Source: an uncultured Acidobacteriaceae bacterium (GTDB lineage: Bacteria > Acidobacteriota > Terriglobia > Terriglobales > Acidobacteriaceae). From it: a stretch of DNA of 64,000 nt. How positions within the stretch are numbered: position 1 is the first letter of the stretch; the number at the start of each line of letters is the position of its first letter. The position numbers and the translations under genes were made by a program. The stretch covers positions 1 to 64,000 of the forward strand of contig CAIVDV010000020.1 of NCBI GenBank assembly GCA_903904755.1, in the 5' to 3' direction. The notes beneath the pieces are model-generated. The model was not told the origin of the DNA and did no database searches. It worked only from the letters and a program-made list of their open reading frames with translations. Below are positions 1 through 64,000 of the stretch, in pieces.

Positions 1-44
1 CATGCGCCCCGTTTCCGTTTCTGGCCGAGAGATATTTCCCGCAG

Positions 45-539
45 TTAGAAGGGGATGTCGTCGTCGGTGATTTGGGCGGAGTCTTCGTAGCTGTTGCTGG
101 GGCGCTGGTCGAAGCTGGCGGTGCTGGCTGGGGCTGCGTTGCGTTGGTAGTTGCTGCCGCCACCGGACTGGTAGTTTCCGCCACCGCCGCCGCCCTGGTC
201 GTCACGGCCGGAGAGGAGCGAGAGGTCTGCAACTACGATTTCGGTGCGGTAGACCTTCTTCTGGGTATCTTTGTCGTCCCAGCTTCGGGTGGTGAGGCGG
301 CCTTCAATGTAGAGCTTGTTGCCCTTTTTGACGTAGTCGCGGACGATTTCAGCGAGCTTGCCGTAGGCGGTGATGTTGTGCCACTCGGTACGGTCCTGGA
401 AGTTACCCTGCTGGTCTTTGTAGCGGTCGCTGGTGGCGATCGAAAAGTTGGCGACGGGCTGGCCGCTGGGGAGGACTTTGATTTCCGGCTCTTTGCCGAC
501 GTTGCCGAGAAGGATGACTTTGTTAACGCTTTTTGCCAT
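45..539 (-). CDS. ssb: Single-stranded DNA-binding protein
   Basis: The 164-residue product binds single-stranded DNA during replication, repair and recombination. The N-terminal 110 residues form the OB fold: it opens MAKSVNKVILLGNVGKEPE and carries the family signature around WHNITAYGKLAEIV. A Gly/Gln/Asn-rich flexible tail follows, and the acidic tip DDDIPF is the docking peptide for partner proteins (known for bacterial SSB). Length and architecture match ordinary bacterial SSB. The ATG at 539 is preceded by GGAG at good spacing. It lies 137 bases downstream of a small membrane protein gene, separated by a repeat-rich spacer, so it may have its own promoter. Confidence 0.97.
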   Translation of the reverse strand: MAKSVNKVILLGNVGKEPEIKVLPSGQPVANFSIATSDRYKDQQGNFQDRTEWHNITAYGKLAEIVRDYVKKGNKLYIEGRLTTRSWDDKDTQKKVYRTEIVVADLSLLSGRDDQGGGGGGNYQSGGGSNYQRNAAPASTASFDQRPSNSYEDSAQITDDDIPF

Positions 540-589
540 TGGAGTGCTCCGTGGGATTGGTGCGGATAGTCAGGAGAAAGTTTAGCAGA

Positions 590-665
590 AGGACAGGGAA
601 CAGGGGTCAGGGATCAGGGGTCAGGAAGCGGAGTTAGCGGCGTTAGCGGGGCTAGCGGAGTTAGG
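590..665. repeat. Short tandem-like G-rich repeats
   Basis: The spacer between ssb and the 82-residue membrane protein gene contains near-repeats of CAGGGGTCAGGGAT, followed by copies of a GTTAGCGG-like unit. The first part resembles G-rich repeat tracts at about 2574-2620, 23624-23697 and 26985-27032. I see no gene in it. Confidence 0.5.
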
Positions 666-676
666 AGATGCCCCCA

Positions 677-925
677 CTAGCGGCGGCGGAAGTGTTTGGC
701 GACGCCGAGGAGGAAGAGGAGGAGGCCGAAGGGGACGCACATCATGCCGATGACGAGAGCCATCCAGCCGGCGTTGGAGTGTGCGCCGTCGCGGTCGAGG
801 CCGCCGAGGAAGAGGATGAGGACGGCGAAGCATGCGATGCCGGTGACGAGGATGAGCGAGCCGCCCTGGAGGAGTTCGCGGGTGCCGTCGGGGGTGCGAT
901 CGGGGGTGGGAGTGAGGTTGCTCAT
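677..925 (-). CDS. Small two-helix membrane protein, unknown function
   Basis: An 82-residue protein with two hydrophobic stretches (about residues 23-43 and 54-75) and a basic C-terminus (KHFRRR), so a small inner-membrane protein. Its start overlaps the end of the upstream DUF420 gene by four bases (ATGA). This implies translational coupling and makes the reading frame credible despite the small size. I do not recognise a family. Its position in the same transcript as haem O synthase and DUF420 suggests a link to cytochrome oxidase biogenesis, but only by context. Confidence 0.7.
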   Translation of the reverse strand: MSNLTPTPDRTPDGTRELLQGGSLILVTGIACFAVLILFLGGLDRDGAHSNAGWMALVIGMMCVPFGLLLFLLGVAKHFRRR

Positions 926-1467
926 GCGAGGGCCAGCCGTAACCAGACGTAGGTAATGACGCCGGTGATGCCGACGTAGAGCCAGAGGGGGAAGGTCCAG
1001 GCGGCGACCTTGCGGTGCTGCGGGATGCGTCCGGAGAGGGAGAGGAAGAAGGTGATGAGGATGAGGGGGAGCGCTACGGTGGCCAGGATGATGTGGCTGG
1101 CGAGGAGGATGAGATAGGGGGTGCGGAAGGCGGCGGTGAGGGGGTAGTGGACGTCTCCGTGGAGGGCGTGATGGAGGATGTAGCCGACGAGGAAGAGGGT
1201 GGAGAAGGCGAAGGCGGCGAACATGGCGGCGCGATGGGCGGCGATGTTGCGGGCGCGGATGTAGATGTAGCCGATGAGGAGAGCCACGGCGGAGAGGCCG
1301 TTGAGGGTGGCGTTGAGGGGAGCGAGGAAGGCAAAGCGGACGCCGGCGGCGTCGGCGGCGGGGTGGATGTAGATGAGCCAGAGCAGGAAGAGCGTGGCGG
1401 CAAGGCTGATGGCGAGGATGGCCGTGACAGCGGTGCGGGTTTGGATGGCGGGTGCTGGGGCGGTCAT
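922..1467 (-). CDS. DUF420 family membrane protein
   Basis: A 181-residue integral membrane protein with about five hydrophobic helices and conserved-looking histidines (GYILHHALHGDVHYP and SHIILA). It fits the DUF420/YozB family. Members of this family are commonly encoded beside cytochrome c oxidase and haem-synthesis genes; their biochemical role is not settled. Here it lies 18 bases downstream of haem O synthase on the same strand and overlaps the small membrane protein after it by four bases, so the three genes form one transcription unit. The histidines could bind metal or haem, but that is inference. Confidence 0.85.
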   Translation of the reverse strand: MTAPAPAIQTRTAVTAILAISLAATLFLLWLIYIHPAADAAGVRFAFLAPLNATLNGLSAVALLIGYIYIRARNIAAHRAAMFAAFAFSTLFLVGYILHHALHGDVHYPLTAAFRTPYLILLASHIILATVALPLILITFFLSLSGRIPQHRKVAAWTFPLWLYVGITGVITYVWLRLALA

Positions 1468-1485
1468 GATTGCGGTCGTTCCTTT

Positions 1486-2487
1486 TTACTTGACGGTGGC
1501 AGCCAGCATGAGGCTGGTGAGGAGCAGGGGGAGATAGATAACGGAGACTTTGAGGAGGTCGCGGGCGAACATGCGGCTTTCAGTTTCTCCGGTGGCCTTG
1601 AGGATGCGGCTGAAGCGGAGGGTGTAGCCGAGGTAGACGAGTCCGAGGAGGGTGGCGATGACGGCGTAAGGGGTGCCGGCCATGCCGAGCTTCCAGGGGA
1701 GGAGGCTGACGGGGATCATGACGAGGGCGTAGACGGTGGCCTCGATGACGGTGGAGAGGCCGTCGGGCTGGACGACGGGGAGCATTTTGATGCCGGCGCG
1801 GGCGTAGTCGTGGCGATAGAGCCAGGCAATGGCCATGAAGTGGGGGAACTGCCAGACGAAGAGGATGGCGAAGAGGGCGATGCCGGGCCACTCGATTTGC
1901 CCGCGGGCGGCGGTCCAGCCAAGGAGGGGGCCGGCCGCGCCGGGGAAGGCTCCGAGGAAGGTGGCGAGGGTGGTGAATCGCTTGAGGGGTGTGTAGACGG
2001 CGACGTAGGTGAAGACGGTGAGGAGGGCGAGCGAGACGGTGAGGAGGTTTGTGGTGGCTTCAAGCCAGAGGCCGCCGGCGAGGACGCAGCCGAAGCCGAG
2101 AGCGAGGCCGACGGGGAGGGGGATGCGTCCGGCGGCGATGGGGCGGTTGGCGGTGCGGAGCATTTTGGCGTCGGATTTGCGCTCGATGGCCTCGTTGAGG
2201 GCGCTGGCACCGGCGGAGACGAGGCCGACGCCGATGAGGGTTTCGAGGAGTCCGCGCTGGAGGCTGGAGATGCCGGAGTTGATGGAGCCGAGGTAGAAGC
2301 CCGCCCAGGTGGTGATGAGCACCATGAGGGTGACTTTGACTTTGAAGAGCTCGCGGAGGTCGCCGATGAGAGTGGCGGTGGCGCCGGGGGCGGGGTGGGG
2401 AAGATGGGGATGATGGGCCGCGTGGGGGCCGTCGTGCGGAGTGGGCACGGGGACGGCAGGGGATGCGGCTGGGTGGATGCTGGCCAT
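1486..2487 (-). CDS. ctaB/cyoE: Protohaem IX farnesyltransferase (haem O synthase)
   Basis: This 333-residue UbiA-type membrane prenyltransferase transfers a farnesyl group to haem B to give haem O for terminal oxidases. The family signature is visible: the aspartate-rich region with NEAIERKSDAKMLRTANRP (loop 2), then YTPLKR and PGAAGPLLGW. It has eight or so hydrophobic helices. The open frame extends to 3048 but that part is the shadow of shikimate kinase. The ATG at 2487 gives an N-terminus with a His/Pro-rich leader before ELFKVKVTLMVLITTWAG, the normal beginning of the domain. Followed by DUF420. Confidence 0.95.
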   Translation of the reverse strand: MASIHPAASPAVPVPTPHDGPHAAHHPHLPHPAPGATATLIGDLRELFKVKVTLMVLITTWAGFYLGSINSGISSLQRGLLETLIGVGLVSAGASALNEAIERKSDAKMLRTANRPIAAGRIPLPVGLALGFGCVLAGGLWLEATTNLLTVSLALLTVFTYVAVYTPLKRFTTLATFLGAFPGAAGPLLGWTAARGQIEWPGIALFAILFVWQFPHFMAIAWLYRHDYARAGIKMLPVVQPDGLSTVIEATVYALVMIPVSLLPWKLGMAGTPYAVIATLLGLVYLGYTLRFSRILKATGETESRMFARDLLKVSVIYLPLLLTSLMLAATVK

Positions 2488-2573
2488 GAAACCTGTATGA
2501 ACCTCGTAGGCAGCGGCGGGAGTGGCGTGGGATGTGCCGGAGGGCAGCCGCTGTGTTGATGATACCAAGAGTG

Positions 2574-2622
2574 GAGGGACCAGGGACGTAGGGACTGGGG
2601 ACTGGGTACAGGGGACAGGGAT
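2574..2622. repeat. G-rich GGGAC-type repeat tract
   Basis: Immediately beyond the stop codon of shikimate kinase there are repeated units of the form GGGAC plus two to four bases. Positions 2574-2595 are identical over 22 bases to 23646-23667, and 2584-2598 shares 15 bases with the tract near 27019-27033. It is non-coding. Confidence 0.7.
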
Positions 2623-2623
2623 G

Positions 2624-3184
2624 CTAAGCGGTGGGTGGGGCGAGTTGGAGGCGGTCGGCGAGGGCCTGGGCGGCGGCGCGGGGGGTGAGGTTGTCGACGG
2701 GCAGGGTGAGGTGGGCGAGGCGGTAGAGGGGGAGGCGGCGGAGGTAGCGGGCTTCGAGGTTGGCGCGGTCGGCGAGGACGGGGCGGACGGCGTCAGTGCC
2801 GGAGGTGCGGAGGAGGACGGTGTCGAAGGAGGCTTCGAGGTGGACCAGGCGGGTGGCGGGGTCCGAGAGGAGGAGGGCGCGGGTGCGCTCGTCTTCAATG
2901 GCTCCGCCGCCGAGGGCGAGGACGATGCGGCGCTCGGTGAGGAAGCGGGCGATGGTGATGTGCTCGAGCTGGCGGAAGTGGGATTCGCCATGGAGGCGGA
3001 AGATTTCTGCGATGGTGGTGCCGGCTGCGTGTTCGATTTCGCGGTCAACGTCGATGAATCGCCACCAAACGGAACGGGCGAGGATGCGGCCGACGGTGGA
3101 TTTGCCGGAGCCCATGAAGCCGGTGAGGACGACGCGGTGGGGGAAGCCTGGGAGGACGGGGCCGTGCGTGGTCGTCTCAGTCAT
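2624..3184 (-). CDS. aroK: Shikimate kinase
   Basis: This 186-residue enzyme phosphorylates shikimate at the 3-hydroxyl using ATP in chorismate synthesis. The Walker A loop is GFMGSGKST (residues 22-30). The shikimate-binding aspartate is in FIDVDREIE, and the glycine-rich LALGGGAIEDE segment and the LID arginine region around DAVRPVLADR follow. Length is slightly above the typical 170-180. Its start overlaps the upstream anti-sigma gene by eight bases, so it appears to be the third gene of an ECF sigma factor operon. That is an unusual setting for an aromatic amino acid gene. Confidence 0.95.
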   Translation of the reverse strand: MTETTTHGPVLPGFPHRVVLTGFMGSGKSTVGRILARSVWWRFIDVDREIEHAAGTTIAEIFRLHGESHFRQLEHITIARFLTERRIVLALGGGAIEDERTRALLLSDPATRLVHLEASFDTVLLRTSGTDAVRPVLADRANLEARYLRRLPLYRLAHLTLPVDNLTPRAAAQALADRLQLAPPTA

Positions 3185-3491
3185 GGGCAGGGTCCCGATC
3201 CGTGAAAGGGTTTGTGGGCTGTTCTTCCAGGGCGATGGCGCGCTGGATCTGGTCCCAGAGGGTGTCTGGGGGGTCGGCGGGCATGAGCTGGCGGGCGGCC
3301 TCGGCGATGGCTTCGAGGTCGCGGACGAGGGCCTGACAGCGAGGACAGGAGCGGAGATGGGGGTCGAGCTGGAGGTCTTCTCCAGCGGCGAGAATGGCAG
3401 GCATGGAGGCCTGGAAGCTGGCGCAGGCCTGTTCGGCGGCGGCGGCCTGCTGGGGAGAGTGGTCGGGATTGGGCAGGAATGAATCGGTCAC
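3177..3491 (-). CDS. Putative zinc-binding anti-sigma factor
   Basis: A 104-residue soluble protein containing HLRSCPRC (His45, Cys49, Cys52), the HxxxCxxC pattern of zinc-associated anti-sigma (ZAS) domains. It has no membrane helix, so it would act in the cytoplasm. It overlaps the upstream sigma factor gene by four bases (ATGA), the standard sigma/anti-sigma arrangement. It presumably sequesters the ECF sigma factor and could be redox- or metal-responsive by analogy with ZAS proteins. The target assignment rests on position plus the motif; overall similarity is too low to name it. Confidence 0.8.
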   Translation of the reverse strand: MTDSFLPNPDHSPQQAAAAEQACASFQASMPAILAAGEDLQLDPHLRSCPRCQALVRDLEAIAEAARQLMPADPPDTLWDQIQRAIALEEQPTNPFTDRDPAHD

Positions 3492-4120
3492 GGGGTGACC
3501 TCCCTGTTTTCAGTTTTTGCGAGGGCCTGGCGGAGGCGCAGGCGGGCTTTGTGGAGCTGGGATTTGGAGTTGCCGACAGAGCACTCCAGCAGGGCGGCGA
3601 TTTCGTTGTGTTCGTAGCCTTCAATGTCGTGCAGGACGAAGACCATGCGGTATCCGGCGGGGAGGTCCTGGACGGCTTTTTCGAGGGTCATGCGGTCGAT
3701 GGCGCCGTTGAGGTGCAGGTCGGGCGCGCCGAAGCTGCGGATGGGGCCGGAGTCGGGCGAGGTGTCGAGGGCTTCGTCGAGGGAGATGAGGTTGAGTCCC
3801 TTGCGGCGTAGGTTCATGAGCACGACGTTGACGGTGAGCCGATGGAGCCATGTGGAGAAGGCGGAGTCTCCGCGGAAGGAGCGGATTTTTCGGAAGAGCT
3901 GGAGGAATGCCTCCTGGGTGAGGTCTTCAGCCTCGGCCGGGTTGCCGAGCATGCGGAGGCAGAGGGAGTAGACGCGGCGCTTGTGGAAGGCGTAGATCTC
4001 AGCGAATGCGGCGTGGTCGCCCAACTGAGCGCGGACGATGGCCTGGTGGTCGGGGGACGTGGAAAGGGTATCCGCCTGGAGGGATTCGAGTTCTGGCCGG
4101 GCGGTGTCCTGGTGTGTCAC
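3488..4120 (-). CDS. ECF-type RNA polymerase sigma factor
   Basis: A 210-residue group 4 sigma-70 protein. Region 2 spans about residues 35-105 (YSLCLRMLGNPAEAEDLTQEAF, then WLHRLTVN, the DNA-melting and minus-10 recognition part). Region 4 is at about 145-200 (LPAGYRMVFVLHDIEGYEHNEIAALL), a helix-turn-helix for the minus-35 element. The GTG start at 4120 has AGGAG at five-base spacing. It heads an overlapping operon with the ZAS anti-sigma gene and aroK, and diverges from the outer-membrane assembly operon across a 347-base gap. Its regulon cannot be told from the sequence; envelope functions next door are a suggestion only. Confidence 0.93.
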   Translation of the reverse strand: MTHQDTARPELESLQADTLSTSPDHQAIVRAQLGDHAAFAEIYAFHKRRVYSLCLRMLGNPAEAEDLTQEAFLQLFRKIRSFRGDSAFSTWLHRLTVNVVLMNLRRKGLNLISLDEALDTSPDSGPIRSFGAPDLHLNGAIDRMTLEKAVQDLPAGYRMVFVLHDIEGYEHNEIAALLECSVGNSKSQLHKARLRLRQALAKTENREVTP

Positions 4121-4467
4121 TGCAACTCCTGATTGTGATGCAGGCTGCTGCCGAGTGGGGCAGAAGCGGTGAAGCGGGGCCCGAGGTGCACGGCCTGGAT
4201 GCTGCAGGCCTGGGAGGAGAGGCGCGGACTTGCCGGGATGGCGGCAAACGGAGCGCGTGGTGGATGGTCCGCTTCCTGCCCGTGGTGGGGTGCGTCAGAA
4301 GGAAGAACGGGACTGACAGGAAGTAGACGGGTTGGGTTGTGTACCGAATTGGCCCGGCACAAGACGGTGTTGGTTATTAGTATAGGGAAACGGGGTTGAG
4401 AGCCGTGCGGAGCCTGCCTGGAAGAATTGGAGCGGGCGGCGCGGAGTGGTGTGGAGTGCAGCGTTTG
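4121..4467. other. Divergent intergenic region between sigma factor and bamA-like gene
   Basis: This 347-base region has no convincing gene. It must hold promoters for both directions. The right end is AT-richer (GGTTATTAGTATAGG at about 4371-4385), a plausible minus-10 area for the rightward operon, but I see no clean minus-35. A TTG at 4396 opens the downstream frame 24 codons early; the ATG at 4468 followed by a normal signal peptide is a better start. Confidence 0.5.
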
Positions 4468-7400
4468 ATGCGGTTTGGGATGGAAGCGAGCGTGCGGCGA
4501 TTGGGGTTGGCGGGACGGATTGTCCGGCTGGCGCTGCTGCTGCTGTTGCTGACGCCGATGCTGCATGGACAAAAGCCTGAAAAGAGCACGGCGCTGGAGC
4601 CGGAGCGCCGGCTGCTGGCGCGGCTGGATGGGCGCGCGGTGAGCCGGGTGGAGTTTACCGGAATTACGGCGGAACAGTTGGGGCCGCTACCGGGGCAACT
4701 GGCACAGCAGGCCGGGGTGGCGCTGAGCGCGGAGAAGGTGCGGGCGAGCCTGCGAAGGTTGTTTGCGACGGGGCGCTACGACAGCCTGGCGCTGGAGGCG
4801 CGGGAAGAAGGCGGGGGGCTGGTGCTGGTGTTTGCCGGACAGCCGCGAAGTTTTCTGGGCGTGGTGACGGTGGATGGGGCGAAGGGCGCGAATCTGAATT
4901 CGCTTCTGCTGCGGGCGAGCCGACTGACGCCGGGGGAGCGGTTTACCGAAGCCGGCCTGGTGCAGGCGGAGACGCAGATGCGGCGCGTGCTGGCGGAAAA
5001 CGGATTCCACGAGCCGACGTTTGCCCACAAGCTGGTTGAGCACAAGCAAGACCAACTGGTGGATGTGGCGTACACGGTGAACAGCGGCGCGCAGGCGCGG
5101 ATTGGCACGGTGAGCGTGGAAGGGGACAGCGGGCTGACGGCGGAGACGATTCGGCGGGCGGCCAAGCTGGAGACGGGCAAGCTGGTGGACCGGGATACTT
5201 CAAGCAAGGCGCTGGCGGGGCTGGAAAAGCGATACCGGAAGGCGGACCGGCTGGAAGCGGAAGTGAAGCTGGCGAAGCCGGAGTATGACGCCGGGAAGAA
5301 GCGGGTGAACTGGCAGGTGACGGCAAATCGCGGGCCGGTGGTAACTGTGGAGGTGGAAGGCGCGAACCTGAGCGAGGACAAGATTCGCAAGCTGGTGCCG
5401 GTGTATGAAGAGGGCGCGGTGGATGAGGATCTGCTGAACGAGGGTGGCCGGAATCTGCAGAACTACTACCAGCGGCTGGGGTATTTTGACGTGAAGGTGC
5501 GGCATGAGAATCGCACCCCGACGGGCGAGCTGGTGCGGATTGTGTACACGGTGGAGCTGGGGGCACGGCACCGTGTGCAGCGGGTGAGCGTGACGGGGAA
5601 CAAGTACATTGACCAGCAGACGCTGCGGGATCTGCTGAATGTGCGGGCGAGCGACTCGTTTGAGCGGCAGGGCGTGTATAACCAGCAACTGGTGGCCAGC
5701 GATGTGGCATCCCTGCAGGCGGTGTACCAGAACAACGGATTTTCGCATGTGCAGGTGACGCCGGAGATTCAGGACTGGGTGAACAGCCTGGGCGTGCCGC
5801 AGAAGGCGCGGGGCAAGCAGGCAGCGCTGAACGTGATTTATCACGTGGAGGAAGGGCAGCAGCAGCGGGTTCACTCGGTACAACTGGCGGGTGTGGAGCA
5901 TGCGGATACGGCCAGGCTGGCGGCGCTGCTGAATACGGCGGCGGGGCAGCCGCTATCGCCGGAGAGCCTGGCGGGAGACCGGGAGACGCTGCTGACGTGG
6001 TATTTGAGCCATGGATTTGACCAGGTGCGGGTGGAGATATCGCAGACCGAGCAGGCGACGGATGTGAGCCAGGTGGATGTGGTGTTTCACATCACCGAGG
6101 GGCAGCAGATATTCCTGCGGCGGCTGCTGATTACGGGGTTGCACTCCACCCGGCCGGAGACGGTGCAGTCGGTGATTCCGCTGCATGACGGGGACCCGCT
6201 GGACCAGACGGCGCTGGTGGAGATGCAGCGGCAGTTGTACGATTTGGCGCTGTTTGACGAAGTGAATACGGCGATTCTGAATCCCAACGGCGATGAGGTG
6301 CAGAAGACGGTGCTGCTGCAGACGGTGGAGGCGCGGCGCTGGGATGTGAGCTATGGCGCGGGGTTTGAGTTGCAGACGGGCACGGTGAGCGCGGGGACCT
6401 CGAGCAATCCCAACGGACGGGTGGGTGCGAGCCCGCGGGGATTGATTGAAGTGAGCCGTATCAATTTGTTTGGGCGGGACCAGACGGCGAGTTTGCGGGG
6501 AACGCTGGGGTTGCTGGAGCAGCGGGTGAATTTGCTGTATCAGTACCCGCACTTTCTGGGAAACCGGAATTTTGGATTTGCGTTTTCCGCCGGGTACAAC
6601 AACAGCCAGGATGTGACGACGTATTCGGCGTCGAAGCTGGAAGGGAGCTTCCGGCTGACGGAGCACTTTACCGGCGACGGGCACGGGCCAAGCAAGGCGA
6701 ATACGCTGATTTACCAGTTCATCTACCGCAGAGTGAAGGTGAACGCGGACAGCGTGGAGGTGCCGGAGATTGATATTCCGCTGGTGTCGCAGGCGGTGCG
6801 CGTGGGCGGCCCGGCGCTGACGTGGATACGGGATACGCGGGATACGCCGCTGGATGCGCATCATGGCACTTATACGAGCTTCCAGGAGTTTTTGTCGTCG
6901 GCAATTTTCAGTTCGCAGGCGAATTTCAACCAGGTGGATATTTCGAACTCGAGCTACTACCGGATTGACAAGAACCGGATTGTGCTGGCGCGGAATACGC
7001 GGTGGGGGCAGGAGCGGGCGTATGGGCGTGCGGCCGATGAGCTGATTCCGCTGCCGGAGCGGCTCTATGGCGGAGGGGCGAATTCGCATCGCGGGTTTGG
7101 CGTGAACTCGGCCGGGCCGCGCGACCCGCAGACGGGGTATCCGATTGGCGGAGCGGGCGTGTTTGTGAACAGCACGGAGTTGCGGCTGCCTGCGCCGACC
7201 CTGCCATTTGTGGGCAATACGGTGAGCTTTGTGCCCTTCCACGATATGGGCAACGTGTTTACGAATGCGAGCGACATTTGGGCGAGCGCGTTGCGATTCC
7301 GTCAGCAGAACCGGGCGGGTTGCCGGAACCTGACGGCGGGCGCGCCGACCGGGCCGGTGACCTCAACGGGGCAGGAGGGAACCTGCACCTTCAACTATTT

Positions 7401-7593
7401 CTCGCACACGGTGGGGATGGGGATTCGATACAAGACGCCGGTGGGGCCGATTCGCGTGGACTTCAGCTATAACCTGAACCCGCCGATTTATCCGGTGACT
7501 TATGATGCGGTGCACAAGGTGAACCTGGTGAAGCCGTATGTTGGCGAGGGTTCGCACTTCAACTTTTTCTTCAGCCTGGGGCAGAGTTTCTGA
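4468..7593 (+). CDS. Omp85-family outer membrane protein (BamA/TamA-like)
   Basis: A roughly 1041-residue outer-membrane protein that would fold or insert beta-barrels or feed the TamB bridge. After a signal peptide (about residues 1-35) come several POTRA repeats over the first 600 residues, recognisable by recurring segments such as GARHRVQRVSVTGNKYI and EGQQIFLRRLLITG. The C-terminal third is the 16-strand barrel. The barrel contains the Omp85 RGF motif in GGGANSHRGFG and ends in Phe (SLGQSF), the usual outer-membrane sorting signal. It starts at ATG 4468 (GGAG about 11 bases upstream); a TTG at 4396 is an alternative. The stop overlaps the next start by one base. Confidence 0.92.
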   Translation: MRFGMEASVRRLGLAGRIVRLALLLLLLTPMLHGQKPEKSTALEPERRLLARLDGRAVSRVEFTGITAEQLGPLPGQLAQQAGVALSAEKVRASLRRLFATGRYDSLALEAREEGGGLVLVFAGQPRSFLGVVTVDGAKGANLNSLLLRASRLTPGERFTEAGLVQAETQMRRVLAENGFHEPTFAHKLVEHKQDQLVDVAYTVNSGAQARIGTVSVEGDSGLTAETIRRAAKLETGKLVDRDTSSKALAGLEKRYRKADRLEAEVKLAKPEYDAGKKRVNWQVTANRGPVVTVEVEGANLSEDKIRKLVPVYEEGAVDEDLLNEGGRNLQNYYQRLGYFDVKVRHENRTPTGELVRIVYTVELGARHRVQRVSVTGNKYIDQQTLRDLLNVRASDSFERQGVYNQQLVASDVASLQAVYQNNGFSHVQVTPEIQDWVNSLGVPQKARGKQAALNVIYHVEEGQQQRVHSVQLAGVEHADTARLAALLNTAAGQPLSPESLAGDRETLLTWYLSHGFDQVRVEISQTEQATDVSQVDVVFHITEGQQIFLRRLLITGLHSTRPETVQSVIPLHDGDPLDQTALVEMQRQLYDLALFDEVNTAILNPNGDEVQKTVLLQTVEARRWDVSYGAGFELQTGTVSAGTSSNPNGRVGASPRGLIEVSRINLFGRDQTASLRGTLGLLEQRVNLLYQYPHFLGNRNFGFAFSAGYNNSQDVTTYSASKLEGSFRLTEHFTGDGHGPSKANTLIYQFIYRRVKVNADSVEVPEIDIPLVSQAVRVGGPALTWIRDTRDTPLDAHHGTYTSFQEFLSSAIFSSQANFNQVDISNSSYYRIDKNRIVLARNTRWGQERAYGRAADELIPLPERLYGGGANSHRGFGVNSAGPRDPQTGYPIGGAGVFVNSTELRLPAPTLPFVGNTVSFVPFHDMGNVFTNASDIWASALRFRQQNRAGCRNLTAGAPTGPVTSTGQEGTCTFNYFSHTVGMGIRYKTPVGPIRVDFSYNLNPPIYPVTYDAVHKVNLVKPYVGEGSHFNFFFSLGQSF

Positions 7594-8348
7594 TGGCGAT
7601 GCGGCGTGGCATGGGCGGCGGTGCGGGGTGGCGATGGCTGCCGGTGGTGCTGTGCCTGATGGTTGGCTGTGCGTGCGCGGAGGCGCAGGTTGAGGTGGAC
7701 CGCGTGGTGGCGGTGGTGAACAACCAGGTGATATTGGCCAGCGATGTGGAGCTGGAGCGGCGCATGTTCTCGCTGCTGCCGGTGCAGGATGCGGGCGGGG
7801 AGACGGCGGCAAGCGCGCTGGAGCGGCTGACGACGCGGGCGCTGATTGAGCAGCAGATTGTGCGCGAAGACCCGAAAGGGATGGATGTGGCGGGGGCGGA
7901 GTTGGAGGCATCGCTGACGGAGCTGAAGCAGAACCTGCCCGGATGCCGGCAGCAGGAGTGCGTGACGACGGAGGGCTGGGCGGCGCACCTGGCGGCAATG
8001 GACCTGACGGCGGAGGAGGTTCGCGGCTACTGGGCGAACCGGATGGCGGTGCTGCGGTTTATTGAGATGCGGTTCCGGTCGGGCATCCGGATTGCGCCGG
8101 AAGAGATTGAGAAGTATTACCGGGAGAAGCTGACGCCGCAGTACGGGAAGGCTGCGGATGTGCCGCCGCTGGAGCGGGTGAGCGCGCGGATTGAAGAGAT
8201 TCTGCTGCAGGAACAGGTGAATACGCTTCTGAACGACTGGCTGAAGACGCTGCAGGATGCGGGCCAGGTTGAGGTACTGGACCCGGGTTTGCGGTCGGCG
8301 GTGAAGGCGGTCGGCGATGCCGGAGATAGCAAAGGGGGCGGGCGGTGA
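7593..8348 (+). CDS. SurA-like periplasmic chaperone, without rotamase domain
   Basis: A 251-residue exported protein with a signal peptide ending near the CACAEA segment. It is followed by VDRVVAVVNNQVILASDVE, the characteristic opening of the SurA/PpiD N-terminal chaperone fold. The rest is helical, with a TLNDWLKTL-like C-terminal helix typical of SurA. No parvulin PPIase domain is present, so it is about half the size of E. coli SurA and would act as a pure chaperone. It overlaps bamA upstream (TGATG) and tamB downstream (four bases), so all three should be made together for outer-membrane biogenesis. Confidence 0.85.
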   Translation: MAMRRGMGGGAGWRWLPVVLCLMVGCACAEAQVEVDRVVAVVNNQVILASDVELERRMFSLLPVQDAGGETAASALERLTTRALIEQQIVREDPKGMDVAGAELEASLTELKQNLPGCRQQECVTTEGWAAHLAAMDLTAEEVRGYWANRMAVLRFIEMRFRSGIRIAPEEIEKYYREKLTPQYGKAADVPPLERVSARIEEILLQEQVNTLLNDWLKTLQDAGQVEVLDPGLRSAVKAVGDAGDSKGGGR

Positions 8349-11300
8349 CGGACGACGAGCAGAAGATGCCTGACCCCCAGGGCGACCCGGCGGCAGAGAG
8401 GGCTGGGCGGGATGCGCGGGATCGCGAGGCTCTGAGCCATGCGTCGGCATCGGAGCGGGCGGCAGAGGTGCTTGAGGGGCTGAAGCCGAAGATTCGCAAG
8501 GGACGGCGTTGGCTGCTGCATTTGGGGGTGTCGGGCGGGTCGCTGCTGATGCTGGCGGTGGCGTGCCTGATTGCGGCGTATGTGTGGGTGAGCACGCCGG
8601 AGTTTGAAAACCTGGTGCGGAAGCGGCTGATTGCCGAGATGGAAGCGAGCACGGGCGGCCGGGTGGAGATGGCGCGTTTCCATTGGAGTGTGCTGCGGCT
8701 GACGTTGGAGGCCGAGGGGGTGACGATCCACGGGCTGGAGCCGAAGGGTGAAGAGCCGTATGCGCATGTGGACAAGATTCACGCCGAGCTGGGGATCTAT
8801 GGGCTGCTGCGGACGGGGGTGAGTTCGCGGGTGGTGCTGCATGTGCTGGAGCTGGATCATCCGACGTTTCACCTGATGGTGAATGCGGACGGAACGACGA
8901 ACCAGCCGAAGCCGAAGCGGGTTTCGAAGCCGGGGAAGCCGGTGCTGGATACGCTGTTTGACCTGCGGGTGGGGAGTTTTGAGGCGCGGCAGGGGCGGGT
9001 GCGCATTGGCAGCGTGGTGAAGGATTTGCCGTATGACTGGCGGGTGCAGGATGCCGCGGTGGGGCTGGCGTGGGTGCCGTCAGTGGGTGTTACTCCGGAG
9101 TCTTCGGCTGGGCTGGAAGATGACGGCGTGTACCGGCTTAAGGTGAGTCTGGATGAAATGACTTACGGGATGGGGATGACGCTGGGCAAGGTGCCACCGT
9201 TGGCCGGGCATCTGGACTTGACGGCGCAACTGACGAAGAGGAGTCTGCGGCTGGAGCAGGTGCGGCTGATGTCGCTGGGCCGGACGCTGACGGTGAGGGG
9301 TGGAATCACAGATTTTGCCCAGGCGACGTGGGATGCAGAGGTGAATGGGGATATAGATGTGCGTGCTCTGCCGGGAGGATCGGGGTTTCCGTTTCTGCGA
9401 AGTGGCGTGGCGCATGTAGATGGGACGGTGGTGGGCAAGGCCGACAAGTTCCAGGGGCGGGGCATTTTGAATGGGGCAAATATCCGGTATTTTGACCCGT
9501 TTGTGGATGCGACGGTGCGGGATTTGACGGCGGTTTTCCAGATGGACGAGCGGAAGCTGCTGGTGTCGGACGTGAAGACGCATCCGGTGGGCGGGGGCGA
9601 GATTGACGGCGAGGTTTATCTGGACAACTGGCTGGATTCGACGCCGCCGCCGGGCAGCGCTCTGGCGCTGAAGGTGAAGCGCGAGCACCTGGTGCTGCCG
9701 GTGCCGACAGGGCGGGTGCGGGCAACGCTGCATGAGATTACGCTGGACAACCTGCTGGACATGACGGCGAACCGGCAGTACAGGCGGCTGGGGTTTGATA
9801 CTGTCGTGAACGGACCTGCGTGGTCGGACTGGACGGGGCTGGCGTTTGACCTGAGCATTGGGGCGAATCTGAGCCTGGCGGCGAGCGGGAAGCCGGAGGC
9901 GGGCGAGGTTCCGGTGGCGGGCGAGGTGGACGGGACGTATCACGCGGACCAGGGCGTGATCCAAATGCGGACAGTGGATGTGCAGATGCCGCACAACACG
10001 TTGTCGGGGTCGGGTGCGCTGGCGGTGTATCCGATTGACCGGGCATCAGACCTGGATGTGGAGCTGCACTCGACGGATTTGACGGAGTTTGACGGGGCGC
10101 TGCGGGCGCTGGAGCTGAAGCGGAATGACCGTGTGGGCGCGGCGGCGCTGATTGCGACGGTGACACCGCAGGGGAGCGACGGCAAGCTGCTGCATGGGCA
10201 GGCGAGCTTCAAGGGGCGGCTGACGAGCTCGTGGATACGGCCTCGGGTGGAAGGCCACATGGAGGGGACGAATGTGGGGCTGGAGATTCCGCCGCTGAAG
10301 GCGACGGATCCGCCGCGATTCCTGGCCTGGGACAAGGTAGTGGGCGACGGGATTTATACGCCGGCACGCATCCAGTTTACGCACGCGACGCTGAACCGGG
10401 GCGGGGCGACGCTGGAGCTGGAAGGCGAGGTGGACAGCCGCGAGCCGAATTACAGCCTGGACGAGGTGGCGGACGAGTTTGACAGCGGGGCGAGCGTGCG
10501 GGTTCACGCGGATATGCGGGGATTTGGGTTGGACGACCTGCTGCCGCTGGCGGGGGTGAATGCGCAGGTTACGGGCAAGCTGAATGCGCGGGTGGATGTG
10601 CAGGGAGTGGTGACGGCGCTGAGCGGGAGCGGGACGGCCGAAGTGGTGAAGGGCGAGGCGTATGGGGTTCCGGTGGAGCAGGTGCGGCTTGCGGGAAATC
10701 TGCGCGACCAGGTTCTGCATCTGACGAGCGTGAGTGCGGAAAAGGGTGCCGGGCGGGTGACCGGTACGGCGAGCTGGGACTTGGACAAGAGCCTCTTTAC
10801 GGTGGAGGCGCGGGGCGCGGGGATTGATATTGCGAGCCTGCAGAAGGTGCAGGCGGATACGACGCCGTTTGCCGGAAAGCTGGGCTTTACGGTGAGCGGG
10901 AGTGGGACGGTGGACGATCCGCGGTTGCAGGCACATGCGGTGCTGAGCGGGATGAAGCTGGGGACCGAGCCGGTGGCGGACCTGGTGGTGAACGCGAGTA
11001 CGAACAAACGGACGGTGGTGTATGACCTGAACTCGCACCAGAGCGCGGGTGAGTTTGCGGCGCATGGGCAGACGACGCTGGACAGTGAACTGGGCACGCA
11101 GGCGAGTGTGCGGTTCTCGCGGTTTGATGTGGGTGCGCTGTTGCAGTTGCTGCAGGTTCGTGGGCTGACGGGCAGCTCAAACCTGGAAGGGACCTTGGAA
11201 TTGAACGGGCCGCTGGCGCATCCTGAGAAGATCAACGGCGAGGCCAGGCTGGGCGATTTGGCGGTGGTGATTGAGGGCGTGCATTTGGCCAGCCAGGGTG

Positions 11301-12688
11301 CGGCGCATGCGGTGATTGCGAATGGTGTGGCCCGGCTGGATCCGCTGAAGATTACCGGCGAGGACACCGACATTGAGCTGGGCGGGAGCCTGGGGCTGAC
11401 GGGCAAGCAGCAAATGGATTTGGCGGCCAAGGGGACGGTGAATCTGCGGCTGATGGAGTCGATTGACCCGGACCTGATTGCGAGTGGATCAACGAGCTTC
11501 CAACTGGAGGCGCACGGGCCGCTGCTGGACCCGGTGCTGACGGGCAAGGCGGAGTTCCACAACGGGGCGATGGCGCTGGGAGATTTTCCGAACGGGTTGA
11601 GCCAGATCAACGGGCCGCTGGAGTTTATCCAGCAGCGGCTGGAGGTTCGGTCGCTGACGGCGATGAGCGGCGGCGGGCAATTGCGGGTGGCCGGGTACCT
11701 GGGATTCCAGCATGGGTTGTATGCGGATTTGTCGGCGACGGGCGAGGGGATACGCCTGCGGTATCCGCAGGGAATCAGCTCGCTGGCGGATGCGCGGCTG
11801 CGGTTGCAGGGGCCGCAGAGGAATCTGCTGCTGTCGGGCGATGTGCAGGTGACGCGGTTTGCGGTGAACTCTGACCTGGACCTGACGCAGTTGACGGCGC
11901 AGAGCAACTCGGTGCAGCCGGTGATTTCGCAGGATGCGCCGTCGAACCATATCCGGCTGGATGTGCACCTGACGACCGCGCCGCAGTTGAACTTCCAGAA
12001 CGCGTTTGCAAAGCTGGCCGGGGATGCGGATCTGCGCTTGCGGGGGACGCTGGCTGCGCCGTCGCTGCTGGGGCGGATTTCCCTGACGGAGGGGAGCGCG
12101 CAAGTGGCGGGAACGCGGTATGAGCTGCAGCGCGGCGATATCAATTTCAACAACCCGGTGCGGATACAGCCGACTGTGGATTTGGATGCGACGGCGCGGG
12201 TGGAAGACTACGACATTACGCTGGGGCTGCATGGAACGACGGACAAGCTGCGGGTGAGCTACCGGAGCGAGCCGCCGCTGCCGGAAGCGGACGTGATTGC
12301 GCTGCTGGCGCTGGGGCGGACGAGCAGCGAGCAGCGGATCAACTCGCAGACGCAGCAGCAGGCGGGGGATAATCCGACGACTGACGCGCTGCTGGGCGGG
12401 GCGCTGAATGCGACGGTGTCGAACCGGGTGCAGCGGCTGTTTGGCACGGGCGCGGTGAAGGTGGATCCGAACTTCATCGGGTCGATTGGCAACTCGTCGG
12501 CGCGGGTGACGGTGGTGGAGCAGATTGGGCAAAATGTAACGTTTACCTTTGCCAGCAATGTGAACTCGACGGCGCAGCAGTTGATTCAGGCGGAGATTGC
12601 GGTGAACCGGCATGTGTCGGTGCTGGTGACGCAGGATGAGTCGGGAATTTTCTCGATGGTGCTGAAGGCGCGGCGGCGTTACCGGTAG
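8345..12688 (+). CDS. tamB: Translocation and assembly module protein TamB
   Basis: A 1447-residue AsmA/TamB-type protein that spans the periplasm. It has a cytoplasmic N-terminus of about 55 residues, one membrane helix (about residues 58-80), then a very long run of repetitive beta-strand segments thought to form a hydrophobic groove for lipid or protein transport (known for the family). The C-terminal TamB/DUF490 domain occupies about the last 350 residues, including GRTSSEQRIN and a final VSVLVTQDESGIFSMVLKAR-like barrel-like end. The GTG start overlaps the previous stop (GTGA). The pairing with an Omp85 gene mirrors tamA-tamB. The long cytoplasmic leader is unusual. Confidence 0.92.
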   Translation: MTDDEQKMPDPQGDPAAERAGRDARDREALSHASASERAAEVLEGLKPKIRKGRRWLLHLGVSGGSLLMLAVACLIAAYVWVSTPEFENLVRKRLIAEMEASTGGRVEMARFHWSVLRLTLEAEGVTIHGLEPKGEEPYAHVDKIHAELGIYGLLRTGVSSRVVLHVLELDHPTFHLMVNADGTTNQPKPKRVSKPGKPVLDTLFDLRVGSFEARQGRVRIGSVVKDLPYDWRVQDAAVGLAWVPSVGVTPESSAGLEDDGVYRLKVSLDEMTYGMGMTLGKVPPLAGHLDLTAQLTKRSLRLEQVRLMSLGRTLTVRGGITDFAQATWDAEVNGDIDVRALPGGSGFPFLRSGVAHVDGTVVGKADKFQGRGILNGANIRYFDPFVDATVRDLTAVFQMDERKLLVSDVKTHPVGGGEIDGEVYLDNWLDSTPPPGSALALKVKREHLVLPVPTGRVRATLHEITLDNLLDMTANRQYRRLGFDTVVNGPAWSDWTGLAFDLSIGANLSLAASGKPEAGEVPVAGEVDGTYHADQGVIQMRTVDVQMPHNTLSGSGALAVYPIDRASDLDVELHSTDLTEFDGALRALELKRNDRVGAAALIATVTPQGSDGKLLHGQASFKGRLTSSWIRPRVEGHMEGTNVGLEIPPLKATDPPRFLAWDKVVGDGIYTPARIQFTHATLNRGGATLELEGEVDSREPNYSLDEVADEFDSGASVRVHADMRGFGLDDLLPLAGVNAQVTGKLNARVDVQGVVTALSGSGTAEVVKGEAYGVPVEQVRLAGNLRDQVLHLTSVSAEKGAGRVTGTASWDLDKSLFTVEARGAGIDIASLQKVQADTTPFAGKLGFTVSGSGTVDDPRLQAHAVLSGMKLGTEPVADLVVNASTNKRTVVYDLNSHQSAGEFAAHGQTTLDSELGTQASVRFSRFDVGALLQLLQVRGLTGSSNLEGTLELNGPLAHPEKINGEARLGDLAVVIEGVHLASQGAAHAVIANGVARLDPLKITGEDTDIELGGSLGLTGKQQMDLAAKGTVNLRLMESIDPDLIASGSTSFQLEAHGPLLDPVLTGKAEFHNGAMALGDFPNGLSQINGPLEFIQQRLEVRSLTAMSGGGQLRVAGYLGFQHGLYADLSATGEGIRLRYPQGISSLADARLRLQGPQRNLLLSGDVQVTRFAVNSDLDLTQLTAQSNSVQPVISQDAPSNHIRLDVHLTTAPQLNFQNAFAKLAGDADLRLRGTLAAPSLLGRISLTEGSAQVAGTRYELQRGDINFNNPVRIQPTVDLDATARVEDYDITLGLHGTTDKLRVSYRSEPPLPEADVIALLALGRTSSEQRINSQTQQQAGDNPTTDALLGGALNATVSNRVQRLFGTGAVKVDPNFIGSIGNSSARVTVVEQIGQNVTFTFASNVNSTAQQLIQAEIAVNRHVSVLVTQDESGIFSMVLKARRRYR

Positions 12689-12774
12689 GCAAGATCAGGT
12701 TTGTGAATCCAGACAAAACTTTTTTCGTTCTCGTGTGTCCAATGGGGCAGAGACCGGGTATTGCGGCAGATTAA

Positions 12775-12789
12775 CGTCGCGATGCGACG
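12775..12789 (+). other. Small hairpin in the leader of the BON gene
   Basis: CGTCGC, GAT and GCGACG form a six-base-pair stem with a three-base loop, 33 bases before the BON gene start. It could be a leader structure or chance; no T-run follows. Confidence 0.3.
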
Positions 12790-12822
12790 GTCCGCGAAAG
12801 ACAGACACGGGAGGAAACGAAA

Positions 12823-13593
12823 ATGACTACCAGGCGAATTTTGAGCGGGATGATACTTGCTGCGCTGGTGATGGCGGCAGGTGCGGGTTTTGCTGCGCCG
12901 AGTGTGGCGATGCAAGACGATGCGAACAGCGTAGCAGCGGCGGCGACGCAGAAGCTGGAGAAGAAGCAGTTCCAGGCGGTGAAGGTAACCCTGGAGAACG
13001 GGATTGCGACGCTGAGCGGAACGGTGGATCTCTACATTGACAAGGCGGACGCGGAGAAGCGCGTGGCCAAGGTGAAGGGCGTGGCCGGTGTGCGGAACAT
13101 GATTGCCGTGGGCGGGCCGGTGGTGGCCGACAGCGAACTCCAGAAGAAGCTGGGAGAGAAGCTGGCGTATGACCGTGTGGGGTATGGGAATACCTTCAAC
13201 GCGATTACGCTGGGCGTGAACAACGGTGCGGTGACGCTGGGCGGGCACGCGCGGACGTATGTGGACCGGGATTCCGCAGTGGCGCTGGTAAGCACGTATC
13301 CGGGCGTGAAGGACGTGACGGATGAGATTGAGGTGGATCCTGTGTCGATTATGGACGATGAGCTGCGGCTGCGTGTGGCCCATGCGGTCTACGGGTACGA
13401 CCAGTTGAGCAAGTACTCGATTGACCCGGCGAAGCCGATTCGCATCAGCGTGCAGAACGGGAACGTGGAGCTGTACGGGACGGTGGACCGCAAGGCGGAC
13501 AAGGATGTTGCGTACATGCGGGCGATGGGGGTTTCCGGGGTCTTCAGCGTGAAGAACTTTCTGCAGGTCGAGGGAGCCGCAGGAGAGAAATAG
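12823..13593 (+). CDS. Periplasmic protein with three BON domains
   Basis: A 256-residue exported protein. The signal peptide covers about residues 1-30 (cleavage near FAAPSVAMQ). Three BON domains follow at about 33-97, 105-172 and 178-250. Each shows the BON pattern of a strand such as GIATLSGTVDLYIDKADAEK, GAVTLGGHARTYVDRDSAV or GNVELYGTVDRKADKDVA. BON domains bind membranes or phospholipids (OsmY-type). A strong GGAGGA site lies before the ATG at 12823. It is separated from tamB by 134 bases and closed by its own terminator. A role in envelope stress protection is likely by family. Confidence 0.88.
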   Translation: MTTRRILSGMILAALVMAAGAGFAAPSVAMQDDANSVAAAATQKLEKKQFQAVKVTLENGIATLSGTVDLYIDKADAEKRVAKVKGVAGVRNMIAVGGPVVADSELQKKLGEKLAYDRVGYGNTFNAITLGVNNGAVTLGGHARTYVDRDSAVALVSTYPGVKDVTDEIEVDPVSIMDDELRLRVAHAVYGYDQLSKYSIDPAKPIRISVQNGNVELYGTVDRKADKDVAYMRAMGVSGVFSVKNFLQVEGAAGEK

Positions 13594-13610
13594 CCCTCTG
13601 TGTGGATGAG

Positions 13611-13640
13611 AAAAGCCCCCGGTCATGCCGGGGGCTTTTT
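13611..13640. terminator. Bidirectional rho-independent terminator
   Basis: A perfect 12-base-pair stem, AAAAGCCCCCGG paired with CCGGGGGCTTTT around the loop TCATG, with T-runs in both directions. It sits between the convergent BON and ABC-2 permease genes and should stop transcription from both sides. Confidence 0.92.
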
Positions 13641-13664
13641 GCGTGTCTGGAATGCGGTACGGGG

Positions 13665-14705
13665 CTATTTCCAGCGGAAGATTTTCATGGCGATGGCGAA
13701 GGGGGCGACGAACCAGAAGACGAGGGTGAGGACGGGGAGGAGGAGTTGGTTGAGACCCATGCCCTGGAGCATGTTGCCGCGCATGGCGTCGATGGCGGCG
13801 GTGAGCGGGAGGGCGTGGACCAGCGGCTGGATGATGGCGGGGAAGCGGGAGGCGGAGAAGAAGATGCCGGAGAGGATCCACATGGGCATCATGGTGAGGT
13901 TCATTAGGCCCGAGGCAGCTTCCATGGTACGGGCGCGGGAGGCAACCAGGAGGGCGAGCGCGGAGAAGGCGAGCGAGGTGAGGACGCAGACCAGAACGAG
14001 CTGCCAGATGGGGCCGCGGAAGGGGATTCCGAAGGTGACGCGGGCAAAACCGAGGAAGAAACCCACCTCAATGACGAGGATGAAGATGCGGGAAAGCAGG
14101 AAGGATGCCAGGTACTGCCAGCGGGGCATGGGAGAGGCAATCATGCGTTTGAGGAGTTTTTTCTGGCGTGCTTCCACGATGGCAAAACCCATGCCCCACA
14201 TGGCGGAGCCCATGAGGTTCATGCCGAGGAGACCGGGAACGACGAAGTCGATGTAGCGTGCGCCGGCCTCGTGGATGTACTGGTTCTGGGCGGAGAGGGC
14301 GGGTTTGCGGCCAGCTGCCTGCTGAACTGCATCGTCGGCGAGGAGGCGGGCGTTGCGGGCATCGGGGTTGGTGTCGTCGTAGCGGTAGGTGACGGAGCCG
14401 TTGGTATCGACGGCGAGGACGAGGATGCGCCCGGTGGCGAGGGCGTGGGTGCCGGCTGCATCGTCGAGGGTGGTGGCGGAGAGGCCGTGGTCCTGGGCGA
14501 GCATGGCGGTGAGCTGCGGGGTGGTGGCGGCAACGGGCAGCACCTCAGGCGGGCGGTTGCGAAAGGCCATGCCGAGGCCGACGACCATGAGGATGGGGAA
14601 GATGAAAATCCAGAAGATGGCCTCGGGCTCGCGGAAGAAGAGCCGGAAGCGCGCGGTGGTGAGCTGGTAGAGCGAGCTGAGTTCGCGGCGGGTTGGGCTA
14701 CTCAT
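13665..14705 (-). CDS. ABC-2 type transporter permease
   Basis: A 346-residue membrane subunit of an ABC exporter. It has one N-terminal helix (about residues 29-50), a periplasmic loop of about 120 residues, and then five helices in the C-terminal half, the ABC-2/YhgE-like layout of drug, lipid or antibiotic exporters. GLLGMNLMGSAMWGMGFAIVEARQKKLLKRM is split around the conserved ABC-2 coupling segment, where RQKKLLKRM is the cytoplasmic loop contacting the ATPase. The start overlaps the ATPase gene by eight bases, so the pair is co-translated. Substrate is unknown. Its stop lies 25 bases from the shared terminator. Confidence 0.9.
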   Translation of the reverse strand: MSSPTRRELSSLYQLTTARFRLFFREPEAIFWIFIFPILMVVGLGMAFRNRPPEVLPVAATTPQLTAMLAQDHGLSATTLDDAAGTHALATGRILVLAVDTNGSVTYRYDDTNPDARNARLLADDAVQQAAGRKPALSAQNQYIHEAGARYIDFVVPGLLGMNLMGSAMWGMGFAIVEARQKKLLKRMIASPMPRWQYLASFLLSRIFILVIEVGFFLGFARVTFGIPFRGPIWQLVLVCVLTSLAFSALALLVASRARTMEAASGLMNLTMMPMWILSGIFFSASRFPAIIQPLVHALPLTAAIDAMRGNMLQGMGLNQLLLPVLTLVFWFVAPFAIAMKIFRWK

Positions 14706-15696
14706 CGCGCAGGTTCCTTCCGGTAAGGGCTACGAAGACGTCTTCGAGGGTTGCGGAGTGGGTGCGGAACTCAGAGAGTTCAAGGCCCTGGCGGGTGAGG
14801 GCGGCGAAGATTTCCGGGACTGCGGTATGGAGTTCTGTAACGGAGAGCTGATGGAGGCCGGCATCGACGCGGTGGGACTGGATGCCGGGAATGGCGAGGA
14901 GAGGGGCGGTATCGACGATGCCGTGGGAGTTGGCTTCGCCAGCGGCACCGGCGACGGCAAACTCGACGATGTGCTCGCCGCCGATGGAAGCGATGAGTTC
15001 GTTGGGGGTGCCGAGGGCGATGACCTGGCCGTGGTCCATGACAGCGACGCGGTCACTAAGGCGCTCGGCCTCGTCCATGTAGTGGGTGGTGAGGATGATG
15101 GTGCGTCCGGCCTGCTTGAGCTGGTCGACGAGGTCCCAGAGGTGGCGGCGTGCCTGGGGGTCGAGGCCGGTGGTTGGCTCGTCGAGGAAGAGGAGTTCGG
15201 GGTCGCCGACGAGGGCGCAGGCCATGGCGAGGCGCTGCTTTTGTCCGCCGGAGAGGCCGCCGACGCGGGAGGTGCGCTTTTCTTCGAGCTGGGCCATGGC
15301 GATGAGCTCGTCGACGGAGAGGCCCTGGTGGTAGAAGCTGCGGAAGAGGCGGATGATTTCCTCGACGGTGAGCTTGTCAGGGAATTGGGTTTCCTGGAGC
15401 TGGACGCCGATGCGCTGGCGGAGCTGGGTGGCGTTGCGGGCCCAGGTGAGGCCCAGGAGGGTGACTTCGCCGGAGTCTGGGGTGGTGAGGCCTTCGCAGA
15501 TTTCGATGGTGGTGGTTTTGCCGGCGCCGTTGGGGCCGAGGAGGCCGAAGCACTCGCCACGGCGGACTTCGAGGTCGAGGCCGTTGACGGCGACAACGTC
15601 AGCAAAGGCCTTGCGGAGGCCACGCAGGACCAGTGCCGATTGGGCCGGAGAGACTGAATTTGGTTCCTGGGGCTGGGAAGCGGTGTTGGAAGCCAT
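14698..15696 (-). CDS. ABC transporter ATP-binding protein
   Basis: A 332-residue ATPase for the adjacent ABC-2 permease. Walker A is GPNGAGKT (residues 54-61), the signature is LSGGQKQR, and Walker B is LLFLDEPTTGLDP. The switch histidine is in TTHYMDEAERL. The C-terminal extension of about 100 residues (after DHGQVIALGTPNEL) is the DrrA/CcmA-type regulatory tail seen in exporters. The likely product is a heterotetrameric exporter of a drug, lipid or polysaccharide. Transcription comes from the gap between this gene and the Hpt gene, 53 bases upstream. Confidence 0.95.
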   Translation of the reverse strand: MASNTASQPQEPNSVSPAQSALVLRGLRKAFADVVAVNGLDLEVRRGECFGLLGPNGAGKTTTIEICEGLTTPDSGEVTLLGLTWARNATQLRQRIGVQLQETQFPDKLTVEEIIRLFRSFYHQGLSVDELIAMAQLEEKRTSRVGGLSGGQKQRLAMACALVGDPELLFLDEPTTGLDPQARRHLWDLVDQLKQAGRTIILTTHYMDEAERLSDRVAVMDHGQVIALGTPNELIASIGGEHIVEFAVAGAAGEANSHGIVDTAPLLAIPGIQSHRVDAGLHQLSVTELHTAVPEIFAALTRQGLELSEFRTHSATLEDVFVALTGRNLRDE

Positions 15697-15749
15697 CGCC
15701 TAAGAGTACTCGGAGAGGTTGCGGAGAGACAATCGCGCGGCGGGAAAAA

Positions 15750-16073
15750 TCAGGAGTTTTCGGCGAGCGAGGCGCGGAGGAATGCGACGTGGGCGGCGAA
15801 GTCCTGCGGGGGAAGGGGGACGGGGAGGGAAACGAGGGCGTCTTCGCAGATGCGGGCGTGTTCGGTGGCTTCCATGCGGCCGAACATGCCGAGGGAGCCG
15901 GCGAGCTTGTGGGCGGCGGAGTGGGCCTGGGCGCGGATTTCGTCCGTGAGCGAGCCGGCGAGGAGAGCCAGGGATGCCGCTTCGAGGATGTCGACGCGGC
16001 TGGTTGTTTCCGGCAGAAAGCGCAGCCACATTTGAGCCAGTGCGGCGGCGATGGCGGGGCTTTGCTGGCTCAT
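15750..16073 (-). CDS. Stand-alone Hpt phosphotransfer protein
   Basis: A 107-residue helical protein with the histidine phosphotransfer motif HSAAHKLAGSLGMFG, in which His55 is the expected phosphoacceptor. It is a shuttle between receiver domains in multi-step phosphorelays. It is the third gene of a unit transcribed leftwards: hybrid kinase, then response regulator, then this gene, with an 8-base gap from the regulator. It therefore most likely accepts phosphate from the kinase's C-terminal receiver and passes it to the single-domain regulator. Confidence 0.88.
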   Translation of the reverse strand: MSQQSPAIAAALAQMWLRFLPETTSRVDILEAASLALLAGSLTDEIRAQAHSAAHKLAGSLGMFGRMEATEHARICEDALVSLPVPLPPQDFAAHVAFLRASLAENS

Positions 16074-16081
16074 GGGGCGTC

Positions 16082-16456
16082 CTACTCCCAGCCGAGGATG
16101 TGGGACATCTGGTCGGCGAGGGTGAGTGGGTCAAAGGGCTTGGTAAGGACGGCTTCCACACCGAGGTCGGCGAAGCGGCGCTGGTCGGCACCCTGCACCT
16201 TGGCGGTGAGCAGGAGGACGGGGATGCGTGCGGTGACGGGGTTCCTGCGGAGTTCGCGGAAGGTGGTGGGGCCGTCCATGCCGGGCATCATGACATCGAG
16301 GAGGATGGCGTCGGGCTGGTGTTCTGCTGCGCGCTGGATGCCCTGGAGTCCGGAGCTGGCCACAATCACATCCCAGCCGGCAACGGTTTCCAGGCTGAGT
16401 GCCGCCACCTGGCGGATATCGTCTTCATCGTCAATGATCAGGATTCTGCGGGACAA
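16082..16456 (-). CDS. Single-domain response regulator
   Basis: A 124-residue CheY-like receiver without an output domain. The acidic pocket is IIDDEDD (residues 7-13), the phosphoacceptor is Asp54 in ILLDVMMPGMDG, the switch threonine is in LLLTAK, and the conserved lysine is in LTKPFDP. With no effector domain it must act by protein contact or as a phosphate carrier. It sits 35 bases after the hybrid kinase and 8 bases before Hpt, so it is a component of that phosphorelay. Confidence 0.93.
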   Translation of the reverse strand: MSRRILIIDDEDDIRQVAALSLETVAGWDVIVASSGLQGIQRAAEHQPDAILLDVMMPGMDGPTTFRELRRNPVTARIPVLLLTAKVQGADQRRFADLGVEAVLTKPFDPLTLADQMSHILGWE

Positions 16457-16491
16457 GGGGGTATCCTTTCCGGGTTACAAGAGGAGGGGAA

Positions 16492-19400
16492 TCAGCTACC
16501 GGAGGGCGGGTTGAGCGCCATGGAGGTTGGCCTGGCGGGTGGGATGGGCTCGCCGGGGATGGCATCGGCACCCTGACGGGAGCGGCGAAGCATGGTGAGG
16601 ACGAGGGATTCGAGCTGCTGCGGCTGGACGCGGGCCTTGGTGAGGAAGCGGGTGGGGCCGAGTTTGAGCTGGTTGCGCTCAGCCTCTGCGATTTCGCGGG
16701 CGGAATAGACGACCAGGGGAAGGTTGGCGAGGTCATCGTGCTGGCGGAGCCAGTCCACGACGTTGAATCCGTCGCCGTCGGGCAGGGAAAGGTCAAGGAC
16801 GATGAGCTGCGGGCGGAAGTTGGCGCAGGCATCCAGGGCCGCCTGGCGGGTGTGGACCAACTTAACTTCAATGTCGTCGCGGGAGAAGACCGCACCGATG
16901 ACGCGGGCGAGGTCAACATCATCCTCCACAACGAGGATGCGGGCTTTTTCGCCCGGCGAAGAGAGGACGCGCGTGAGTTCGTTGAGCAGGGTTGTGTCGT
17001 CGGTGGCCTGGCGCACCCATGCGTCTGCGCCGCTGGGCATGGGCAGGGAGGGGTCCTGATGGTCAACGGAGAGCAGGACGATGGGGATGTTTGCGGCGGC
17101 GGGGTCTTTGCGCAGGCGGGGCAGGATCTCCCAGCCGTTGAGGCTGTCGAGGGAGATGTCGATGAGGATGGCCTCAATGCCCGCCGGGCGACCGCCGATG
17201 GGGCCGTCCCAGAGCGCGGAGAGGGTTTCAGTGATGGTGGAGGCTTCCACCACGTCGTAGCCCTGGCGGCGGAGCTGGTTGGAGATGGTCATGCGGCTTT
17301 GCGCACCGGGGTCGGCGAGGAGCACCTTTCCCCGGCTGGAATCGAGCAGGGGCGCCGGCGCCGGCGCGGTGGCGAGGTCAGGCCGGTAGGGGAGCTGGAC
17401 GCGGAAGGTGGAGCCGCGGACGGTGTTGCGCTCAGCCCAGATGCGGCCGGCGTGCTGCTGCACGATGGTGCGGCAGATGGCGAGGCCGAGTCCGGAGCCG
17501 CCCTTTTGCCGGGAGTCGGAGGCATCGACCTGCTGGAAGCGGTCAAAGATGGTTTCGAGCTTGTCGGCAGGGATGCCGCGGCCCTGGTCGATGACCGAGA
17601 GGGTGACGCCGGAGGAGCCTTCGCGGATGGTGACGGCGACGGTTGCACCCTCAGGGGAGAACTTGACGGCGTTGGAGAGCAGGTTGGTGATGACCTGCAG
17701 GAGGCGGTCAGGGTCGGCGATGAGCTTGGTGGGGTTGGCGTCGTGGATGAGGTGAACCTTGGCGGCATCGGCAACGGGCTGCATGCCGTCGATAGCCTGG
17801 GAGACGATTTCCCCGAGAGCGATGGGGCGGAAGGTGAGGGGCTCGCGGCCGCTTTGGATGCGCTCCAGGTCAAGGATGTCGTTGATGAGGCGGACGAGGC
17901 GGTCAGAGTTTGAGAGGGCGATGCGGAGAAGGTTGGATGCCTTGTCGTTGAGGGGGCCAAGCATGCCGGCGGAAAGCAGGCCGAGCGCGCCACGGATGGA
18001 GGTAAGCGGGGTGCGCAGCTCGTGGCTGACGGTGGAGACGAACTCGTCCTTCATGCGGTCAAGCGCAAAGCGCTGGCTGATGTCGCGGAAGCTGAGAACG
18101 GAGCCGGAAAAGCGGCCCTGGTCGAGGATGGGGGTGATGGAGAACTCAGCGGGGAAGTTGCTGCCGTCCTGGCGATAGACGGTGATTTCGCCGGAGCCGG
18201 AGGCGTGCAGCTCAATGGCGCGGAGGAGTTTGCAGTCTTCGCCGCAGGGGTTGGCGGCGGGGATTTTGCCGTGGAGCAACTGGTGGAGCGAGAGCCCGGT
18301 GAGGTGGTCGGGGCGGGCGCGCAGCAGACGCGCGGCGGCGGGATTGACCAGGCTGGCGGCTCCGCTGGAGTCGGCGCCGCAGATGCCGTCGGCGATGGTA
18401 TCGAGCAGAATCTCCTGGGTGCGGTGGAGTTCTTCGAGGCGCTCCTGTTCCCGGGAACGGGCGAGCAACTGGCCGATGCTGGCGGAGACGGTTTCCAGCG
18501 TGGCGATGGTTTCGCGCTCTTCGCGCTGCTTCTGGTGGCTGTAGAACTCCAGCACGGCGAGGACGCGGTTGCCGACAGTGATGGGGATGGCCCAGCAGGT
18601 GACGAGTTCGTAGCCCAGAGCGGAGGCGACGCGCGGGGAGGGAATTTCGGTGCGGAGGTCTTCAATCCAGAGGGCGCGGCCGTGACGCCAGACCTCGGCG
18701 GGGGGATTGAGCTCAACCTCAGAGACGCGGCTGGAGAGATCGATATGGACGCCCATGCTCTCCTGGACGAGATCTTCCCCGCGCTTGCCGGGGGCGGCCC
18801 AGGCGGAATAGAACTCCAGGCGCTGCTTCTCCTCCTCCTGAATCCAGAGAATGCCGGCGTCCCAACCCTGGGAGAGGCAGATGGACTCCAGGATGCGGAG
18901 GGCGGCGACCTCAGAGGAGGTGCTTTGGCCGATAATCTGGCTGACGACGAGCTGGAGTGCGAGGCGGCGTTCGCGCTGCTTCTGCGGAGTGATGTCTCGC
19001 ATGAGGCAGCGGACGGCCATGGGGTTGCCGACCTTCTGACGGCGGCTCATGGAGAGTTCGAGGTGGAGGACGCGGCCATCCTCGGTGACGGTGCGGATCG
19101 GAGCGCGGTCGATGACTTCGCCTTCGATGGCCTGGTCAAAGAGGCTGCGGACTTCGCCCCGGGTGTCGGGACTGAAGAGCATTTCCAGGCTGTCGAGGCG
19201 GTCGAAAGCCTTTTCGTCGAGGCCGAAGCAGGATTTCCAGATGGGGTTGACGTAGACGAACTGGCCGGTTGGGCTGAGCGTGGCGATCATCTCGTTGGCG
19301 TTTTCAAAGAGATCGCGGAAGCGCTCACGGGACTCGCGAAGGGCCCGTTCCTGGCGGTGGGTGAGGGTCTGGTCGAGGGCAACGGCGAGCAGGCCGGAGG

Positions 19401-20028
19401 GCTGGCCCTCGACATCCCGGATGGCCGAGAGGTAGAGGGCGGCGGGGAAGGTGTTTCCGTCGCGACGCCGCAGGTAGAGGTCAAAGCCGCGGAGCTGGCT
19501 GGGCGGGTAGGCGAGGATGTAGCGGACACACTCGCGCAGGGGGTCAACGTTGGTGTCGTCGCCGCCGGCGGATTTGGGGTCCTGGCGGCGGAGCCAACTG
19601 GAGATGCGCTCGAGCTCGCCGGGGCCGAAGATGTTCGCGACGTGCTCTTTGCCGACGAGTTCCGAGGAGCGGATGCCGAGGAGTCTTTCCGCAGAGGGGT
19701 TGATGTAGGTGAAACAACCCTCCATGTCGGTGGCCAGCATCATGGGGCTTGATGCTTCGAGCAGACCGCGTGCCATTTCAGTGTCGGTCTGGATGGCGGG
19801 GGGATGATGGATGGGCAGTGCACGGAGCAGGACGAGTGCGATGAAGGGAATCCCGATGGCGAGGATGGCAGCGCCGGTGAGGAAATCGACGGCCGGGCCC
19901 CACAGCAAGTGGGCTACGCTGCCGGCAAGGAGGTATCCAGCGAGGCATCCAACGAGGATTCGAGTAGCTTTGGAGTTAACGCTTTTCAATCTCTGGTCGC
20001 CTGCAGTCCTGGTGGAGAAGTCCTTCAT
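16492..20028 (-). CDS. Hybrid sensor histidine kinase (PAS-PAS-GAF-PAS-HK-REC-REC)
   Basis: A 1178-residue membrane-anchored kinase. Two helices lie at about residues 22-72. PAS domains lie at about 85-215 and 230-352, a GAF domain at about 360-525, and a third PAS at about 535-655. HisKA follows with His669 in VSHELRTPLTS, then the ATPase domain (N box TNLLSNAVKF, G boxes near 815 and 843). Two receivers close the protein: 900-1020 with Asp957 and 1030-1150 with Asp1079. The first receiver has a single acidic residue in the pocket region and no lysine at the usual place, so it looks degenerate; the second looks intact. It heads the phosphorelay operon. Confidence 0.95.
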   Translation of the reverse strand: MKDFSTRTAGDQRLKSVNSKATRILVGCLAGYLLAGSVAHLLWGPAVDFLTGAAILAIGIPFIALVLLRALPIHHPPAIQTDTEMARGLLEASSPMMLATDMEGCFTYINPSAERLLGIRSSELVGKEHVANIFGPGELERISSWLRRQDPKSAGGDDTNVDPLRECVRYILAYPPSQLRGFDLYLRRRDGNTFPAALYLSAIRDVEGQPSGLLAVALDQTLTHRQERALRESRERFRDLFENANEMIATLSPTGQFVYVNPIWKSCFGLDEKAFDRLDSLEMLFSPDTRGEVRSLFDQAIEGEVIDRAPIRTVTEDGRVLHLELSMSRRQKVGNPMAVRCLMRDITPQKQRERRLALQLVVSQIIGQSTSSEVAALRILESICLSQGWDAGILWIQEEEKQRLEFYSAWAAPGKRGEDLVQESMGVHIDLSSRVSEVELNPPAEVWRHGRALWIEDLRTEIPSPRVASALGYELVTCWAIPITVGNRVLAVLEFYSHQKQREERETIATLETVSASIGQLLARSREQERLEELHRTQEILLDTIADGICGADSSGAASLVNPAAARLLRARPDHLTGLSLHQLLHGKIPAANPCGEDCKLLRAIELHASGSGEITVYRQDGSNFPAEFSITPILDQGRFSGSVLSFRDISQRFALDRMKDEFVSTVSHELRTPLTSIRGALGLLSAGMLGPLNDKASNLLRIALSNSDRLVRLINDILDLERIQSGREPLTFRPIALGEIVSQAIDGMQPVADAAKVHLIHDANPTKLIADPDRLLQVITNLLSNAVKFSPEGATVAVTIREGSSGVTLSVIDQGRGIPADKLETIFDRFQQVDASDSRQKGGSGLGLAICRTIVQQHAGRIWAERNTVRGSTFRVQLPYRPDLATAPAPAPLLDSSRGKVLLADPGAQSRMTISNQLRRQGYDVVEASTITETLSALWDGPIGGRPAGIEAILIDISLDSLNGWEILPRLRKDPAAANIPIVLLSVDHQDPSLPMPSGADAWVRQATDDTTLLNELTRVLSSPGEKARILVVEDDVDLARVIGAVFSRDDIEVKLVHTRQAALDACANFRPQLIVLDLSLPDGDGFNVVDWLRQHDDLANLPLVVYSAREIAEAERNQLKLGPTRFLTKARVQPQQLESLVLTMLRRSRQGADAIPGEPIPPARPTSMALNPPSGS

Positions 20029-20076
20029 TGGGCATCCCTTTTACTTTCAAGGGAGTGCAGAGTGTGATGTTACCGA

Positions 20077-20101
20077 TGGTGCAACTTTAGTGTTAGCACC
20101 A
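20077..20101. promoter_or_regulatory. Inverted repeat in a divergent promoter region
   Basis: TGGTGC and GCACCA are separated by 13 bases, 49 bases upstream of the hybrid kinase start and 93 bases upstream of the S1/P1 nuclease start. The spacing is suitable for a dimeric regulator. No protein can be assigned. Confidence 0.35.
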
Positions 20102-20193
20102 AGTATAGGGCGTTCTGGAAGGGTTCGTGAAGAGTTTTTTGCCGCCGGTTCCGTCCGGTAAACCTGGGAGGAAGCTGGAATATACTCCGAGCT

Positions 20194-21108
20194 ATGAGCC
20201 TGCGTGTGTTGTATCGCCCTGCCGCTTTTTTGCTTGCCTTCCTGCTGATGATTCCGATGCCCGGCTATGGGTGGGGGAATGAGGGCCACCGGATGATCAA
20301 CCGGCTGGCGCTGAGCAGCCTGCCAGCGGAGATGCCGGGATTTCTGCGAACGCCCGAGGCGCTGAATGAGGTGGAGTACCTGGGACCGGAGCCGGACCGG
20401 TGGCGGAACCATGCCGAGCCGGAGCTGGTGGCAGCGCAGGCGCCGGAGCACTTTATCGACCTGGAAGAGGCGGACGCGGTGGGGCCGCTGCCGAAGAATC
20501 GGCTGGAGTTTGAGGCGAAAGTGTTTGCGGCGGGCAAGCGGCCGGAGAAGGTGGGCCTGCAGCCCTGGCAAGCGGTGGAGGTGTGGCAGCGGCTGAAGGC
20601 AGCGATGCGCGAGTACCGGGGACTGCTGGCGGCGAAGGAGGATACGCGGCCGGTGGAGCAGGCGATTCTGTTTTATGCCGGGTGGCTGGGGCACTATGTG
20701 GGCGATGGCGCGCAGCCCCTGCACACGAGCGTGAACTACGACGGCTGGGCGCTGGCGGCGAATCCGCATGGGTATACGACGGAGCACGGGATCCACTGGC
20801 GGTTTGAGGGGACGTTTGTGGGGCCGGAGGGAGCGAAGCTGGCGGCGGCTGACGTGGCGGCGCGGATGACGCCGGTGAAGTTGGTGGATGGGGATATTTT
20901 TACAGCGTATGTGGGGTATCTGCGGCACTCGGGCGGGCTGGTGGAGCGGGTGTACGAACTGGACAAGGCGGGGGGATTCCGGAAGGCGGGGACGGCGGAG
21001 TCGCGCGGATTTGCCGAGGAGCGGCTGGCGGCGGGGGCGAGCATGCTGCGGGACATGATTTGGACGGCGTGGGTGGAAAGCGCGAAGGCGGCTCCGTCGC
21101 CGTATTGA
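20194..21108 (+). CDS. Secreted S1/P1-family zinc nuclease
   Basis: A 304-residue exported nuclease that would degrade single-stranded DNA or RNA and release nucleotides outside the cytoplasm. A hydrophobic signal peptide ends just before WGNEGHRM. The mature N-terminal Trp27 is the classical first zinc ligand of S1/P1 nucleases. Further ligand regions are HFIDLEEADAV, the long WLGHYVGDGAQPLHTSVNY segment and EHGIHWRFE. Length fits the family. It faces the hybrid kinase across a 165-base promoter region and may supply nucleosides to the salvage genes 1 kb further on, which is inference. Confidence 0.9.
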   Translation: MSLRVLYRPAAFLLAFLLMIPMPGYGWGNEGHRMINRLALSSLPAEMPGFLRTPEALNEVEYLGPEPDRWRNHAEPELVAAQAPEHFIDLEEADAVGPLPKNRLEFEAKVFAAGKRPEKVGLQPWQAVEVWQRLKAAMREYRGLLAAKEDTRPVEQAILFYAGWLGHYVGDGAQPLHTSVNYDGWALAANPHGYTTEHGIHWRFEGTFVGPEGAKLAAADVAARMTPVKLVDGDIFTAYVGYLRHSGGLVERVYELDKAGGFRKAGTAESRGFAEERLAAGASMLRDMIWTAWVESAKAAPSPY

Positions 21109-21112
21109 GGAC

Positions 21113-21595
21113 TCAGTCGCCGGAAGGTGCGGGTGCCGGGGAGAGGCGGGGCATGCGCGCGAAGATGAGACTGAGGACGAGAGCCAGGAGCAGGCAGGCG
21201 GGGCCAGCGGTGACCAGCCATGCGAGGATGGCGTGGCCGAGCATGCCGCCCATTTGGCCGGCGACCTGGATGGGAGACGAGGTCATGCGGTCCACGAGCT
21301 GTGTGCGCGAGAGCGTGGCAGCCGGAGCGCCGAAGATCCACTGCCCGAGGCGGAGAAACGGGACCAGCAGGAAAAGCTGGAAGGGCATGGCGACCCAGTT
21401 GGCGGCCTGAATGGCGGGCATATTGAGCCGCAGCGTGAGGGCGACCAGGGTGCAGATGGCGGTGGTTACGCCGAACAGGGGGACGCAGCCGATGGCGAAT
21501 CCCAGAGCAAGGGTGCAGGCGAGCTGGCGCGGAGTGAGCCCCTGCTGGAGCCACCCCTGGGCACGTGCCGTCGCGACTGTGAGCCAACGCTTCAT
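21113..21595 (-). CDS. DUF2062 domain membrane protein
   Basis: A 160-residue membrane protein with the DUF2062 pattern: LTPRQLACTLALGFAIGCVPLFG near the N-terminus, then hydrophobic helices including the NWVAMPFQLFLLVPFLRLG segment and a C-terminal helix at about 120-145. Function of the family is unknown; members occur near glycosyltransferase or lipid genes. I chose ATG 21595 over a TTG nine codons earlier. The gene converges with the nuclease, leaving only four bases between stops. A 12-base palindrome lies upstream. Confidence 0.82.
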   Translation of the reverse strand: MKRWLTVATARAQGWLQQGLTPRQLACTLALGFAIGCVPLFGVTTAICTLVALTLRLNMPAIQAANWVAMPFQLFLLVPFLRLGQWIFGAPAATLSRTQLVDRMTSSPIQVAGQMGGMLGHAILAWLVTAGPACLLLALVLSLIFARMPRLSPAPAPSGD

Positions 21596-21651
21596 ACGTA
21601 TATAGAGTATCGGCGGAAGCAAATGTTTCTGTAGATAGCAAATTAATGTTT

Positions 21652-21663
21652 GTCCATATGGAC
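21652..21663. promoter_or_regulatory. 12-base perfect palindrome upstream of the DUF2062 gene
   Basis: GTCCATATGGAC lies in a short AT-rich spacer between the udk stop and the DUF2062 gene start (57 bases away). It could be an operator. It has no flanking T-run, so it is not an obvious terminator. Confidence 0.35.
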
Positions 21664-21671
21664 CAAAAGGG

Positions 21672-22376
21672 TTAGGAATTTCTCATTTTGCGGGAAATTG
21701 GTGGGGATTGAGGCGATTCGGAGAGGTCTTCGCGGCGGCGAAGGCCGCGTTTTTTCATCGCGGTGAGGACCTGCTCGATTTTGAAGTCGAGGGCGTCGGA
21801 GCCGTCGACGACGAGATCGGCGAAGTCGATGAGTGGGCGGACGAAGGCGATGGCGCAGGGGCGGACGGTGGAGTCGTACTGTTGGCGGACGGATTGCTCA
21901 TCGCGCCCACGCTCTTCGATGTCGCGGCGGAGGCGGCGGGAGTAGCAGAGGTCATCCTGGGTATCGACGTAGATTTTGAGGTGGTAGAGGGGGCGGAGTT
22001 CGGGGAAGTAGAGGGCGAACAGGCCTTCTACAAGCAGGCAGGCGCCGGGGCCGACGATGGGGCCGACGGTTTGTGTCTGGTGGGGCAAACGGGTGTAGGA
22101 TGCGAAGTCGTAGACGGGGCGCTGGATGGCTTCTCCGCGGGCGAGGGCTGCGACGTGGGCGGCGAGGAGCGGGCTCTCGATCATGGCCGGGTCGTCGAAG
22201 TTGCGCTGGGCCCGCTCGGCCATGGGGAGGTGCGAGAGGTCGCGGTAGTAGCTGTCGAGCGAGAAGTGGACGCCACCAAGGGTGCGGGCGAGCTGGAGGG
22301 CGAGGGTGGTTTTGCCGGAGCCGGATGCGCCGGAGATGCCGAGGACGACGGGCGGGAAGGGGAGTTGGGTGCTCAT
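21672..22376 (-). CDS. udk: Uridine kinase
   Basis: A 234-residue enzyme that phosphorylates uridine and cytidine in pyrimidine salvage. The P-loop is GASGSGKT (residues 16-23), followed by LDSYYRDLSHLP, which matches the nucleoside-binding DxFYR region of the family. NFDDPAMIESPLL and the RRDIEERGRDEQSVRQQY lid segment are also typical. Its start overlaps punA by four bases, so the two are co-translated. Both belong to the nucleoside salvage set on this strand. The last 20 residues are a charged, low-complexity tail. Confidence 0.93.
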   Translation of the reverse strand: MSTQLPFPPVVLGISGASGSGKTTLALQLARTLGGVHFSLDSYYRDLSHLPMAERAQRNFDDPAMIESPLLAAHVAALARGEAIQRPVYDFASYTRLPHQTQTVGPIVGPGACLLVEGLFALYFPELRPLYHLKIYVDTQDDLCYSRRLRRDIEERGRDEQSVRQQYDSTVRPCAIAFVRPLIDFADLVVDGSDALDFKIEQVLTAMKKRGLRRREDLSESPQSPPISRKMRNS

Positions 22377-23260
22377 GGCTGCGGCTCCAGGGCCGTGAGC
22401 AGGGGAGCGAGCCGGGTGAAGAGGGCGGCGAGGCGATGCTGGACGCGGGAGCCGGCCTCGAAGACCTCCTCGTGGCTGAGGTGGGTTTGGCTGATGCCGG
22501 CGGCGAGGTTGGTGACGCAGGAGATGCCGAGAACCTGGATGCCCATATGGCGGGCGACGATGGTTTCCGGCACGGTGGACATGCCGACGAGATCAGCGCC
22601 GAGGGTGCGGAAGGCGCGGATTTCGGCGGGGGTCTCAAAGCTGGGGCCGGTGGTGGCGAGGTAGACGCCTTCGGTGAGGGAGAAGCCTTCTTCCGCAGCG
22701 GCCTGGTGGGCGAGGGTGCGGAGGCGGAGGCTGTAGGCCTCAGTCATGTCGAAAAAGCGCAGGCCGGTGTGTTCCGAGCGGCCGAAGCGAGGCTCGTTGG
22801 GGCCGATGAGGGGGTTGAAGGGGAGCGCATTGATGTGGTCGGTGATGAGGGCGAGGTCCCCGATTCGGTAGGCGGGGTTGATGCCGCCGGCGGCGTTGGT
22901 GAGGATGACGGTTTGAATGCCGAGAGCCCCAAGGACACGCATGGGGAAGGTGACCTGGGCTGGGGAGTAGCCCTCGTAGAAGTGGACGCGGCCCTGCATG
23001 ATGAGGACTGGGACCCCACCCAGGGTGCCGGCGACGAAGCGGCCGCTGTGGCCCTGGACGGTGGATTGGGGGAAGTGGGGCAGGGTGGAGTAGGGGATGG
23101 CGATGGGGGCCTGGACGGATTCGGCGACGGCGCCGAGGCCGGAGCCGAGGACGATGGCGACTTTGGGCTGAAGGGTGCCGAGGGCGGCGCGAACTGCGGC
23201 TGTGGCGAGGGCGACCTGGTCGAAGTAGGAGGATGAGGTATCGGGTGTGGTGTGGGGCAT
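22373..23260 (-). CDS. punA: Purine nucleoside phosphorylase
   Basis: A 295-residue trimeric-type PNP that cleaves inosine and guanosine with phosphate to base and ribose-1-phosphate. Family features: the phosphate loop VLGSGLGAVAES, QGHSGRFV, the PMRVLGALG segment, ILTNAAGGINP, the specificity region around TGPSFETPAEIRAFRTLGADLVGMST, and the late NLAAGIS. The start at 23260 opens with a short polar leader before FDQVALA. It heads a two-gene unit with udk and diverges from a DUF2277 gene 87 bases away. Confidence 0.94.
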   Translation of the reverse strand: MPHTTPDTSSSYFDQVALATAAVRAALGTLQPKVAIVLGSGLGAVAESVQAPIAIPYSTLPHFPQSTVQGHSGRFVAGTLGGVPVLIMQGRVHFYEGYSPAQVTFPMRVLGALGIQTVILTNAAGGINPAYRIGDLALITDHINALPFNPLIGPNEPRFGRSEHTGLRFFDMTEAYSLRLRTLAHQAAAEEGFSLTEGVYLATTGPSFETPAEIRAFRTLGADLVGMSTVPETIVARHMGIQVLGISCVTNLAAGISQTHLSHEEVFEAGSRVQHRLAALFTRLAPLLTALEPQP

Positions 23261-23347
23261 GGCTTTGGTGATTCTAATCCTGAGACGTAGAGTGGTGGAA
23301 TGGGCCTGGCGCGATGGTTGTTGGGATGGCCGGGCTGGAGGTGGGAG

Positions 23348-23623
23348 ATGTGCCGGAATATACGGGTGCTGTTCAACTTCGAGCCGCCGGTGACGGATGC
23401 GGAGATTGCGGCTGCGGCCTTGCAGTATGTGCGCAAGGTGAGCGGTGTGGTGAAGCCGTCGAAGGCGAATGAAGCGGTGTTTCAGACGGCGGTGGCAGAG
23501 GTGACGCGGGTGACGGCGGAGCTGCTGGCAGGGCTGGAGACGACAGGCGCGAAGCGGACGCGGGAAGAGGAAGCGGCGAAGGCGAAGGCGCGGAATGTGG
23601 CGCGGTTTGGGGCGAGGGACTGA
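23348..23623 (+). CDS. DUF2277 family protein
   Basis: A 91-residue protein beginning MCRNIRVLFNFEPPVTDAEI, followed by AALQYVRKVSG and KPSKANEAVF. This matches the compact DUF2277 family, whose function is not known. It is soluble and mostly helical with a basic C-terminal helix. A longer frame from 23300 exists, but ATG 23348 has GGAGGTGGGAG directly upstream and begins exactly at the conserved MCRNI, so it is the right start. A G-rich repeat tract starts right after the stop. Confidence 0.9.
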   Translation: MCRNIRVLFNFEPPVTDAEIAAAALQYVRKVSGVVKPSKANEAVFQTAVAEVTRVTAELLAGLETTGAKRTREEEAAKAKARNVARFGARD

Positions 23624-23697
23624 GGGACTGAGGGACTAAGGGACTGAGGGACCAGGGACGTAGGGACCAGGAACATAGGGACCAGGGAGTGGGGATG
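23624..23697. repeat. GGGACT/GGGACC tandem repeat tract
   Basis: About nine units of a G-rich octamer-like motif (variants of AGGGACTG, AGGGACCA and AGGGACGT) fill the 74 bases between the DUF2277 stop and the next ribosome-binding site. Positions 23646-23667 are identical to 2574-2595. It is non-coding and could form G-rich structures. Confidence 0.8.
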
Positions 23698-23711
23698 GAG
23701 GAGAGGTGACT

Positions 23712-23990
23712 ATGAGAGAGATAGTGGCTTGGATTTTTGGGCTGGGGCTGGGCGGGAATGCTCTGCTGTTTGTGCCGCAGATATTGGCGGTGTGGCGGAA
23801 GAAGACGGATGAGGGCGTGAGCCTGGTGACGTTTGGGGGCTTCAGCGTGCTGCAGGTGGTGGGGATTGTGCATGGAGTGCTGGAGCACGATGCGAGCCTG
23901 ACCTGGGGGATGGCGGCGAGTTTGCTGACCTGCGGGACGGTGACGGGGCTGACGGTGTACTACCGGCTGCGGCGGCTGCGGGCTGCCTGA
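23712..23990 (+). CDS. SemiSWEET-like PQ-loop transporter
   Basis: A 92-residue membrane protein with three hydrophobic helices (about 4-22, 38-56 and 62-82) and the PQ motif in LLFVPQILAVWRKKTDEGVSL. This layout matches bacterial SemiSWEET proteins, which dimerise to form a sugar facilitator. The substrate here is unknown. GAGGAGAGG lies upstream of ATG 23712; a GTG two codons earlier is possible. A small membrane protein gene follows 17 bases later on the same strand. Confidence 0.83.
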   Translation: MREIVAWIFGLGLGGNALLFVPQILAVWRKKTDEGVSLVTFGGFSVLQVVGIVHGVLEHDASLTWGMAASLLTCGTVTGLTVYYRLRRLRAA

Positions 23991-24007
23991 GATTTGGGGG
24001 GTTGCCG

Positions 24008-24265
24008 ATGATGCGACGTGTTCGATGGTGGGCGATGGCGGGGTTTGCTGTGGCCCTGGTGTGGGTGGGGGTGGTGTGGGCGCTGTGGCCGCGAGTGAAT
24101 GTGGGGCAGTCGTGGATTGTGGCGGTGACGGCGCCGGCGTCGGTGCTGGGACGGCGGCGGGCGATGCGCTGGGAGGAGTTTCTTTTGCTGAACGCGGGAG
24201 TGTATGCGGGGGTGGGGGTGGTGGTGGAGGGGGTTAGGGCGGTGCGGCGGAGGGTGCGAGGTTAG
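24008..24265 (+). CDS. Small membrane protein, unknown function
   Basis: An 85-residue protein with a strong N-terminal helix (VRWWAMAGFAVALVWVGVVW, about residues 5-24), a second hydrophobic stretch at about 54-70, and a basic tail. I do not recognise a family. It is probably co-transcribed with the SemiSWEET-like gene just upstream. A GGGGGG run lies 5 to 10 bases before ATG 24008; a TTG at 24002 is an alternative. Coding status is likely but not certain. Confidence 0.6.
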   Translation: MMRRVRWWAMAGFAVALVWVGVVWALWPRVNVGQSWIVAVTAPASVLGRRRAMRWEEFLLLNAGVYAGVGVVVEGVRAVRRRVRG

Positions 24266-24286
24266 GCGGAGGACGTGATGGGAGAG

Positions 24287-24607
24287 TCAGGCTGCGGTGT
24301 CAATCACTTCGAGGATGGTACCTTCGAGTTTCTGAAGGTGGGCGACGATTTCGAAGAGGTTTTTGGCCTGTGGATTCCCGGCAGGGCTGAGCATGCGCAT
24401 GAGGGCTTTTGGGGAGCGGGTGAGATCGGTTCCGAGCTGCATGAAGCCCACGGTGCCGTTGATGTATTTGCGGAGGAGTGATTTTCCGGTATCGAGGTCG
24501 CCCGAGAGCATGGCGGAGACGGCTTCCCGTAGCAGGGCTTTGCGGAAGGCGGGGCTCTGCTGGAGTTTGGCGCGGACGGTTTCGTTGAAGGATTTGGTGA
24601 GTGCCAT
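24287..24607 (-). CDS. HigA-like antitoxin / HTH regulator
   Basis: A 106-residue protein opening MALTKSFNETVRAKLQQ. It contains LLREAVSAMLSGDLDTGKSLLRKYINGT split around the conserved centre, then SPKALMRMLSPAGNPQAKNLFEIVAHLQ. This is the compact HTH family usually annotated as addiction-module antidote or HigA-like protein. Such proteins normally follow a HigB/RelE-type toxin gene. Here the gene directly upstream, 19 bases away on the same strand, is instead a restriction-type nuclease. It may regulate the nuclease by binding DNA or the protein; either is inference. Confidence 0.82.
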   Translation of the reverse strand: MALTKSFNETVRAKLQQSPAFRKALLREAVSAMLSGDLDTGKSLLRKYINGTVGFMQLGTDLTRSPKALMRMLSPAGNPQAKNLFEIVAHLQKLEGTILEVIDTAA

Positions 24608-24626
24608 TATGCCTCCTGTCTACCGG

Positions 24627-25604
24627 TCAGGTCAGCTTTGATTCTATCCAACTCCCCAAGCCGGTCGAGACTGCAAGTTTGGCAATTTTTCTGCCACTCC
24701 AAATGTGAATTAACCCTTCTTCCTCTGATCCGATTTCACCAGATTCTTGCGGAGTGTGCGCGACAAAAAACAGCATTTCTTGTTCGCTGCTTTGCACTTT
24801 GAAAGAATCAATGCAGTGCTCGAATTCTTTCTTTTTGCCAACGCTCTTGATTTGTACGTAGGCACGACCGTTCGTCACCGGATTCTCCAGGAAAATGTCA
24901 AAGTCCTTCATCGTCTTTCCACGGCGGCTCGTCCTCGACCATCCACTGCGTTGAAAAATCAGGTCAACCAGGTTTTCGAAATCATACTCATGAAGTGCCT
25001 GAATTGCGGACAACAGCGCGTCCTCGTAAGACTGTCGGGCTTTCTTTGAGTTGATAACGGTCTGAGACTCGATTCCTTTGATTTTCCGAAGGATTCCGTC
25101 TTGGTCTCCGGGAGTGCAGACTGTTCCACGAAAGCCAGCGGTCTTCTTAATTGTTCCGGATAGTTCTTCCTGAACTAATGGGGCTTCGTTGAGCGATGTG
25201 CACCTCCAAGGTGTGTTGCATTCGAGCCAAAAGTGCCCCTCAGATTCGCTAGCAGGGTTTGGGTTTGGGATGGCACCGTCTTTCACGGTGCACCACCAAA
25301 GTCGATTTTCCTCGAAGGTAATCCAAACGTATTTCGAGGGACTTTCCATCACGGCAACTAGCTGATTGAAGTCATTGGTTACCGCTCCCGCAAAAGTCTG
25401 CTTCCCATTTGATTTTTGCTCAAAATCCTTCCGGTTGATTTTTTCGATCTTCGACTTATTCTTGGAGAAATTGACGAACAACTCCGCTGGGATATGGCGC
25501 CAACCAAGATGGACCTGGTTACGGCTTTTGGCAGCGTCCCACCATTTCCCCTTCTCGCCATTTTTCACGTAACGAACTTCAGTGGGTAGTTCAGCCAAAT
25601 CCAT
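24627..25604 (-). CDS. Mrr-like PD-(D/E)XK endonuclease with a novel N-terminal domain
   Basis: A 325-residue protein of visibly lower GC than its neighbours. Residues about 190-310 look like an Mrr-type restriction domain: FENLVDLIFQRSGW (Glu210), KDFDIFL (Asp234 and Asp236) and AYVQIKSVG (Gln251, Lys253). This gives the E...D...QxK pattern of methyl-directed nucleases. Residues 1-150 contain HLGWRHIPAE and KYVWITFEENRLWWCTV, a Trp-rich part that could be a reader of modified bases (inference). There is no methyltransferase beside it, which fits a type IV-like or stand-alone role. A HigA-like gene follows after 19 bases. Confidence 0.75.
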   Translation of the reverse strand: MDLAELPTEVRYVKNGEKGKWWDAAKSRNQVHLGWRHIPAELFVNFSKNKSKIEKINRKDFEQKSNGKQTFAGAVTNDFNQLVAVMESPSKYVWITFEENRLWWCTVKDGAIPNPNPASESEGHFWLECNTPWRCTSLNEAPLVQEELSGTIKKTAGFRGTVCTPGDQDGILRKIKGIESQTVINSKKARQSYEDALLSAIQALHEYDFENLVDLIFQRSGWSRTSRRGKTMKDFDIFLENPVTNGRAYVQIKSVGKKKEFEHCIDSFKVQSSEQEMLFFVAHTPQESGEIGSEEEGLIHIWSGRKIAKLAVSTGLGSWIESKLT

Positions 25605-25644
25605 TCTTTACTCCCGTTCCGCCACCAGTGGCAGATTTGAAGCC

Positions 25645-26910
25645 TCACCCGAGAAACATGCCGGCGATGGAGGCGCTGATTAGGTTGGCCATGGTGCCGG
25701 CGAGCATGGCGCGGATGCCTAGTTTTGCTAGGTCGTTGCGGCGTTCGGGGACGAGGGCGCCGATGCCGCCGATCTGCATGCCGACGGAGCCGAGGTTGGC
25801 GAAGCCGCAGAGGGCGAAGGTGGCGATGGTGAAGGAGCGGGGGGCGAGGGTGGCTTTTTGCGCGCCGAGGTTGATGTAGGCGATGACCTCGTTGAGGGCC
25901 ATGCGGGTGCCGAGGAGGTTGCCGATGGCGCCGGCGTCGTGCCAGGGAACGCCGATGAGCCAGGCGATGGGGGCGAAGACGAAGCCGAGAATCTGTCCCA
26001 GAGACCCGGGGAACCAGGTGTGGCCGAGGTGGAACCAGTTGAGGATGGAGTCGAGCAGAGCGACGAGGGCGAGGAAGCTGACGAGCATGATGCCGACGTT
26101 GAAGGCGAGTTTGCCGCCGTCGATGGTGCCGCGGGCGATGGCTCCGATGAGGTTTTCTTCGGCATGCTGTTCGTCTTTGGGGATGATGACCTTGCCTTCG
26201 GTGGCGGGGATTTCGGTTTCCGGGACGAGCATTTTGGCGAGCAGGATGGTGCCGGGCGAGGTCATGATGACGGCCGAAAGCAGGTGGCGCGCCTCAATGC
26301 CCTGGGAGATGTACATGGCCATGATGCCGCCGGAGACGTGGGCCATGCCGCTGGTCATGATGGTCATGAGTTCGGAGCGGGTGGCGCCCTTGAGGAATGG
26401 GCGGATGGTGAGGGGTGCTTCGGTTTGGCCCATGAAGATGGAGGCGGCGACGTTCATGGATTCCGCGCCGGAGATGCGCATGGTTTTGAGCATGACCCAG
26501 GCGAGGCCGCGGATGATGATTTGCATGAGGCCGATGTGGTACATGACGGCGAAGAAGGCGGAGATGAAGATGATGGTGGGCAGGACCTGGAAGGCGAAGA
26601 TGGAGCCGGAGTTGGGATGGCCGTTCTGGGTGAGGACGTCGCCGAAGGCTCCGGCACCGGGGAGGCCGAGCTGGCCGAAGACGATGGCGGTGCCGGCGTA
26701 GGTGGCTGAGAGCATCTTCTGGACGACTTCTCCGGCGGCGGACATGAGATCGCGGCCGGCATTGAAGCGGAGGACGAGGAAGGCGAAGAGGACCTGGAGT
26801 CCGAGTCCCCAGGCGACGGTGCGCCAGCGGATGGCCTTGCGGTTGGTGGAGCCGAAATAGGCAGCGAGGAGGACGGCGGCGATACCCAACAGACCGGTGA
26901 AACGTTCCAA
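25645..26910 (-). CDS. nupC: Concentrative nucleoside transporter (CNT family)
   Basis: A 421-residue inner-membrane symporter importing nucleosides with H+ or Na+. Family features include the GQTEAPLTIRPFL segment, which contains the substrate-contact QTEAP motif, TSGMAHVSGGIMAMYI, SPGTILLAKMLVPETE, and the C-terminal TFALCGFANLGSVGMQIGGIGALVP. There are about ten to twelve helices. Length is typical. It lies upstream of punA/udk on the same strand but is separated from them by the nuclease block, and follows deoA by 106 bases, part of which is G-rich repeat. Confidence 0.95.
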   Translation of the reverse strand: MERFTGLLGIAAVLLAAYFGSTNRKAIRWRTVAWGLGLQVLFAFLVLRFNAGRDLMSAAGEVVQKMLSATYAGTAIVFGQLGLPGAGAFGDVLTQNGHPNSGSIFAFQVLPTIIFISAFFAVMYHIGLMQIIIRGLAWVMLKTMRISGAESMNVAASIFMGQTEAPLTIRPFLKGATRSELMTIMTSGMAHVSGGIMAMYISQGIEARHLLSAVIMTSPGTILLAKMLVPETEIPATEGKVIIPKDEQHAEENLIGAIARGTIDGGKLAFNVGIMLVSFLALVALLDSILNWFHLGHTWFPGSLGQILGFVFAPIAWLIGVPWHDAGAIGNLLGTRMALNEVIAYINLGAQKATLAPRSFTIATFALCGFANLGSVGMQIGGIGALVPERRNDLAKLGIRAMLAGTMANLISASIAGMFLG

Positions 26911-26984
26911 AGTGCGACTCCTAGAGGGCGAAAGGGGGTGGGATTTCGCCGGGGACTTGAGGATTACCTTACAGCATGGGGGAA

Positions 26985-27033
26985 GGCAGGGACATAGGGA
27001 CGTAGGGACATAGGGACTAAGGACGTAGGGACT
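26985..27033. repeat. G-rich GGGAC-type repeat tract downstream of deoA
   Basis: Units of AGGGACAT, AGGGACGT and AGGGACTA repeat just past the deoA stop and slightly into its final codons. It shares a 15-base core with the tract at 2584-2598. The G-rich strand is the plus strand although deoA is on the minus strand. Confidence 0.7.
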
Positions 27034-28402
27034 GGAGCCCGGAGGCGAGGTGGGCTTCGGCGGTGGGGCGGGTGAAGGTGGCGGAGACGAGGGGGGTGGG
27101 GGGGGGTGGGGTGGGGGACCAGGTGATGGAGTTGAGCAGGAGGGCCTGGGGCTCGTCGAGGAGGGCGGGGTGGGTGGCGTAGAGGGTGGCGAGGGGCTGG
27201 CCCTGGGTTACGTGGGCTCCGCGGCGGGCGTGGAAGAGGATGCCGGCGTGGGGATCGACGGGGGCCCCGGCCTTTTCGCGGCCGGCACCGGTGCGCTGGA
27301 CGGCCCAGCCGAGGGCGGTGGTGTCCATGGCGGCGATGTAGCCGGTTTGGGGGCTGGGGACGACGCGGGTTGCGCCGGGGCGGTGGAAGGCGGCGGGGTC
27401 GGCGAAGGGGGTGGTGTCGCCGCCGTGGGCCTGGACCATGGCGTAGAAGTGGGCGAGGGCTGAGCCGTCTGAGAGGGTGGTTTCGGCGAGGGTGTAGCCG
27501 GCTTCGGGGGTGTCGGCTTTGCCGCCGAGGTGGATCATCCATCCGGCGAGGATGAGGGAGAGTTGGCGGAGGTCTTCGCTGGCGGCGGGGCGTTCTCCGC
27601 GAAGCAGGGTGAGGGATTCTGCGATTTCAATCCAGTTGCCGGCGGCCTGGCCAAGGGGCTGGCTCATGTCGGTCATGAGGGCGACGGTGCGGGTTCCGGC
27701 GGCTTCGGCTGTTGAGACCATGAGGGCGGCGAGGTAGTCGGCCTGGGCGCGGTCACGGAGGAATGCGCCGGAGCCGGTTTTGACATCGAGGACGAGGCAG
27801 TCGAGGCCGGCGGCGAGTTTTTTGCTGAGGATGGAGGCGCAGATGAGGCCGGGGCTTTCGACGGTTCCGGTGCGGTCGCGGAGGGCGTAGAGGACGCGGT
27901 CGGCGGGGACGAGCGTGGGGGTCTGGCTGACGATGGAGCAGCCGGTTTTGTTGAGGACGGCTTCGAATTCCGGAAGGGTGAGGGCGGTGCGGTAGCCGGG
28001 GATGGACTCCAATTTATCCAGTGTGCCGCCAGTGTGGCCGAGGGCGCGGCCGGAGATCATGGGGACGCTGAGGCCGCAGGCGGCTGCGATGGGTGCGACG
28101 AGGAAGCTGGTTTTGTCGCCGACGCCGCCGGTGGAGTGCTTGTCGACGGCGACTTTGCCGAGGGCGGCGGGGGAGAACTTGTCGCCGGAGTCGCGCATGG
28201 CGACGGTGAGGGCGCGGATTTCGTCGAGGGCGAGGCCGTTGAGCCAGGCGGCCATGAGGAAGGCGGAGAGCTGCTCAAGGGGGATGGAGCCGGAGGCGGC
28301 GCCGGTGACGAGGTGGCGGATCTGGGGCTCGGAGAGGGTGCCCTTGTCGCGCTTGAGGCGGATGAGGTCGATGGTATGGATGGGGGCGTTTTGAAGGGAC
28401 AT
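27017..28402 (-). CDS. deoA: Thymidine/pyrimidine nucleoside phosphorylase
   Basis: A 461-residue enzyme that cleaves thymidine or other pyrimidine nucleosides with phosphate. The family signature is KHSTGGVGDKTSFLVAPIAA with the following SGRALGHTGGTLDKLESIPG, both phosphate and nucleoside binding. The N-terminal helical domain begins TIDLIRLKRDKGTLSEPQI, and the C-terminal domain with HARRGAHVTQGQPLATLYA is typical. The last ~40 residues are proline-rich and diverge, apparently encoded partly by the repeat-rich 3' end. It lies 21 bases downstream of cytidine deaminase, so the two form a pyrimidine salvage unit with nupC. Confidence 0.95.
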   Translation of the reverse strand: MSLQNAPIHTIDLIRLKRDKGTLSEPQIRHLVTGAASGSIPLEQLSAFLMAAWLNGLALDEIRALTVAMRDSGDKFSPAALGKVAVDKHSTGGVGDKTSFLVAPIAAACGLSVPMISGRALGHTGGTLDKLESIPGYRTALTLPEFEAVLNKTGCSIVSQTPTLVPADRVLYALRDRTGTVESPGLICASILSKKLAAGLDCLVLDVKTGSGAFLRDRAQADYLAALMVSTAEAAGTRTVALMTDMSQPLGQAAGNWIEIAESLTLLRGERPAASEDLRQLSLILAGWMIHLGGKADTPEAGYTLAETTLSDGSALAHFYAMVQAHGGDTTPFADPAAFHRPGATRVVPSPQTGYIAAMDTTALGWAVQRTGAGREKAGAPVDPHAGILFHARRGAHVTQGQPLATLYATHPALLDEPQALLLNSITWSPTPPPPTPLVSATFTRPTAEAHLASGLQSLRP

Positions 28403-28423
28403 GGGGAACCTGCGGCGGTGGGA

Positions 28424-28852
28424 TTATTGCGGGGGCTGGAATTGGAAGGTAAAGGGGAGGACATGGTCGAAGGTGGTGATGACCTGCTGGAGGCGGCCAT
28501 TTTGCTCGGCGGGGAAGGCAATCGGAGCTGCGGAGTCCATGAACTCGGCGAGAACCTGGCGGCATGCACCGCAGGGGGGGCTGGGGGCGTGGTTGAGGTT
28601 GACGACAACGGCGGCGGCGACGCGGATTTGGGGGCCGTAGAGGGCGACGGCGCGGACGAGTGCGGAGCGTTCGGCGCAGATGGTGAGGCCGTAGCTGGCG
28701 TTTTCGACATTTCCGCCGGTGACGACTTCGCCGTTGGAGAGGAGCAGGGCCGCGCCGACCTGGAATCGGGAGTAGCGGGCGTAGGCCTTTTGGGCGGCGG
28801 CGTTGGCGGCCTGGGTGAGGGCTGGGAAGTCGGGTTGCGGGGAGAGGGTCAT
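28424..28852 (-). CDS. cdd: Cytidine deaminase
   Basis: A 142-residue tetrameric-type deaminase converting cytidine to uridine. Catalytic motif: TICAERSAL with Cys59-Ala-Glu61; the other zinc cysteines are in PPCGACRQVLAEF (Cys94 and Cys97). Substrate-binding GGNVENASYG is also present. The open frame extends upstream to 28939 but ATG 28852 gives the standard size and start. It is the first gene of the leftward pyrimidine salvage unit and diverges from cheA across 187 bases. Confidence 0.95.
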   Translation of the reverse strand: MTLSPQPDFPALTQAANAAAQKAYARYSRFQVGAALLLSNGEVVTGGNVENASYGLTICAERSALVRAVALYGPQIRVAAAVVVNLNHAPSPPCGACRQVLAEFMDSAAPIAFPAEQNGRLQQVITTFDHVLPFTFQFQPPQ

Positions 28853-29039
28853 GGCGGGGTGGGCTTCCTTTACGAGACAGGTGGAGATACAGGCTAAACC
28901 CGGCGGGCGGGCAACGCAAAATCCGCCGGGTAGGCTCAAGTTTCAGGGGAGGAGGTCCGATAGGGACAGAGAGAAGCGCTGCTTGCGCGCCGCGCCGGGA
29001 AATGGGCGGGGCGTGAGAGGACAGATGCGGGGAAGGCGT

Positions 29040-31283
29040 ATGGACGAGCTGACACGGGAGTTCCTGATTGAGAGTCAGGAGGGTTTGGACAGGATGGAGC
29101 GATGCCTGACCGACCTGGAAGAGCGGCCGCAGGATACGGAGCTGCTGGGCGAGATATTTCGATCGGTTCACACGATCAAGGGGACGACGGGATTTCTGGG
29201 CTTCAAGCGGCTGGAGAAGCTGGCGCATGCGGGCGAGAACCTGCTGGGGCTGCTGCGGGACGGGAAGCTGCAGGCAAACCAGGGGATTATTACGGGATTG
29301 CTGCAACTGATGGACGGGCTGCGGGCGATTCTGCGTGTGATTGAGCAGGCCGGGGACGAGGGCGGCGGGGAGGACGGCGCGCTGATTGAGCGGCTGAACG
29401 AGCTGCAGCAGGTTGATGCTGTGGCGGTGCCGGTTGCGATGTCTGGGGCGATGGCGGTAAAGGAGGCGGAGGCGCCAATGGTGCATCGGGCGGCACCTCC
29501 GGTGGCGATTGCCAAGCCTGTGGTGGAGGTGGCAGCGGCGAGCCCGGTTGCGCGCGAGGAAGCTGCGCCGGCGGCCGATGCTCCGAAGACGCGGACGACG
29601 GCGGCCAGCGACAGCACGCTGCGGGTGGATGTGGTGCTGCTGAACCGGATGATGAATCTGGTTGGTGAGCTGGTGCTGACGCGGAACCAGATATTGCAGG
29701 CGACTTCGGCGGACCCGAATCTGACGCTGCTGAGCCGGCGGCTGGATATGGTGACGGCGGATTTGCGGGAGAGCGTGATGCGGGCGCGGATGCAGCCGGT
29801 GTCGAATGTGTTCTCGAAGTTTCCGCGGATTATCCGGGACCTGTCGCAGGCGCTGCACCGCAAGGTTCGGCTGGTGATGGAGGGCCAGGAGACGGAGCTG
29901 GACAAGAGCCTGCTGGAGGCAATCAAGGATCCGCTGACACATGCGGTGCGGAACTCGCTGGACCACGGGATAGAGCCGCCGGAGGTGCGGGTGGCTGCTG
30001 GGAAGGACGCGGAGGGTGTGCTGAAGCTGCGCGCCTACCAGGAGTCGAGCCACGTGATTATCGAGGTCTCCGATGACGGGGCCGGGATCCATGTGGAGAA
30101 GGTGCGGAACAAGGCGATTGAGCGCGGTCTGATTACGGCGGAACGGGCGGCGCACCTGGGCGAGCGGGAGCTGCTGCAACTGATTTTCCTGCCGGGATTT
30201 TCGACGGCGGAAGCGGTGACGAATGTGAGCGGCCGCGGCGTGGGCATGGACGTGGTGCGCACGAATGTGGAGAAGATTGGCGGCAAGGTGGAGTTGGACT
30301 CGCGGCCGGGCAAGGGCACGACGCTGCGGCTGCGGATTCCGCTGACACTGGCGATTATTCCGGCGCTGATTGTGCGGAGTTTGGACCAGAGCTTTGCGCT
30401 GCCGCAGGGGGCGTTGAGCGAGCTGGTGAATATTCCGCCGGACAAGGTGGCGACGGCGATTGAGTGGATGGATGGTGCTCCGCTGTACAGGTTGAGGGGC
30501 AAGCTGCTGCCGCTGGTGTTTCTGGACCGGATGCTGTCGCCGGCGGGCGGGAGCAAGACGCGGGAGGCGAAGGACCATTTTATTGCGGTTCTGGATGCCG
30601 ATGGACGGCGGTTTGGGCTGGTGGTGGATGGGCTGGCTGACCCGGAAGAGATTGTGGTGAAGCCGCTGAGTTCGGTGCTGAAGCAGGTGGGTTTGTATAC
30701 GGGAGCGACGGTGCTGGGATCGGGGGATTTGGCACTGATTCTGGACCCGGGGTCGATTGCGTCGCGGGCTGGAGTCTCGATGCGGGCCGAGGAAGAGCGT
30801 GGTTCGCGGCAGGGCGAGGAGGAGGAAGTGCTGTCGATGAGCACGGAGTTCCTGCTGGTGGAGGCGGCTGGACGGAGGGCTGCTGTGCCGCTGGGCGAAG
30901 TGCTGCGGATTGAGCGGATTCCGTTGAGCCGGATTGAGTATTTCGGGTATCGGCCGGTGCTGAATTTTGAGGGGCAATTGCTTCCGATTGAGGATTCGGG
31001 TGGCGTGATTGCTGCGGCGGAGGGCGACCTGGAGGCGCAGTTGACGGTGGTGGTGTGCCGTGAAGGGCAGCGCCATGTGGGGATTGCGGTGAGCCATGTG
31101 CTGGATGTAGCGAAGGGCGGAGATTTGTTTGAGGCGGGGACGCAGCAGGCGGCCAACGGGGTGACGTTGCTGAAGGAGCAGGTGACCGGAATTGTGGAGC
31201 TGCGACAGGTGCCTCCGCTGCCGGTGACGGGAGTGGCGCAGTCGATGGAGACGTGGAGTTCGGTACCGGAGGGAGTGGCATGA
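29040..31283 (+). CDS. cheA: Chemotaxis histidine kinase CheA with two CheW-like domains
   Basis: A 747-residue kinase. The P1 Hpt domain carries His44 in FRSVHTIKGTTGF. Residues about 125-190 are an Ala/Pro linker with no recognisable P2 CheY-binding domain. P3 dimerisation lies at about 190-260 (LNRMMNLVGELVLTRNQI), and P4 ATPase at about 265-435 (HAVRNSLDHGIE, SDDGAGIH, GRGVGMDVVRTNVEKIGG). P5 CheW-like lies at about 435-575 and a second CheW-like domain at about 600-735. The start is taken at ATG 29040 with GGGGAAGG upstream; 29025 is an in-frame alternative. Stop overlaps cheW (ATGA). Confidence 0.95.
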   Translation: MDELTREFLIESQEGLDRMERCLTDLEERPQDTELLGEIFRSVHTIKGTTGFLGFKRLEKLAHAGENLLGLLRDGKLQANQGIITGLLQLMDGLRAILRVIEQAGDEGGGEDGALIERLNELQQVDAVAVPVAMSGAMAVKEAEAPMVHRAAPPVAIAKPVVEVAAASPVAREEAAPAADAPKTRTTAASDSTLRVDVVLLNRMMNLVGELVLTRNQILQATSADPNLTLLSRRLDMVTADLRESVMRARMQPVSNVFSKFPRIIRDLSQALHRKVRLVMEGQETELDKSLLEAIKDPLTHAVRNSLDHGIEPPEVRVAAGKDAEGVLKLRAYQESSHVIIEVSDDGAGIHVEKVRNKAIERGLITAERAAHLGERELLQLIFLPGFSTAEAVTNVSGRGVGMDVVRTNVEKIGGKVELDSRPGKGTTLRLRIPLTLAIIPALIVRSLDQSFALPQGALSELVNIPPDKVATAIEWMDGAPLYRLRGKLLPLVFLDRMLSPAGGSKTREAKDHFIAVLDADGRRFGLVVDGLADPEEIVVKPLSSVLKQVGLYTGATVLGSGDLALILDPGSIASRAGVSMRAEEERGSRQGEEEEVLSMSTEFLLVEAAGRRAAVPLGEVLRIERIPLSRIEYFGYRPVLNFEGQLLPIEDSGGVIAAAEGDLEAQLTVVVCREGQRHVGIAVSHVLDVAKGGDLFEAGTQQAANGVTLLKEQVTGIVELRQVPPLPVTGVAQSMETWSSVPEGVA

Positions 31284-31792
31284 GCGCAGAGAATGCATTG
31301 ATGCGGCAGGATGGTCCGCGGAGCCTGGTGGTAGCGGGCAAGCGGGAGAAGACGGCGGCGCTGGTGGAGTTGTGTTCTGTGCGGCTGGGCGAGACGCTGT
31401 TCGGGATTCCGATCACGTACATCCTGGAGATTGTGGGTGGGACTCGGCCACAGGCGGTGCCGCTGGCGCCGGAGTTTGTGGGCGGTCTGGTGCACTACCG
31501 GGGCGACGTGCTGACGACGGTGAGCCTGCGGCAGTTGCTGGGGATGCCGGCGCAGGAGGGCAAGCAGGACATTCTGGTGCTGGAGAGCGCGAACGGGTGC
31601 TTTGGGCTGCTGGTGGATTCGGTGGGCGAGGTGCTGACGGTGAGCGCGGCCGAGCATGAGCCGAACCCGAGTGTGCTGGATGAGCGGCGGCGGGAGCTGT
31701 TTGCCGGGGCTTACAAGCTGAAGGAGTGTTTGCTGATCATGCTGGATCCGGAGCGGCTGGACCCGGTGCGGCTGGGCGCGGTGGCGGCGTAG
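31280..31792 (+). CDS. cheW: Chemotaxis coupling protein CheW
   Basis: A 170-residue CheW that couples receptors to CheA. The domain begins near residue 30 (LVELCSVRLGETLFGIPITYILEI) and continues through APEFVGGLVHYRGDVLTTVSL and CFGLLVDSVGEVLTV. The N-terminal 30 residues are an extra polar segment. ATG 31280 overlaps the cheA stop by four bases. The C-terminal part retains the LLIMLDPERL strand expected for a complete fold. Confidence 0.93.
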   Translation: MSAENALMRQDGPRSLVVAGKREKTAALVELCSVRLGETLFGIPITYILEIVGGTRPQAVPLAPEFVGGLVHYRGDVLTTVSLRQLLGMPAQEGKQDILVLESANGCFGLLVDSVGEVLTVSAAEHEPNPSVLDERRRELFAGAYKLKECLLIMLDPERLDPVRLGAVAA

Positions 31793-31825
31793 GGCGGGCA
31801 GGACTGAGCGGAGGAGGGAGCGGCG

Positions 31826-32194
31826 ATGCGAGCTTTGATTGTGGATGATTCGCGGTTTGTGCGGGACTACCTGCGGGGGCTGTTGGAGGAGAAGGGGATT
31901 GAGTGCGACGAGGCTGCGGACGGACAGGCCGGGCTGACGCGCATCCATGACAGTGAGGAGTTTGACCTGGCGCTGTTGGACTGGAATATGCCGGTGATGG
32001 GCGGGCTGGACATGCTGAAGAATCTGCGAGCTGAGGGTTACCACGAGGTGAAGGTGATGATGGTGACGACGGAGGCGGAGAACGATTTTATTCTGCGGGC
32101 GCTGGATGCTGGGGCGGACGAGTATCTGATGAAGCCGTTTGACAGTGAGGCGTTGAGCGAGAAGCTGGCGATGCTGGGACTTGAGGAGATATAG
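31826..32194 (+). CDS. cheY: Chemotaxis response regulator CheY
   Basis: A 122-residue single-domain receiver. Acidic pocket IVDDSRF (Asp7 and Asp8), phosphoacceptor Asp52 in LALLDWNMPVMGG, switch threonine in MMVTTEAE and lysine in YLMKPFD. It is the expected phosphoryl acceptor from CheA. Because no motor genes are in the window, it could serve flagella, pili or another output. It lies between cheW and cheB with short gaps. Confidence 0.93.
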   Translation: MRALIVDDSRFVRDYLRGLLEEKGIECDEAADGQAGLTRIHDSEEFDLALLDWNMPVMGGLDMLKNLRAEGYHEVKVMMVTTEAENDFILRALDAGADEYLMKPFDSEALSEKLAMLGLEEI

Positions 32195-32197
32195 GGG

Positions 32198-33406
32198 ATG
32201 ACCCATGGACGCCAGGTGCGGGTGCTGATTGTGGACGACTCGGCAGTGATGCGGAGCCTGCTGCGCAGCGTGCTGGGAACCGACAAGCGGCTGGAGACGG
32301 TGGCGACGGCCAGCGACGGGGCGGCGGCCTTGCGGGCGATGGAAGCGCTGCGGCCGGACCTGGTGCTGCTGGATGTGGAGATGCCGGTGATGGACGGGCT
32401 GGCGACGTTGCGGCAGATGCGGGTGAAGGGGTTGCGGATGCCGGTAATCATGTGTTCGACGCTCACGCAGCGGGGGGCGCAGGTGACGATTGAGGCCCTG
32501 GCGCAGGGTGCTGCGGACTATGTGGCGAAGCCGGCTGGGCAGCCGAGCCGGGAGGCGGCGGTGGAGTCGCTGGCGCATCACCTGGTGCCGCGGATATTGG
32601 CGTTGACGGGGGCCGCGCAGGCGGCGATGCCGGGGGGTGGCGGTGTGTTTGGGCAGGCCGGGCCGGCGGTGGGCAGTGGGCCGGGAAAGGCAGTGGGAGC
32701 GGTGGGAGTTGCTGCGCAGCCGTTTGCGCCGACGTATGCGCACGGGGCGCATTTGCCGCCGGTGAAGCTGACCGGGATTGCGGCGCAGCCGATGGTGCTG
32801 GTGATTGGGGTTTCGACGGGAGGGCCGGCGGCGCTGGATGTGCTGCTGCCGAGTTTGCCGGCGAGTTTTCCGCTGCCGGTGCTGGTGGTGCAGCATATGC
32901 CGGAGCTGTTTACGAAGCTGCTGGCCGAGCGGCTGGATACGCGGTGCGCGCTGCGGGTGCGGGAGGCGGTGCATGGGGATGCGGTGCGGCCGGGGAGCAT
33001 CTACATTGCCAAGGGAAACTGGCATATGGAAGTGGCAGGTAGCCCGACGAATGTGAGCCTGCGGCTGAACCAGGATGCCGCGGAGAACCATTGCCGGCCG
33101 GCGGTGGATGTGCTGTTCCGGACTGCGGTTGGGGTGTGGGGCAGCGGGGTGCTGGGTGTGATTTTGACGGGGATGGGTTCGGATGGATTCCTGGGGTGCC
33201 GGATGATTCGGGACCACGGGGGCGCGGTGCTGGCGCAGGATCAGGCGACGAGCGCGGTGTGGGGGATGCCGGGAGTGGTGACGACGGCGGGGCTGGCGCA
33301 CAAGGTGCTGTCACTGCCGGCGATAGCGCCGGAGGTTTTGAAGCTGGCGGGCAGGGGACAACGGGAAGCGATGGAGCTTCGGGAAGCGGTGGTGGGGCGA
33401 TGCTGA
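32198..33406 (+). CDS. cheB: Chemotaxis methylesterase CheB
   Basis: A 402-residue protein-glutamate methylesterase/deamidase that resets chemoreceptors. Receiver at about residues 8-125 with Asp59 in LVLLDVEMPVMDG. There is an Ala/Gly/Pro linker of about 60 residues, then the catalytic domain with Ser206 (GVSTGGP), His233 (VVQHMP) and Asp329 (TGMGSDG). The linker is longer than in E. coli CheB. The ATG lies 3 bases after the cheY stop; the end overlaps cheR by seven bases. Confidence 0.95.
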   Translation: MTHGRQVRVLIVDDSAVMRSLLRSVLGTDKRLETVATASDGAAALRAMEALRPDLVLLDVEMPVMDGLATLRQMRVKGLRMPVIMCSTLTQRGAQVTIEALAQGAADYVAKPAGQPSREAAVESLAHHLVPRILALTGAAQAAMPGGGGVFGQAGPAVGSGPGKAVGAVGVAAQPFAPTYAHGAHLPPVKLTGIAAQPMVLVIGVSTGGPAALDVLLPSLPASFPLPVLVVQHMPELFTKLLAERLDTRCALRVREAVHGDAVRPGSIYIAKGNWHMEVAGSPTNVSLRLNQDAAENHCRPAVDVLFRTAVGVWGSGVLGVILTGMGSDGFLGCRMIRDHGGAVLAQDQATSAVWGMPGVVTTAGLAHKVLSLPAIAPEVLKLAGRGQREAMELREAVVGRC

Positions 33407-34272
33407 CACACTCATACAGTTCGATTGGTTCGCATGTGGCCCAGGGCCACCATCCGCCGGTGGATTTTGCGTATTTGCGGGCTCTGGTGTTTGAGCAGTC
33501 GCAGAATGTGCTGGATCCATCGCGGGACTATCTGTTTGAGACGCGGCTGCAGCGGCTGCTGCGGAACAACGGGCTGAATCATTTGTCGGAGTTGGTGCGC
33601 TTGCTGCAGATACGGCGGAGCCCGGCGCTGGAGCGGGCGGTGGCCGAGGCGATGACGATCAATGAGACGAGCTTTTACCGGGATGGGCGGCCGTTTGAGC
33701 TGATGCGGACGGAGCTGCTGCCGAAGCTGATTGAGGCGCGACGGAATATGCGGAGCCTGCGGCTGTGGTCGGCGGCGTGCTCGACCGGGCAGGAGGCGTA
33801 TTCGCTGTCGATGCTGCTGGCGGAGCATTTTCCGCAGTTGGCGGGATGGAATGTGCGGATCGAGGGGACGGATATCAGCGCAGAGGTGGTGCACAAGGCG
33901 CAGTCGGGCACCTATCACCGGATTGAGATGAACCGGGGGTTGCCGGCGCGGTCGATTGTGCGGTTCTTTGACCATGTGGGGGAGGACTGGACGGTGAAGC
34001 CGGAGATCAAGCGGCATTGCCACTTCCACCAGGCGAATTTGTGCGGGACGCAGTTGCCGTTCAGCGAGAAGTTTGACGTGATTTTCCTGCGCAATGTGAT
34101 GTTGTATTTTTCGCAGGAGACGCGCAAGAAGCTGATGGCGAATATCCACAAGCTGCTTGCGCCGGACGGGATTCTGTTTCTGGGTTCGAGCGAGCAACCG
34201 GCAAATCCGGAACACTGGACGCCGGTGCTGGCGGGGGGGACCTGCCACTACCGGATGCGGGTGCCGAGCTGA
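33400..34272 (+). CDS. cheR: Chemotaxis methyltransferase CheR
   Basis: A 290-residue SAM-dependent methyltransferase that methylates receptor glutamates. The N-terminal helical domain spans about 20-85, followed by NETSFYRDGRPFELMRTELLP. The SAM motif is LWSAACSTGQEAYSLSM, and FDVIFLRNVMLYF is the conserved catalytic-domain segment. The C-terminus FLGSSEQP is typical. The open frame begins at 33091, but that part is a shadow of cheB; ATG 33400 overlaps the cheB stop region. Last gene of the che operon. Confidence 0.95.
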   Translation: MLTHSYSSIGSHVAQGHHPPVDFAYLRALVFEQSQNVLDPSRDYLFETRLQRLLRNNGLNHLSELVRLLQIRRSPALERAVAEAMTINETSFYRDGRPFELMRTELLPKLIEARRNMRSLRLWSAACSTGQEAYSLSMLLAEHFPQLAGWNVRIEGTDISAEVVHKAQSGTYHRIEMNRGLPARSIVRFFDHVGEDWTVKPEIKRHCHFHQANLCGTQLPFSEKFDVIFLRNVMLYFSQETRKKLMANIHKLLAPDGILFLGSSEQPANPEHWTPVLAGGTCHYRMRVPS

Positions 34273-34312
34273 GGACCAAGGGGCGGAGAAGTTTCAGGGG
34301 GGATTTTGGAGC

Positions 34313-34669
34313 TTAGATTCCGAGCTGTTCACGGCCTGCCGCAGAGATGCGGTGGGCCGTCCATTTTGGCTCCCAGACGAGGTCCACGACGACGCGGGAG
34401 ATTTGCTGGATTCCGGCGAGGCGGTTGTGAATCTGCTCCATGATGAGTCCGCTGGCGGGGCAGTTTTTGGTGGTCAGCGTCATGGTAACGGTCGCGATTT
34501 GCCTTGGGAAAGCAGCGGTGGAGTCGGGATCCGGGGCGAGCGAAACGCCGTAGATGATGCCCAGATCCACCAGGTTCAGCTTGACCTCAGGGTCAAAGCA
34601 GTCGCGCAGGGCTGCGAATACTTCGTCCTCAGTCATGGGCGGCAGGGGCTTTTGCCAGCTTTGGGGCAT
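34313..34669 (-). CDS. DUF59/MIP18 family protein (SufT/PaaD-like)
   Basis: A 118-residue protein with the MIP18 signature FDPEVKLNLVDLGIIYGVSL and the cysteine motif TTKNCPASGLIMEQI. Family members help mature iron-sulphur proteins (SufT) or occur in phenylacetate oxidation (PaaD). The C-terminal VDLVWEPKWTAHRIS is conserved in the family. It begins 2 bases after the polyprenyl synthase stop, so it is translationally linked to an operon that otherwise has no Fe-S gene. A second ATG at 34636 is possible. Confidence 0.88.
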   Translation of the reverse strand: MPQSWQKPLPPMTEDEVFAALRDCFDPEVKLNLVDLGIIYGVSLAPDPDSTAAFPRQIATVTMTLTTKNCPASGLIMEQIHNRLAGIQQISRVVVDLVWEPKWTAHRISAAGREQLGI

Positions 34670-34671
34670 GG

Positions 34672-35571
34672 CTAGTTCTTCCGCTCGACCAGGAAGCGGG
34701 CGACGGCCTTGAGGCCATCGGCCTTGTCGCCGAAGGGTTCGAGCGCGGCAAAGGCTTCTTCGATGAGGCGGGCGGCATCCTGGATGCTCTGTTCGAGGCC
34801 GAAGACGGCGGGCCAGGTGGCTTTGTCGGCGGTGAGGTCTTTGCCGGCGGTTTTGCCGAGTTGGGCAGAGTCCTGGGTGATGTCGAGGATGTCATCGACG
34901 ATTTGGAAGGCGAGGCCGGCTTTGCGGCCGAAGGTGTCGAGGCGCGCGACCTGGTCGGCTGTGGCCCCGGCGAAGATGCCGCCGGTGACGACGGCGACGC
35001 GGATGAGCGCGCCGGTTTTGGCGCGGTGGATGGCCTGGACGAGCTCCGGGGTGGGCTTTTGGTGCTCGCCCTCGATGTCGAGAACCTGGCCGCCGATCAT
35101 GCCGTCGACGGTGCCGGTGGCCTGGGCGATGAGTCGGATGATTTCCACGGTGGCGGCGGGCGGGCAGGCGAGCCCGGCGAGGACTTCGTATGCCTGGGTT
35201 TGGAGCGCGTCGCCGGCCAGGATGGCGATGGCCTCGCCAAAGGCAACGTGGCAGGTGGGCTTGCCGCGGCGCAGGTCGTCATTGTCCAGCGCGGGCAGGT
35301 CGTCGTGGATGAGCGAGTAGGTGTGCAGCATTTCCAGCGCAGCGCCGAGATGGCTGATGCCTGCGGGGATGGAGCCTGCGACGGCCACCGCAGCCTGGTA
35401 TGCGAGCACGGGACGCAGACGCTTGCCGCCGGCGAAAACGGAGTGCCGCATGGCGCCGTGGATGGAGGCGGGAACGACCGCGGGGGTGGGAATCAGGGAT
35501 TCCAGGGCTTTGTCGGTAAGCTCCGCGCCCTCATGGATGATGGCTCTCACGTCAACTTGCATCCCAATCAT
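34672..35571 (-). CDS. ispA: Short-chain polyprenyl diphosphate synthase (FPP/GGPP type)
   Basis: A 299-residue trans-prenyltransferase condensing IPP with allylic diphosphates. First aspartate-rich motif DDLPALDNDD with RRGKPT, second motif DDILDITQD, and GGKRLRPVL near the N-terminus, all typical. Length and the FARM sequence fit farnesyl or geranylgeranyl diphosphate synthase; exact chain length cannot be read. ATG 35571 overlaps the TGA of the upstream membrane protein gene (ATGA), which decides the start. Downstream, UppS at 49.6 kb would use FPP. Confidence 0.93.
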   Translation of the reverse strand: MIGMQVDVRAIIHEGAELTDKALESLIPTPAVVPASIHGAMRHSVFAGGKRLRPVLAYQAAVAVAGSIPAGISHLGAALEMLHTYSLIHDDLPALDNDDLRRGKPTCHVAFGEAIAILAGDALQTQAYEVLAGLACPPAATVEIIRLIAQATGTVDGMIGGQVLDIEGEHQKPTPELVQAIHRAKTGALIRVAVVTGGIFAGATADQVARLDTFGRKAGLAFQIVDDILDITQDSAQLGKTAGKDLTADKATWPAVFGLEQSIQDAARLIEEAFAALEPFGDKADGLKAVARFLVERKN

Positions 35572-37370
35572 GATAAACGACTGGCGACGGCGGAAGGCGT
35601 GGCGCCCCGGCTGGCTCGGCGTTCCCAGAGCCAGAGCAGGGAGAGCATGAGGATGGAAAGGGTGGTGAGGCCGCGTGCCCACAGGACATCAGTGGTGACA
35701 GACCAGCGGACGCGGAGGGTGGGGTTGCCGGCGGGAACGGGGATGGCCAGCAGGCCGTCTGCGCGGGTGGGCAGGGGAGCTGCGACGGGGCGGTCGTTGA
35801 CGGTGATGCGCCAGGCCGGGTAGCGGCGGAGGCGGAGGACGAGGTAGCCGGGGGCGTCTGTGTGCAGGCTGAAGCGCTTGTCTTCGGTCTTCCAGAGGGT
35901 GGGGGTGGGGGTCTGGAGGCAGGAGTTCTGATCGGGGGACCAGAGGATGATTTGGTCGGGGCCGGGCTGGCCGAGCGGGGCGAGGGGGTCGGTGACCAGG
36001 CAGGAAAAGGGCAGGCCGGAGGCGAGGATGCTGTTGTCAGCGCCGGTGGGGGCGTACTCGTCTGTGCCTTCCACGCCGGTTTCAGCCTGGAAGATGCGGA
36101 CCTGGTTGAGGGTTTTGTCTTCCTCGTCGCAGGCCTGGAAGAAGAAGAGCGCGGCGGCGGAGGAGACGGCGAGCAGGCAGATGGCTGCTGCAACGCCGGT
36201 GATGCGGCGGGCGCGAGTGGTGAAGAGCGGCACGCCTGCGGCGAGGAAGATGGCGGCCGGGGTGCCAAGGACCATCAGCCAGCGCCAGGGGAACTGGAGG
36301 AAGCTGAGCTGCGGCAGCATCCAGACCGGGGTTGAGATGGGGAACTGAAGGAGCAGGATGAGCGGAATCAGGAGGGCAAGGGGAAGCCAGAAGATGCGGG
36401 ATTCCCGAGCGAGCATGCGATGGAGGCGGGCGGCGAGGAGGCCAAGCGCGGCGAGGGCCAGGGTGGTGACAAAGACGATGGAGGCGGTGAGCAGGACCTG
36501 GTCGTGGTATTCAAGGTCGGGGCTGGCGTGGCGGGCGAAGAGCCAACTGTCCTGGACGCGCATTCCCACGCCTGTGGCCTGGGCGATGGCAATCCAGCGT
36601 TGCTGCCAGGCGGCGGGGACGAGGTAGATGGCGGCGAGGCCGAGGCCGATTGCCACGCTGACTGAGGCGCGCAGAATGGGCCACCAACTGCGGGCATGTA
36701 CGGCGGCGATGAGCGCTGTGAGAGCGAGCAGATAGCTGAGCATGACGCCGGCGGGGGCGTTGGTGAGCCAGGCGGCAGCGATGATGAGCGCCAGCGGGGT
36801 GGCTGAGCCGTCGAATGCCTGGTGGAGAGTGGAAGCGGACGGCGCGGGCCGGGAGCGCAGGGTGTAGAGCAGCAGCAGGGGAACGAAGATGGCGGCTGCG
36901 AGCTCGGCAAAGGCTCCGCGCTCGTAGGCGGTGAAGAGCGGATAGGGGAGGCAGGTGGCGATTGCGCCGGCCAGGGTGGCGTTGGCGGGGGGCAGGAATC
37001 GCCGGGCAAGGGCGCGGGTGGCCAGGCCGCTGGCGATGAGGCCGAGGAAGATGAAGAGTGTGGGTGCCCATTCAAAAGCGGTGAGCATGGAGAGGGCGGT
37101 GCCCAGAACCCAACTGATGGGCGGGTAAAAGACAAATCGCGGTTCGCCGGCGCCCCAGTTTGGCGACTGCGCCCAGTGGGGATAGAGGACGCCTTGCTGC
37201 CAACTGCGGCGCACCTCAAGCCAACTGACGAGGTGGAAGTCGAAGTCGTGGCCGCAGGAGAGGCCGCGGAGAAACCTGGGGAAGGAGGCAATGGCAGCAC
37301 CGGCGACGATGGGCCATGCCGCTGCGGTTTTGGCAAGCGGCGCGCCAAGTTTGCGGATGGAGGCGCTCAC
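35568..37370 (-). CDS. Large membrane protein, PTPS-related/GT-C-like
   Basis: A 600-residue protein with about ten to twelve helices. The first loop CGHDFDFHLVSWLEVRRSW plus LYPHWAQSPNWGAGEPRFVFYPPISW is the hallmark of membrane proteins annotated as 6-pyruvoyl-tetrahydropterin synthase-related, which look like GT-C glycosyltransferases. The acidic His/Asp in the first loop could be catalytic. The last ~130 residues form a soluble periplasmic domain. GTG 37370 overlaps the stop of the penicillin acylase gene by one base. A polyprenyl-phosphate-sugar donor is plausible given ispA downstream, but unproven. Confidence 0.82.
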   Translation of the reverse strand: MSASIRKLGAPLAKTAAAWPIVAGAAIASFPRFLRGLSCGHDFDFHLVSWLEVRRSWQQGVLYPHWAQSPNWGAGEPRFVFYPPISWVLGTALSMLTAFEWAPTLFIFLGLIASGLATRALARRFLPPANATLAGAIATCLPYPLFTAYERGAFAELAAAIFVPLLLLYTLRSRPAPSASTLHQAFDGSATPLALIIAAAWLTNAPAGVMLSYLLALTALIAAVHARSWWPILRASVSVAIGLGLAAIYLVPAAWQQRWIAIAQATGVGMRVQDSWLFARHASPDLEYHDQVLLTASIVFVTTLALAALGLLAARLHRMLARESRIFWLPLALLIPLILLLQFPISTPVWMLPQLSFLQFPWRWLMVLGTPAAIFLAAGVPLFTTRARRITGVAAAICLLAVSSAAALFFFQACDEEDKTLNQVRIFQAETGVEGTDEYAPTGADNSILASGLPFSCLVTDPLAPLGQPGPDQIILWSPDQNSCLQTPTPTLWKTEDKRFSLHTDAPGYLVLRLRRYPAWRITVNDRPVAAPLPTRADGLLAIPVPAGNPTLRVRWSVTTDVLWARGLTTLSILMLSLLWLWERRASRGATPSAVASRLS

Positions 37371-39820
37371 TATGGCAGCAGCTCCAGCGTGTGGGCGGTG
37401 GCGGCGGCGACGGCAGAGTCAGAGAAGGGCATGGCGAAGGTGGTGCCGGAGTACCAGTCGTGCCACTGGTCACGGAACCAGGGGCTGGCGGGGTTGCCGC
37501 TTTGGCCCAGTACGATGTTTTCTGTCGAGGCGTCGATTGCGCTGAAGTCCATGGTGAAGCGCTGGGATGGACCGAAGTCGCGGCCGACCTGCTTGATGGT
37601 GGTGGTGTCGCCGCTGAGGGGCAGCTCGCCGGTGCCGGTCCAGGATTTGAGCCCCGGAATCATGCCGAGGAGGGGGTGCTCCAGGTCGATGACGTGCCAA
37701 TTGCCATAGGCCCAGTGGGAGAGGTCCGCAGGGGCCTTGGAGTTCCTGATGCCCTGGCGAACGGCATCGGCGAGCAGCGCGTCCCAGTTTTTGTAGCCGG
37801 CAGGGAGCCACGGGCTGGGCTGGCCGTTGAGGGTGCCGACGCCGCTGTGGGTAATCAGTTCTTCCTCGGCAAAGTTTGACTCAGACCAGCGGTAGCTGTC
37901 TGCCTCGTCGCCGAGTTTGGGCTTGAGGACCAGCGGCCAGAAGGCGCGGCGGGCGGCGACGACGATGGAAGCGGCGGGGGAGTCGGTGGTGAGCTTGCCG
38001 TCCCAGGTGCGGAGGAGGTCGGCGGCCTGCTTGAGCTGGGGCTCGGGGTTCTCCGCGTGGTCAATAGCGTAGGCAAAGCGCTGGGCGAGCTCCTGGTCGA
38101 CGGAGCTGAAGATGTCGGTTTCCACTTCCAGCATGTCGGCGCGGGTGAGGCCGTTGCGGCCGCGCAGGTCAGCGTAGACACGCTCGGCGCGGTAGGGGTC
38201 TGCCCACTCCAGGGTGAGGGGGAACTTGGTGTCGTTCGGCGTCACGCGGGAGTTTGCAGTGGCGAGCAGGCCGGACTTCGGATCCCAGTCGTGGGGCATC
38301 TCTTCAAAGGGAATGTAGCCCTGCCACTCGTGCGTGTTGTCGGTGATGGGCACGCCGACAAGGCCGGCGGGGCGCATGGGCACCTTGCCGATGGCCTGGT
38401 AGGCGATGTGGTTCTGGTCGGCATAGACCATGTTGAGGGTGGGGTAGCACCAGCCGGAAAGCGCCGAGGTGAACTGGCTGGCATCGGCTGCCGTGTTCAT
38501 CTCATAGAGGGGCACGGAGCCGAGGGCGGCATCGTAGATTGTCCAGCGCAGGGAGATGGGGCGGGTTTCGCGCTTGAAGATGGGGTTGAGCAGGGGGCCG
38601 TGTGCGGTGAGGTCCACGTCGAGCTTCACATCCCGGCCGAAGCGAACCTTGATGACCTCGTGGGCGTGGCCGAGGGGCAGCCATTCGCCGGTGGATGCCT
38701 GGTAGTTGCCCTTGCCGTCGAGCTTTTCCACGTAGAGGTCCTGCACGTCAGAGTAGAGGGCGGTGATGCCCCAGGCGACGTGGTCGTTGTGGCCCTGGAC
38801 AATCATGGGCGCTCCGGGGATGGTGACGCCGGCGGCGTGGAAGCCGGGAGCCTTGAGATCGGCCATGTACCAGATGTTGGGGACGGTGAGGCCGAGGTGC
38901 ATGTCGTTCGAGAGCAGGGGTTTGCCGCTGGCGGTGTGCTTGCCGGCGATGACCCAGTTGTTGCTGCCGGCGGCCAGCCGCTCGGCCATGGCGCAGGCGG
39001 GGCAGACGGGGCGATTGAGCAGGGCGCTGAGGGCCTGCGGGCTTTCGCCTGCAACGGGCAGGCTGGCGTGTTCCTCGTCCTCAAGGTCGATGGGCGGGGC
39101 GGGGTGGGGCTCGGTCATGTCGGCCACGGCGGTGGCGGGGGGCTGGTCGCGCCAACTGCCCACCGGGTAGAGGTCGGCCTCCAGCTTGGGGTCGTGCAGT
39201 TTGGCGGCGACGCGCTCGCGCATCAGCTTCACATCCCAGTGGGAATCGAGCGTGTCGGCCATGTTGAGGACAACCAGGAGACAGTCCACGCCGCGCCAGT
39301 GGCGGGGATGGTAATGGAGCAGGCGGAACTCGACGGGGAGGTTATTGAGATTCTGCTGGATGTATAGATTGACGCCGGAGGCATAGACCTCGAAGCGATG
39401 GCGGTCGGCCTCAGTCAGGTTGGCGTAGATGCGCTCGGCGATGGAGCGGAACTGATAGACGCGCTGGAGTTTATCGTGTTCCACCATGGAGGGGCCGAGG
39501 ATTTCGGCCAGCTCGCCAGAGGAGTTGCGGCGCAGTGCGTCCATCTGGAAGAGGCGGTCCTGGGCGGTGATGTAGCCCTGGGCGAATAGCATGTCGTCCT
39601 GGGTGGCGGCGTCAATGTGGGGCACGCCGTGGCCATCGCGGCGGACGTGGACGGGCGCGGAGAGGCCGGGGAGATGGATTGCGCCGTCGATCTGGGGCAG
39701 GTTGGCGGTGGCCGCGTGGTGCGCCCAGTAGAGTATGACCAGCCAGAGCAGAACAAGGGCCGCAACCATTGCCGCGACGGTGAAGGCTCCACGGCGGATC
39801 CACAAACGTGTCGTACTCAA
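37370..39820 (-). CDS. Penicillin acylase (penicillin amidase) family hydrolase
   Basis: An N-terminal nucleophile hydrolase of about 816 residues that cleaves amide bonds such as those in acyl-homoserine lactones or beta-lactam side chains. An N-terminal membrane helix or signal anchor lies at about residues 12-34. The precursor would self-cleave before the Ser of GSNNWVIAGKHT (about residue 286), with SNDMHLGL after it. The alpha-chain motif LFQMDALRRNSSGELAE is intact. Size fits the family. I prefer the TTG start at 39820, with GGGGAG six bases upstream, over the GTG at 39862. Substrate unknown. Confidence 0.92.
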   Translation of the reverse strand: MSTTRLWIRRGAFTVAAMVAALVLLWLVILYWAHHAATANLPQIDGAIHLPGLSAPVHVRRDGHGVPHIDAATQDDMLFAQGYITAQDRLFQMDALRRNSSGELAEILGPSMVEHDKLQRVYQFRSIAERIYANLTEADRHRFEVYASGVNLYIQQNLNNLPVEFRLLHYHPRHWRGVDCLLVVLNMADTLDSHWDVKLMRERVAAKLHDPKLEADLYPVGSWRDQPPATAVADMTEPHPAPPIDLEDEEHASLPVAGESPQALSALLNRPVCPACAMAERLAAGSNNWVIAGKHTASGKPLLSNDMHLGLTVPNIWYMADLKAPGFHAAGVTIPGAPMIVQGHNDHVAWGITALYSDVQDLYVEKLDGKGNYQASTGEWLPLGHAHEVIKVRFGRDVKLDVDLTAHGPLLNPIFKRETRPISLRWTIYDAALGSVPLYEMNTAADASQFTSALSGWCYPTLNMVYADQNHIAYQAIGKVPMRPAGLVGVPITDNTHEWQGYIPFEEMPHDWDPKSGLLATANSRVTPNDTKFPLTLEWADPYRAERVYADLRGRNGLTRADMLEVETDIFSSVDQELAQRFAYAIDHAENPEPQLKQAADLLRTWDGKLTTDSPAASIVVAARRAFWPLVLKPKLGDEADSYRWSESNFAEEELITHSGVGTLNGQPSPWLPAGYKNWDALLADAVRQGIRNSKAPADLSHWAYGNWHVIDLEHPLLGMIPGLKSWTGTGELPLSGDTTTIKQVGRDFGPSQRFTMDFSAIDASTENIVLGQSGNPASPWFRDQWHDWYSGTTFAMPFSDSAVAAATAHTLELLP

Positions 39821-39900
39821 ATTGCGCTCCCCTGACCTGGGGAGGCCGAACTCCCCTGCCACTCAAGGATACTTGGGCGCTGGCGGCAGGGGAAGGGAAT

Positions 39901-40746
39901 TCAGGGTTGGGGGGCAAGCGCCGGGTGGGGCTCCGGGGTGAGCGCGGTGGGTGCAAGCGTAGGCACCGGTTGAGGGGTGACGGCGACTGGCTGCACTTTG
40001 AGCCGCTGCGCAGGGCACTGGGCGTCGAGGGTGTCGCGGTCGGCTGTGGACGGGGAGCCGGACGGAGGGGCGGTAAGGGAGAGTTGGTCGCTGGTGTAGG
40101 ACATCTCTGTCCAGCAGGCTTGCTTGACCATTTCTTCGCCGGGGATGCGAGCTGGCTTGGCAGAATGGGTGGCGCGGTATTGCTTTTCAGCTTTGTTGTT
40201 GTCAACCGCGTCTTTGATAAGCCACGGCGACGCGAGGATTGCAAAGCCGACAAACAAAGGGATGAAGAGAATTGCGCCGCCAATCAAGGCCCAGCAGGGG
40301 CCCATGTCGCCGCAGGGGTCTTCTCCCGGTGCGTCTGCCTGTAGGCGATAGATCAGGCCGTTGGACATGGTGATTTCCTGCGGGACGATGCGGAGCGAGC
40401 CATCGGATTTGCCGGGAACAGCCCTGGCGACCTGTTTGACGATGCCGGTGGCGGGGGTGCCGCGGGGTATGAGGACGACCCCGTTCTCGACGACATCTTT
40501 GGCAACGGCCATGCGAACCAGCTGACCACGGACGGCCGTGGCCGATGATACGGACTCCGTGAGCACAAGCTGGACTTCTGTGCCTTGCTTCAGGGGGGTG
40601 GGCAAGGGCGGTTGCGCGGCTTCCGTCTGGGTTACGGCCTGCGGCGCAGGGCTAGTGGGCTGCTGGCCGAGAGCTTGCGTTTGCTGGGCCAGCAGAGCAG
40701 TGAGCGTGAGCAGGCTGAGGGTACGGAGGAATGGGGTGGTGGTCAT
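39901..40746 (-). CDS. Secreted or membrane-anchored protein, unknown function (paralogue A)
   Basis: A 281-residue protein with a signal peptide (about 1-28). A core at about 55-135 contains SSATAVRGQLVRMAVAKDV, VLIPRGTPATGIV and LRIVPQEITM. A hydrophobic helix pair lies at about 152-180, and a proline-rich tail at 240-281. The core resembles periplasmic domains that Acidobacteria often carry, but I know no function for it. It is about 40% alike over the core to the gene just upstream (40808-41590), so the two arose by tandem duplication. They are 61 bases apart on the same strand. Confidence 0.8.
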   Translation of the reverse strand: MTTTPFLRTLSLLTLTALLAQQTQALGQQPTSPAPQAVTQTEAAQPPLPTPLKQGTEVQLVLTESVSSATAVRGQLVRMAVAKDVVENGVVLIPRGTPATGIVKQVARAVPGKSDGSLRIVPQEITMSNGLIYRLQADAPGEDPCGDMGPCWALIGGAILFIPLFVGFAILASPWLIKDAVDNNKAEKQYRATHSAKPARIPGEEMVKQACWTEMSYTSDQLSLTAPPSGSPSTADRDTLDAQCPAQRLKVQPVAVTPQPVPTLAPTALTPEPHPALAPQP

Positions 40747-40807
40747 GGCGTGGCTCCGACGCGATTGGTGTTTGGGTGCGGCTGGGGATGGCTTGGCATG
40801 GGCGGGG

Positions 40808-41590
40808 TTATGGTGCGGCGGGGCAGAAGGTGTTGATGGCTGGAGTGAGGTCGGCAGGCGGCGGTGTGGGTAGCGGCGTCAGAGGTGTGAGGGGTCCGGT
40901 GATTTGCATGGATTGGGAGGTGCAGATGGGGAGGACCATCTCGACGCCGGGGCGGGGACGGCGCGGACCGCGCTCCTGGGAGCGGGCGCTGGTGATGACT
41001 CTGCCGACGCCGGAGACCATCTTGTAGACGCCGTATGCGAGCAGGCCGAGGAGAAGGACGCCACTGACCCAGGCCAACGGGGTGAGCAGAAGGATGACCA
41101 TGAGCGCGACCGCTGGGCCAAGGAGGAGAATGGTCGCGGGGTTGAAGCCAGGGTCGTCGTTGTCCTGGCAGCAGGGGGCGGCGTGGGGCTTGTCAGAGAT
41201 GGCGAGCCGGCTGCCGTTGGGTAGGTCGATCTCCTGGGGGAGGATGGTGAGCCAGCCGCCGCGATCGCCGGGGGCGGCCTTTTCGACTTCGGAGACAATT
41301 CCCTTGACCGGGGTGCCGCGGGGGATGACGACGGAGCCGTGGAGCTTGACGTCTTTGGCGACGGCGAGGCGGACGGGCTGGCCCTGGACGGCGGTGGCCG
41401 AGGTGAGCGAATCCAGCAGAGTGACTTCGACGATGGTGCCGTGCCTGACTGCGGGCGGGGCAGCGGGTGGGGCCGGGCTTGCGGGCGGGGAGGATTCGAT
41501 TGGCTGCTGGGCCAGCGCGCTGGTCTGCTGGGTAAGCAGTGCGGCCAGGGCGAGGATGGTGAGGGACTTGAGGAACAGGTTGGCTTGCAT
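40808..41590 (-). CDS. Secreted or membrane-anchored protein, unknown function (paralogue B)
   Basis: A 260-residue protein built like its neighbour paralogue A. It has a signal peptide with LTQQTSALAQQP, a Pro/Ala linker, then a core with SATAVQGQPVRLAVAKDV, VVIPRGTPVKGIV and LTILPQEIDLPNG. A Cys-Cys and two hydrophobic helices (about 150-190) and a basic then proline-rich C-terminus follow. It is first in the pair. The region between membrane helices and tail differs most between the copies. Function unknown. Confidence 0.8.
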   Translation of the reverse strand: MQANLFLKSLTILALAALLTQQTSALAQQPIESSPPASPAPPAAPPAVRHGTIVEVTLLDSLTSATAVQGQPVRLAVAKDVKLHGSVVIPRGTPVKGIVSEVEKAAPGDRGGWLTILPQEIDLPNGSRLAISDKPHAAPCCQDNDDPGFNPATILLLGPAVALMVILLLTPLAWVSGVLLLGLLAYGVYKMVSGVGRVITSARSQERGPRRPRPGVEMVLPICTSQSMQITGPLTPLTPLPTPPPADLTPAINTFCPAAP

Positions 41591-41707
41591 GGGACTCTCC
41601 CGCCGGGTTGCGGAGGAGTGCCGTTTGTTGCGCCCTCCTGAACCCTGCGTTGATGTTGCGCTCGACGGGACTGGGGGAAGAGGCGTATCAGGACAGTTTC
41701 TGAAGTG

Positions 41708-42661
41708 TCACAGGGATGCGGGCGCTTGCGTGGCGGCTTCGGCGCGAAGCAGGTCGGCAAGCGAGGATTCAGCGATGAGGCGGAAGGGGATGGTGCGGAG
41801 GGTGGGCGGGAGCTGCGGGGCGGTGAGGATGTCCGCAATGACGACGATGGTCTGGTCGAGGCCGCGCTGCCAGGTGCGGCGGCGGGCGTCGCGGAGCAGC
41901 AGCGACTCCGCAGGCAGGCCGGCTGCGGTGAGCATGGTTTCCGCAATGGTGAGGAAGCCGGGCCAGCGGGAAGCCACGCCCACCAGAATGCCCTGCGGCA
42001 CAGGCAGGTAGGCGCTGAGGGAGCCGGCGATGGAGCGCGTGCTGAGGGTGTGTATGGGCTCCTCTGGCGGAAGCGCGGCGCGGACGGCGGCCTGGCTGCG
42101 GGGCATTACCAAGATGCGGGCATCGGCGCGGGCTGCGGCCTGGGGCTGGGCGCAGTCGGCGAGGGTGCCGATTTCGACGGGCAGGGTGAGGCGCTGGGAG
42201 AGTTCGTGGGCGACGATGGCGGCGAGTTCGGGGTCGGGCTCAATGAGCAGCCAGCGGCTGGGGGGTGGGGCGGTGAGCCAGCGCTGGACTCTTTCGCGGA
42301 GGAGGGCGGGGGAAGCGCCGAGCTTGGCGGCTTGAACGGTGAGCTCTTCCAGCAGGTGATCGACGGCCTGGGCCGGGGATTGGGCCGGGGATTGCGCGGA
42401 GGCGGGCGAAACTGGGAATGCGGGGGTGCCCAGGACGTACATGCCGCTGCCGTGGCGCGACTGAAGCCAGCCCTCGCGGCTGAGGCGCAGGTAGACCGCG
42501 CTGACGGTGTTGGCGTGCAGGTGGAAGCGGCGGGCGAGCTCGCGGGTGCTGGGCAGGCGGTCGCCGGGGGCGAGATCGCCAGACAAAATCGCCTGCCGAA
42601 GCTGGGTGCCCAGTTGCTCGGCAAGGGTGATGGCGGAGTGGCGGTTCAACCAGAGGCGCAT
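41708..42661 (-). CDS. GntR-family transcriptional regulator
   Basis: A 317-residue regulator. The N-terminal winged helix-turn-helix (about 10-75) reads LRQAILSGDLAPGDRLPSTRELARRF, then HANTVSAVYLRLSREGWLQSRHGSGMYV, which is the GntR pattern. The remaining ~230 residues are not an aminotransferase (so not MocR); they look like an alternating alpha/beta ligand domain. It begins 4 bases after the CPBP protease stop, so it is in the same transcript and might autoregulate that unit. Confidence 0.88.
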   Translation of the reverse strand: MRLWLNRHSAITLAEQLGTQLRQAILSGDLAPGDRLPSTRELARRFHLHANTVSAVYLRLSREGWLQSRHGSGMYVLGTPAFPVSPASAQSPAQSPAQAVDHLLEELTVQAAKLGASPALLRERVQRWLTAPPPSRWLLIEPDPELAAIVAHELSQRLTLPVEIGTLADCAQPQAAARADARILVMPRSQAAVRAALPPEEPIHTLSTRSIAGSLSAYLPVPQGILVGVASRWPGFLTIAETMLTAAGLPAESLLLRDARRRTWQRGLDQTIVVIADILTAPQLPPTLRTIPFRLIAESSLADLLRAEAATQAPASL

Positions 42662-42665
42662 GCGG

Positions 42666-43727
42666 TCAACCCAGGGCGGTGGGCTCGGGAGTGGTTTGAG
42701 CCGGGGGGGGAGGAGCTGCCGGCGGGATTTCTGGCGCGGCGTTGCGGCCCCAGGCCAGCCAGAGGCCCAGGGCGGTGATGGCGATGACCGGGGCGATAAG
42801 GTAGCTGCCTTCCGGGCCGACGGAGCCGCCGCTCCAGAGAGGATTACCGGTCGGGGCTGTCGTAAGGTAGTGGCCCTTGGCGATCAAGCCGCTGTCGGCA
42901 GTGCCGTAGAAGTAGGTCTGTGCCCAGTCCCAGGCGGCGTGGTAGCCGATGGCCCACCAGAGTGAGCCGGTCCAGCGGACGCTGGCGCAGAAGACCATGC
43001 CGATGGCAAAGACGCAGAAGATGCCGAAGGCGGATTCGCCGGGATTGCCCATGTGGATGAGCGCGAAGAGGATGGAGGAGATGGTCGCGGCAATCCAGAA
43101 GCTCCATGCCGAGAAGCTGAAGCCGCGTTTGAGCGAAAACAGAAGGTAGCAGCGCATCATGCCCTCTTCTGTAAGGCCAACCAGCAGGAATCCAATGCCC
43201 CAGAGCACAGCGTTCTGCCAGATGGCACTGCCCGAAAGTGCTACCGGGCCAAAGGTAATCAAATTGCCGAGATAGAGAAATCCGATGAGCAGGGAAAGGG
43301 TGCCGAAGCCGCCCAGCAATCCCCAGACAAAATTGCGGATTGGGCGCGGTCCGCCCAGGAAAAAGGCGGTAATCCGCCGGCGCTCAATGAGCGCCATAAT
43401 CAACGTGGCTCCGAGGATGCCGAAGAACTGAACGCCATCATTCACGATGGTTGAGACTGGGGTGAGCGTGGCCATGTCTGGCCGCTTGCCGCTGGAGTGA
43501 TGAATGGCGCTGATGATGGAAATCGGTACGGCAGCAATCAGAATTACGAGGATGAGCCAGATTGCTATGGACCAGCCCGCGCGCAGGCCATTGGGGCCCA
43601 GGAAGACCATCTTCAGGATGCGGGTTTCCGGCGGCTCAGGCGCGGCGGGGGCAGGGATGAGCAGCAGCGGCGCAGCGGCGTCGGGCGCTTCGGCAGGGGT
43701 CGGGGGCAGGTTCATTTCCGGCTCCAT
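42666..43727 (-). CDS. CPBP-family intramembrane metalloprotease
   Basis: A 353-residue multi-helix protein with the CPBP (CAAX protease and bacteriocin-processing) motifs: GLTEEGMMRCYLLFSL (Glu-Glu), FALIHMGNP and YHAAWDWAQTYF. The N-terminal ~55 residues are Pro/Ala-rich and cytoplasmic. ATG 43727 has GAGGAG five bases upstream and is clearly better than starts further out at 43934. In an operon with the GntR gene. Bacterial members process peptides or confer immunity; its substrate is unknown. Confidence 0.87.
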   Translation of the reverse strand: MEPEMNLPPTPAEAPDAAAPLLLIPAPAAPEPPETRILKMVFLGPNGLRAGWSIAIWLILVILIAAVPISIISAIHHSSGKRPDMATLTPVSTIVNDGVQFFGILGATLIMALIERRRITAFFLGGPRPIRNFVWGLLGGFGTLSLLIGFLYLGNLITFGPVALSGSAIWQNAVLWGIGFLLVGLTEEGMMRCYLLFSLKRGFSFSAWSFWIAATISSILFALIHMGNPGESAFGIFCVFAIGMVFCASVRWTGSLWWAIGYHAAWDWAQTYFYGTADSGLIAKGHYLTTAPTGNPLWSGGSVGPEGSYLIAPVIAITALGLWLAWGRNAAPEIPPAAPPPPAQTTPEPTALG

Positions 43728-43927
43728 CTGGACTCCTCTTTCGGGGTGGCTGGAGAGTGATTTCAGCTGATGGCTCATTCTACGTCTGCCGGGATGCGGA
43801 AGTTCACCGAAACACAAAGGGTTGGATGGCGGGTTACGATTTTCCACGGTTTTGGCACCTCGGTTTGCGGGCAGGGTACGGTGGTAACCCAACCGCCTGT
43901 TTCGTGGGATCTGACCCCGCCGTCCGC

Positions 43928-43957
43928 TTGACATCGCCGCTTGCAGAGTCGATGCTA
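43928..43957 (+). promoter_or_regulatory. Possible sigma-70 promoter upstream of the DHH gene
   Basis: TTGACA at 43928-43933 matches the minus-35 consensus and lies 83 bases before the DHH start. A minus-10 17 to 18 bases on (GATGCTA) is weak. It lies within a 288-base divergent gap between the CPBP and DHH genes. Confidence 0.35.
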
Positions 43958-44015
43958 GTCACTTGGCTGTTTCGCGGGCTGCATTCCAATGCAGCTGATT
44001 TCACTGGGGAGATGC

Positions 44016-45026
44016 ATGGCAAGGGTTCGGGTTTTTTATCACGACAAATGTTTTGACGGGGCCTGCTCGGCCTCGCTTTTCACCCGGTTTCACCGCGAAG
44101 TGATTGCACCCACCCAGCCTGAGCCAGTGAGCTACGAGTACCACGGTCTTGTGCACCGCGCCGGAGCGCTCTTTGACGAGCGCGACTTTACCGGGGACGA
44201 GAACGCGATTGTTGACTTCAAATACTCCGCCAGCCCGAAAATCACATGGTGGTTCGACCATCATCTGTCCGCGTTTCTGTCGCCGGCGGACCAGGCGCAC
44301 TTCCAGGCCTGCCAGCAGGACCCGATTTGCGGGATGCGGCGGTTCTTTGACCCGACCTACACCTCCTGCACCAGCTTTCTGGCGCACATCGGCAAGACCA
44401 GGTTCGGCTTCAACACCGAGCCGGTTGCGGAACTGATCCACTGGGCCAACATTGTGGACGGCGCGCTGTACGAGAGCCCTGAGAGTGCCGTGGAGATGGC
44501 CGCGCCGGCAATGAAGCTGACGCTGATTATCGAGGCGACGCAGGACCCGGAGTTTATCCCTCGACTGATACCGCTGCTGACCGGGATTCCGCTGGCCGAG
44601 GTGCTGGCGCAGCCCTTTGTCGCCAGCCTGCTGCCGCCGCTGCTGGAACAGCATGAGCGGGCCATCGAGCTCATCCGGGAGCGCAGCGAGTACCGCGACG
44701 GCACGATCTTCTTCGATATCACAGACCATCTCCTGGAGGGCTTCAACAAGTTCATCCCGTACTACCTGTATCCGCAGGCGACGTACTCGATTGGGCTCTC
44801 GAAGTCGAGCTTCCGGACCAAGGTTGCCGTCGGCTCCAACCCGTGGACCAAGGCCCGCGGCGAGGATATGGTGAACCTGGCGCAGGTGTGCGAGCGCTAC
44901 GGCGGCGGTGGCCACGCGCGGGTGGGAGCCATCAGCTTCTCTCCGGACCGTGCCGATGAAGCGCGCGCGGCGGCGAAGGTGATTGTGGCCGAACTGCGGG
45001 AGCAGAATCCTTTTCCGGGGAAGTAA
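44016..45026 (+). CDS. DHH-family phosphoesterase
   Basis: A 336-residue hydrolase of the DHH/DHHA1 superfamily. Motif I is VFYHDKCFDGACSAS, the DHH motif is in WWFDHHLSAF, and the C-terminal glycine-rich DHHA1 signature is YGGGGHARVG. Such proteins cleave short oligonucleotides, cyclic dinucleotides or polyphosphate; the substrate cannot be assigned. A long central insertion (about 110-230) carries the helical linker. ATG 44016 has GGGGAG five bases upstream, preferred over 43989. It diverges from the CPBP gene. Confidence 0.88.
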   Translation: MARVRVFYHDKCFDGACSASLFTRFHREVIAPTQPEPVSYEYHGLVHRAGALFDERDFTGDENAIVDFKYSASPKITWWFDHHLSAFLSPADQAHFQACQQDPICGMRRFFDPTYTSCTSFLAHIGKTRFGFNTEPVAELIHWANIVDGALYESPESAVEMAAPAMKLTLIIEATQDPEFIPRLIPLLTGIPLAEVLAQPFVASLLPPLLEQHERAIELIRERSEYRDGTIFFDITDHLLEGFNKFIPYYLYPQATYSIGLSKSSFRTKVAVGSNPWTKARGEDMVNLAQVCERYGGGGHARVGAISFSPDRADEARAAAKVIVAELREQNPFPGK

Positions 45027-45082
45027 GGGTGGCCTGAGCGACGTGTGATTCTGCGCCGTATACTTGGCCGTGGAGTTTGCCC

Positions 45083-46228
45083 ATGCGTCTGCGAATTGCT
45101 GCTGTTGCCCTGATGTCTCTTTTCCCAATTCTGCTTTCTGCGCAAAGCCAAAGCCGGAATCAGCCATGGCAACTGGGGCCGTTTACCCGGCCGGTGGATG
45201 GGCCTGTGATTTCGCCCAACCCGGCCAGCGTCTTCCATGATCCGCTGCGCCCGGAGCCGGTGCACTGGGAGGCTCTGCACACCTTCAATCCTGCGGCGGC
45301 AGTCCTTGGGGACAAGGTGGTGGTGCTGTACCGGGCTGAGGATGACTCCGGCGCGATGGAGATTGGCGGGCACACCTCGCGGCTGGGTCTGGCGGAGAGC
45401 GCCGACGGGGTGCACTTTACTCGCATGCCGGAGCCGGTGTTTTACCCGGCCGCCGACAGCCAGCAGGGCAGGGAATGGCCGGGCGGGGTGGAAGACCCGC
45501 GGATTGTGGAGTCGCCTGAAGGCGGCTACGTGATGACCTACACGCAGTGGAATCGGAAGACCTACACCATAGGGATTGCCACTTCGCCCGATCTCGTCCA
45601 CTGGACCAAGCATGGGCCGGCGCTGGGCGAGACGGGGCCGTACGGGCAACTGATGTACAAGTCTGGCGGGATTGTGACCGAGCTGAAAGGCGGCCATCTT
45701 GTCGCGGCGAAGATTGGCGGGCGGTACTGGATGTACTGGGGAGAGATTGAGATTCGCGTGGCGAGCTCAGACGACCTGATTCACTGGACCCCGGTGGAGG
45801 AAGCGCCCGGCAAACCTGTGGTGGTGCTGCGCAACCGGCCCGGCAACTTTGACTCGGGCTTCCCGGAGGTTGGCCCGCCGCCAATTCTGACACCGGAAGG
45901 CATCGTGCTCATCTACAACGGCAAGAACGCCAGCGGGGTGAGCCACTCGCCAGGGGAAGGTACCAAAGCTGACGGGAAGCTGGGCCCCGGGGCCTACGCG
46001 GCCGGGGAGGCTCTGTTTGCCGCCGACCAGCCAATCCGCCTGATTGCACGGACAAAGCAGCCTGTGCTGAAGCCGGAGCGGGCCTTTGAGCGGGCTGGGC
46101 AGTATGCCGCGGGCACGACATTTGCCGAAGGGCTGGTCTTTTTCCACAGCAGGTGGCTGCTCTATTACGGCTGTGCCGACTCGCTGGTCGGCGTGGCGGA
46201 AACCGCGCCCTTCCGTCATGTCGATTGA
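45083..46228 (+). CDS. Secreted GH130-like glycoside phosphorylase/hydrolase
   Basis: A 381-residue five-bladed propeller protein resembling GH130. FNPAAAVLGDKVVVLYRAEDD, the RLGLAESADGVHF strand, EDPRIVESPEGGYVMTYT and SPDLVHWTKHGPALG correspond to the family's blade motifs, with Asp in GGVEDPRI a likely catalytic-site residue. GH130 enzymes act on beta-mannosides, mostly by phosphorolysis in the cytoplasm. This one begins with a clear signal peptide (LRIAAVALMSLFPILLSAQS), so it would be exported, where hydrolysis would be more likely. ATG 45083 follows a GGAG. Confidence 0.88.
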   Translation: MRLRIAAVALMSLFPILLSAQSQSRNQPWQLGPFTRPVDGPVISPNPASVFHDPLRPEPVHWEALHTFNPAAAVLGDKVVVLYRAEDDSGAMEIGGHTSRLGLAESADGVHFTRMPEPVFYPAADSQQGREWPGGVEDPRIVESPEGGYVMTYTQWNRKTYTIGIATSPDLVHWTKHGPALGETGPYGQLMYKSGGIVTELKGGHLVAAKIGGRYWMYWGEIEIRVASSDDLIHWTPVEEAPGKPVVVLRNRPGNFDSGFPEVGPPPILTPEGIVLIYNGKNASGVSHSPGEGTKADGKLGPGAYAAGEALFAADQPIRLIARTKQPVLKPERAFERAGQYAAGTTFAEGLVFFHSRWLLYYGCADSLVGVAETAPFRHVD

Positions 46229-46310
46229 TGCAAGTAGCATTTTAAAGAATAACTTGAACCAAATAGTTCCTGTGGATTCCAGGGTTCTTATTCCCCCGCG
46301 GACGTAGAGA

Positions 46311-46335
46311 AGCCGGCTGTGCACAGCAGCCGGCT
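46311..46335. terminator. Strong hairpin between convergent genes
   Basis: AGCCGGCTG and CAGCCGGCT form a nine-base-pair stem around a seven-base loop, between the stops of the GH130 and enoyl-CoA hydratase genes. No T-run follows on either strand, so it is terminator-like rather than a canonical terminator. Confidence 0.5.
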
Positions 46336-46360
46336 CATCCTGTGGAAATCTGGCCTGGAG

Positions 46361-47182
46361 CTATTTCGAATCAGCAGCTTCCCCGGCAAACTTCGCGTGG
46401 CTGCTCGGCCAGTCGGGGCGGCGATGTTCCAGGAAGGCGCGGACGCCTTCACGGAAGTCTGCCTGGGAGCGCTGGTTGGCGTTGGCGCGGATGGCGTCTT
46501 CAATCTCGTGGTCGAGCCGGCTTTGCGCGTGGCAGGAGAGCAGCTCCTTGACGGCGCGCATGGCCTGGGGGCTGTTGAGCAGAAGATTGCGGGCGAGGGC
46601 CACGGCTTCACCGCGGAGTTCTTCGGGCTGGACGATGCGGGTGACGAGTCCGAGGCGCATGGCTTCGTCGGCCTTGAGGATGCGGCCGCTCAGCAGGAGT
46701 TCGCGGGTGCGCTTCTCCCCGACCTGGCGGGCGAGGAAGGTGGCGACGATGGCGGGGATGAAGCCGACGCGGACCTCGGTATAGCCAAAGCGGGCATCGG
46801 GCACGGCGAGGGTGAAGTCGCAGAGGGTGGCCAGCCCCATGCCGCCGGCGATGGCGGGGCCGTTGACGGCGGCGATGATGGGCTTGGGGAACTCGTAGAG
46901 GGTGCGGAGGACGCGGGCCATGTTTTCTGAATCCGCGCGATGCTCTTCTGCGGTGCGGGCGTTCATGGTTTCCAGGTGCTCCATGTCGAGGCCGGAGCAG
47001 AAGGCTGATCCGGCGCCGGTAAGGATGATGACACCGCAGTCGCAGTCGGTGGCTTCGGTGAGCGCCTGGGTGAGCTCGTCAATCAGCTCCGGGCTGAGGG
47101 AGTTGCGCTTCTCTGGTCGGTTCAGCGTGATGGTCTGGACTCCCTGGCTGGATTCGACCAGGATGTAGCGAAAGCGGCTCAT
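46361..47182 (-). CDS. Enoyl-CoA hydratase/isomerase family protein
   Basis: A 273-residue crotonase-fold enzyme. It has LNRPEKRNSLSPELIDEL, the oxyanion and CoA-binding GSAFCSGLDMEHLE, the second oxyanion glycines in NGPAIAGGMGLA, and ARFGYTEVRVGFIP with a glutamate in the catalytic region. Likely role is hydration or isomerisation of an enoyl-CoA in fatty acid or branched-chain degradation. It is isolated from other beta-oxidation genes, so the exact substrate is open. GGGGTGA lies before the ATG. Confidence 0.92.
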   Translation of the reverse strand: MSRFRYILVESSQGVQTITLNRPEKRNSLSPELIDELTQALTEATDCDCGVIILTGAGSAFCSGLDMEHLETMNARTAEEHRADSENMARVLRTLYEFPKPIIAAVNGPAIAGGMGLATLCDFTLAVPDARFGYTEVRVGFIPAIVATFLARQVGEKRTRELLLSGRILKADEAMRLGLVTRIVQPEELRGEAVALARNLLLNSPQAMRAVKELLSCHAQSRLDHEIEDAIRANANQRSQADFREGVRAFLEHRRPDWPSSHAKFAGEAADSK

Positions 47183-47325
47183 GGCTCACCCCTCAACTGC
47201 CAAACAGGGGGATAGACCCTGTTTTCCCGTGTATGGTATCGCTGGGAAAATCAGGAAATCGTGACGGCGGTCACCTATGCGGGGAGATTGGTGCATTGCG
47301 CCGCGAGAGAGTGCCCCGGATTGGC

Positions 47326-47811
47326 TCAGCGATGGCTCAGGAGCATCCAGAGAAGGATGGTGGAGACCACGTGGAGCAGGAACATCAGCACAAAAATGGC
47401 CTTCAGGGAGACGCCGCGGCGGAGAGTTCTGCGGACGAAGATGCCTTCGAGCGGGAACTGAAGCGTGAGGGCGACCTGGGGCAGGTCGTGGGCAACGACG
47501 CGCAGGGAAGTGCCCTGGAACTGATTGGCCATTGTCAACATGGGCATGAAGAAGCGCATTGCCCACTCTCCGATGCTGGAGAGGATGGTTTGGATTTGCG
47601 GTGCGTAGGCCGCGAGAACCAGTCCGAGGGCGACCGGCCACCAACTGATGAGGTTCGCGTGCAAGTCAGAACCAGCAGCTTTGTGCAGCCGCGCGCAGGT
47701 CTTCAGGGACAAGTCGTCGCGACTGACCGCAAATGCGAGATCCCGGTTGCCATCGATAGCGGGTGTAGCGGCACCGCCGGCATCGAGCGAGATGAATCCA
47801 GTCTTGCTCAT
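47326..47811 (-). CDS. Unknown membrane protein, 161 residues
   Basis: I do not recognise a family. The N-terminal 50 residues are polar. A helix lies at about 55-75 (SWWPVALGLVLAAYAPQIQ), an amphipathic region around MRFFMPMLTMANQF, then a soluble stretch and a C-terminal helix at about 138-158. The even length, lack of internal stops and hydrophobic pattern favour a real gene, but no good ribosome-binding site precedes the ATG at 47811. It lies 143 bases upstream of the enoyl-CoA hydratase on the same strand. Confidence 0.6.
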   Translation of the reverse strand: MSKTGFISLDAGGAATPAIDGNRDLAFAVSRDDLSLKTCARLHKAAGSDLHANLISWWPVALGLVLAAYAPQIQTILSSIGEWAMRFFMPMLTMANQFQGTSLRVVAHDLPQVALTLQFPLEGIFVRRTLRRGVSLKAIFVLMFLLHVVSTILLWMLLSHR

Positions 47812-47988
47812 GCTGAAAGGCTAGGGCAGACCTGGATGGCGGCCAATGGCGCAAAAGTGATATGCAGGCCGGGCAGGATCCTTTCGAGCCGATATGCTCG
47901 TTTGCCAAGGTTTTCATAATCAGTTACTTGAAGGCATATCCTTCAACGAAAATCCAACCCTGTGAAGTGGCTCGAAAGGTGTAGCGGC

Positions 47989-48639
47989 CTATGCCGGGGG
48001 AGTTCCGGTCAGGCCGAGATCGGCAGCGCGGAGCTGCATGGCGGCGAGGCAGAAGGCGATGTGTTCCTCCAGGTCGACCCCAAGCTCCTGAGCACCGAGG
48101 TAGACGTCTTCGCGGTTGACGCCGCGAGCGAAGGCCTTGTCCTTGAGCTTTTTGCGCACGTTGCGGGGCTCAACCTCGTGGATGGAGCGGGTGGGCTTGA
48201 CCAGCGCGCAGGCGGTGAGGAAGCCGGAGAGTTCGTCGCAGGCGAAGAGGACCTTGTCCAGATGCGTGACGCGGGGCACGCCGGAGTAGGTGGCGTGGCC
48301 GAGGATAGCGGTGCGCAGCTCGGCCGGCCAGCCCTGGCGCTCCAGCTCGGAGACGCCGACAAAGGGATGCTCGTCGAGGGAGGGGTGGCGCTCGTAGTCG
48401 AAGTCGTGGAGGAGCGCGGTGGTGGCGTACAGGTTCAGCAGGGCATCACGCGCTGGGCCGGTGAGGCCGAGGCGGTCGGCTTCTGCCAGCCCGTAGGCGG
48501 CGACGCAGGCCTCCACGCCGAGGGCGTGCTTGCGCAGGCTTTCGCCCTCAGTCCAGGAGCAGAGCAGGGCCCAAGCTGCGGCGCGGGAGTAGTCCCGCCG
48601 CGGGGTGTTTTGGGGAAGGGAGGTCGGGTTATCGGTCAT
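47989..48639 (-). CDS. HD-domain hydrolase
   Basis: A 216-residue protein of the HDIG/HD superfamily of metal-dependent phosphohydrolases. The first His is His38 in LRKHALGVE, the HD pair is LLHDFDYERHPSLDEHP (His78-Asp79), and FACDELSGFLTA supplies the last Asp. Such enzymes act on nucleotides or cyclic nucleotides. AAGGAG lies seven bases before ATG 48639. The gene diverges from the zinc-ribbon/HTH regulator. It ends 50 bases or so from an unremarkable spacer (47812-47988). Confidence 0.88.
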   Translation of the reverse strand: MTDNPTSLPQNTPRRDYSRAAAWALLCSWTEGESLRKHALGVEACVAAYGLAEADRLGLTGPARDALLNLYATTALLHDFDYERHPSLDEHPFVGVSELERQGWPAELRTAILGHATYSGVPRVTHLDKVLFACDELSGFLTACALVKPTRSIHEVEPRNVRKKLKDKAFARGVNREDVYLGAQELGVDLEEHIAFCLAAMQLRAADLGLTGTPPA

Positions 48640-48833
48640 GAATACTCTCCTTGGATGGGAGGGGGTTACTTTCAGTGGTTCGCGTTTTGCCGAGCTTTCT
48701 CGGGTTTCTTACCTGTATTTTAGGTTTGACCCCAAGTTTTCACTTGACAATTATGGTTCCTTGGACGAAAGTAGCACATGCGTGGCGGAAGATTGCCACA
48801 GGAAGCCCTGCTCTGGCTCTCCGCACAATTCTT

Positions 48834-49406
48834 ATGGCGACGACACTGGTACCGATACCTGCGCGAGAGGTTTTGCGCTGCGAACATTGCGCACTTGTGC
48901 AGTTCCGAACGAGTAACTCCCTGTGCCGGCGCTGCCACAAGCCGCTGGACGTGGAGGAAGTAGCAGTCCCCACCCAAATTTCAGCAGTAGCCGAGTCGCA
49001 GGATGCGGTGATGGATACTGGCACGCAGGTGGCGCACCAGGTGAAGGAGATTCGGCGGGCACGTCACATGAGCCAGCGTCAGTTGGCGAGCCGGATGCAG
49101 GTGCCGCGGACTTACATTTCCAAGATTGAGAACGGGAAGGCGATTCCGACGCTGGGTTCGCTGGACCGGCTGGCGACGGCGCTGGGTGTGGACATCTGCC
49201 AGCTTGTACGGGACAGCCACAGCCGCCGCGAGGAAGAGGTTCGGCAGATTATGTCGGACGACTTCCTGGCAGAGATTGCCAGCCTGATGCCGAAGCTTGA
49301 CTCGCTGCAGCGTTCGATGCTGCTGAACGAGGTTCGGGAGCGGGCCAGGGAACGCCAGCGCGATCAGCTTCGCGACCTGGCGATGGGCCGCCGCCGCACC
49401 GCGTAA
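48834..49406 (+). CDS. Zinc-ribbon and XRE-type HTH transcriptional regulator
   Basis: A 190-residue regulator. A small four-cysteine zinc ribbon at residues 16-34 (CEHC and CRRC, 11 apart) opens the protein. An XRE helix-turn-helix follows at about 65-120 (IRRARHMSQRQLASRMQVP, then TYISKIENGKAIPTLGSLDRLA), then a C-terminal coiled or helical part with LNEVRERARERQRDQL. The frame is open from 48651, and 48753 is a possible ATG, but 48834 begins exactly before the ribbon. No clear ribosome-binding site. It precedes the uppS operon by 181 bases. Confidence 0.87.
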   Translation: MATTLVPIPAREVLRCEHCALVQFRTSNSLCRRCHKPLDVEEVAVPTQISAVAESQDAVMDTGTQVAHQVKEIRRARHMSQRQLASRMQVPRTYISKIENGKAIPTLGSLDRLATALGVDICQLVRDSHSRREEEVRQIMSDDFLAEIASLMPKLDSLQRSMLLNEVRERARERQRDQLRDLAMGRRRTA

Positions 49407-49427
49407 GTTACGATTCCTCCGTTGCCA

Positions 49428-49460
49428 GACGCCTGCTTTCCCGCCAGGAGGGCAGGCGTC
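49428..49460. terminator. Hairpin between the XRE regulator and uppS
   Basis: GACGCCTGC and GCAGGCGTC form a nine-base-pair stem with a 15-base loop, 22 bases after the regulator stop. No T-run follows, so it may be a terminator-like or regulatory structure before the uppS operon. Confidence 0.5.
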
Positions 49461-49587
49461 CTCCGTTCCAATCCTGCCCGCGATGGGCCGTGGTTTCCGG
49501 CTTCCCAGTGCAGTTGCTGCGTGTGTATTTCGTATCTTTGCGGGGTATCGGTGCTTGTGCTAGGGTCAAAGTTGCAAGAGGCGCGCC

Positions 49588-50436
49588 TTGTATCTCAATT
49601 CCACTTCCCGCATCCATGAGCTGACGGCCGAGGAAATGGCTGTCTATGGCACGCTGAATCCGGCGCGATTGCCGGAGCATGTCGCCATCATCATGGATGG
49701 AAACGGTCGCTGGGCCGGTTTGCGGTCGCTGAAGCGTTTCCTGGGCCACCAGCAGGGTGCCAAGAGCGTGCAACTGGTGACGGAGACTGCGTCGCGGATT
49801 GGGCTTCCCTGGCTGACGCTGTACGCGTTTTCGCTGGAAAACAATCTGCGCCGCCCTCGCGCGGAAGTCGCCTTCCTGATGCGTCTGTTGAAGAGCTACC
49901 TTGAGAACAACGTTCAGCGCATGAACGACAACAATGTTCGAATCAATTACATTGGGCGGATTCATGATCTTCCGGTTGAGGTGCAGGAGAAGATGCACTG
50001 GGCCCAGGAAGAGACCGGCAAGAACACTGGAACGACGCTGACGCTGGCGTTGAACTATGGTGGACGGTCAGAGATTGTGGATGCCTTCCGGGGGCTGGCT
50101 GCGGAGATGCGGCAGAAGGGGCTGAACCCGGAGCGGATGACGGAGGAAGATCTCCACCGGCATCTTTATACGGCGCACATGCCGGACCCGGACCTGCTGA
50201 TTCGCACGTCGGGCGAGATGCGGGTGTCCAATTTCCTGCTGTGGCAGATTGCCTATACCGAGATTTTTGTGACCGAGCGTTTCTGGCCGGACTTCCGCGG
50301 GATACATCTTTTGGAGGCCATTGCCGCCTACCAGCGCCGGGAGCGGCGCTACGGTGGCCTGGGCGAGGCTGAGCGGGAGGGCCAGGAAGAAGCCGCCCAG
50401 CCCGAGGGCGAAGAAGCTCCCACCTCAGCGCGCTAG
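49588..50436 (+). CDS. uppS: Isoprenyl transferase (undecaprenyl diphosphate synthase)
   Basis: A 282-residue cis-prenyltransferase that makes the C55 carrier for peptidoglycan from FPP and IPP. Signatures: HVAIIMDGNGRWA with catalytic Asp, YAFSLENNLRRP, ALNYGGRSEI, and the C-terminal DLLIRTSGEMRVSNFLLWQIAYTE. The last ~25 residues are an acidic tail not typical of E. coli. The start is TTG 49588 with AAGAGG six bases upstream; ATG 49636 is an alternative. It opens the uppS-cdsA-dxr-rseP operon. Confidence 0.95.
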   Translation: MYLNSTSRIHELTAEEMAVYGTLNPARLPEHVAIIMDGNGRWAGLRSLKRFLGHQQGAKSVQLVTETASRIGLPWLTLYAFSLENNLRRPRAEVAFLMRLLKSYLENNVQRMNDNNVRINYIGRIHDLPVEVQEKMHWAQEETGKNTGTTLTLALNYGGRSEIVDAFRGLAAEMRQKGLNPERMTEEDLHRHLYTAHMPDPDLLIRTSGEMRVSNFLLWQIAYTEIFVTERFWPDFRGIHLLEAIAAYQRRERRYGGLGEAEREGQEEAAQPEGEEAPTSAR

Positions 50437-50488
50437 GCCGGGCCGACGCCTGACCCACGCAATGCGGTTCGTGTATCCTCAAACCTGC

Positions 50489-51310
50489 ATGAAAAGAGTT
50501 CTGACAGCGCTGGTTTTAATCCCGCTGGTGATGGTGCTTGTGTTTCTGGCGCCGGACGGTGTGGTGACGGCTGCGGTTGCCCTGGTGGCGATGCTGGCGG
50601 CCTGGGAGTTCCTGTCGATTGCGCAGGCAACCGGGGCGAAGCCGCCGCGGGTGGCAACGCTGGTTGCGATTGGGGTGTTGTACCTGGTGAGCGGCGTGTG
50701 GCCGGAGAAGCTGCCGATTCTGTTTGGCGCGCTGGCGCTTTCGCTGCTGATTTACCGCACGTTTTCGGGGCCGGTGGAGAGCATGCTTTCCGATGCGACG
50801 ACGGCGATCTTCGCGCTTTTTTATACGGGGTCTACCCTGCTGACGCTGCCGCTGCTGCGGGCTGAGGAAGAGGGCAAGTCGCTGCTGGTCTTCCTGCTGT
50901 GCGTGGTGTGGGCGGGGGATATTACGGCGCTGTACGTCGGCAAGCGATTTGGCCGGTACAAGCTGGCACCTCATATCAGTCCGAACAAGACATGGGAGGG
51001 CACGGCAGGCTCGGTGGCCGGCAGTGTGCTGGTGGCGGCAGGGTTGTATGGCCTGGCGATTCTGCTGGCGCGGCGCGAGATTCTGGTGCTGGCGTATCCG
51101 GGGCACCTGCGGTACTGGTTGCTGATGGCGGTGCTGGTGAATGTGGCGGCGCAGGTAGGTGACCTGGCGGAGTCGGCGCTGAAGCGGTCGGCCGGGGTCA
51201 AGGACTCTGGAACGCTGCTGCCAGGCCACGGCGGGATGCTTGACCGCATTGACGCGCTGCTGGTGGCGGCCCCGGTGCTTTGGTACGCGCTGGAGATCCA
51301 GCATTTTTAG
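50489..51310 (+). CDS. cdsA: Phosphatidate cytidylyltransferase
   Basis: A 273-residue membrane enzyme making CDP-diacylglycerol from phosphatidate and CTP for phospholipid synthesis. The family signature is SALKRSAGVKDSGTLLPGHGG followed by MLDRIDAL, which binds Mg2+ and CTP. There are about eight helices. Its ATG at 50489 begins MKRVLTALVLIP, a normal N-terminus; 50462 is an in-frame option. It follows uppS by 52 bases and precedes dxr by 79 bases. Confidence 0.95.
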   Translation: MKRVLTALVLIPLVMVLVFLAPDGVVTAAVALVAMLAAWEFLSIAQATGAKPPRVATLVAIGVLYLVSGVWPEKLPILFGALALSLLIYRTFSGPVESMLSDATTAIFALFYTGSTLLTLPLLRAEEEGKSLLVFLLCVVWAGDITALYVGKRFGRYKLAPHISPNKTWEGTAGSVAGSVLVAAGLYGLAILLARREILVLAYPGHLRYWLLMAVLVNVAAQVGDLAESALKRSAGVKDSGTLLPGHGGMLDRIDALLVAAPVLWYALEIQHF

Positions 51311-51389
51311 AGCGCATTCGGCAGGCGGGCCCGATGGGACAAGTCGCCGGCCGGTGCGCTACTTGAACGGCAAGGGTGTGTGAGCGGCT

Positions 51390-52550
51390 GTGAAACGTCT
51401 TGCGATTTTAGGTTCTACGGGATCCATCGGGCAGAGCACGCTGTCCATCGTGGAGCAATATCCTGAGCGGTACAGCGTGGCGACTCTGGCGGCCGGGCGG
51501 AATGTGGCCAGCGCCTTCCAGCAGGTGCAGCGCTGGCGGCCGCAGGTGGTTTCGCTGGCTACTGAAGAGCTGGCTGGGGAGCTCGCCGACCGGCTGAAGG
51601 CTGCCGGAGTCACCGGCGTTGAGGTGACCTGGGGCACGGCGGGAACGGTGGCCTGCGCCACGCATCCTGAGGCTGACTTTGTGGTTTCAGCCATTGTGGG
51701 CGTGGCCGGGCTGGAGGCGACCCACGCGGCCATCCTGGCGGGCAAGCCGATTGGCCTGGCCAACAAGGAGTGCATGGTGGCGGCCGGGGAGATTTTGACC
51801 GCCGCAGCCCGGGAGCGGAATGTGCCGCTGCTGCCGATTGACTCCGAACACAACGCCGTTCACCAGTGCATGCGCGTGGGCCAGCCCAATGAGGTGAAGT
51901 TTGTGTGGCTTACGGCCTCGGGCGGGCCATTCCGCAAGCTGCCGCTGGCGGATTTTGCCCACATCACGCCGGAGCAGGCGCTCAAGCACCCCACCTGGGT
52001 GATGGGCCAGCGCATCACGATTGACTCGGCGACGATGCTGAACAAGGGGCTGGAGGTCATCGAGGCCTGCCGCCTGTTCCACGTGCCGGCCTCTCAGGTT
52101 CGCGTCACGGTGCATCCTCAGTCCACTGTGCACTCGCTGGTGGAGTTTGTGGACGGGTCGATTCTGGCGCAGATTTCGGTGACGGATATGCGGTTGCCGA
52201 TTCTCTACGCGCTGGCTTACCCGGAGCGGCCGGCATCGAATTTGACCTTTGACCTGGCCGCGCTCTCGCATCTCGACTTTGAGCAGCCGGACCTGGAGCG
52301 CTTCCCCTGCCTGCGCCTTGCCTATGAGGCTGCGGAGAAGGGTGGTGCCCATTCGATTGCGTTGAATGCTGCGGATGAAATCGCAGTTGAGGCGTTTCTG
52401 GCGCGAAAGATAACCTTTATGGGCATCCCGCGTACAATAGAGAAGGTTCTGGAACTGACGCCAGAGAGCCATCCGGAGACGATTGCCGGGGTGCTGGCAG
52501 TGGACGAGCAATCCAGAACACTGGCCCGCGAGGTAATCTCCCGCTCCTGA
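51390..52550 (+). CDS. dxr: 1-deoxy-D-xylulose 5-phosphate reductoisomerase
   Basis: A 386-residue NADPH-dependent enzyme of the MEP pathway, converting DXP to MEP. NADPH loop GSTGSIGQSTL at residues 7-17, IGLANKECMVAAGE, the metal-binding glutamates around PIDSEHNAV, and the flexible loop area WMGQRITIDSATMLNKG-like VMGQRITIDSATMLNKG. C-terminal helical domain present. Length is typical. GTG start at 51390. It is between cdsA and rseP, supplying precursors for UppS in the same operon. Confidence 0.96.
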   Translation: MKRLAILGSTGSIGQSTLSIVEQYPERYSVATLAAGRNVASAFQQVQRWRPQVVSLATEELAGELADRLKAAGVTGVEVTWGTAGTVACATHPEADFVVSAIVGVAGLEATHAAILAGKPIGLANKECMVAAGEILTAAARERNVPLLPIDSEHNAVHQCMRVGQPNEVKFVWLTASGGPFRKLPLADFAHITPEQALKHPTWVMGQRITIDSATMLNKGLEVIEACRLFHVPASQVRVTVHPQSTVHSLVEFVDGSILAQISVTDMRLPILYALAYPERPASNLTFDLAALSHLDFEQPDLERFPCLRLAYEAAEKGGAHSIALNAADEIAVEAFLARKITFMGIPRTIEKVLELTPESHPETIAGVLAVDEQSRTLAREVISRS

Positions 52551-52620
52551 ACAGGGCAGCGTCTTTCCCACGTTCGCCTGCAATCCCGGCCAACCCGGTA
52601 CGAGGCACTTTTCGACCCCT

Positions 52621-53970
52621 ATGCACACACTTGTGGTTTCCGTACTTTCCTTCATCGTCGTTCTCGGCATCATGGTGGTGGTTCATGAGTTTGGCCACTT
52701 TGCGGCGGCCAAGCTGTGCCGGGTACGTGTGGAAGCCTTTGCCGTGGGCTTTGGTCCGCGCGTGGTTGGCATTGTGCGCGGCGGGACGGACTACCGCATC
52801 AACGCGCTGCCCTTTGGCGGCTATGTGAAGATGGCCGGCGAATTGCCGGGCGAGAACGTGTCGGAAGATCCGGGCGACTTCCAGAACCATCCCCGGTGGC
52901 AGCGCATCCTCATTGGCCTGGGCGGGCCGCTGGCAAACTTCATCCTCGCCTTTGCGCTGATGGCCGGCTACTACATGACGCACAACGAGGTGCCCAACTT
53001 TCAGTCGCAGCCTGCCGTGCTGGATTGGGTGCCCGCCGGAACCGATGCGGCGATTGCCGGCATGAAGGACGGCGACAAGATTGTGAACTTCGCCGGTCGC
53101 GAGAATCCCAGTTGGGAGTCCATCAGCGCGCTGGTGCAGGGCCATATCAACCAGACGGTTCCCTACGCGGTGGAGCGTGGCGGGCAGCGTGTTACGGGCA
53201 GCTTCCTTTTCCGCGATGACACCAAGGGCGGCCATCCCGACTTTGACTCCATCGGCCTGCTGCCCAATGAGCAGTCCACGCCGATTACCGTGAACCAGGT
53301 GAACGCCGGGACGCCCGCCTACAAGGCCGGCATCCAGCAGGGCGATGTCTTCCTCTCGGTCGATGGTCATGAGTTCCACGGGCTGGCCTCGATGATTTCG
53401 TATCTGCAGGCGGGCAAGGGCGCGCCGCTGCATATCCAGGTGCAGCGCGCCGGCAAAGTTCTGCCAGTGGAAATCACCCCTGTGAAGATGGAGATGGCCA
53501 AGGAAGGCGCGGCTTGGCGGATTGGCTTTACCGTTGTGCCCCCGCCCAGCCACGTGGAGCAGATGGCTCTGCTGCCGGCGCTGGTTGCCTCGGCTGAGTT
53601 CAACCGCGAGCAGTCTGGGCTCATCCTGAACGTGCTGAAGGGCTTGTTTGGACACCGCATCAATGTGGGAAGCCTGTCAGGGCCCATCGGAATTGCCCAG
53701 CAGACTGGGCAGGCGGCGGAGAGCCACGACGCCGGGTATGTGATTCGCCTGATGACGATGATCAGCATCAACCTCGGCATCCTGAACCTGATGCCGTTCC
53801 CGATTCTCGATGGCGGTCTGATTTTGTTCCTGCTGATTGAGAGCATCATCCGCCGCGATGTCTCGCTTGCCATCAAGGAGCGGGTCTATCAGGCGGCGTT
53901 TGTGCTGATCATCCTGTTTGCGGTGTACATCAGCGTCAACGACATCACCAAGATTGCGATGAACCACTAG
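52621..53970 (+). CDS. rseP: Site-2 protease RseP (RIP metalloprotease)
   Basis: A 449-residue intramembrane metalloprotease that cleaves anti-sigma factors or signal remnants within the membrane. Zinc motif HEFGH at residues 22-26 with Glu23, third ligand Asp in NLMPFPILDGG (about 393-402). Two PDZ domains lie at about 125-195 and 215-290, and four helices in all. Ends the uppS-cdsA-dxr-rseP order common to many bacteria. The ATG at 52621 is supported by normal homology to the N-terminal helix. Confidence 0.95.
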   Translation: MHTLVVSVLSFIVVLGIMVVVHEFGHFAAAKLCRVRVEAFAVGFGPRVVGIVRGGTDYRINALPFGGYVKMAGELPGENVSEDPGDFQNHPRWQRILIGLGGPLANFILAFALMAGYYMTHNEVPNFQSQPAVLDWVPAGTDAAIAGMKDGDKIVNFAGRENPSWESISALVQGHINQTVPYAVERGGQRVTGSFLFRDDTKGGHPDFDSIGLLPNEQSTPITVNQVNAGTPAYKAGIQQGDVFLSVDGHEFHGLASMISYLQAGKGAPLHIQVQRAGKVLPVEITPVKMEMAKEGAAWRIGFTVVPPPSHVEQMALLPALVASAEFNREQSGLILNVLKGLFGHRINVGSLSGPIGIAQQTGQAAESHDAGYVIRLMTMISINLGILNLMPFPILDGGLILFLLIESIIRRDVSLAIKERVYQAAFVLIILFAVYISVNDITKIAMNH

Positions 53971-53972
53971 CG

Positions 53973-54416
53973 ATGGCGGTGACCACGACAGTCCGCGTGC
54001 GCTATGCGGAAACCGACCAGATGGGTGTGGTCTACTACGCCAACTATCTGGTGTGGTTTGAGGTGGGCCGCGTGGAGTATCTGCGCGGACTGGGCTACGA
54101 CTATCGCCAGATGGAAGAGACGGACGGGGCGATTTTGCCCGTGGTTGAGGCCAACTGCCGCTACCGCGCCCCGGCACGCTACGACGATTTGATTGAGATA
54201 GAGGCCAGCCCCATCCTGCTTCGCGGAGCGGTGCTGAAGTTTGGCTACCGCATTTATCGCGCCGCCACCGAGGCGGCCGAGCGGCAACTGCTGGCCGAGG
54301 GCGAAACCACCCACGTGGTCTGCGACCGCGAACTGAACAAGCGCCCGCTGCCAGAGCGGGTTGCTGAACCGATGCGCCGGGCCATTCACGCGCTGAAGCA
54401 TCCGGCTGAGGTGTAA
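53973..54416 (+). CDS. YbgC-like acyl-CoA thioesterase (hot-dog fold)
   Basis: A 147-residue 4-hydroxybenzoyl-CoA thioesterase-family protein. The catalytic Asp lies in RYAETDQMGVVYYANYLVWFE, which closely matches the YbgC motif. It begins 2 bases after the rseP stop, so it is at the end of the envelope operon. YbgC acts on short-chain or phospholipid-linked acyl-CoA in other bacteria; specificity here is not visible. Confidence 0.92.
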   Translation: MAVTTTVRVRYAETDQMGVVYYANYLVWFEVGRVEYLRGLGYDYRQMEETDGAILPVVEANCRYRAPARYDDLIEIEASPILLRGAVLKFGYRIYRAATEAAERQLLAEGETTHVVCDRELNKRPLPERVAEPMRRAIHALKHPAEV

Positions 54417-54512
54417 ATCGCTGATTTCCTTCGGCTCCCCCCTTCCCACCACCGTGACCATGTCGCTATAGTTCAGGAAACCGTTCTTCCTCCGGTTCTG
54501 AGGTCACTCTGC

Positions 54513-56606
54513 ATGGTGCGATGCCCCCTTCGCCTGATTCCGGTTTTGCTCTTCGTTTTGTTTGCCGGCGCGTGGAATGCGGTGGCTGGGGCGCAGTCTG
54601 TCGCCAATGCGCCGCACCCGGATGTGGTGGAAATCCACCTGGGGGACAGCGTGGTGGCGCTGAACGGGCCGTGGAAGTTCCAAGTCGGCGACTCCCCTGT
54701 GGATCCCGCAACCCACCAGCCGGTTTGGGCTCAGCCAGGGTTTGATGATTCCAAATGGGAGACGGTGGATTTGACTCCGCCGGAAGGCTCGCTTGACCCT
54801 ATCTCTGGCTTGAGCGGGTATGTCACCGGCTGGGCCACCCGTGGGCACAAAGGCTACTGGGGATATGCGTGGTACCGCATTCGTGTGCGGGTGGACGCGC
54901 GACCCGGGGTGAAGCTGGCAGTTGCCGGGCCGGCCAATGTAGACGACGCCTACCAGGCCTTTGACGATGCCAGGCTCGTTGGCACTTTTGGAGATTTCAG
55001 CAAGGCGCGCCCGGTCATCTACTTTACCCAACCCGTCATGTTTCCGGTAGACCCGGGCAGCGGGGAGAGGGTATTGGCATTCCGCATCTGGATGGAGGCG
55101 AACACGCTGTTGCAGGGAGATGAGCAGGGGGGATTCCACTCTGCGCCGCTGTTGGGCGAGGCGCGGGCCGTGGCAGCGCAGCACCAGGGCCACTGGATCG
55201 AGCTGGTGCGCGCCTACTTCCTCTCCCCGGTGCAGGCAATCATCTTTGCGCTGCTTGGCATTGTGGCCTGCAGCCTGATGCTCTTTGACCGCTCTGACCG
55301 CGTTTACCTGTGGATTGCGCTGGTGCTATTGACGACGGCGGTCAATAACATCATCACTACGGTGGCTTCCTTTACGCAGTGGGTTGGCGCGCTGGACGCG
55401 ACCATCTTTGGGGATATTGTCGTGCTTCCGCTGGTGTATACGGGCTGGGTGATGGTGTGGCGGGTGTGGTTTCGACTCCGTAAACCCACCTGGCTGCCTG
55501 ACCTGCTGGGCGTCCTTGTGCTGCTGCTGATGGTGTCGAACGCCTTGGGCGACAACATCTACTACGAGTTGGTCCCGCTGAATGTCGCCCACCTGTTTCA
55601 TCTGCTGTCAGTTGGGGTGCGCATGACCCTGGCGCTGCTTGTGGTGGCCAATGTCTTCATCGGCATCCGCGAGCAGGGGCTGGAGGGCTGGATTGTGCTG
55701 CCCACATCGCTGCTGGGAATGATTGGCGGCTTCCGAACAGAGCTGAGTGAGATGCACATTACGGTGAGTTGGGTGATTCTTGGCTCCACCGTCACCACCT
55801 CACAGATTGCCAACATCCTGCTGGTGGGTACGCTGGCAATCCTGCTGCTGCGTCGGCTGCGGGTGAGCATACGCACCCAGCGGCAAATGGCGCTGGACGT
55901 ACGCCAGGCCCAGGAAGTGCAGCAGGTCATCCTGCCGGAGGGCAAGACGAAGCTGCCCGGCTTCACGATTGAGAGCGAGTACCGGCCGGCGCGCGAGGTG
56001 GGCGGCGACTTCTTCCAGATTCTGCCGCACAAGACCGACGGCAGCCTGCTTATCGTGGCCGGCGATGTGACCGGCAAGGGACTGAAGGCGGGCATGCTGG
56101 TGGCGCTGCTGGTGGGCGCGATCCGCAGCACGGCCGAGCTGAATCCCGACCCGGAGTTTGTGCTGCGCGCGCTGAACCGGCGGCTGATGGGCCGCGGCGA
56201 CGCCCAGGCCACCTGCCTGGTGCTGCGCATCACTTCAGAAGGGCAGGCCAAGCTGGCCAACGCCGGGCATATGCCGCCCTACCTGAACGGCGACGCCCTG
56301 CCCATGGAAGGGGCGCTGCCGCTGGGCATGGCCGAGGGCGCGGAGTTCTCGGTGATGCGCTTCCAGGTGAACGAGGGCGACCGGCTGCTGCTGCTGTCAG
56401 ACGGCGTCGTCGAGGCGACCAACGCCGACGGCAAGCTCTTCGGCTTCGAGCGGGTGCTTGAGCTGGTGAGCAAGGCCGGCGCGGCGGCGGAGGTGGCCAC
56501 AGCCGCTCAGGCTTTTGGCCAGGAAGACGATATCAGCGTCATCGCGGTAACCCGCACCAGGGAGCCGGAGTATGCGAATACATGGGCGCCGCAGGTTGGG
56601 CTTTAG
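54513..56606 (+). CDS. SpoIIE-type PP2C phosphatase with periplasmic jelly-roll sensor
   Basis: A 697-residue membrane phosphatase. After a signal peptide (about 1-30) is a beta-galactosidase-like jelly-roll domain (about 45-200: [31 protein letters not shown]). About seven helices follow (235-440), then the cytoplasmic PP2C/SpoIIE domain (about 475-690) with [37 protein letters not shown], and [13 protein letters not shown]. It would dephosphorylate an anti-sigma antagonist-type or other protein in response to an extracytoplasmic ligand. It converges with the B12-binding gene, sharing stop bases. Confidence 0.9.
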
Positions 56607-57028
56607 ATTGCAGCCGTGCGTGGCTTGACGTTGTTGCGGAGGAATTGGACGACTGAGTCGAGCGGGGTGCCGGGGCCGAAGACGCGGGCGACTCCAGCGG
56701 CTTCGAGCGCGGGGATATCCGTGGCGGGGATGGTGCCGCCGAGGACGACGAGAATGTCCTGGGCGCGCTGCTCACCCAGCAGGGCGAGGACGCGCGGCAC
56801 AAGCGTATTGTGCGCGCCAGAGAGGATGCTGAGGCCGATGCAGTCTACGTCCTCGTCAATGGCGGCGCGGACGATGGATTCCGGAGTCTTGCGCAGGCCG
56901 GTGTAGAGCACTTCCATGCCGGCATCGCGCAGGGCGTGGGCGATGACCTTTGCGCCGCGGTCGTGCCCGTCGAGGCCTACTTTGGCGACGAGTACGCGGA
57001 TGGGGCGGGCTGGAGCGGTGGCGGCCAT
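56603..57028 (-). CDS. Stand-alone cobalamin-binding domain (MCM small-type)
   Basis: A 141-residue B12-binding protein. The motif DGHDRGAK (Asp20, His22, Gly25; DxHxxG) marks the base-off adenosylcobalamin binding domain, and [20 protein letters not shown] and [15 protein letters not shown] match methylmalonyl-CoA mutase C-terminal domains. It is a separate subunit here; the large catalytic subunit is not nearby. ATG 57028 is chosen over far-upstream starts (57157), which lie in noncoding-looking sequence. The stop overlaps the convergent phosphatase stop. Confidence 0.9.
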
Positions 57029-57568
57029 TGGTGGGAATGGTAGCGCATGGGGGCGAGGCGGGGCCAGCGGGGACGCAACAGAGATCCGTTGAATCCCGCT
57101 AACGCCGCGAACTTGCCAACTCGCCATTGCGGCGCAGTCGTTGCTGACCTGCTGCATATGTCAACACCCCATATATCCCGCGCCCTCTCCAAATCCAACG
57201 GATGGAACCACATACAGTGCAAGAAAACCTTGCGAACGCTGCCGGGAATTATTCCCCGAAAGCGCACAATGAACGTAGCCATCGAGAGAGCCAAACGTCA
57301 TGCCGTATGCCATCCAAAAATTCGTCCACGGCACCAGAGATTTTGGGGTGCTCCATCGCCCGCTTTTGGGCGATGGCAGGTTCGACTCTCGCGGTTTCCA
57401 CCCCCCAAATGTGCACAAAATGCAAATAAAAAGCGGGAAAAACACACCAATTACGCGCCGGGAATCACCACTCAAATCCAACGAAATCAATCATATAGGA
57501 GGGACTTGTCACAAAAACACCCACCCTCCCCCCCCTTTTGGACCCATTTCACCCGCCCAAGACCTCCC
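57029..57568. other. 540-base gene-free region, AT-richer, with hairpin and tRNA-like segment
   Basis: No convincing gene. Composition is less GC-rich than the surroundings. It contains the hairpin at 57353-57376 and the T-arm-like sequence that follows. Open frames on both strands here exist but none shows a recognisable family. A minus-strand run of about 60 codons (roughly 57250-57420) is open but unidentifiable. It lies between the B12-binding gene start and the argS stop. Confidence 0.5.
57353..57392 (+). other. Hairpin plus tRNA-like T-arm (possible tRNA relic)
   Basis: CCATCGCCC and GGGCGATGG make a perfect nine-base-pair stem around a six-base loop. Immediately overlapping is GCAGG-TTCGACT-CTCGC, which has the invariant bases of a T-arm but one mismatch and one wobble pair. 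A long variable arm next to a T-arm is what class II tRNAs (Ser, Leu, Sec) have. The 5' half, anticodon arm with a U33 and CCA are missing, so it is at best a decayed fragment. Confidence 0.35.
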
Positions 57569-59575
57569 CTACATCACTTCCGGTGACTCAATGCCGAGCC
57601 AGGCGAGCACCGTTACCAGCTCCCGCAGAGCGATGGCGGCGGTGGCCAGCAGCAACTGCTTTTTGCCGGCGTCTTCTTCGGTGAGGATGTGGTGCTTGTG
57701 GTAGAAGTTGTTGAATTCCTGGGCGAGTTGGAAGGCGTGGCGGGCGACCAGGGCCGGCTCTGAGGTGGCGATGGCCTGGTCGAGGACGAAGCCTCGCTTG
57801 GCGGCGCGCAGCCAGAGTCCCCAAACCTCGTCGGCAGAGTTCAGCAGCGAATCCGGACCGGCGGCGGCCAGGCCGGCCAGCACCGCTTCCGGCGTGAGCC
57901 CGGCTTTGCGGAAGATATTCCGCGCCCGGACGATGGCGTACTGCACGTAGGGACCGGTTTCACCCTCAAAGCTGAGCGCGTCCTTGAAGTCGAAGGCGAT
58001 GACGGAGTTGCGCGTGTACTTGAGCATGAAGTAGCGCAGGGCTCCGATGGCGATTTGCTCGGCGGTCTGCTGCCGTTCCGCTTCGGGCCGCTCGGGATGC
58101 CGCGTGTCCGTCTCCTTGCGGGTGGCGGCGATGAGCTTGTCGATGAGGTCATCGGCTTTGACGCCAAACCCTTTGCGGCCGCTGACCTCAATGTACGGGC
58201 GGGAGAGGTCCTCAGCCGCTACGTCGTAGCCGAGCTCGACGGCGCAGCGGGGGGTGAGCGCGACCATTTCGTAGCTGAAGTGGGTGTAGCGGTCGGCCTC
58301 TGCGGTGTGGCCCATGCCGCGCAGGGCCTGGATGACGTTGGCCTGGGGGTCACTCTGGCGGGAGTCGATGACGTTGTAGATGGCCTGCGCCCCGCCAAAG
58401 TGCGGATGGTCGGCGACGCCGGATTCGGTCGAGATCCAGCAGGTGTGGGCAGGCTCGTCCTGGATGGAGGGATAGTCGTAGAAGGGCTGGTAGCCGAAGT
58501 CGCGACCGAGCAGGCCGAACTTCCAGAGGTGGTAGGCGATGTCTTTGCCGACGTAGGTGACGGTGCCGTTGGAGCGGACGATGACCTTGGCATCCTCGTC
58601 GACGGTGCCTTCGGTGGTTTCCGCGCCGGGGCGGGTCATGACCCAGCAGCCCTTGTTCTTGCCCTCAGTCTCAAAGTAGAGCACGCCTTTGGCCTTGAGC
58701 AATTCAAAGGCAAGCGCCCAGAAGTTGAGGTGCAGAATCTCGCTCTCGCGGGGCAGGAAGTCGTAGGTGATGCCGAGCCGCTGCATGGTTTCCAGATGGC
58801 GGCGAAGGACGGCGGTGGAGATGAGCTCGGCTACGGCTGCGGTCTCGTTGCCGCCGTGTTCGATTTCATGCAGGGTGGCGTAGCGCAGCGCCTTGCGCGC
58901 CTTCTGCTCGTCTTCGGTGCCAGCGGAGTACCACTGCGAGACGCGGGCGTAGACATCCCAGCAGAGGAAGTCGAAGCGGGCGTTGCCGGTTTGGCCTTCG
59001 GCGGCGGTGATGAGCTCGCGGACCTGGTCGAGGGTTCGGCCTTCCAGATGCACGAAGCCGACGACGACGTCGGCCACCTGGACGCCGGTGTTGTCAATGT
59101 AGTTCTGCACGTCGACGCGCTGGCCGGCGGCCTGCAGCAGGCGGACGAAGGTGTCGCCGAGGATGGCGTTGCGCAGGTGGCCGATGTGCGCCGCCTTGTT
59201 GGGATTGATGCTGGTGTGCTCGACAAGGACGTGCAGCGGGGAAGTGCGGGCTGCGCCTTCAGAGACGGCCAACTGCGCGCTGATGGCGGCGCGGTTGAGG
59301 CGGGCGTTGATGTAGCCTGCGCCGGCCGCCTCAAAGCCGGCGAAGCCTGCGGCCGGGGTGAGCGCGGCGGCGAGATCGGCAGCGAGTTCGGTGGCGATGA
59401 TGCGGGGGGCCTTGCGGAGCTTGCGGGCGAGCTCAAATGCGACGGGGAGGGCGAACTCGCCGAGCTTGAGGTCTGGCGGCTGCTCAATGGCGATTGCGCC
59501 CAACTCGACGTCATATTTTGACCGGATGATTTCGCGAACTTGGGCGAGCAGGCGTTGTTGCAGTTCCAGATACAC
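57569..59575 (-). CDS. argS: Arginyl-tRNA synthetase
   Basis: A 668-residue class I synthetase that charges tRNA-Arg. N-terminal Add1 domain (about 1-90), then NPNKAAHIGHLRNAILGDT with the HIGH motif, and YVQYAIVRARNIFRKAG in the C-terminal helical domain, ending in the DALR-type anticodon-binding domain. The KMSKS-equivalent is the SGRKGFGVKADDL segment, typical of non-canonical ArgS. GTG 59575 with AAGGAC upstream gives the standard start; the frame is open to 59695 and TTG 59611 is another option. It diverges from metG. Confidence 0.93.
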   Translation of the reverse strand: MYLELQQRLLAQVREIIRSKYDVELGAIAIEQPPDLKLGEFALPVAFELARKLRKAPRIIATELAADLAAALTPAAGFAGFEAAGAGYINARLNRAAISAQLAVSEGAARTSPLHVLVEHTSINPNKAAHIGHLRNAILGDTFVRLLQAAGQRVDVQNYIDNTGVQVADVVVGFVHLEGRTLDQVRELITAAEGQTGNARFDFLCWDVYARVSQWYSAGTEDEQKARKALRYATLHEIEHGGNETAAVAELISTAVLRRHLETMQRLGITYDFLPRESEILHLNFWALAFELLKAKGVLYFETEGKNKGCWVMTRPGAETTEGTVDEDAKVIVRSNGTVTYVGKDIAYHLWKFGLLGRDFGYQPFYDYPSIQDEPAHTCWISTESGVADHPHFGGAQAIYNVIDSRQSDPQANVIQALRGMGHTAEADRYTHFSYEMVALTPRCAVELGYDVAAEDLSRPYIEVSGRKGFGVKADDLIDKLIAATRKETDTRHPERPEAERQQTAEQIAIGALRYFMLKYTRNSVIAFDFKDALSFEGETGPYVQYAIVRARNIFRKAGLTPEAVLAGLAAAGPDSLLNSADEVWGLWLRAAKRGFVLDQAIATSEPALVARHAFQLAQEFNNFYHKHHILTEEDAGKKQLLLATAAIALRELVTVLAWLGIESPEVM

Positions 59576-59764
59576 AGGCGGGTCCTTGGCGTAAAAAGCG
59601 CGTATTTTCAAGGCTAGTTTAGCAGAGGGGTGGGTGCGGGGAGTGTGCCGGAGTGGGTTCGTGGCCGCGCGGTGTGCGGGGCAGGGCAGGGCCATTCAGT
59701 TAAGATGGAAAAGATGCGCCTGCGGCAGGGGAACCGTGCCTGCGTGGCCAATCCCAGGGAATTG

Positions 59765-61804
59765 ATGGCAATCGTGAGCAAGCCGTTTTACATTACGACG
59801 CCGATTTACTACGTGAACGCGCGCCCGCATCTGGGCCATGCGTACTCGACGATTGTGTGCGATGCGATTGCGCGCGCCAAGCGGTCGCAGGGTGTGCCGA
59901 CGTGGTTCTTGACGGGCACCGATGAGCATGGGCAGAAGATTGAGCGGTCGGCCGCGCTCGCCGGGCGCACGCCGGCGGAGTTTGCCGCGGCCATTTCCGG
60001 CGAGTTCCGAAACCTGTGGCAGCGCCTGGGACTGACGCCGGACGACTTTATCCGCACCACGGAAGACCGCCACAAGCGCGGCGTGCAGAAGCTCTTCCGC
60101 GTGCTGCGGGACAAGGGATTCATCTACAAGGGCCGCTACACAGGGCAGTATTGCGTGAGTGACGAGCTCTATGTCGATGCGCCGGCGGGTTCGCCCTGCC
60201 CGGACTGCGGCCGCCCGACCGAGACGGTGAGCGAGGAGAACTACTTCTTCAAGCTTTCGGCCTTTGAGCGGCCGTTGCTGGAGTACTACGAGGCGCACCC
60301 GGAGTTTATCCAGCCCGAGGCCCGGCGCAATGAAGTGATGGCGTTCGTGCGCGGCGGGTTGAAGGACCTGAGCGTGAGCCGGACCAGCTTCAGTTGGGGT
60401 ATTCCCGTGCCGGACGACGAAAAGCATGTGGTCTACGTGTGGATGGATGCGCTGGCCAACTACATTACCGCGCTGGGGTACGGCTCGGATGCGCCGGAAG
60501 ACAAGGCGCGTTTCGAGAAGTTCTGGCCAGCCAGTGTGCATCTGGTGGGCAAGGAAATCATTCGCTTCCACTGCGTTTACTGGCCGGCGTTCCTGATGGC
60601 GGCCGGCTTGCCGCTGCCGGGTGCGGTGGTGGCCAACGGATGGCTGCTCTTTGACAAGAGCAAGATGAGTAAATCCGTGGGAAACATTGTGCGCGCGGAG
60701 ACGGTGCATGAGGTGCTGGGGGCCGATGCCCTGCGCTACTTCCTGATGCGCGAGATCAGCTTTGGCCACGATGGGAACTTTACCTTTGAGGCGCTCATCC
60801 AGCGGTACAACGGGGACCTGGCCAATGGCTACGGCAACCTGGTGAGCCGAGTGGTGAACATGGTGCACAAGTACTTTGGCGGAGTGGTGCCGGAGGCGGG
60901 TGCGCTGGGCGAGCCGGAGCTGGCGCTGAAGAAGACTGCCCAAGAGACGGTGGCCGCGTATGGGCCGATGTTTGAGCGCTATGACTTTGCCGGGGCACTG
61001 GGTACGCTGTGGACCCTGGTGGCGGCTGTGGATGGCTACCTGACGGCGAGCGCGCCGTGGAAGAAGCCTGCCGACCGCGCGGAAGAAGACCACGCGGCAC
61101 TGCAGCGGAGGGTGCTGGCGACGGCAGGTGAGGCCATTCGCCTGATTACGGCACTGGTGTATCCGGTGCTGCCTGAGGCGACCGCGAAGGTTTGGCGGCA
61201 GCTTGGGCAGGGAGAGATTGAGCAGGCCGCAACCAGCGGCCAACTGACGGAATTGGCCTGGGGAGGCCTCGGGGCGGGCACGCACTTTGGCGAGCCGGCA
61301 CCGCTCTTCCCACGAGCCGAAAAGGATGCGATGGAGCGTATGCAGAATCTTGAGAACGAGAACAATTTGACGGCAGTGGCAGCGGTGAGCACGGCGGCAC
61401 CGGCGGCGGAAGCAGCCCCGGCTGCAGCAGAAGTCCCCGCGGCCCCTGTAGCGGCAACCCCGATTGAGGGCATTGCCCAGATTGGCATTGAGGACTTTAC
61501 CAAGGTGGAGCTGCGCGTGGCCCAGATTCTGGTGGCCGAGCGCGTGCCAAAGGCCGACAAGCTGCTGCGCCTGGAAGTGGACCTGGGCTATGAGCAGCGC
61601 CAGATCTGCGCCGGCATCGCCCAATACTACGAGCCGGAAAAGCTGGTTGGCCGCAAGGTGGTCATTGTGGCCAACCTGGCGCCGCGCAAGCTGCGCGGGC
61701 TGGAGTCGAACGGCATGGTGCTGGCGGCGAGCGTCGGCGACCAGGGCGCACCGGTGCTGGCGGGCTTCCTGGAAGATGTGCCGAATGGCGCGCGGCTGAA
61801 GTAA
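59765..61804 (+). CDS. metG: Methionyl-tRNA synthetase with C-terminal tRNA-binding domain
   Basis: A 679-residue class I synthetase. PHLGHAYS (HIGH-type, residues 21-28), the CPDC zinc-knuckle pair near residue 145, WGIPVP, and KMSKS at residues 300-304. The anticodon-binding helical domain runs to about 510. An Ala/Pro linker (about 545-575) leads to the EMAP/Arc1p-like OB domain (FTKVELRVAQILVAERVPKADKLL), which aids dimerisation and tRNA binding. ATG 59765 with AGGGA upstream is preferred over the open frame from 59630. Confidence 0.95.
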   Translation: MAIVSKPFYITTPIYYVNARPHLGHAYSTIVCDAIARAKRSQGVPTWFLTGTDEHGQKIERSAALAGRTPAEFAAAISGEFRNLWQRLGLTPDDFIRTTEDRHKRGVQKLFRVLRDKGFIYKGRYTGQYCVSDELYVDAPAGSPCPDCGRPTETVSEENYFFKLSAFERPLLEYYEAHPEFIQPEARRNEVMAFVRGGLKDLSVSRTSFSWGIPVPDDEKHVVYVWMDALANYITALGYGSDAPEDKARFEKFWPASVHLVGKEIIRFHCVYWPAFLMAAGLPLPGAVVANGWLLFDKSKMSKSVGNIVRAETVHEVLGADALRYFLMREISFGHDGNFTFEALIQRYNGDLANGYGNLVSRVVNMVHKYFGGVVPEAGALGEPELALKKTAQETVAAYGPMFERYDFAGALGTLWTLVAAVDGYLTASAPWKKPADRAEEDHAALQRRVLATAGEAIRLITALVYPVLPEATAKVWRQLGQGEIEQAATSGQLTELAWGGLGAGTHFGEPAPLFPRAEKDAMERMQNLENENNLTAVAAVSTAAPAAEAAPAAAEVPAAPVAATPIEGIAQIGIEDFTKVELRVAQILVAERVPKADKLLRLEVDLGYEQRQICAGIAQYYEPEKLVGRKVVIVANLAPRKLRGLESNGMVLAASVGDQGAPVLAGFLEDVPNGARLK

Positions 61805-61923
61805 CCCCACGCTTCGGGATGCTGTCGCTGGGCCGTCCTGAGGGGCGGCCCGGTTTGTTCTGGAGAGGTCATACACATAAAGCGTGGTATCTTTACACAT
61901 TGAAGGCGAAAGGATGCCCAGCC

Positions 61924-62172
61924 ATGCGAACAAACATCGACATTGATGACGAGTTGTTGCGCCAGGTGATGGCCGCCACCGGTTTGACTACCAAGAAGGC
62001 CACCGTCGAAGACGCATTGCGCTTTCGCCTCCAGTTGCGCCGCCAGGAGTCGCTGCTGGAGCTCTTTGGCAAAGTTCACTGGGAGGGCGACTTGAACGAG
62101 GATCGGGCAGACCGATTTCAGGGATGGGCTGAAGACAAATCCGATCTCGCTTCCACCGTGAAAGGCGAGTGA
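61924..62172 (+). CDS. vapB: VapB-like antitoxin
   Basis: An 82-residue antitoxin beginning MRTNIDIDDELLRQVMAATGLTTKKATVEDALRF split here at RHH core features: a ribbon-helix-helix DNA-binding N-terminus followed by a RLQLRRQESLLELFGKVHWEGDL toxin-neutralising helix. This is the VapB/DUF2191 type. It lies 30 bases upstream of a PIN-domain toxin gene, forming a type II TA module. AAGGA lies about 9 bases before the ATG. Probably represses its own promoter. Confidence 0.88.
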   Translation: MRTNIDIDDELLRQVMAATGLTTKKATVEDALRFRLQLRRQESLLELFGKVHWEGDLNEDRADRFQGWAEDKSDLASTVKGE

Positions 62173-62202
62173 GCCAGGCCACTCCTTGGTGACAGGTGCG
62201 AT

Positions 62203-62598
62203 ATGGTCATCGTCGACAGCAGCGTTTGGATTGATGCTTTCAATGGGCAGCTAACTTCCCAGACAGCCTGGTTGCGGCGCGAACTGGGCAGGGTCGAGAT
62301 TGGGATTACCGGCCTCATCCTTTGCGAGGTGTTGCGGGGTTTTCGAGTGGAGCAGGAGTATCAACTGGCCAAGTCAAGGCTGCTGGCGCTTACGGTCTAC
62401 GACGGTATGAATGAGGAACTTGCCATCAAGTCTGCCGAGAATTTCCGATACCTTCAGCGCAACGGCATCACAGTGCGCACGACTGTCGATTGCCTCATCG
62501 CAACCTTCTGTATTGAGGACGGGCACCAGTTGCTTCACAATGACAAGGATTTTGATGGATTTGAGCGTCACCTCGGGCTTGCGGTAGTTCACGCTTAA
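62203..62598 (+). CDS. vapC: VapC-type PIN-domain RNase toxin
   Basis: A 131-residue PIN-domain ribonuclease. Acidic metal ligands are Asp5 (IVDSSVWID), Glu42 (ILCEVLRG), Asp96 (TTVDCLIA) and Asp114/Asp116 (HNDKDFDGF), all in place, so it should be active. VapC toxins cut tRNA or rRNA. Partner of the VapB gene upstream. Its GC content is a little lower than the flanking metG and tatD. Confidence 0.92.
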   Translation: MVIVDSSVWIDAFNGQLTSQTAWLRRELGRVEIGITGLILCEVLRGFRVEQEYQLAKSRLLALTVYDGMNEELAIKSAENFRYLQRNGITVRTTVDCLIATFCIEDGHQLLHNDKDFDGFERHLGLAVVHA

Positions 62599-62602
62599 AG
62601 GA

Positions 62603-63448
62603 ATGGCAGGAGAGACGATTTTGCTGATTGATTCGCACGCGCATCTGGATAGTGACCGTTACGCCGGGGAGTTGCCGGAGATTCTTGCCCGTGCCACGGC
62701 GGCGGGGATTGGCGGAATTCTGGCGATTGGCATTGGCGAGGGGCCGGCGGAGATGGCGCAGGCGCTGGGGATTTGCCGCCAGTACAACGGCCAGCCGGGG
62801 ATGCCGCAACTGTGGGCCTCGGCGGGCATTTACCCGCACAACACGCATGAGGCCACCGAGGCTGACTATGCTCGCCTGAGCGAGCTGCTGGCCGAGCCGG
62901 AGGTGATTGCCTGCGGTGAGATTGGCCTGGACTATTACCATACGGGCTCTCCGCACCCGGTGCAGCAGGAGGGCTTTTGCCGCCAGATGGGGATCGCCAC
63001 CGTGCGAAAGCGGCCAATCCTTATCCACTGCCGACCGGCAGAAAACGACAACCGCTGCTGGGACGATTGCCTGGGGCTGATGGAAAAGTACTGGGCTCCG
63101 ACCGGGCTGGGCGGGATTCTGCACTGCTTCAGCGGAGAGTGGGAGCATGCCGAGCGGGCACTGGCGATGGGTTTTCTGATCAGCTTTGCCGGCCACGTGA
63201 CCTATCCCAAATCGCAGATGCTGCGGGAGATTGCCACACGGCTGCCGCTGGAGAGCATTGTGGTGGAGACGGACGCGCCGTTCCTGGCGCCCATCCCCAA
63301 CCGCGGGCAGCGAAACGAGCCCGGCTGGGTGGCGCTGACGGCAGCGGCGGTTGCCGCAGAGCGGGGCATGGATGCAGCAGAGTTTGCTGTTGCGACGACG
63401 AAAAACTTTTCCAGGCTGTTTCAGGTCACCCCGAACGTGGGAGACTGA
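62603..63448 (+). CDS. tatD: TatD-family metal-dependent hydrolase
   Basis: A 281-residue TIM-barrel hydrolase, usually a 3'-5' deoxyribonuclease. Metal-binding IDSHAHLD near the N-terminus, GEIGLDYYH, ILIHCRPAEND, GGILHCFSG, and the final VETDAPFLAP. Length is typical. It starts 4 bases after vapC, so it might be read from the same transcript. In many bacteria tatD follows metG directly; here VapBC lies between. Confidence 0.94.
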   Translation: MAGETILLIDSHAHLDSDRYAGELPEILARATAAGIGGILAIGIGEGPAEMAQALGICRQYNGQPGMPQLWASAGIYPHNTHEATEADYARLSELLAEPEVIACGEIGLDYYHTGSPHPVQQEGFCRQMGIATVRKRPILIHCRPAENDNRCWDDCLGLMEKYWAPTGLGGILHCFSGEWEHAERALAMGFLISFAGHVTYPKSQMLREIATRLPLESIVVETDAPFLAPIPNRGQRNEPGWVALTAAAVAAERGMDAAEFAVATTKNFSRLFQVTPNVGD

Positions 63449-63549
63449 TTAGAGCCGGGTTCCGCACGGCACCAGGCGGCGGGCAGGGCGCAGAAAATGA
63501 GCCGCGAGTGCAGGGGACGCGGCAAATGTGCAGGACACGAGGGTGAGAG

Positions 63550-64000
63550 ATGGCGCAGGATAATTCGTTTGACATTGTCAGCAAGGTAGATATTCAGGAA
63601 GTTCGCAACGCGATTGACCAGGCCGTGAAGGAAATCAAGGCCCGCTTTGATCTGAAGGACTCCAAGTCCGAGGTCACGCTGGAAGGCAACGACGCCATTC
63701 AGTTGGCCAGCGCCGATGAGTACAAGCTGGAGGCGGTGAAGGAGATTCTGGGCCAGAAGCTGGTCAAGCGCGGAGTCTCGCTGAAGAACGTGAGTTACGG
63801 CAAGCTGGAAGAGGTGATGGGCAAGAGCGTGCGGCAGAAGATTACGCTGCAGCAGGGTGTGCCGACGGAAAAGGCCAAGGACATTGTCCGCATTGTGAAG
63901 GACTCCAAGCTGAAGGTGCAGGCGTCGATTCAGGGTGACTCGGTTCGGGTCAGCGGCAAGGACCGCGACTCGCTGCAGTCGGTGATTGCACTGCTTCGCG
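63550..64000 (+). CDS. yajQ: YajQ-family nucleotide-binding protein (truncated by window edge)
   Basis: The first 150 residues of a protein starting MAQDNSFDIVSKVDIQEVRN, followed by FDLKDSKSEVTLEGNDAIQL, the duplicated ferredoxin-like fold of YajQ. YajQ binds cyclic di-GMP in some species and modulates gene expression. The frame stays open to the window end at 64000; the family is about 163 residues, so only the last dozen or so are missing. A GAGAG lies before the ATG. Confidence 0.93.
   Translation, partial: MAQDNSFDIVSKVDIQEVRNAIDQAVKEIKARFDLKDSKSEVTLEGNDAIQLASADEYKLEAVKEILGQKLVKRGVSLKNVSYGKLEEVMGKSVRQKITLQQGVPTEKAKDIVRIVKDSKLKVQASIQGDSVRVSGKDRDSLQSVIALLR

Follow-up and report, generated by a model that had tools for sequence, protein, structure and literature searches.

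Cyanobacterial genomes carry dispersed short tandem repeats, the STRR heptamers, and the arrays that we analyse here are like them in this respect. G-rich heptamers are the subject of Rehm et al. (2015, PMC4692102), whose main text gives the units GGGAATC for Xanthomonas and GGGGA(C/T)T for Nostoc, places the repeats closer to the ORF on their 5' side, in whichever direction that ORF runs (a pattern for which it gives no cause), and reports few of them between divergent genes, with convergent pairs in 70 cases in Xcc. It finds neither a preference for the leading or lagging strand nor, in general, a link to mobile elements, and nowhere does this main text use the words S23, four-helix or intervening. 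A second described system is the intervening sequence (IVS) of 23S rRNA genes, which the sections of Warrier et al. (2016, PMC4990558) considered here present as an S23p ORF between inverted ends, sporadic in occurrence and thought to be horizontally acquired, with tandem heptamers in variable number upstream of the S23p ORF. A third is the TAACTGA direct repeat, reported in the sections of MacGregor (2015, PMC4679880) considered here from Beggiatoaceae, cyanobacteria and Bacteroidetes. In the literature covered, which lies largely outside subscription journals, nothing ties heptamer arrays to S23/IVP genes beyond the heptamers in Warrier et al. (2016).

Arrays in the window and strand composition

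The window, a stretch of 64,000 nucleotides from the genome of an uncultured Acidobacteriaceae bacterium (G000), holds GGGAC repeats at three sites (Table 1), and these are real: the pattern GGGAC-N2-4-GGGAC matches 12 times against an expectation of 1.17, and none of 100 shuffles reaches 12. All 12 matches lie on the plus strand, in agreement with the original prediction that the G-rich strand is plus throughout, and the 22 bases that it held to be shared by 2574-2595 and 23646-23667 are exactly identical. The spacing of the GGGAC units is 7 to 9, mostly 7 and 8, so the arrays show the period-7 GGG signature of the G-rich heptamer class. Some details of the prediction change. Its main array is a repeat as described, with a start at 23616, eight bases before the 23624 it had given, and the DUF2277 stop codon therefore lies inside the array. 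The looser GGGAC relative that it saw at 590-640 turns out to be two other unit families, at 593-625 and 627-664.

Table 1. Arrays, neighbouring genes and hairpin copies; positions without an L number are those of the window.
Feature	Position	Strand	Detail
GGGAC array	2574..2620	+	core 2576-2602, 4 units, degenerate to 2620
GGGAC array	23614..23688	+	core 23616-23667, 7 units, degenerate to 23688
GGGAC array	26988..27033	+	core 26989-27017, degenerate to 27033
CAGGG[A/G]TC-like 7-mer array	593..625	+	~51 bp from stop of 82-residue ORF (677)
TAGCGG-type 9-mer array	627..664	+	12 bp from stop of 82-residue ORF (677)
DUF2277 gene	23300..23623	+	upstream neighbour of 23614-23688 array
deoA (pyrimidine nucleoside phosphorylase)	27017..28402	-	neighbour of 26988-27033 array
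aroK (shikimate kinase)	2624..3184	-	neighbour of 2574-2620 array
Hairpin copies	L016 8665, 13940, 14831; L020 8928; L025 1653		13 other intergenic sites

The arrays reach into the genes beside them. The C-terminus of DUF2277 reads RFGARD* here, with RD* within the array, and RFGA* in several relatives; the last residues and the stop of deoA are encoded by the 26988-27033 array. The 2574-2620 array is flanked on one side by the aroK stop (2624, minus) and on the other by the upstream end of 1486-2568, a minus gene that we take from its sequence motifs to be CtaB-like and whose start at 2568 is our own, uncertain gene call. At minus genes, both copies (2576 and 26989) have a stop on one side and, on the other, the start of the following minus gene. 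The ORF at 23706-23990 is presumably SemiSWEET-like, again judged by sequence motifs.

To place the window in its genome, we count a three-unit pattern over the whole assembly (4.22 Mb, 83 contigs) and find 162 matches, 45 on the plus and 117 on the minus strand. We examine 30 arrays of at least 3 units, taken from 20 fetched stretches and the window, with genes called by a small codon model made for this analysis; these stretches hold 132 of the 162 matches, so some arrays of the genome are unseen. In 29/30 of these arrays, including one (L012) with hardly any skew, the G-rich strand coincides with the locally G-skewed one, and the sole array against the skew is the second, short arm of a GGGAC-type IVP unit described below. 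GC skew within the window reaches up to 0.38. The third-position skew of coding strands in window positions 1-44000 is +0.57 for plus genes and -0.57 for minus genes, so that G is favoured on the plus strand whichever strand carries the gene. With nine G and three C in the pattern and a skew near 0.3, composition alone can give the strand bias and an insertion rule is not needed: strand composition is at least one source of the plus-strand rule. The G000 stretches contain two further array types that also follow the skew (10/10 and 4/4), and in the weakly skewed relative G022 agreement is found for 17/22 arrays. Across phyla, among the matches listed, 60/126 arrays lie on the G-skewed strand, which is no bias. 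The replication-strand origin raised in the prediction is thus in keeping with the arrays of this genome and, as a general rule of insertion, is ruled out by the pan-bacterial count.

Polarity of the arrays

All arrays had been said to lie directly after a stop codon. This is half of the rule, and the constant feature is a gene boundary, either a stop or a start, close to the 5' edge of the G-rich strand. In intergenic arrays this 5' edge is the edge nearer to a gene, whatever the gene's direction, in 25/29 cases in G000, in 16/17 in G022 and, among the matches listed, in 87/107 in a pan-bacterial sample. For that sample one genome per species was scanned for GGGACTA repeats (at least 118 stretches); its phyla include, among the matches listed, Acidobacteria, Cyanobacteria, Planctomycetes, Proteobacteria, Desulfuromonadales, Chloroflexi, Verrucomicrobia, Gemmatimonadetes and others. 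The polarity counts leave out 19 sample arrays without a gene on one side, as well as arrays inside called genes (1 in G000, 5 in G022). With 1/30 of the G000 arrays inside a called gene and the others intergenic, placement is that of the class of Rehm et al. (2015). For convergent gene pairs, in which both array edges face stops, the 5' edge is the closer one in 26/31 pan-bacterial cases (among the matches listed), and polarity is therefore a property of the repeat and not of start or stop signals. After a stop the G-rich strand is the sense strand, and ahead of a start it is the antisense one. Within the window, array 26989 breaks the rule (its 5' edge is 78 bp from a gene and its 3' edge overlaps deoA), array 2576 has its 5' edge 7 bp from an uncertain start, and array 23616 overlaps a stop. 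Many arrays of G022 (L039-L058) begin 5-8 nt past the stop, with a similar linker of the RAAAGCA kind before GGGAC.

We also considered decay of the units as a sign of growth from one end and dropped it: sums over the four outward units show no significant difference between sides (3' higher to 5' higher, 16:9, 9:10 and 43:32, the pan-bacterial part comprising 86 arrays). Contiguous degenerate units lean to the 3' side (12:4, 11:3 and 32:16), but the 5' side is often coding sequence and this count is therefore not used as evidence.

A dispersed intergenic hairpin, (C/T)GAGC-N3-5-GCTC(G/A), occurs just 3' of a GGGAC array in 5 of its 18 copies (Table 1), and some other copies come after other G-rich arrays. 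As a defining part of the element, the form TCGAGC-NNN-GCTCGA is rejected, only those 5/18 intergenic copies being near an array. Further downstream of arrays in L010, L016, L017, L024 and L025 there is another dispersed palindrome, ATCCCCGGTC...GACCGGGGCACCCG in type, and a similar ...GATGGGGCACCCG comes after DUF2277 in L213.

S23/IVP genes between inverted arrays

With 36 units, L018 7018-7302 is the largest of the 30 arrays. Together with a short array of opposite orientation (L018 6585-6613) it encloses a small gene, which lies between lysS and a ymdB-like gene. The protein of this small gene belongs to PF05635, the 23S rRNA intervening sequence protein (S23/IVP), with E 2.7e-36, and the G000 IVP matches PDB 2gsc (XCC0516) with E 2.8e-23. 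At the same junction in G022 there is also an IVP gene, enclosed by arrays of another unit. (The names lysS, ymdB, pheS, pheT, carA, carB, accB and accC for genes at insertion sites are our assignments, made from sequence motifs.) G000 has three IVP genes, none of them on the window's contig, and at the window's own arrays no PF05635 ORF between inverted arms is found; L018 is where, judged by eye, such a unit is present in the same genome. The other two IVP genes of G000, L253 on contig C40 and L254 on contig C9, have arms of CAGAGAT and of TTAGCG, which resemble the window's units at 593-625 and at 627-664, respectively.

We quantify the framing of IVP genes by scoring the 150 bases before each gene (170 in a set of 20 loci) against the reverse complement of those after it, with a threshold score of at least 30. 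Loci are the best-scoring PF05635 match of each genome, except for the 20 further ones, which were hand-picked from a 61-genome list (two of them, L270 and L271, because arrays had already been seen beside them); 2 of 31 ORFs from relatives were dropped for a flank that was short or contained N, and 2 of 30 multi-phylum loci for want of a usable ORF or flank. The threshold is reached in 57/106 IVP loci overall and not reached in 49/106. By set, it is reached by 14/29 genes of relatives, 14/20 of the picked ones, 18/28 from array-bearing genomes of many phyla (among the matches listed) and 11/29 from the order of Wenzhouxiangella. Mismatched pairs of flanks reach it in 9/812 (29 relatives), 33/756 (28 multi-phylum loci) and 9/812 cases (29 of the Wenzhouxiangella order), and control genes of similar size in 3/279. 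The score can miss real arms: L247, a copy of the L018 element, gets 11 although its arms are plain by eye.

The unit of the arms varies among loci (TAGGCAT, CAGTTCT, GTTTCGA, GTGTGAA, TTAGCG, GGGACTA, GGGATTC and more) and often matches between the two arms of a locus. Where the arms are clearly tandem, their period is 7 in 30/33 arms of the multi-phylum set and 23/26 of the Wenzhouxiangella order, and in four genomes of that order one site has convergent GGGA(A/T)TC arms around IVP genes. The neighbours of IVP genes are co-directional with them on both sides in 59/75 cases (47/96 for genes of similar size in the G000 stretches), the gap beside the gene is at most 200 bases upstream in 66/75 and downstream in 70/75, and by eye the arms extend up to the neighbouring genes. 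Units of the form array-IVP-array thus exist in the window's genome and in many phyla.

Comparison of gene junctions among relatives shows what these sites look like with and without the unit. At lysS-ymdB, both genes are adjacent in 15/30 loci, with a 4-nt ATGA overlap in nine of the 15 (G003-G007, G011, G013, G014 and G016). The same junction holds array-IVP-array in G000 and G022, convergent arrays without an IVP gene in G001 (where the end of the lysS protein is read from the array), a lone array without IVP in G009, 457 bp with an array beside the ymdB start in G002, and an 82-bp insert without a clear array in G010. An insertion at lysS with an IVP that groups with these is also found in L156 (Acidobacteriaceae) and L160 (Acidobacteria). 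At pheS-pheT, where both genes are found in 29/30 loci, 8 loci overlap by 4 nt and 5/29 have an IVP gene (G000, G004, G011, G012 and G022), the one in G004 with no array before it. G002 has a 46-bp short array remnant there with the unit of G011's arm, and the gaps of the remaining 15 loci, 0-419 bp, are mostly of other kinds; an IVP is also found at pheS-pheT in G009 (L272). In a tree of the IVPs, with low resolution at many forks, one clade has 6/7 rows at pheS-pheT and another 4/4 at lysS, and the IVPs of a third shared site (L241 and L255, with a common upstream gene) stand apart. Where some relatives have a 4-nt overlap at these two junctions, others have a lone array, paired arrays or an IVP unit. 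Turning to the window, the main array separates DUF2277 from the next gene, two genes that share an ATGA overlap in G011 and G002, and no GGGAC array follows deoA in the relatives compared; at both of the junctions compared, then, the window has an array where relatives have none. Some distant relatives (L352, L353 and L358) have inserts of other kinds at pheS-pheT, with palindromes of the GCCGAG type. In several Proteobacteria (L363, L366, L373, L308 and L314) IVP genes occur at what appears to be the carA-carB junction, which would make this one household junction used across families.

Partners of the arrays are one-sided. Of 126 pan-bacterial arrays, 90 had flanks long enough for a search, and among the matches listed an inverted partner within 700 bp is found on the 3' side in 24/90 and on the 5' side in 1/90, with direct copies in 5 and 6 on the two sides. 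The 24 pairs (among the matches listed) enclose 17-234 bp without an ORF of more than 51 residues in 19 cases, about 390 bp with an IVP ORF in 2, and 338-605 bp without one in 3. Inverted partners are present for 2/30 arrays in G000 (both arms of one unit) and 2/20 in G022, and most lone arrays in G000, G022 and the pan-bacterial sample have no partner within 700 bp. A recognised IVP ORF lies within 600 bp of 5/178 arrays, on the 3' side in 5/5 (among the matches listed). At the level of genomes, PF05635 occurs in 40/61 (G000 included), in 14/16 of those with arrays against 26/45 of those without (P = 0.036, a weak link). It occurs in 41 of 50 array-bearing sample genomes and is absent from 9 (among the matches listed); two of the 50 owe their inclusion to an IVP ORF seen beforehand.

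Probable origin of the lone arrays, and known systems

Taken together, we consider it probable that the window arrays are one-arm remnants of elements of the form [7/8-mer array]-S23/IVP gene (PF05635)-[array inverted] that insert at operon gene junctions, and we infer that lone arrays in general derive from array-IVP-array elements. The mobile-repeat origin suggested in the original prediction is thereby supported in a form it had not foreseen, with arrays as arms or relics of S23/IVP elements, in which the link to lone arrays is the inferred part. The element would insert upstream of the start of the downstream gene, and the upstream gene would then end inside or before the array. The transcript would fold back on the inverted arms, as in the 23S rRNA IVS where RNase III cuts, so that insertion would presumably do little harm. 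Once the ORF and one of the arms had been lost, a lone array would be left, changing by slippage. The 5' edge of an array would correspond to the outer end of the element and its 3' side to the interior; a left arm would have its G strand in sense after a stop, and a right arm would have it in antisense upstream of a start. In this strongly skewed genome, the arm to last would be the one with its G-rich strand on the G-skewed strand, and the surviving copies would therefore probably look alike on the plus strand. The G-rich strand would always be plus in the window because the plus gene DUF2277 has an array of the left-arm type and the minus genes have arrays of the right-arm type. Movement might be helped by the IVP protein or come about through homologous recombination within the conserved genes on either side, both of which are guesses. 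The arms would stay alike through template switching between them. Against an inserting element it counts that arms of the same unit could also come from palindrome correction around a sessile gene.

How much of this would arise without any element? The arrays could be independent G-rich simple repeats, made by polymerase slippage in neutral gaps and kept or tolerated for quadruplexes of four tracts as in the class of Rehm et al. (2015), with IVP genes merely gathering such repeats. We regard this as unlikely. It fits arrays that, as in Rehm et al. (2015), are tandem, variable in length, mostly intergenic, beside stops and seldom between divergent genes; it fits the absence of the deoA and DUF2277 arrays from relatives, as fast-evolving repeats would have it, and the missing partner of most lone arrays. 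However, slippage gives neither a polarity in convergent pairs (26/31) nor inverted partners on one side (24 against 1 of 90; both counts among the matches listed), and it fails on the same unit standing in both inverted IVP arms, in many differing units, G-poor ones included.

We give still less credence to the arrays being regulatory or protective RNA, in which selection fixes the orientation of a G-rich structure that shields the mRNA after the stop and of a C-rich one that is tolerated ahead of the ribosome-binding site. The G strand is indeed in sense after stops and in antisense before starts. The quadruplexes that the original prediction thought possible are also seen in silico: with quadruplexes allowed, ViennaRNA predicts that the G-rich strands fold in this way, at -9.8 to -21.8 kcal/mol for the G strand against 0 to -4.9 for the C strand. 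Quadruplex formation in CD spectroscopy is among the marks of the class of Rehm et al. (2015), and for the present arrays it is a prediction. The arrays are not, however, conserved at the orthologous junctions examined, and many IVP arms that are equally placed are not G-rich. Transposition of REP type, or another single-strand route by an HUH (Y1) transposase yielding a replication-strand bias, is highly improbable, for although 29/30 G000 arrays follow the skew, G000 has 3 Y1_Tnp matches and the hairpin TCGAGC-NNN-GCTCGA lies 3' of 5 arrays, the bias is explicable by composition and absent elsewhere (60/126, among the matches listed), 5/18 intergenic hairpins lie within 150 bp of an array, the arrays are not palindromic, and Y1_Tnp occurs in 47/61 genomes against arrays in 16/61, with no visible link of a Y1/RAYT transposase to the arrays.

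The proposed origin of the lone arrays from S23/IVP elements extends to a broader proposal that we advance tentatively: S23/IVP intervening sequences may be a pan-bacterial, undescribed parasite that invades household operon junctions (lysS-ymdB, pheS-pheT, carA-carB and accB-accC), returns to them across genera, keeps its inverted heptamer arms alike by concerted change, and leaves behind the dispersed heptamer/G-quadruplex repeats that many bacteria are known to carry. If so, two unexplained things, dispersed heptamer repeats and the S23/IVP family, become one. The repeats gain an origin and a polarity rule, and IVP proteins gain a genetic context outside rRNA, with ends, insertion sites and empty sites. 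Lone arrays would then predict former element sites, and junctions could be compared between strains.

Among described repeats, those of REP/BIME type with their RAYTs are similar, in the part of that literature covered, in being dispersed, extragenic and perhaps tied to a protein gene; unlike REP palindromes, the window arrays are tandem and have no hairpin of their own, and the window's contig has none of the 3 Y1_Tnp matches of G000, which are on C15, C9 and C57. The TAACTGA repeats, as far as the sections of MacGregor (2015, PMC4679880) considered here describe them, are likewise intergenic heptamers, patchy across phyla and with no known origin, but they are not G-rich and lie mostly just upstream of starts. 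In contrast to the 23S rRNA IVS of Warrier et al. (2016, PMC4990558), in the sections considered, the units here lie between protein genes, with heptamer arrays as arms and lone arrays proposed as remnants; the window arrays themselves lie between protein genes and not in an rRNA gene. Closest are the repeats in the main text of Rehm et al. (2015), which are likewise tandem G3 heptamers, intergenic, with a 5'-ORF polarity and convergent pairs. The arrays of this genome differ from them in a strand bias that follows the skew (29/30) and in the element we propose, and the convergent GGGA(A/T)TC arms around IVP genes in the order of Wenzhouxiangella are of the type of the Xanthomonas repeats in that text.
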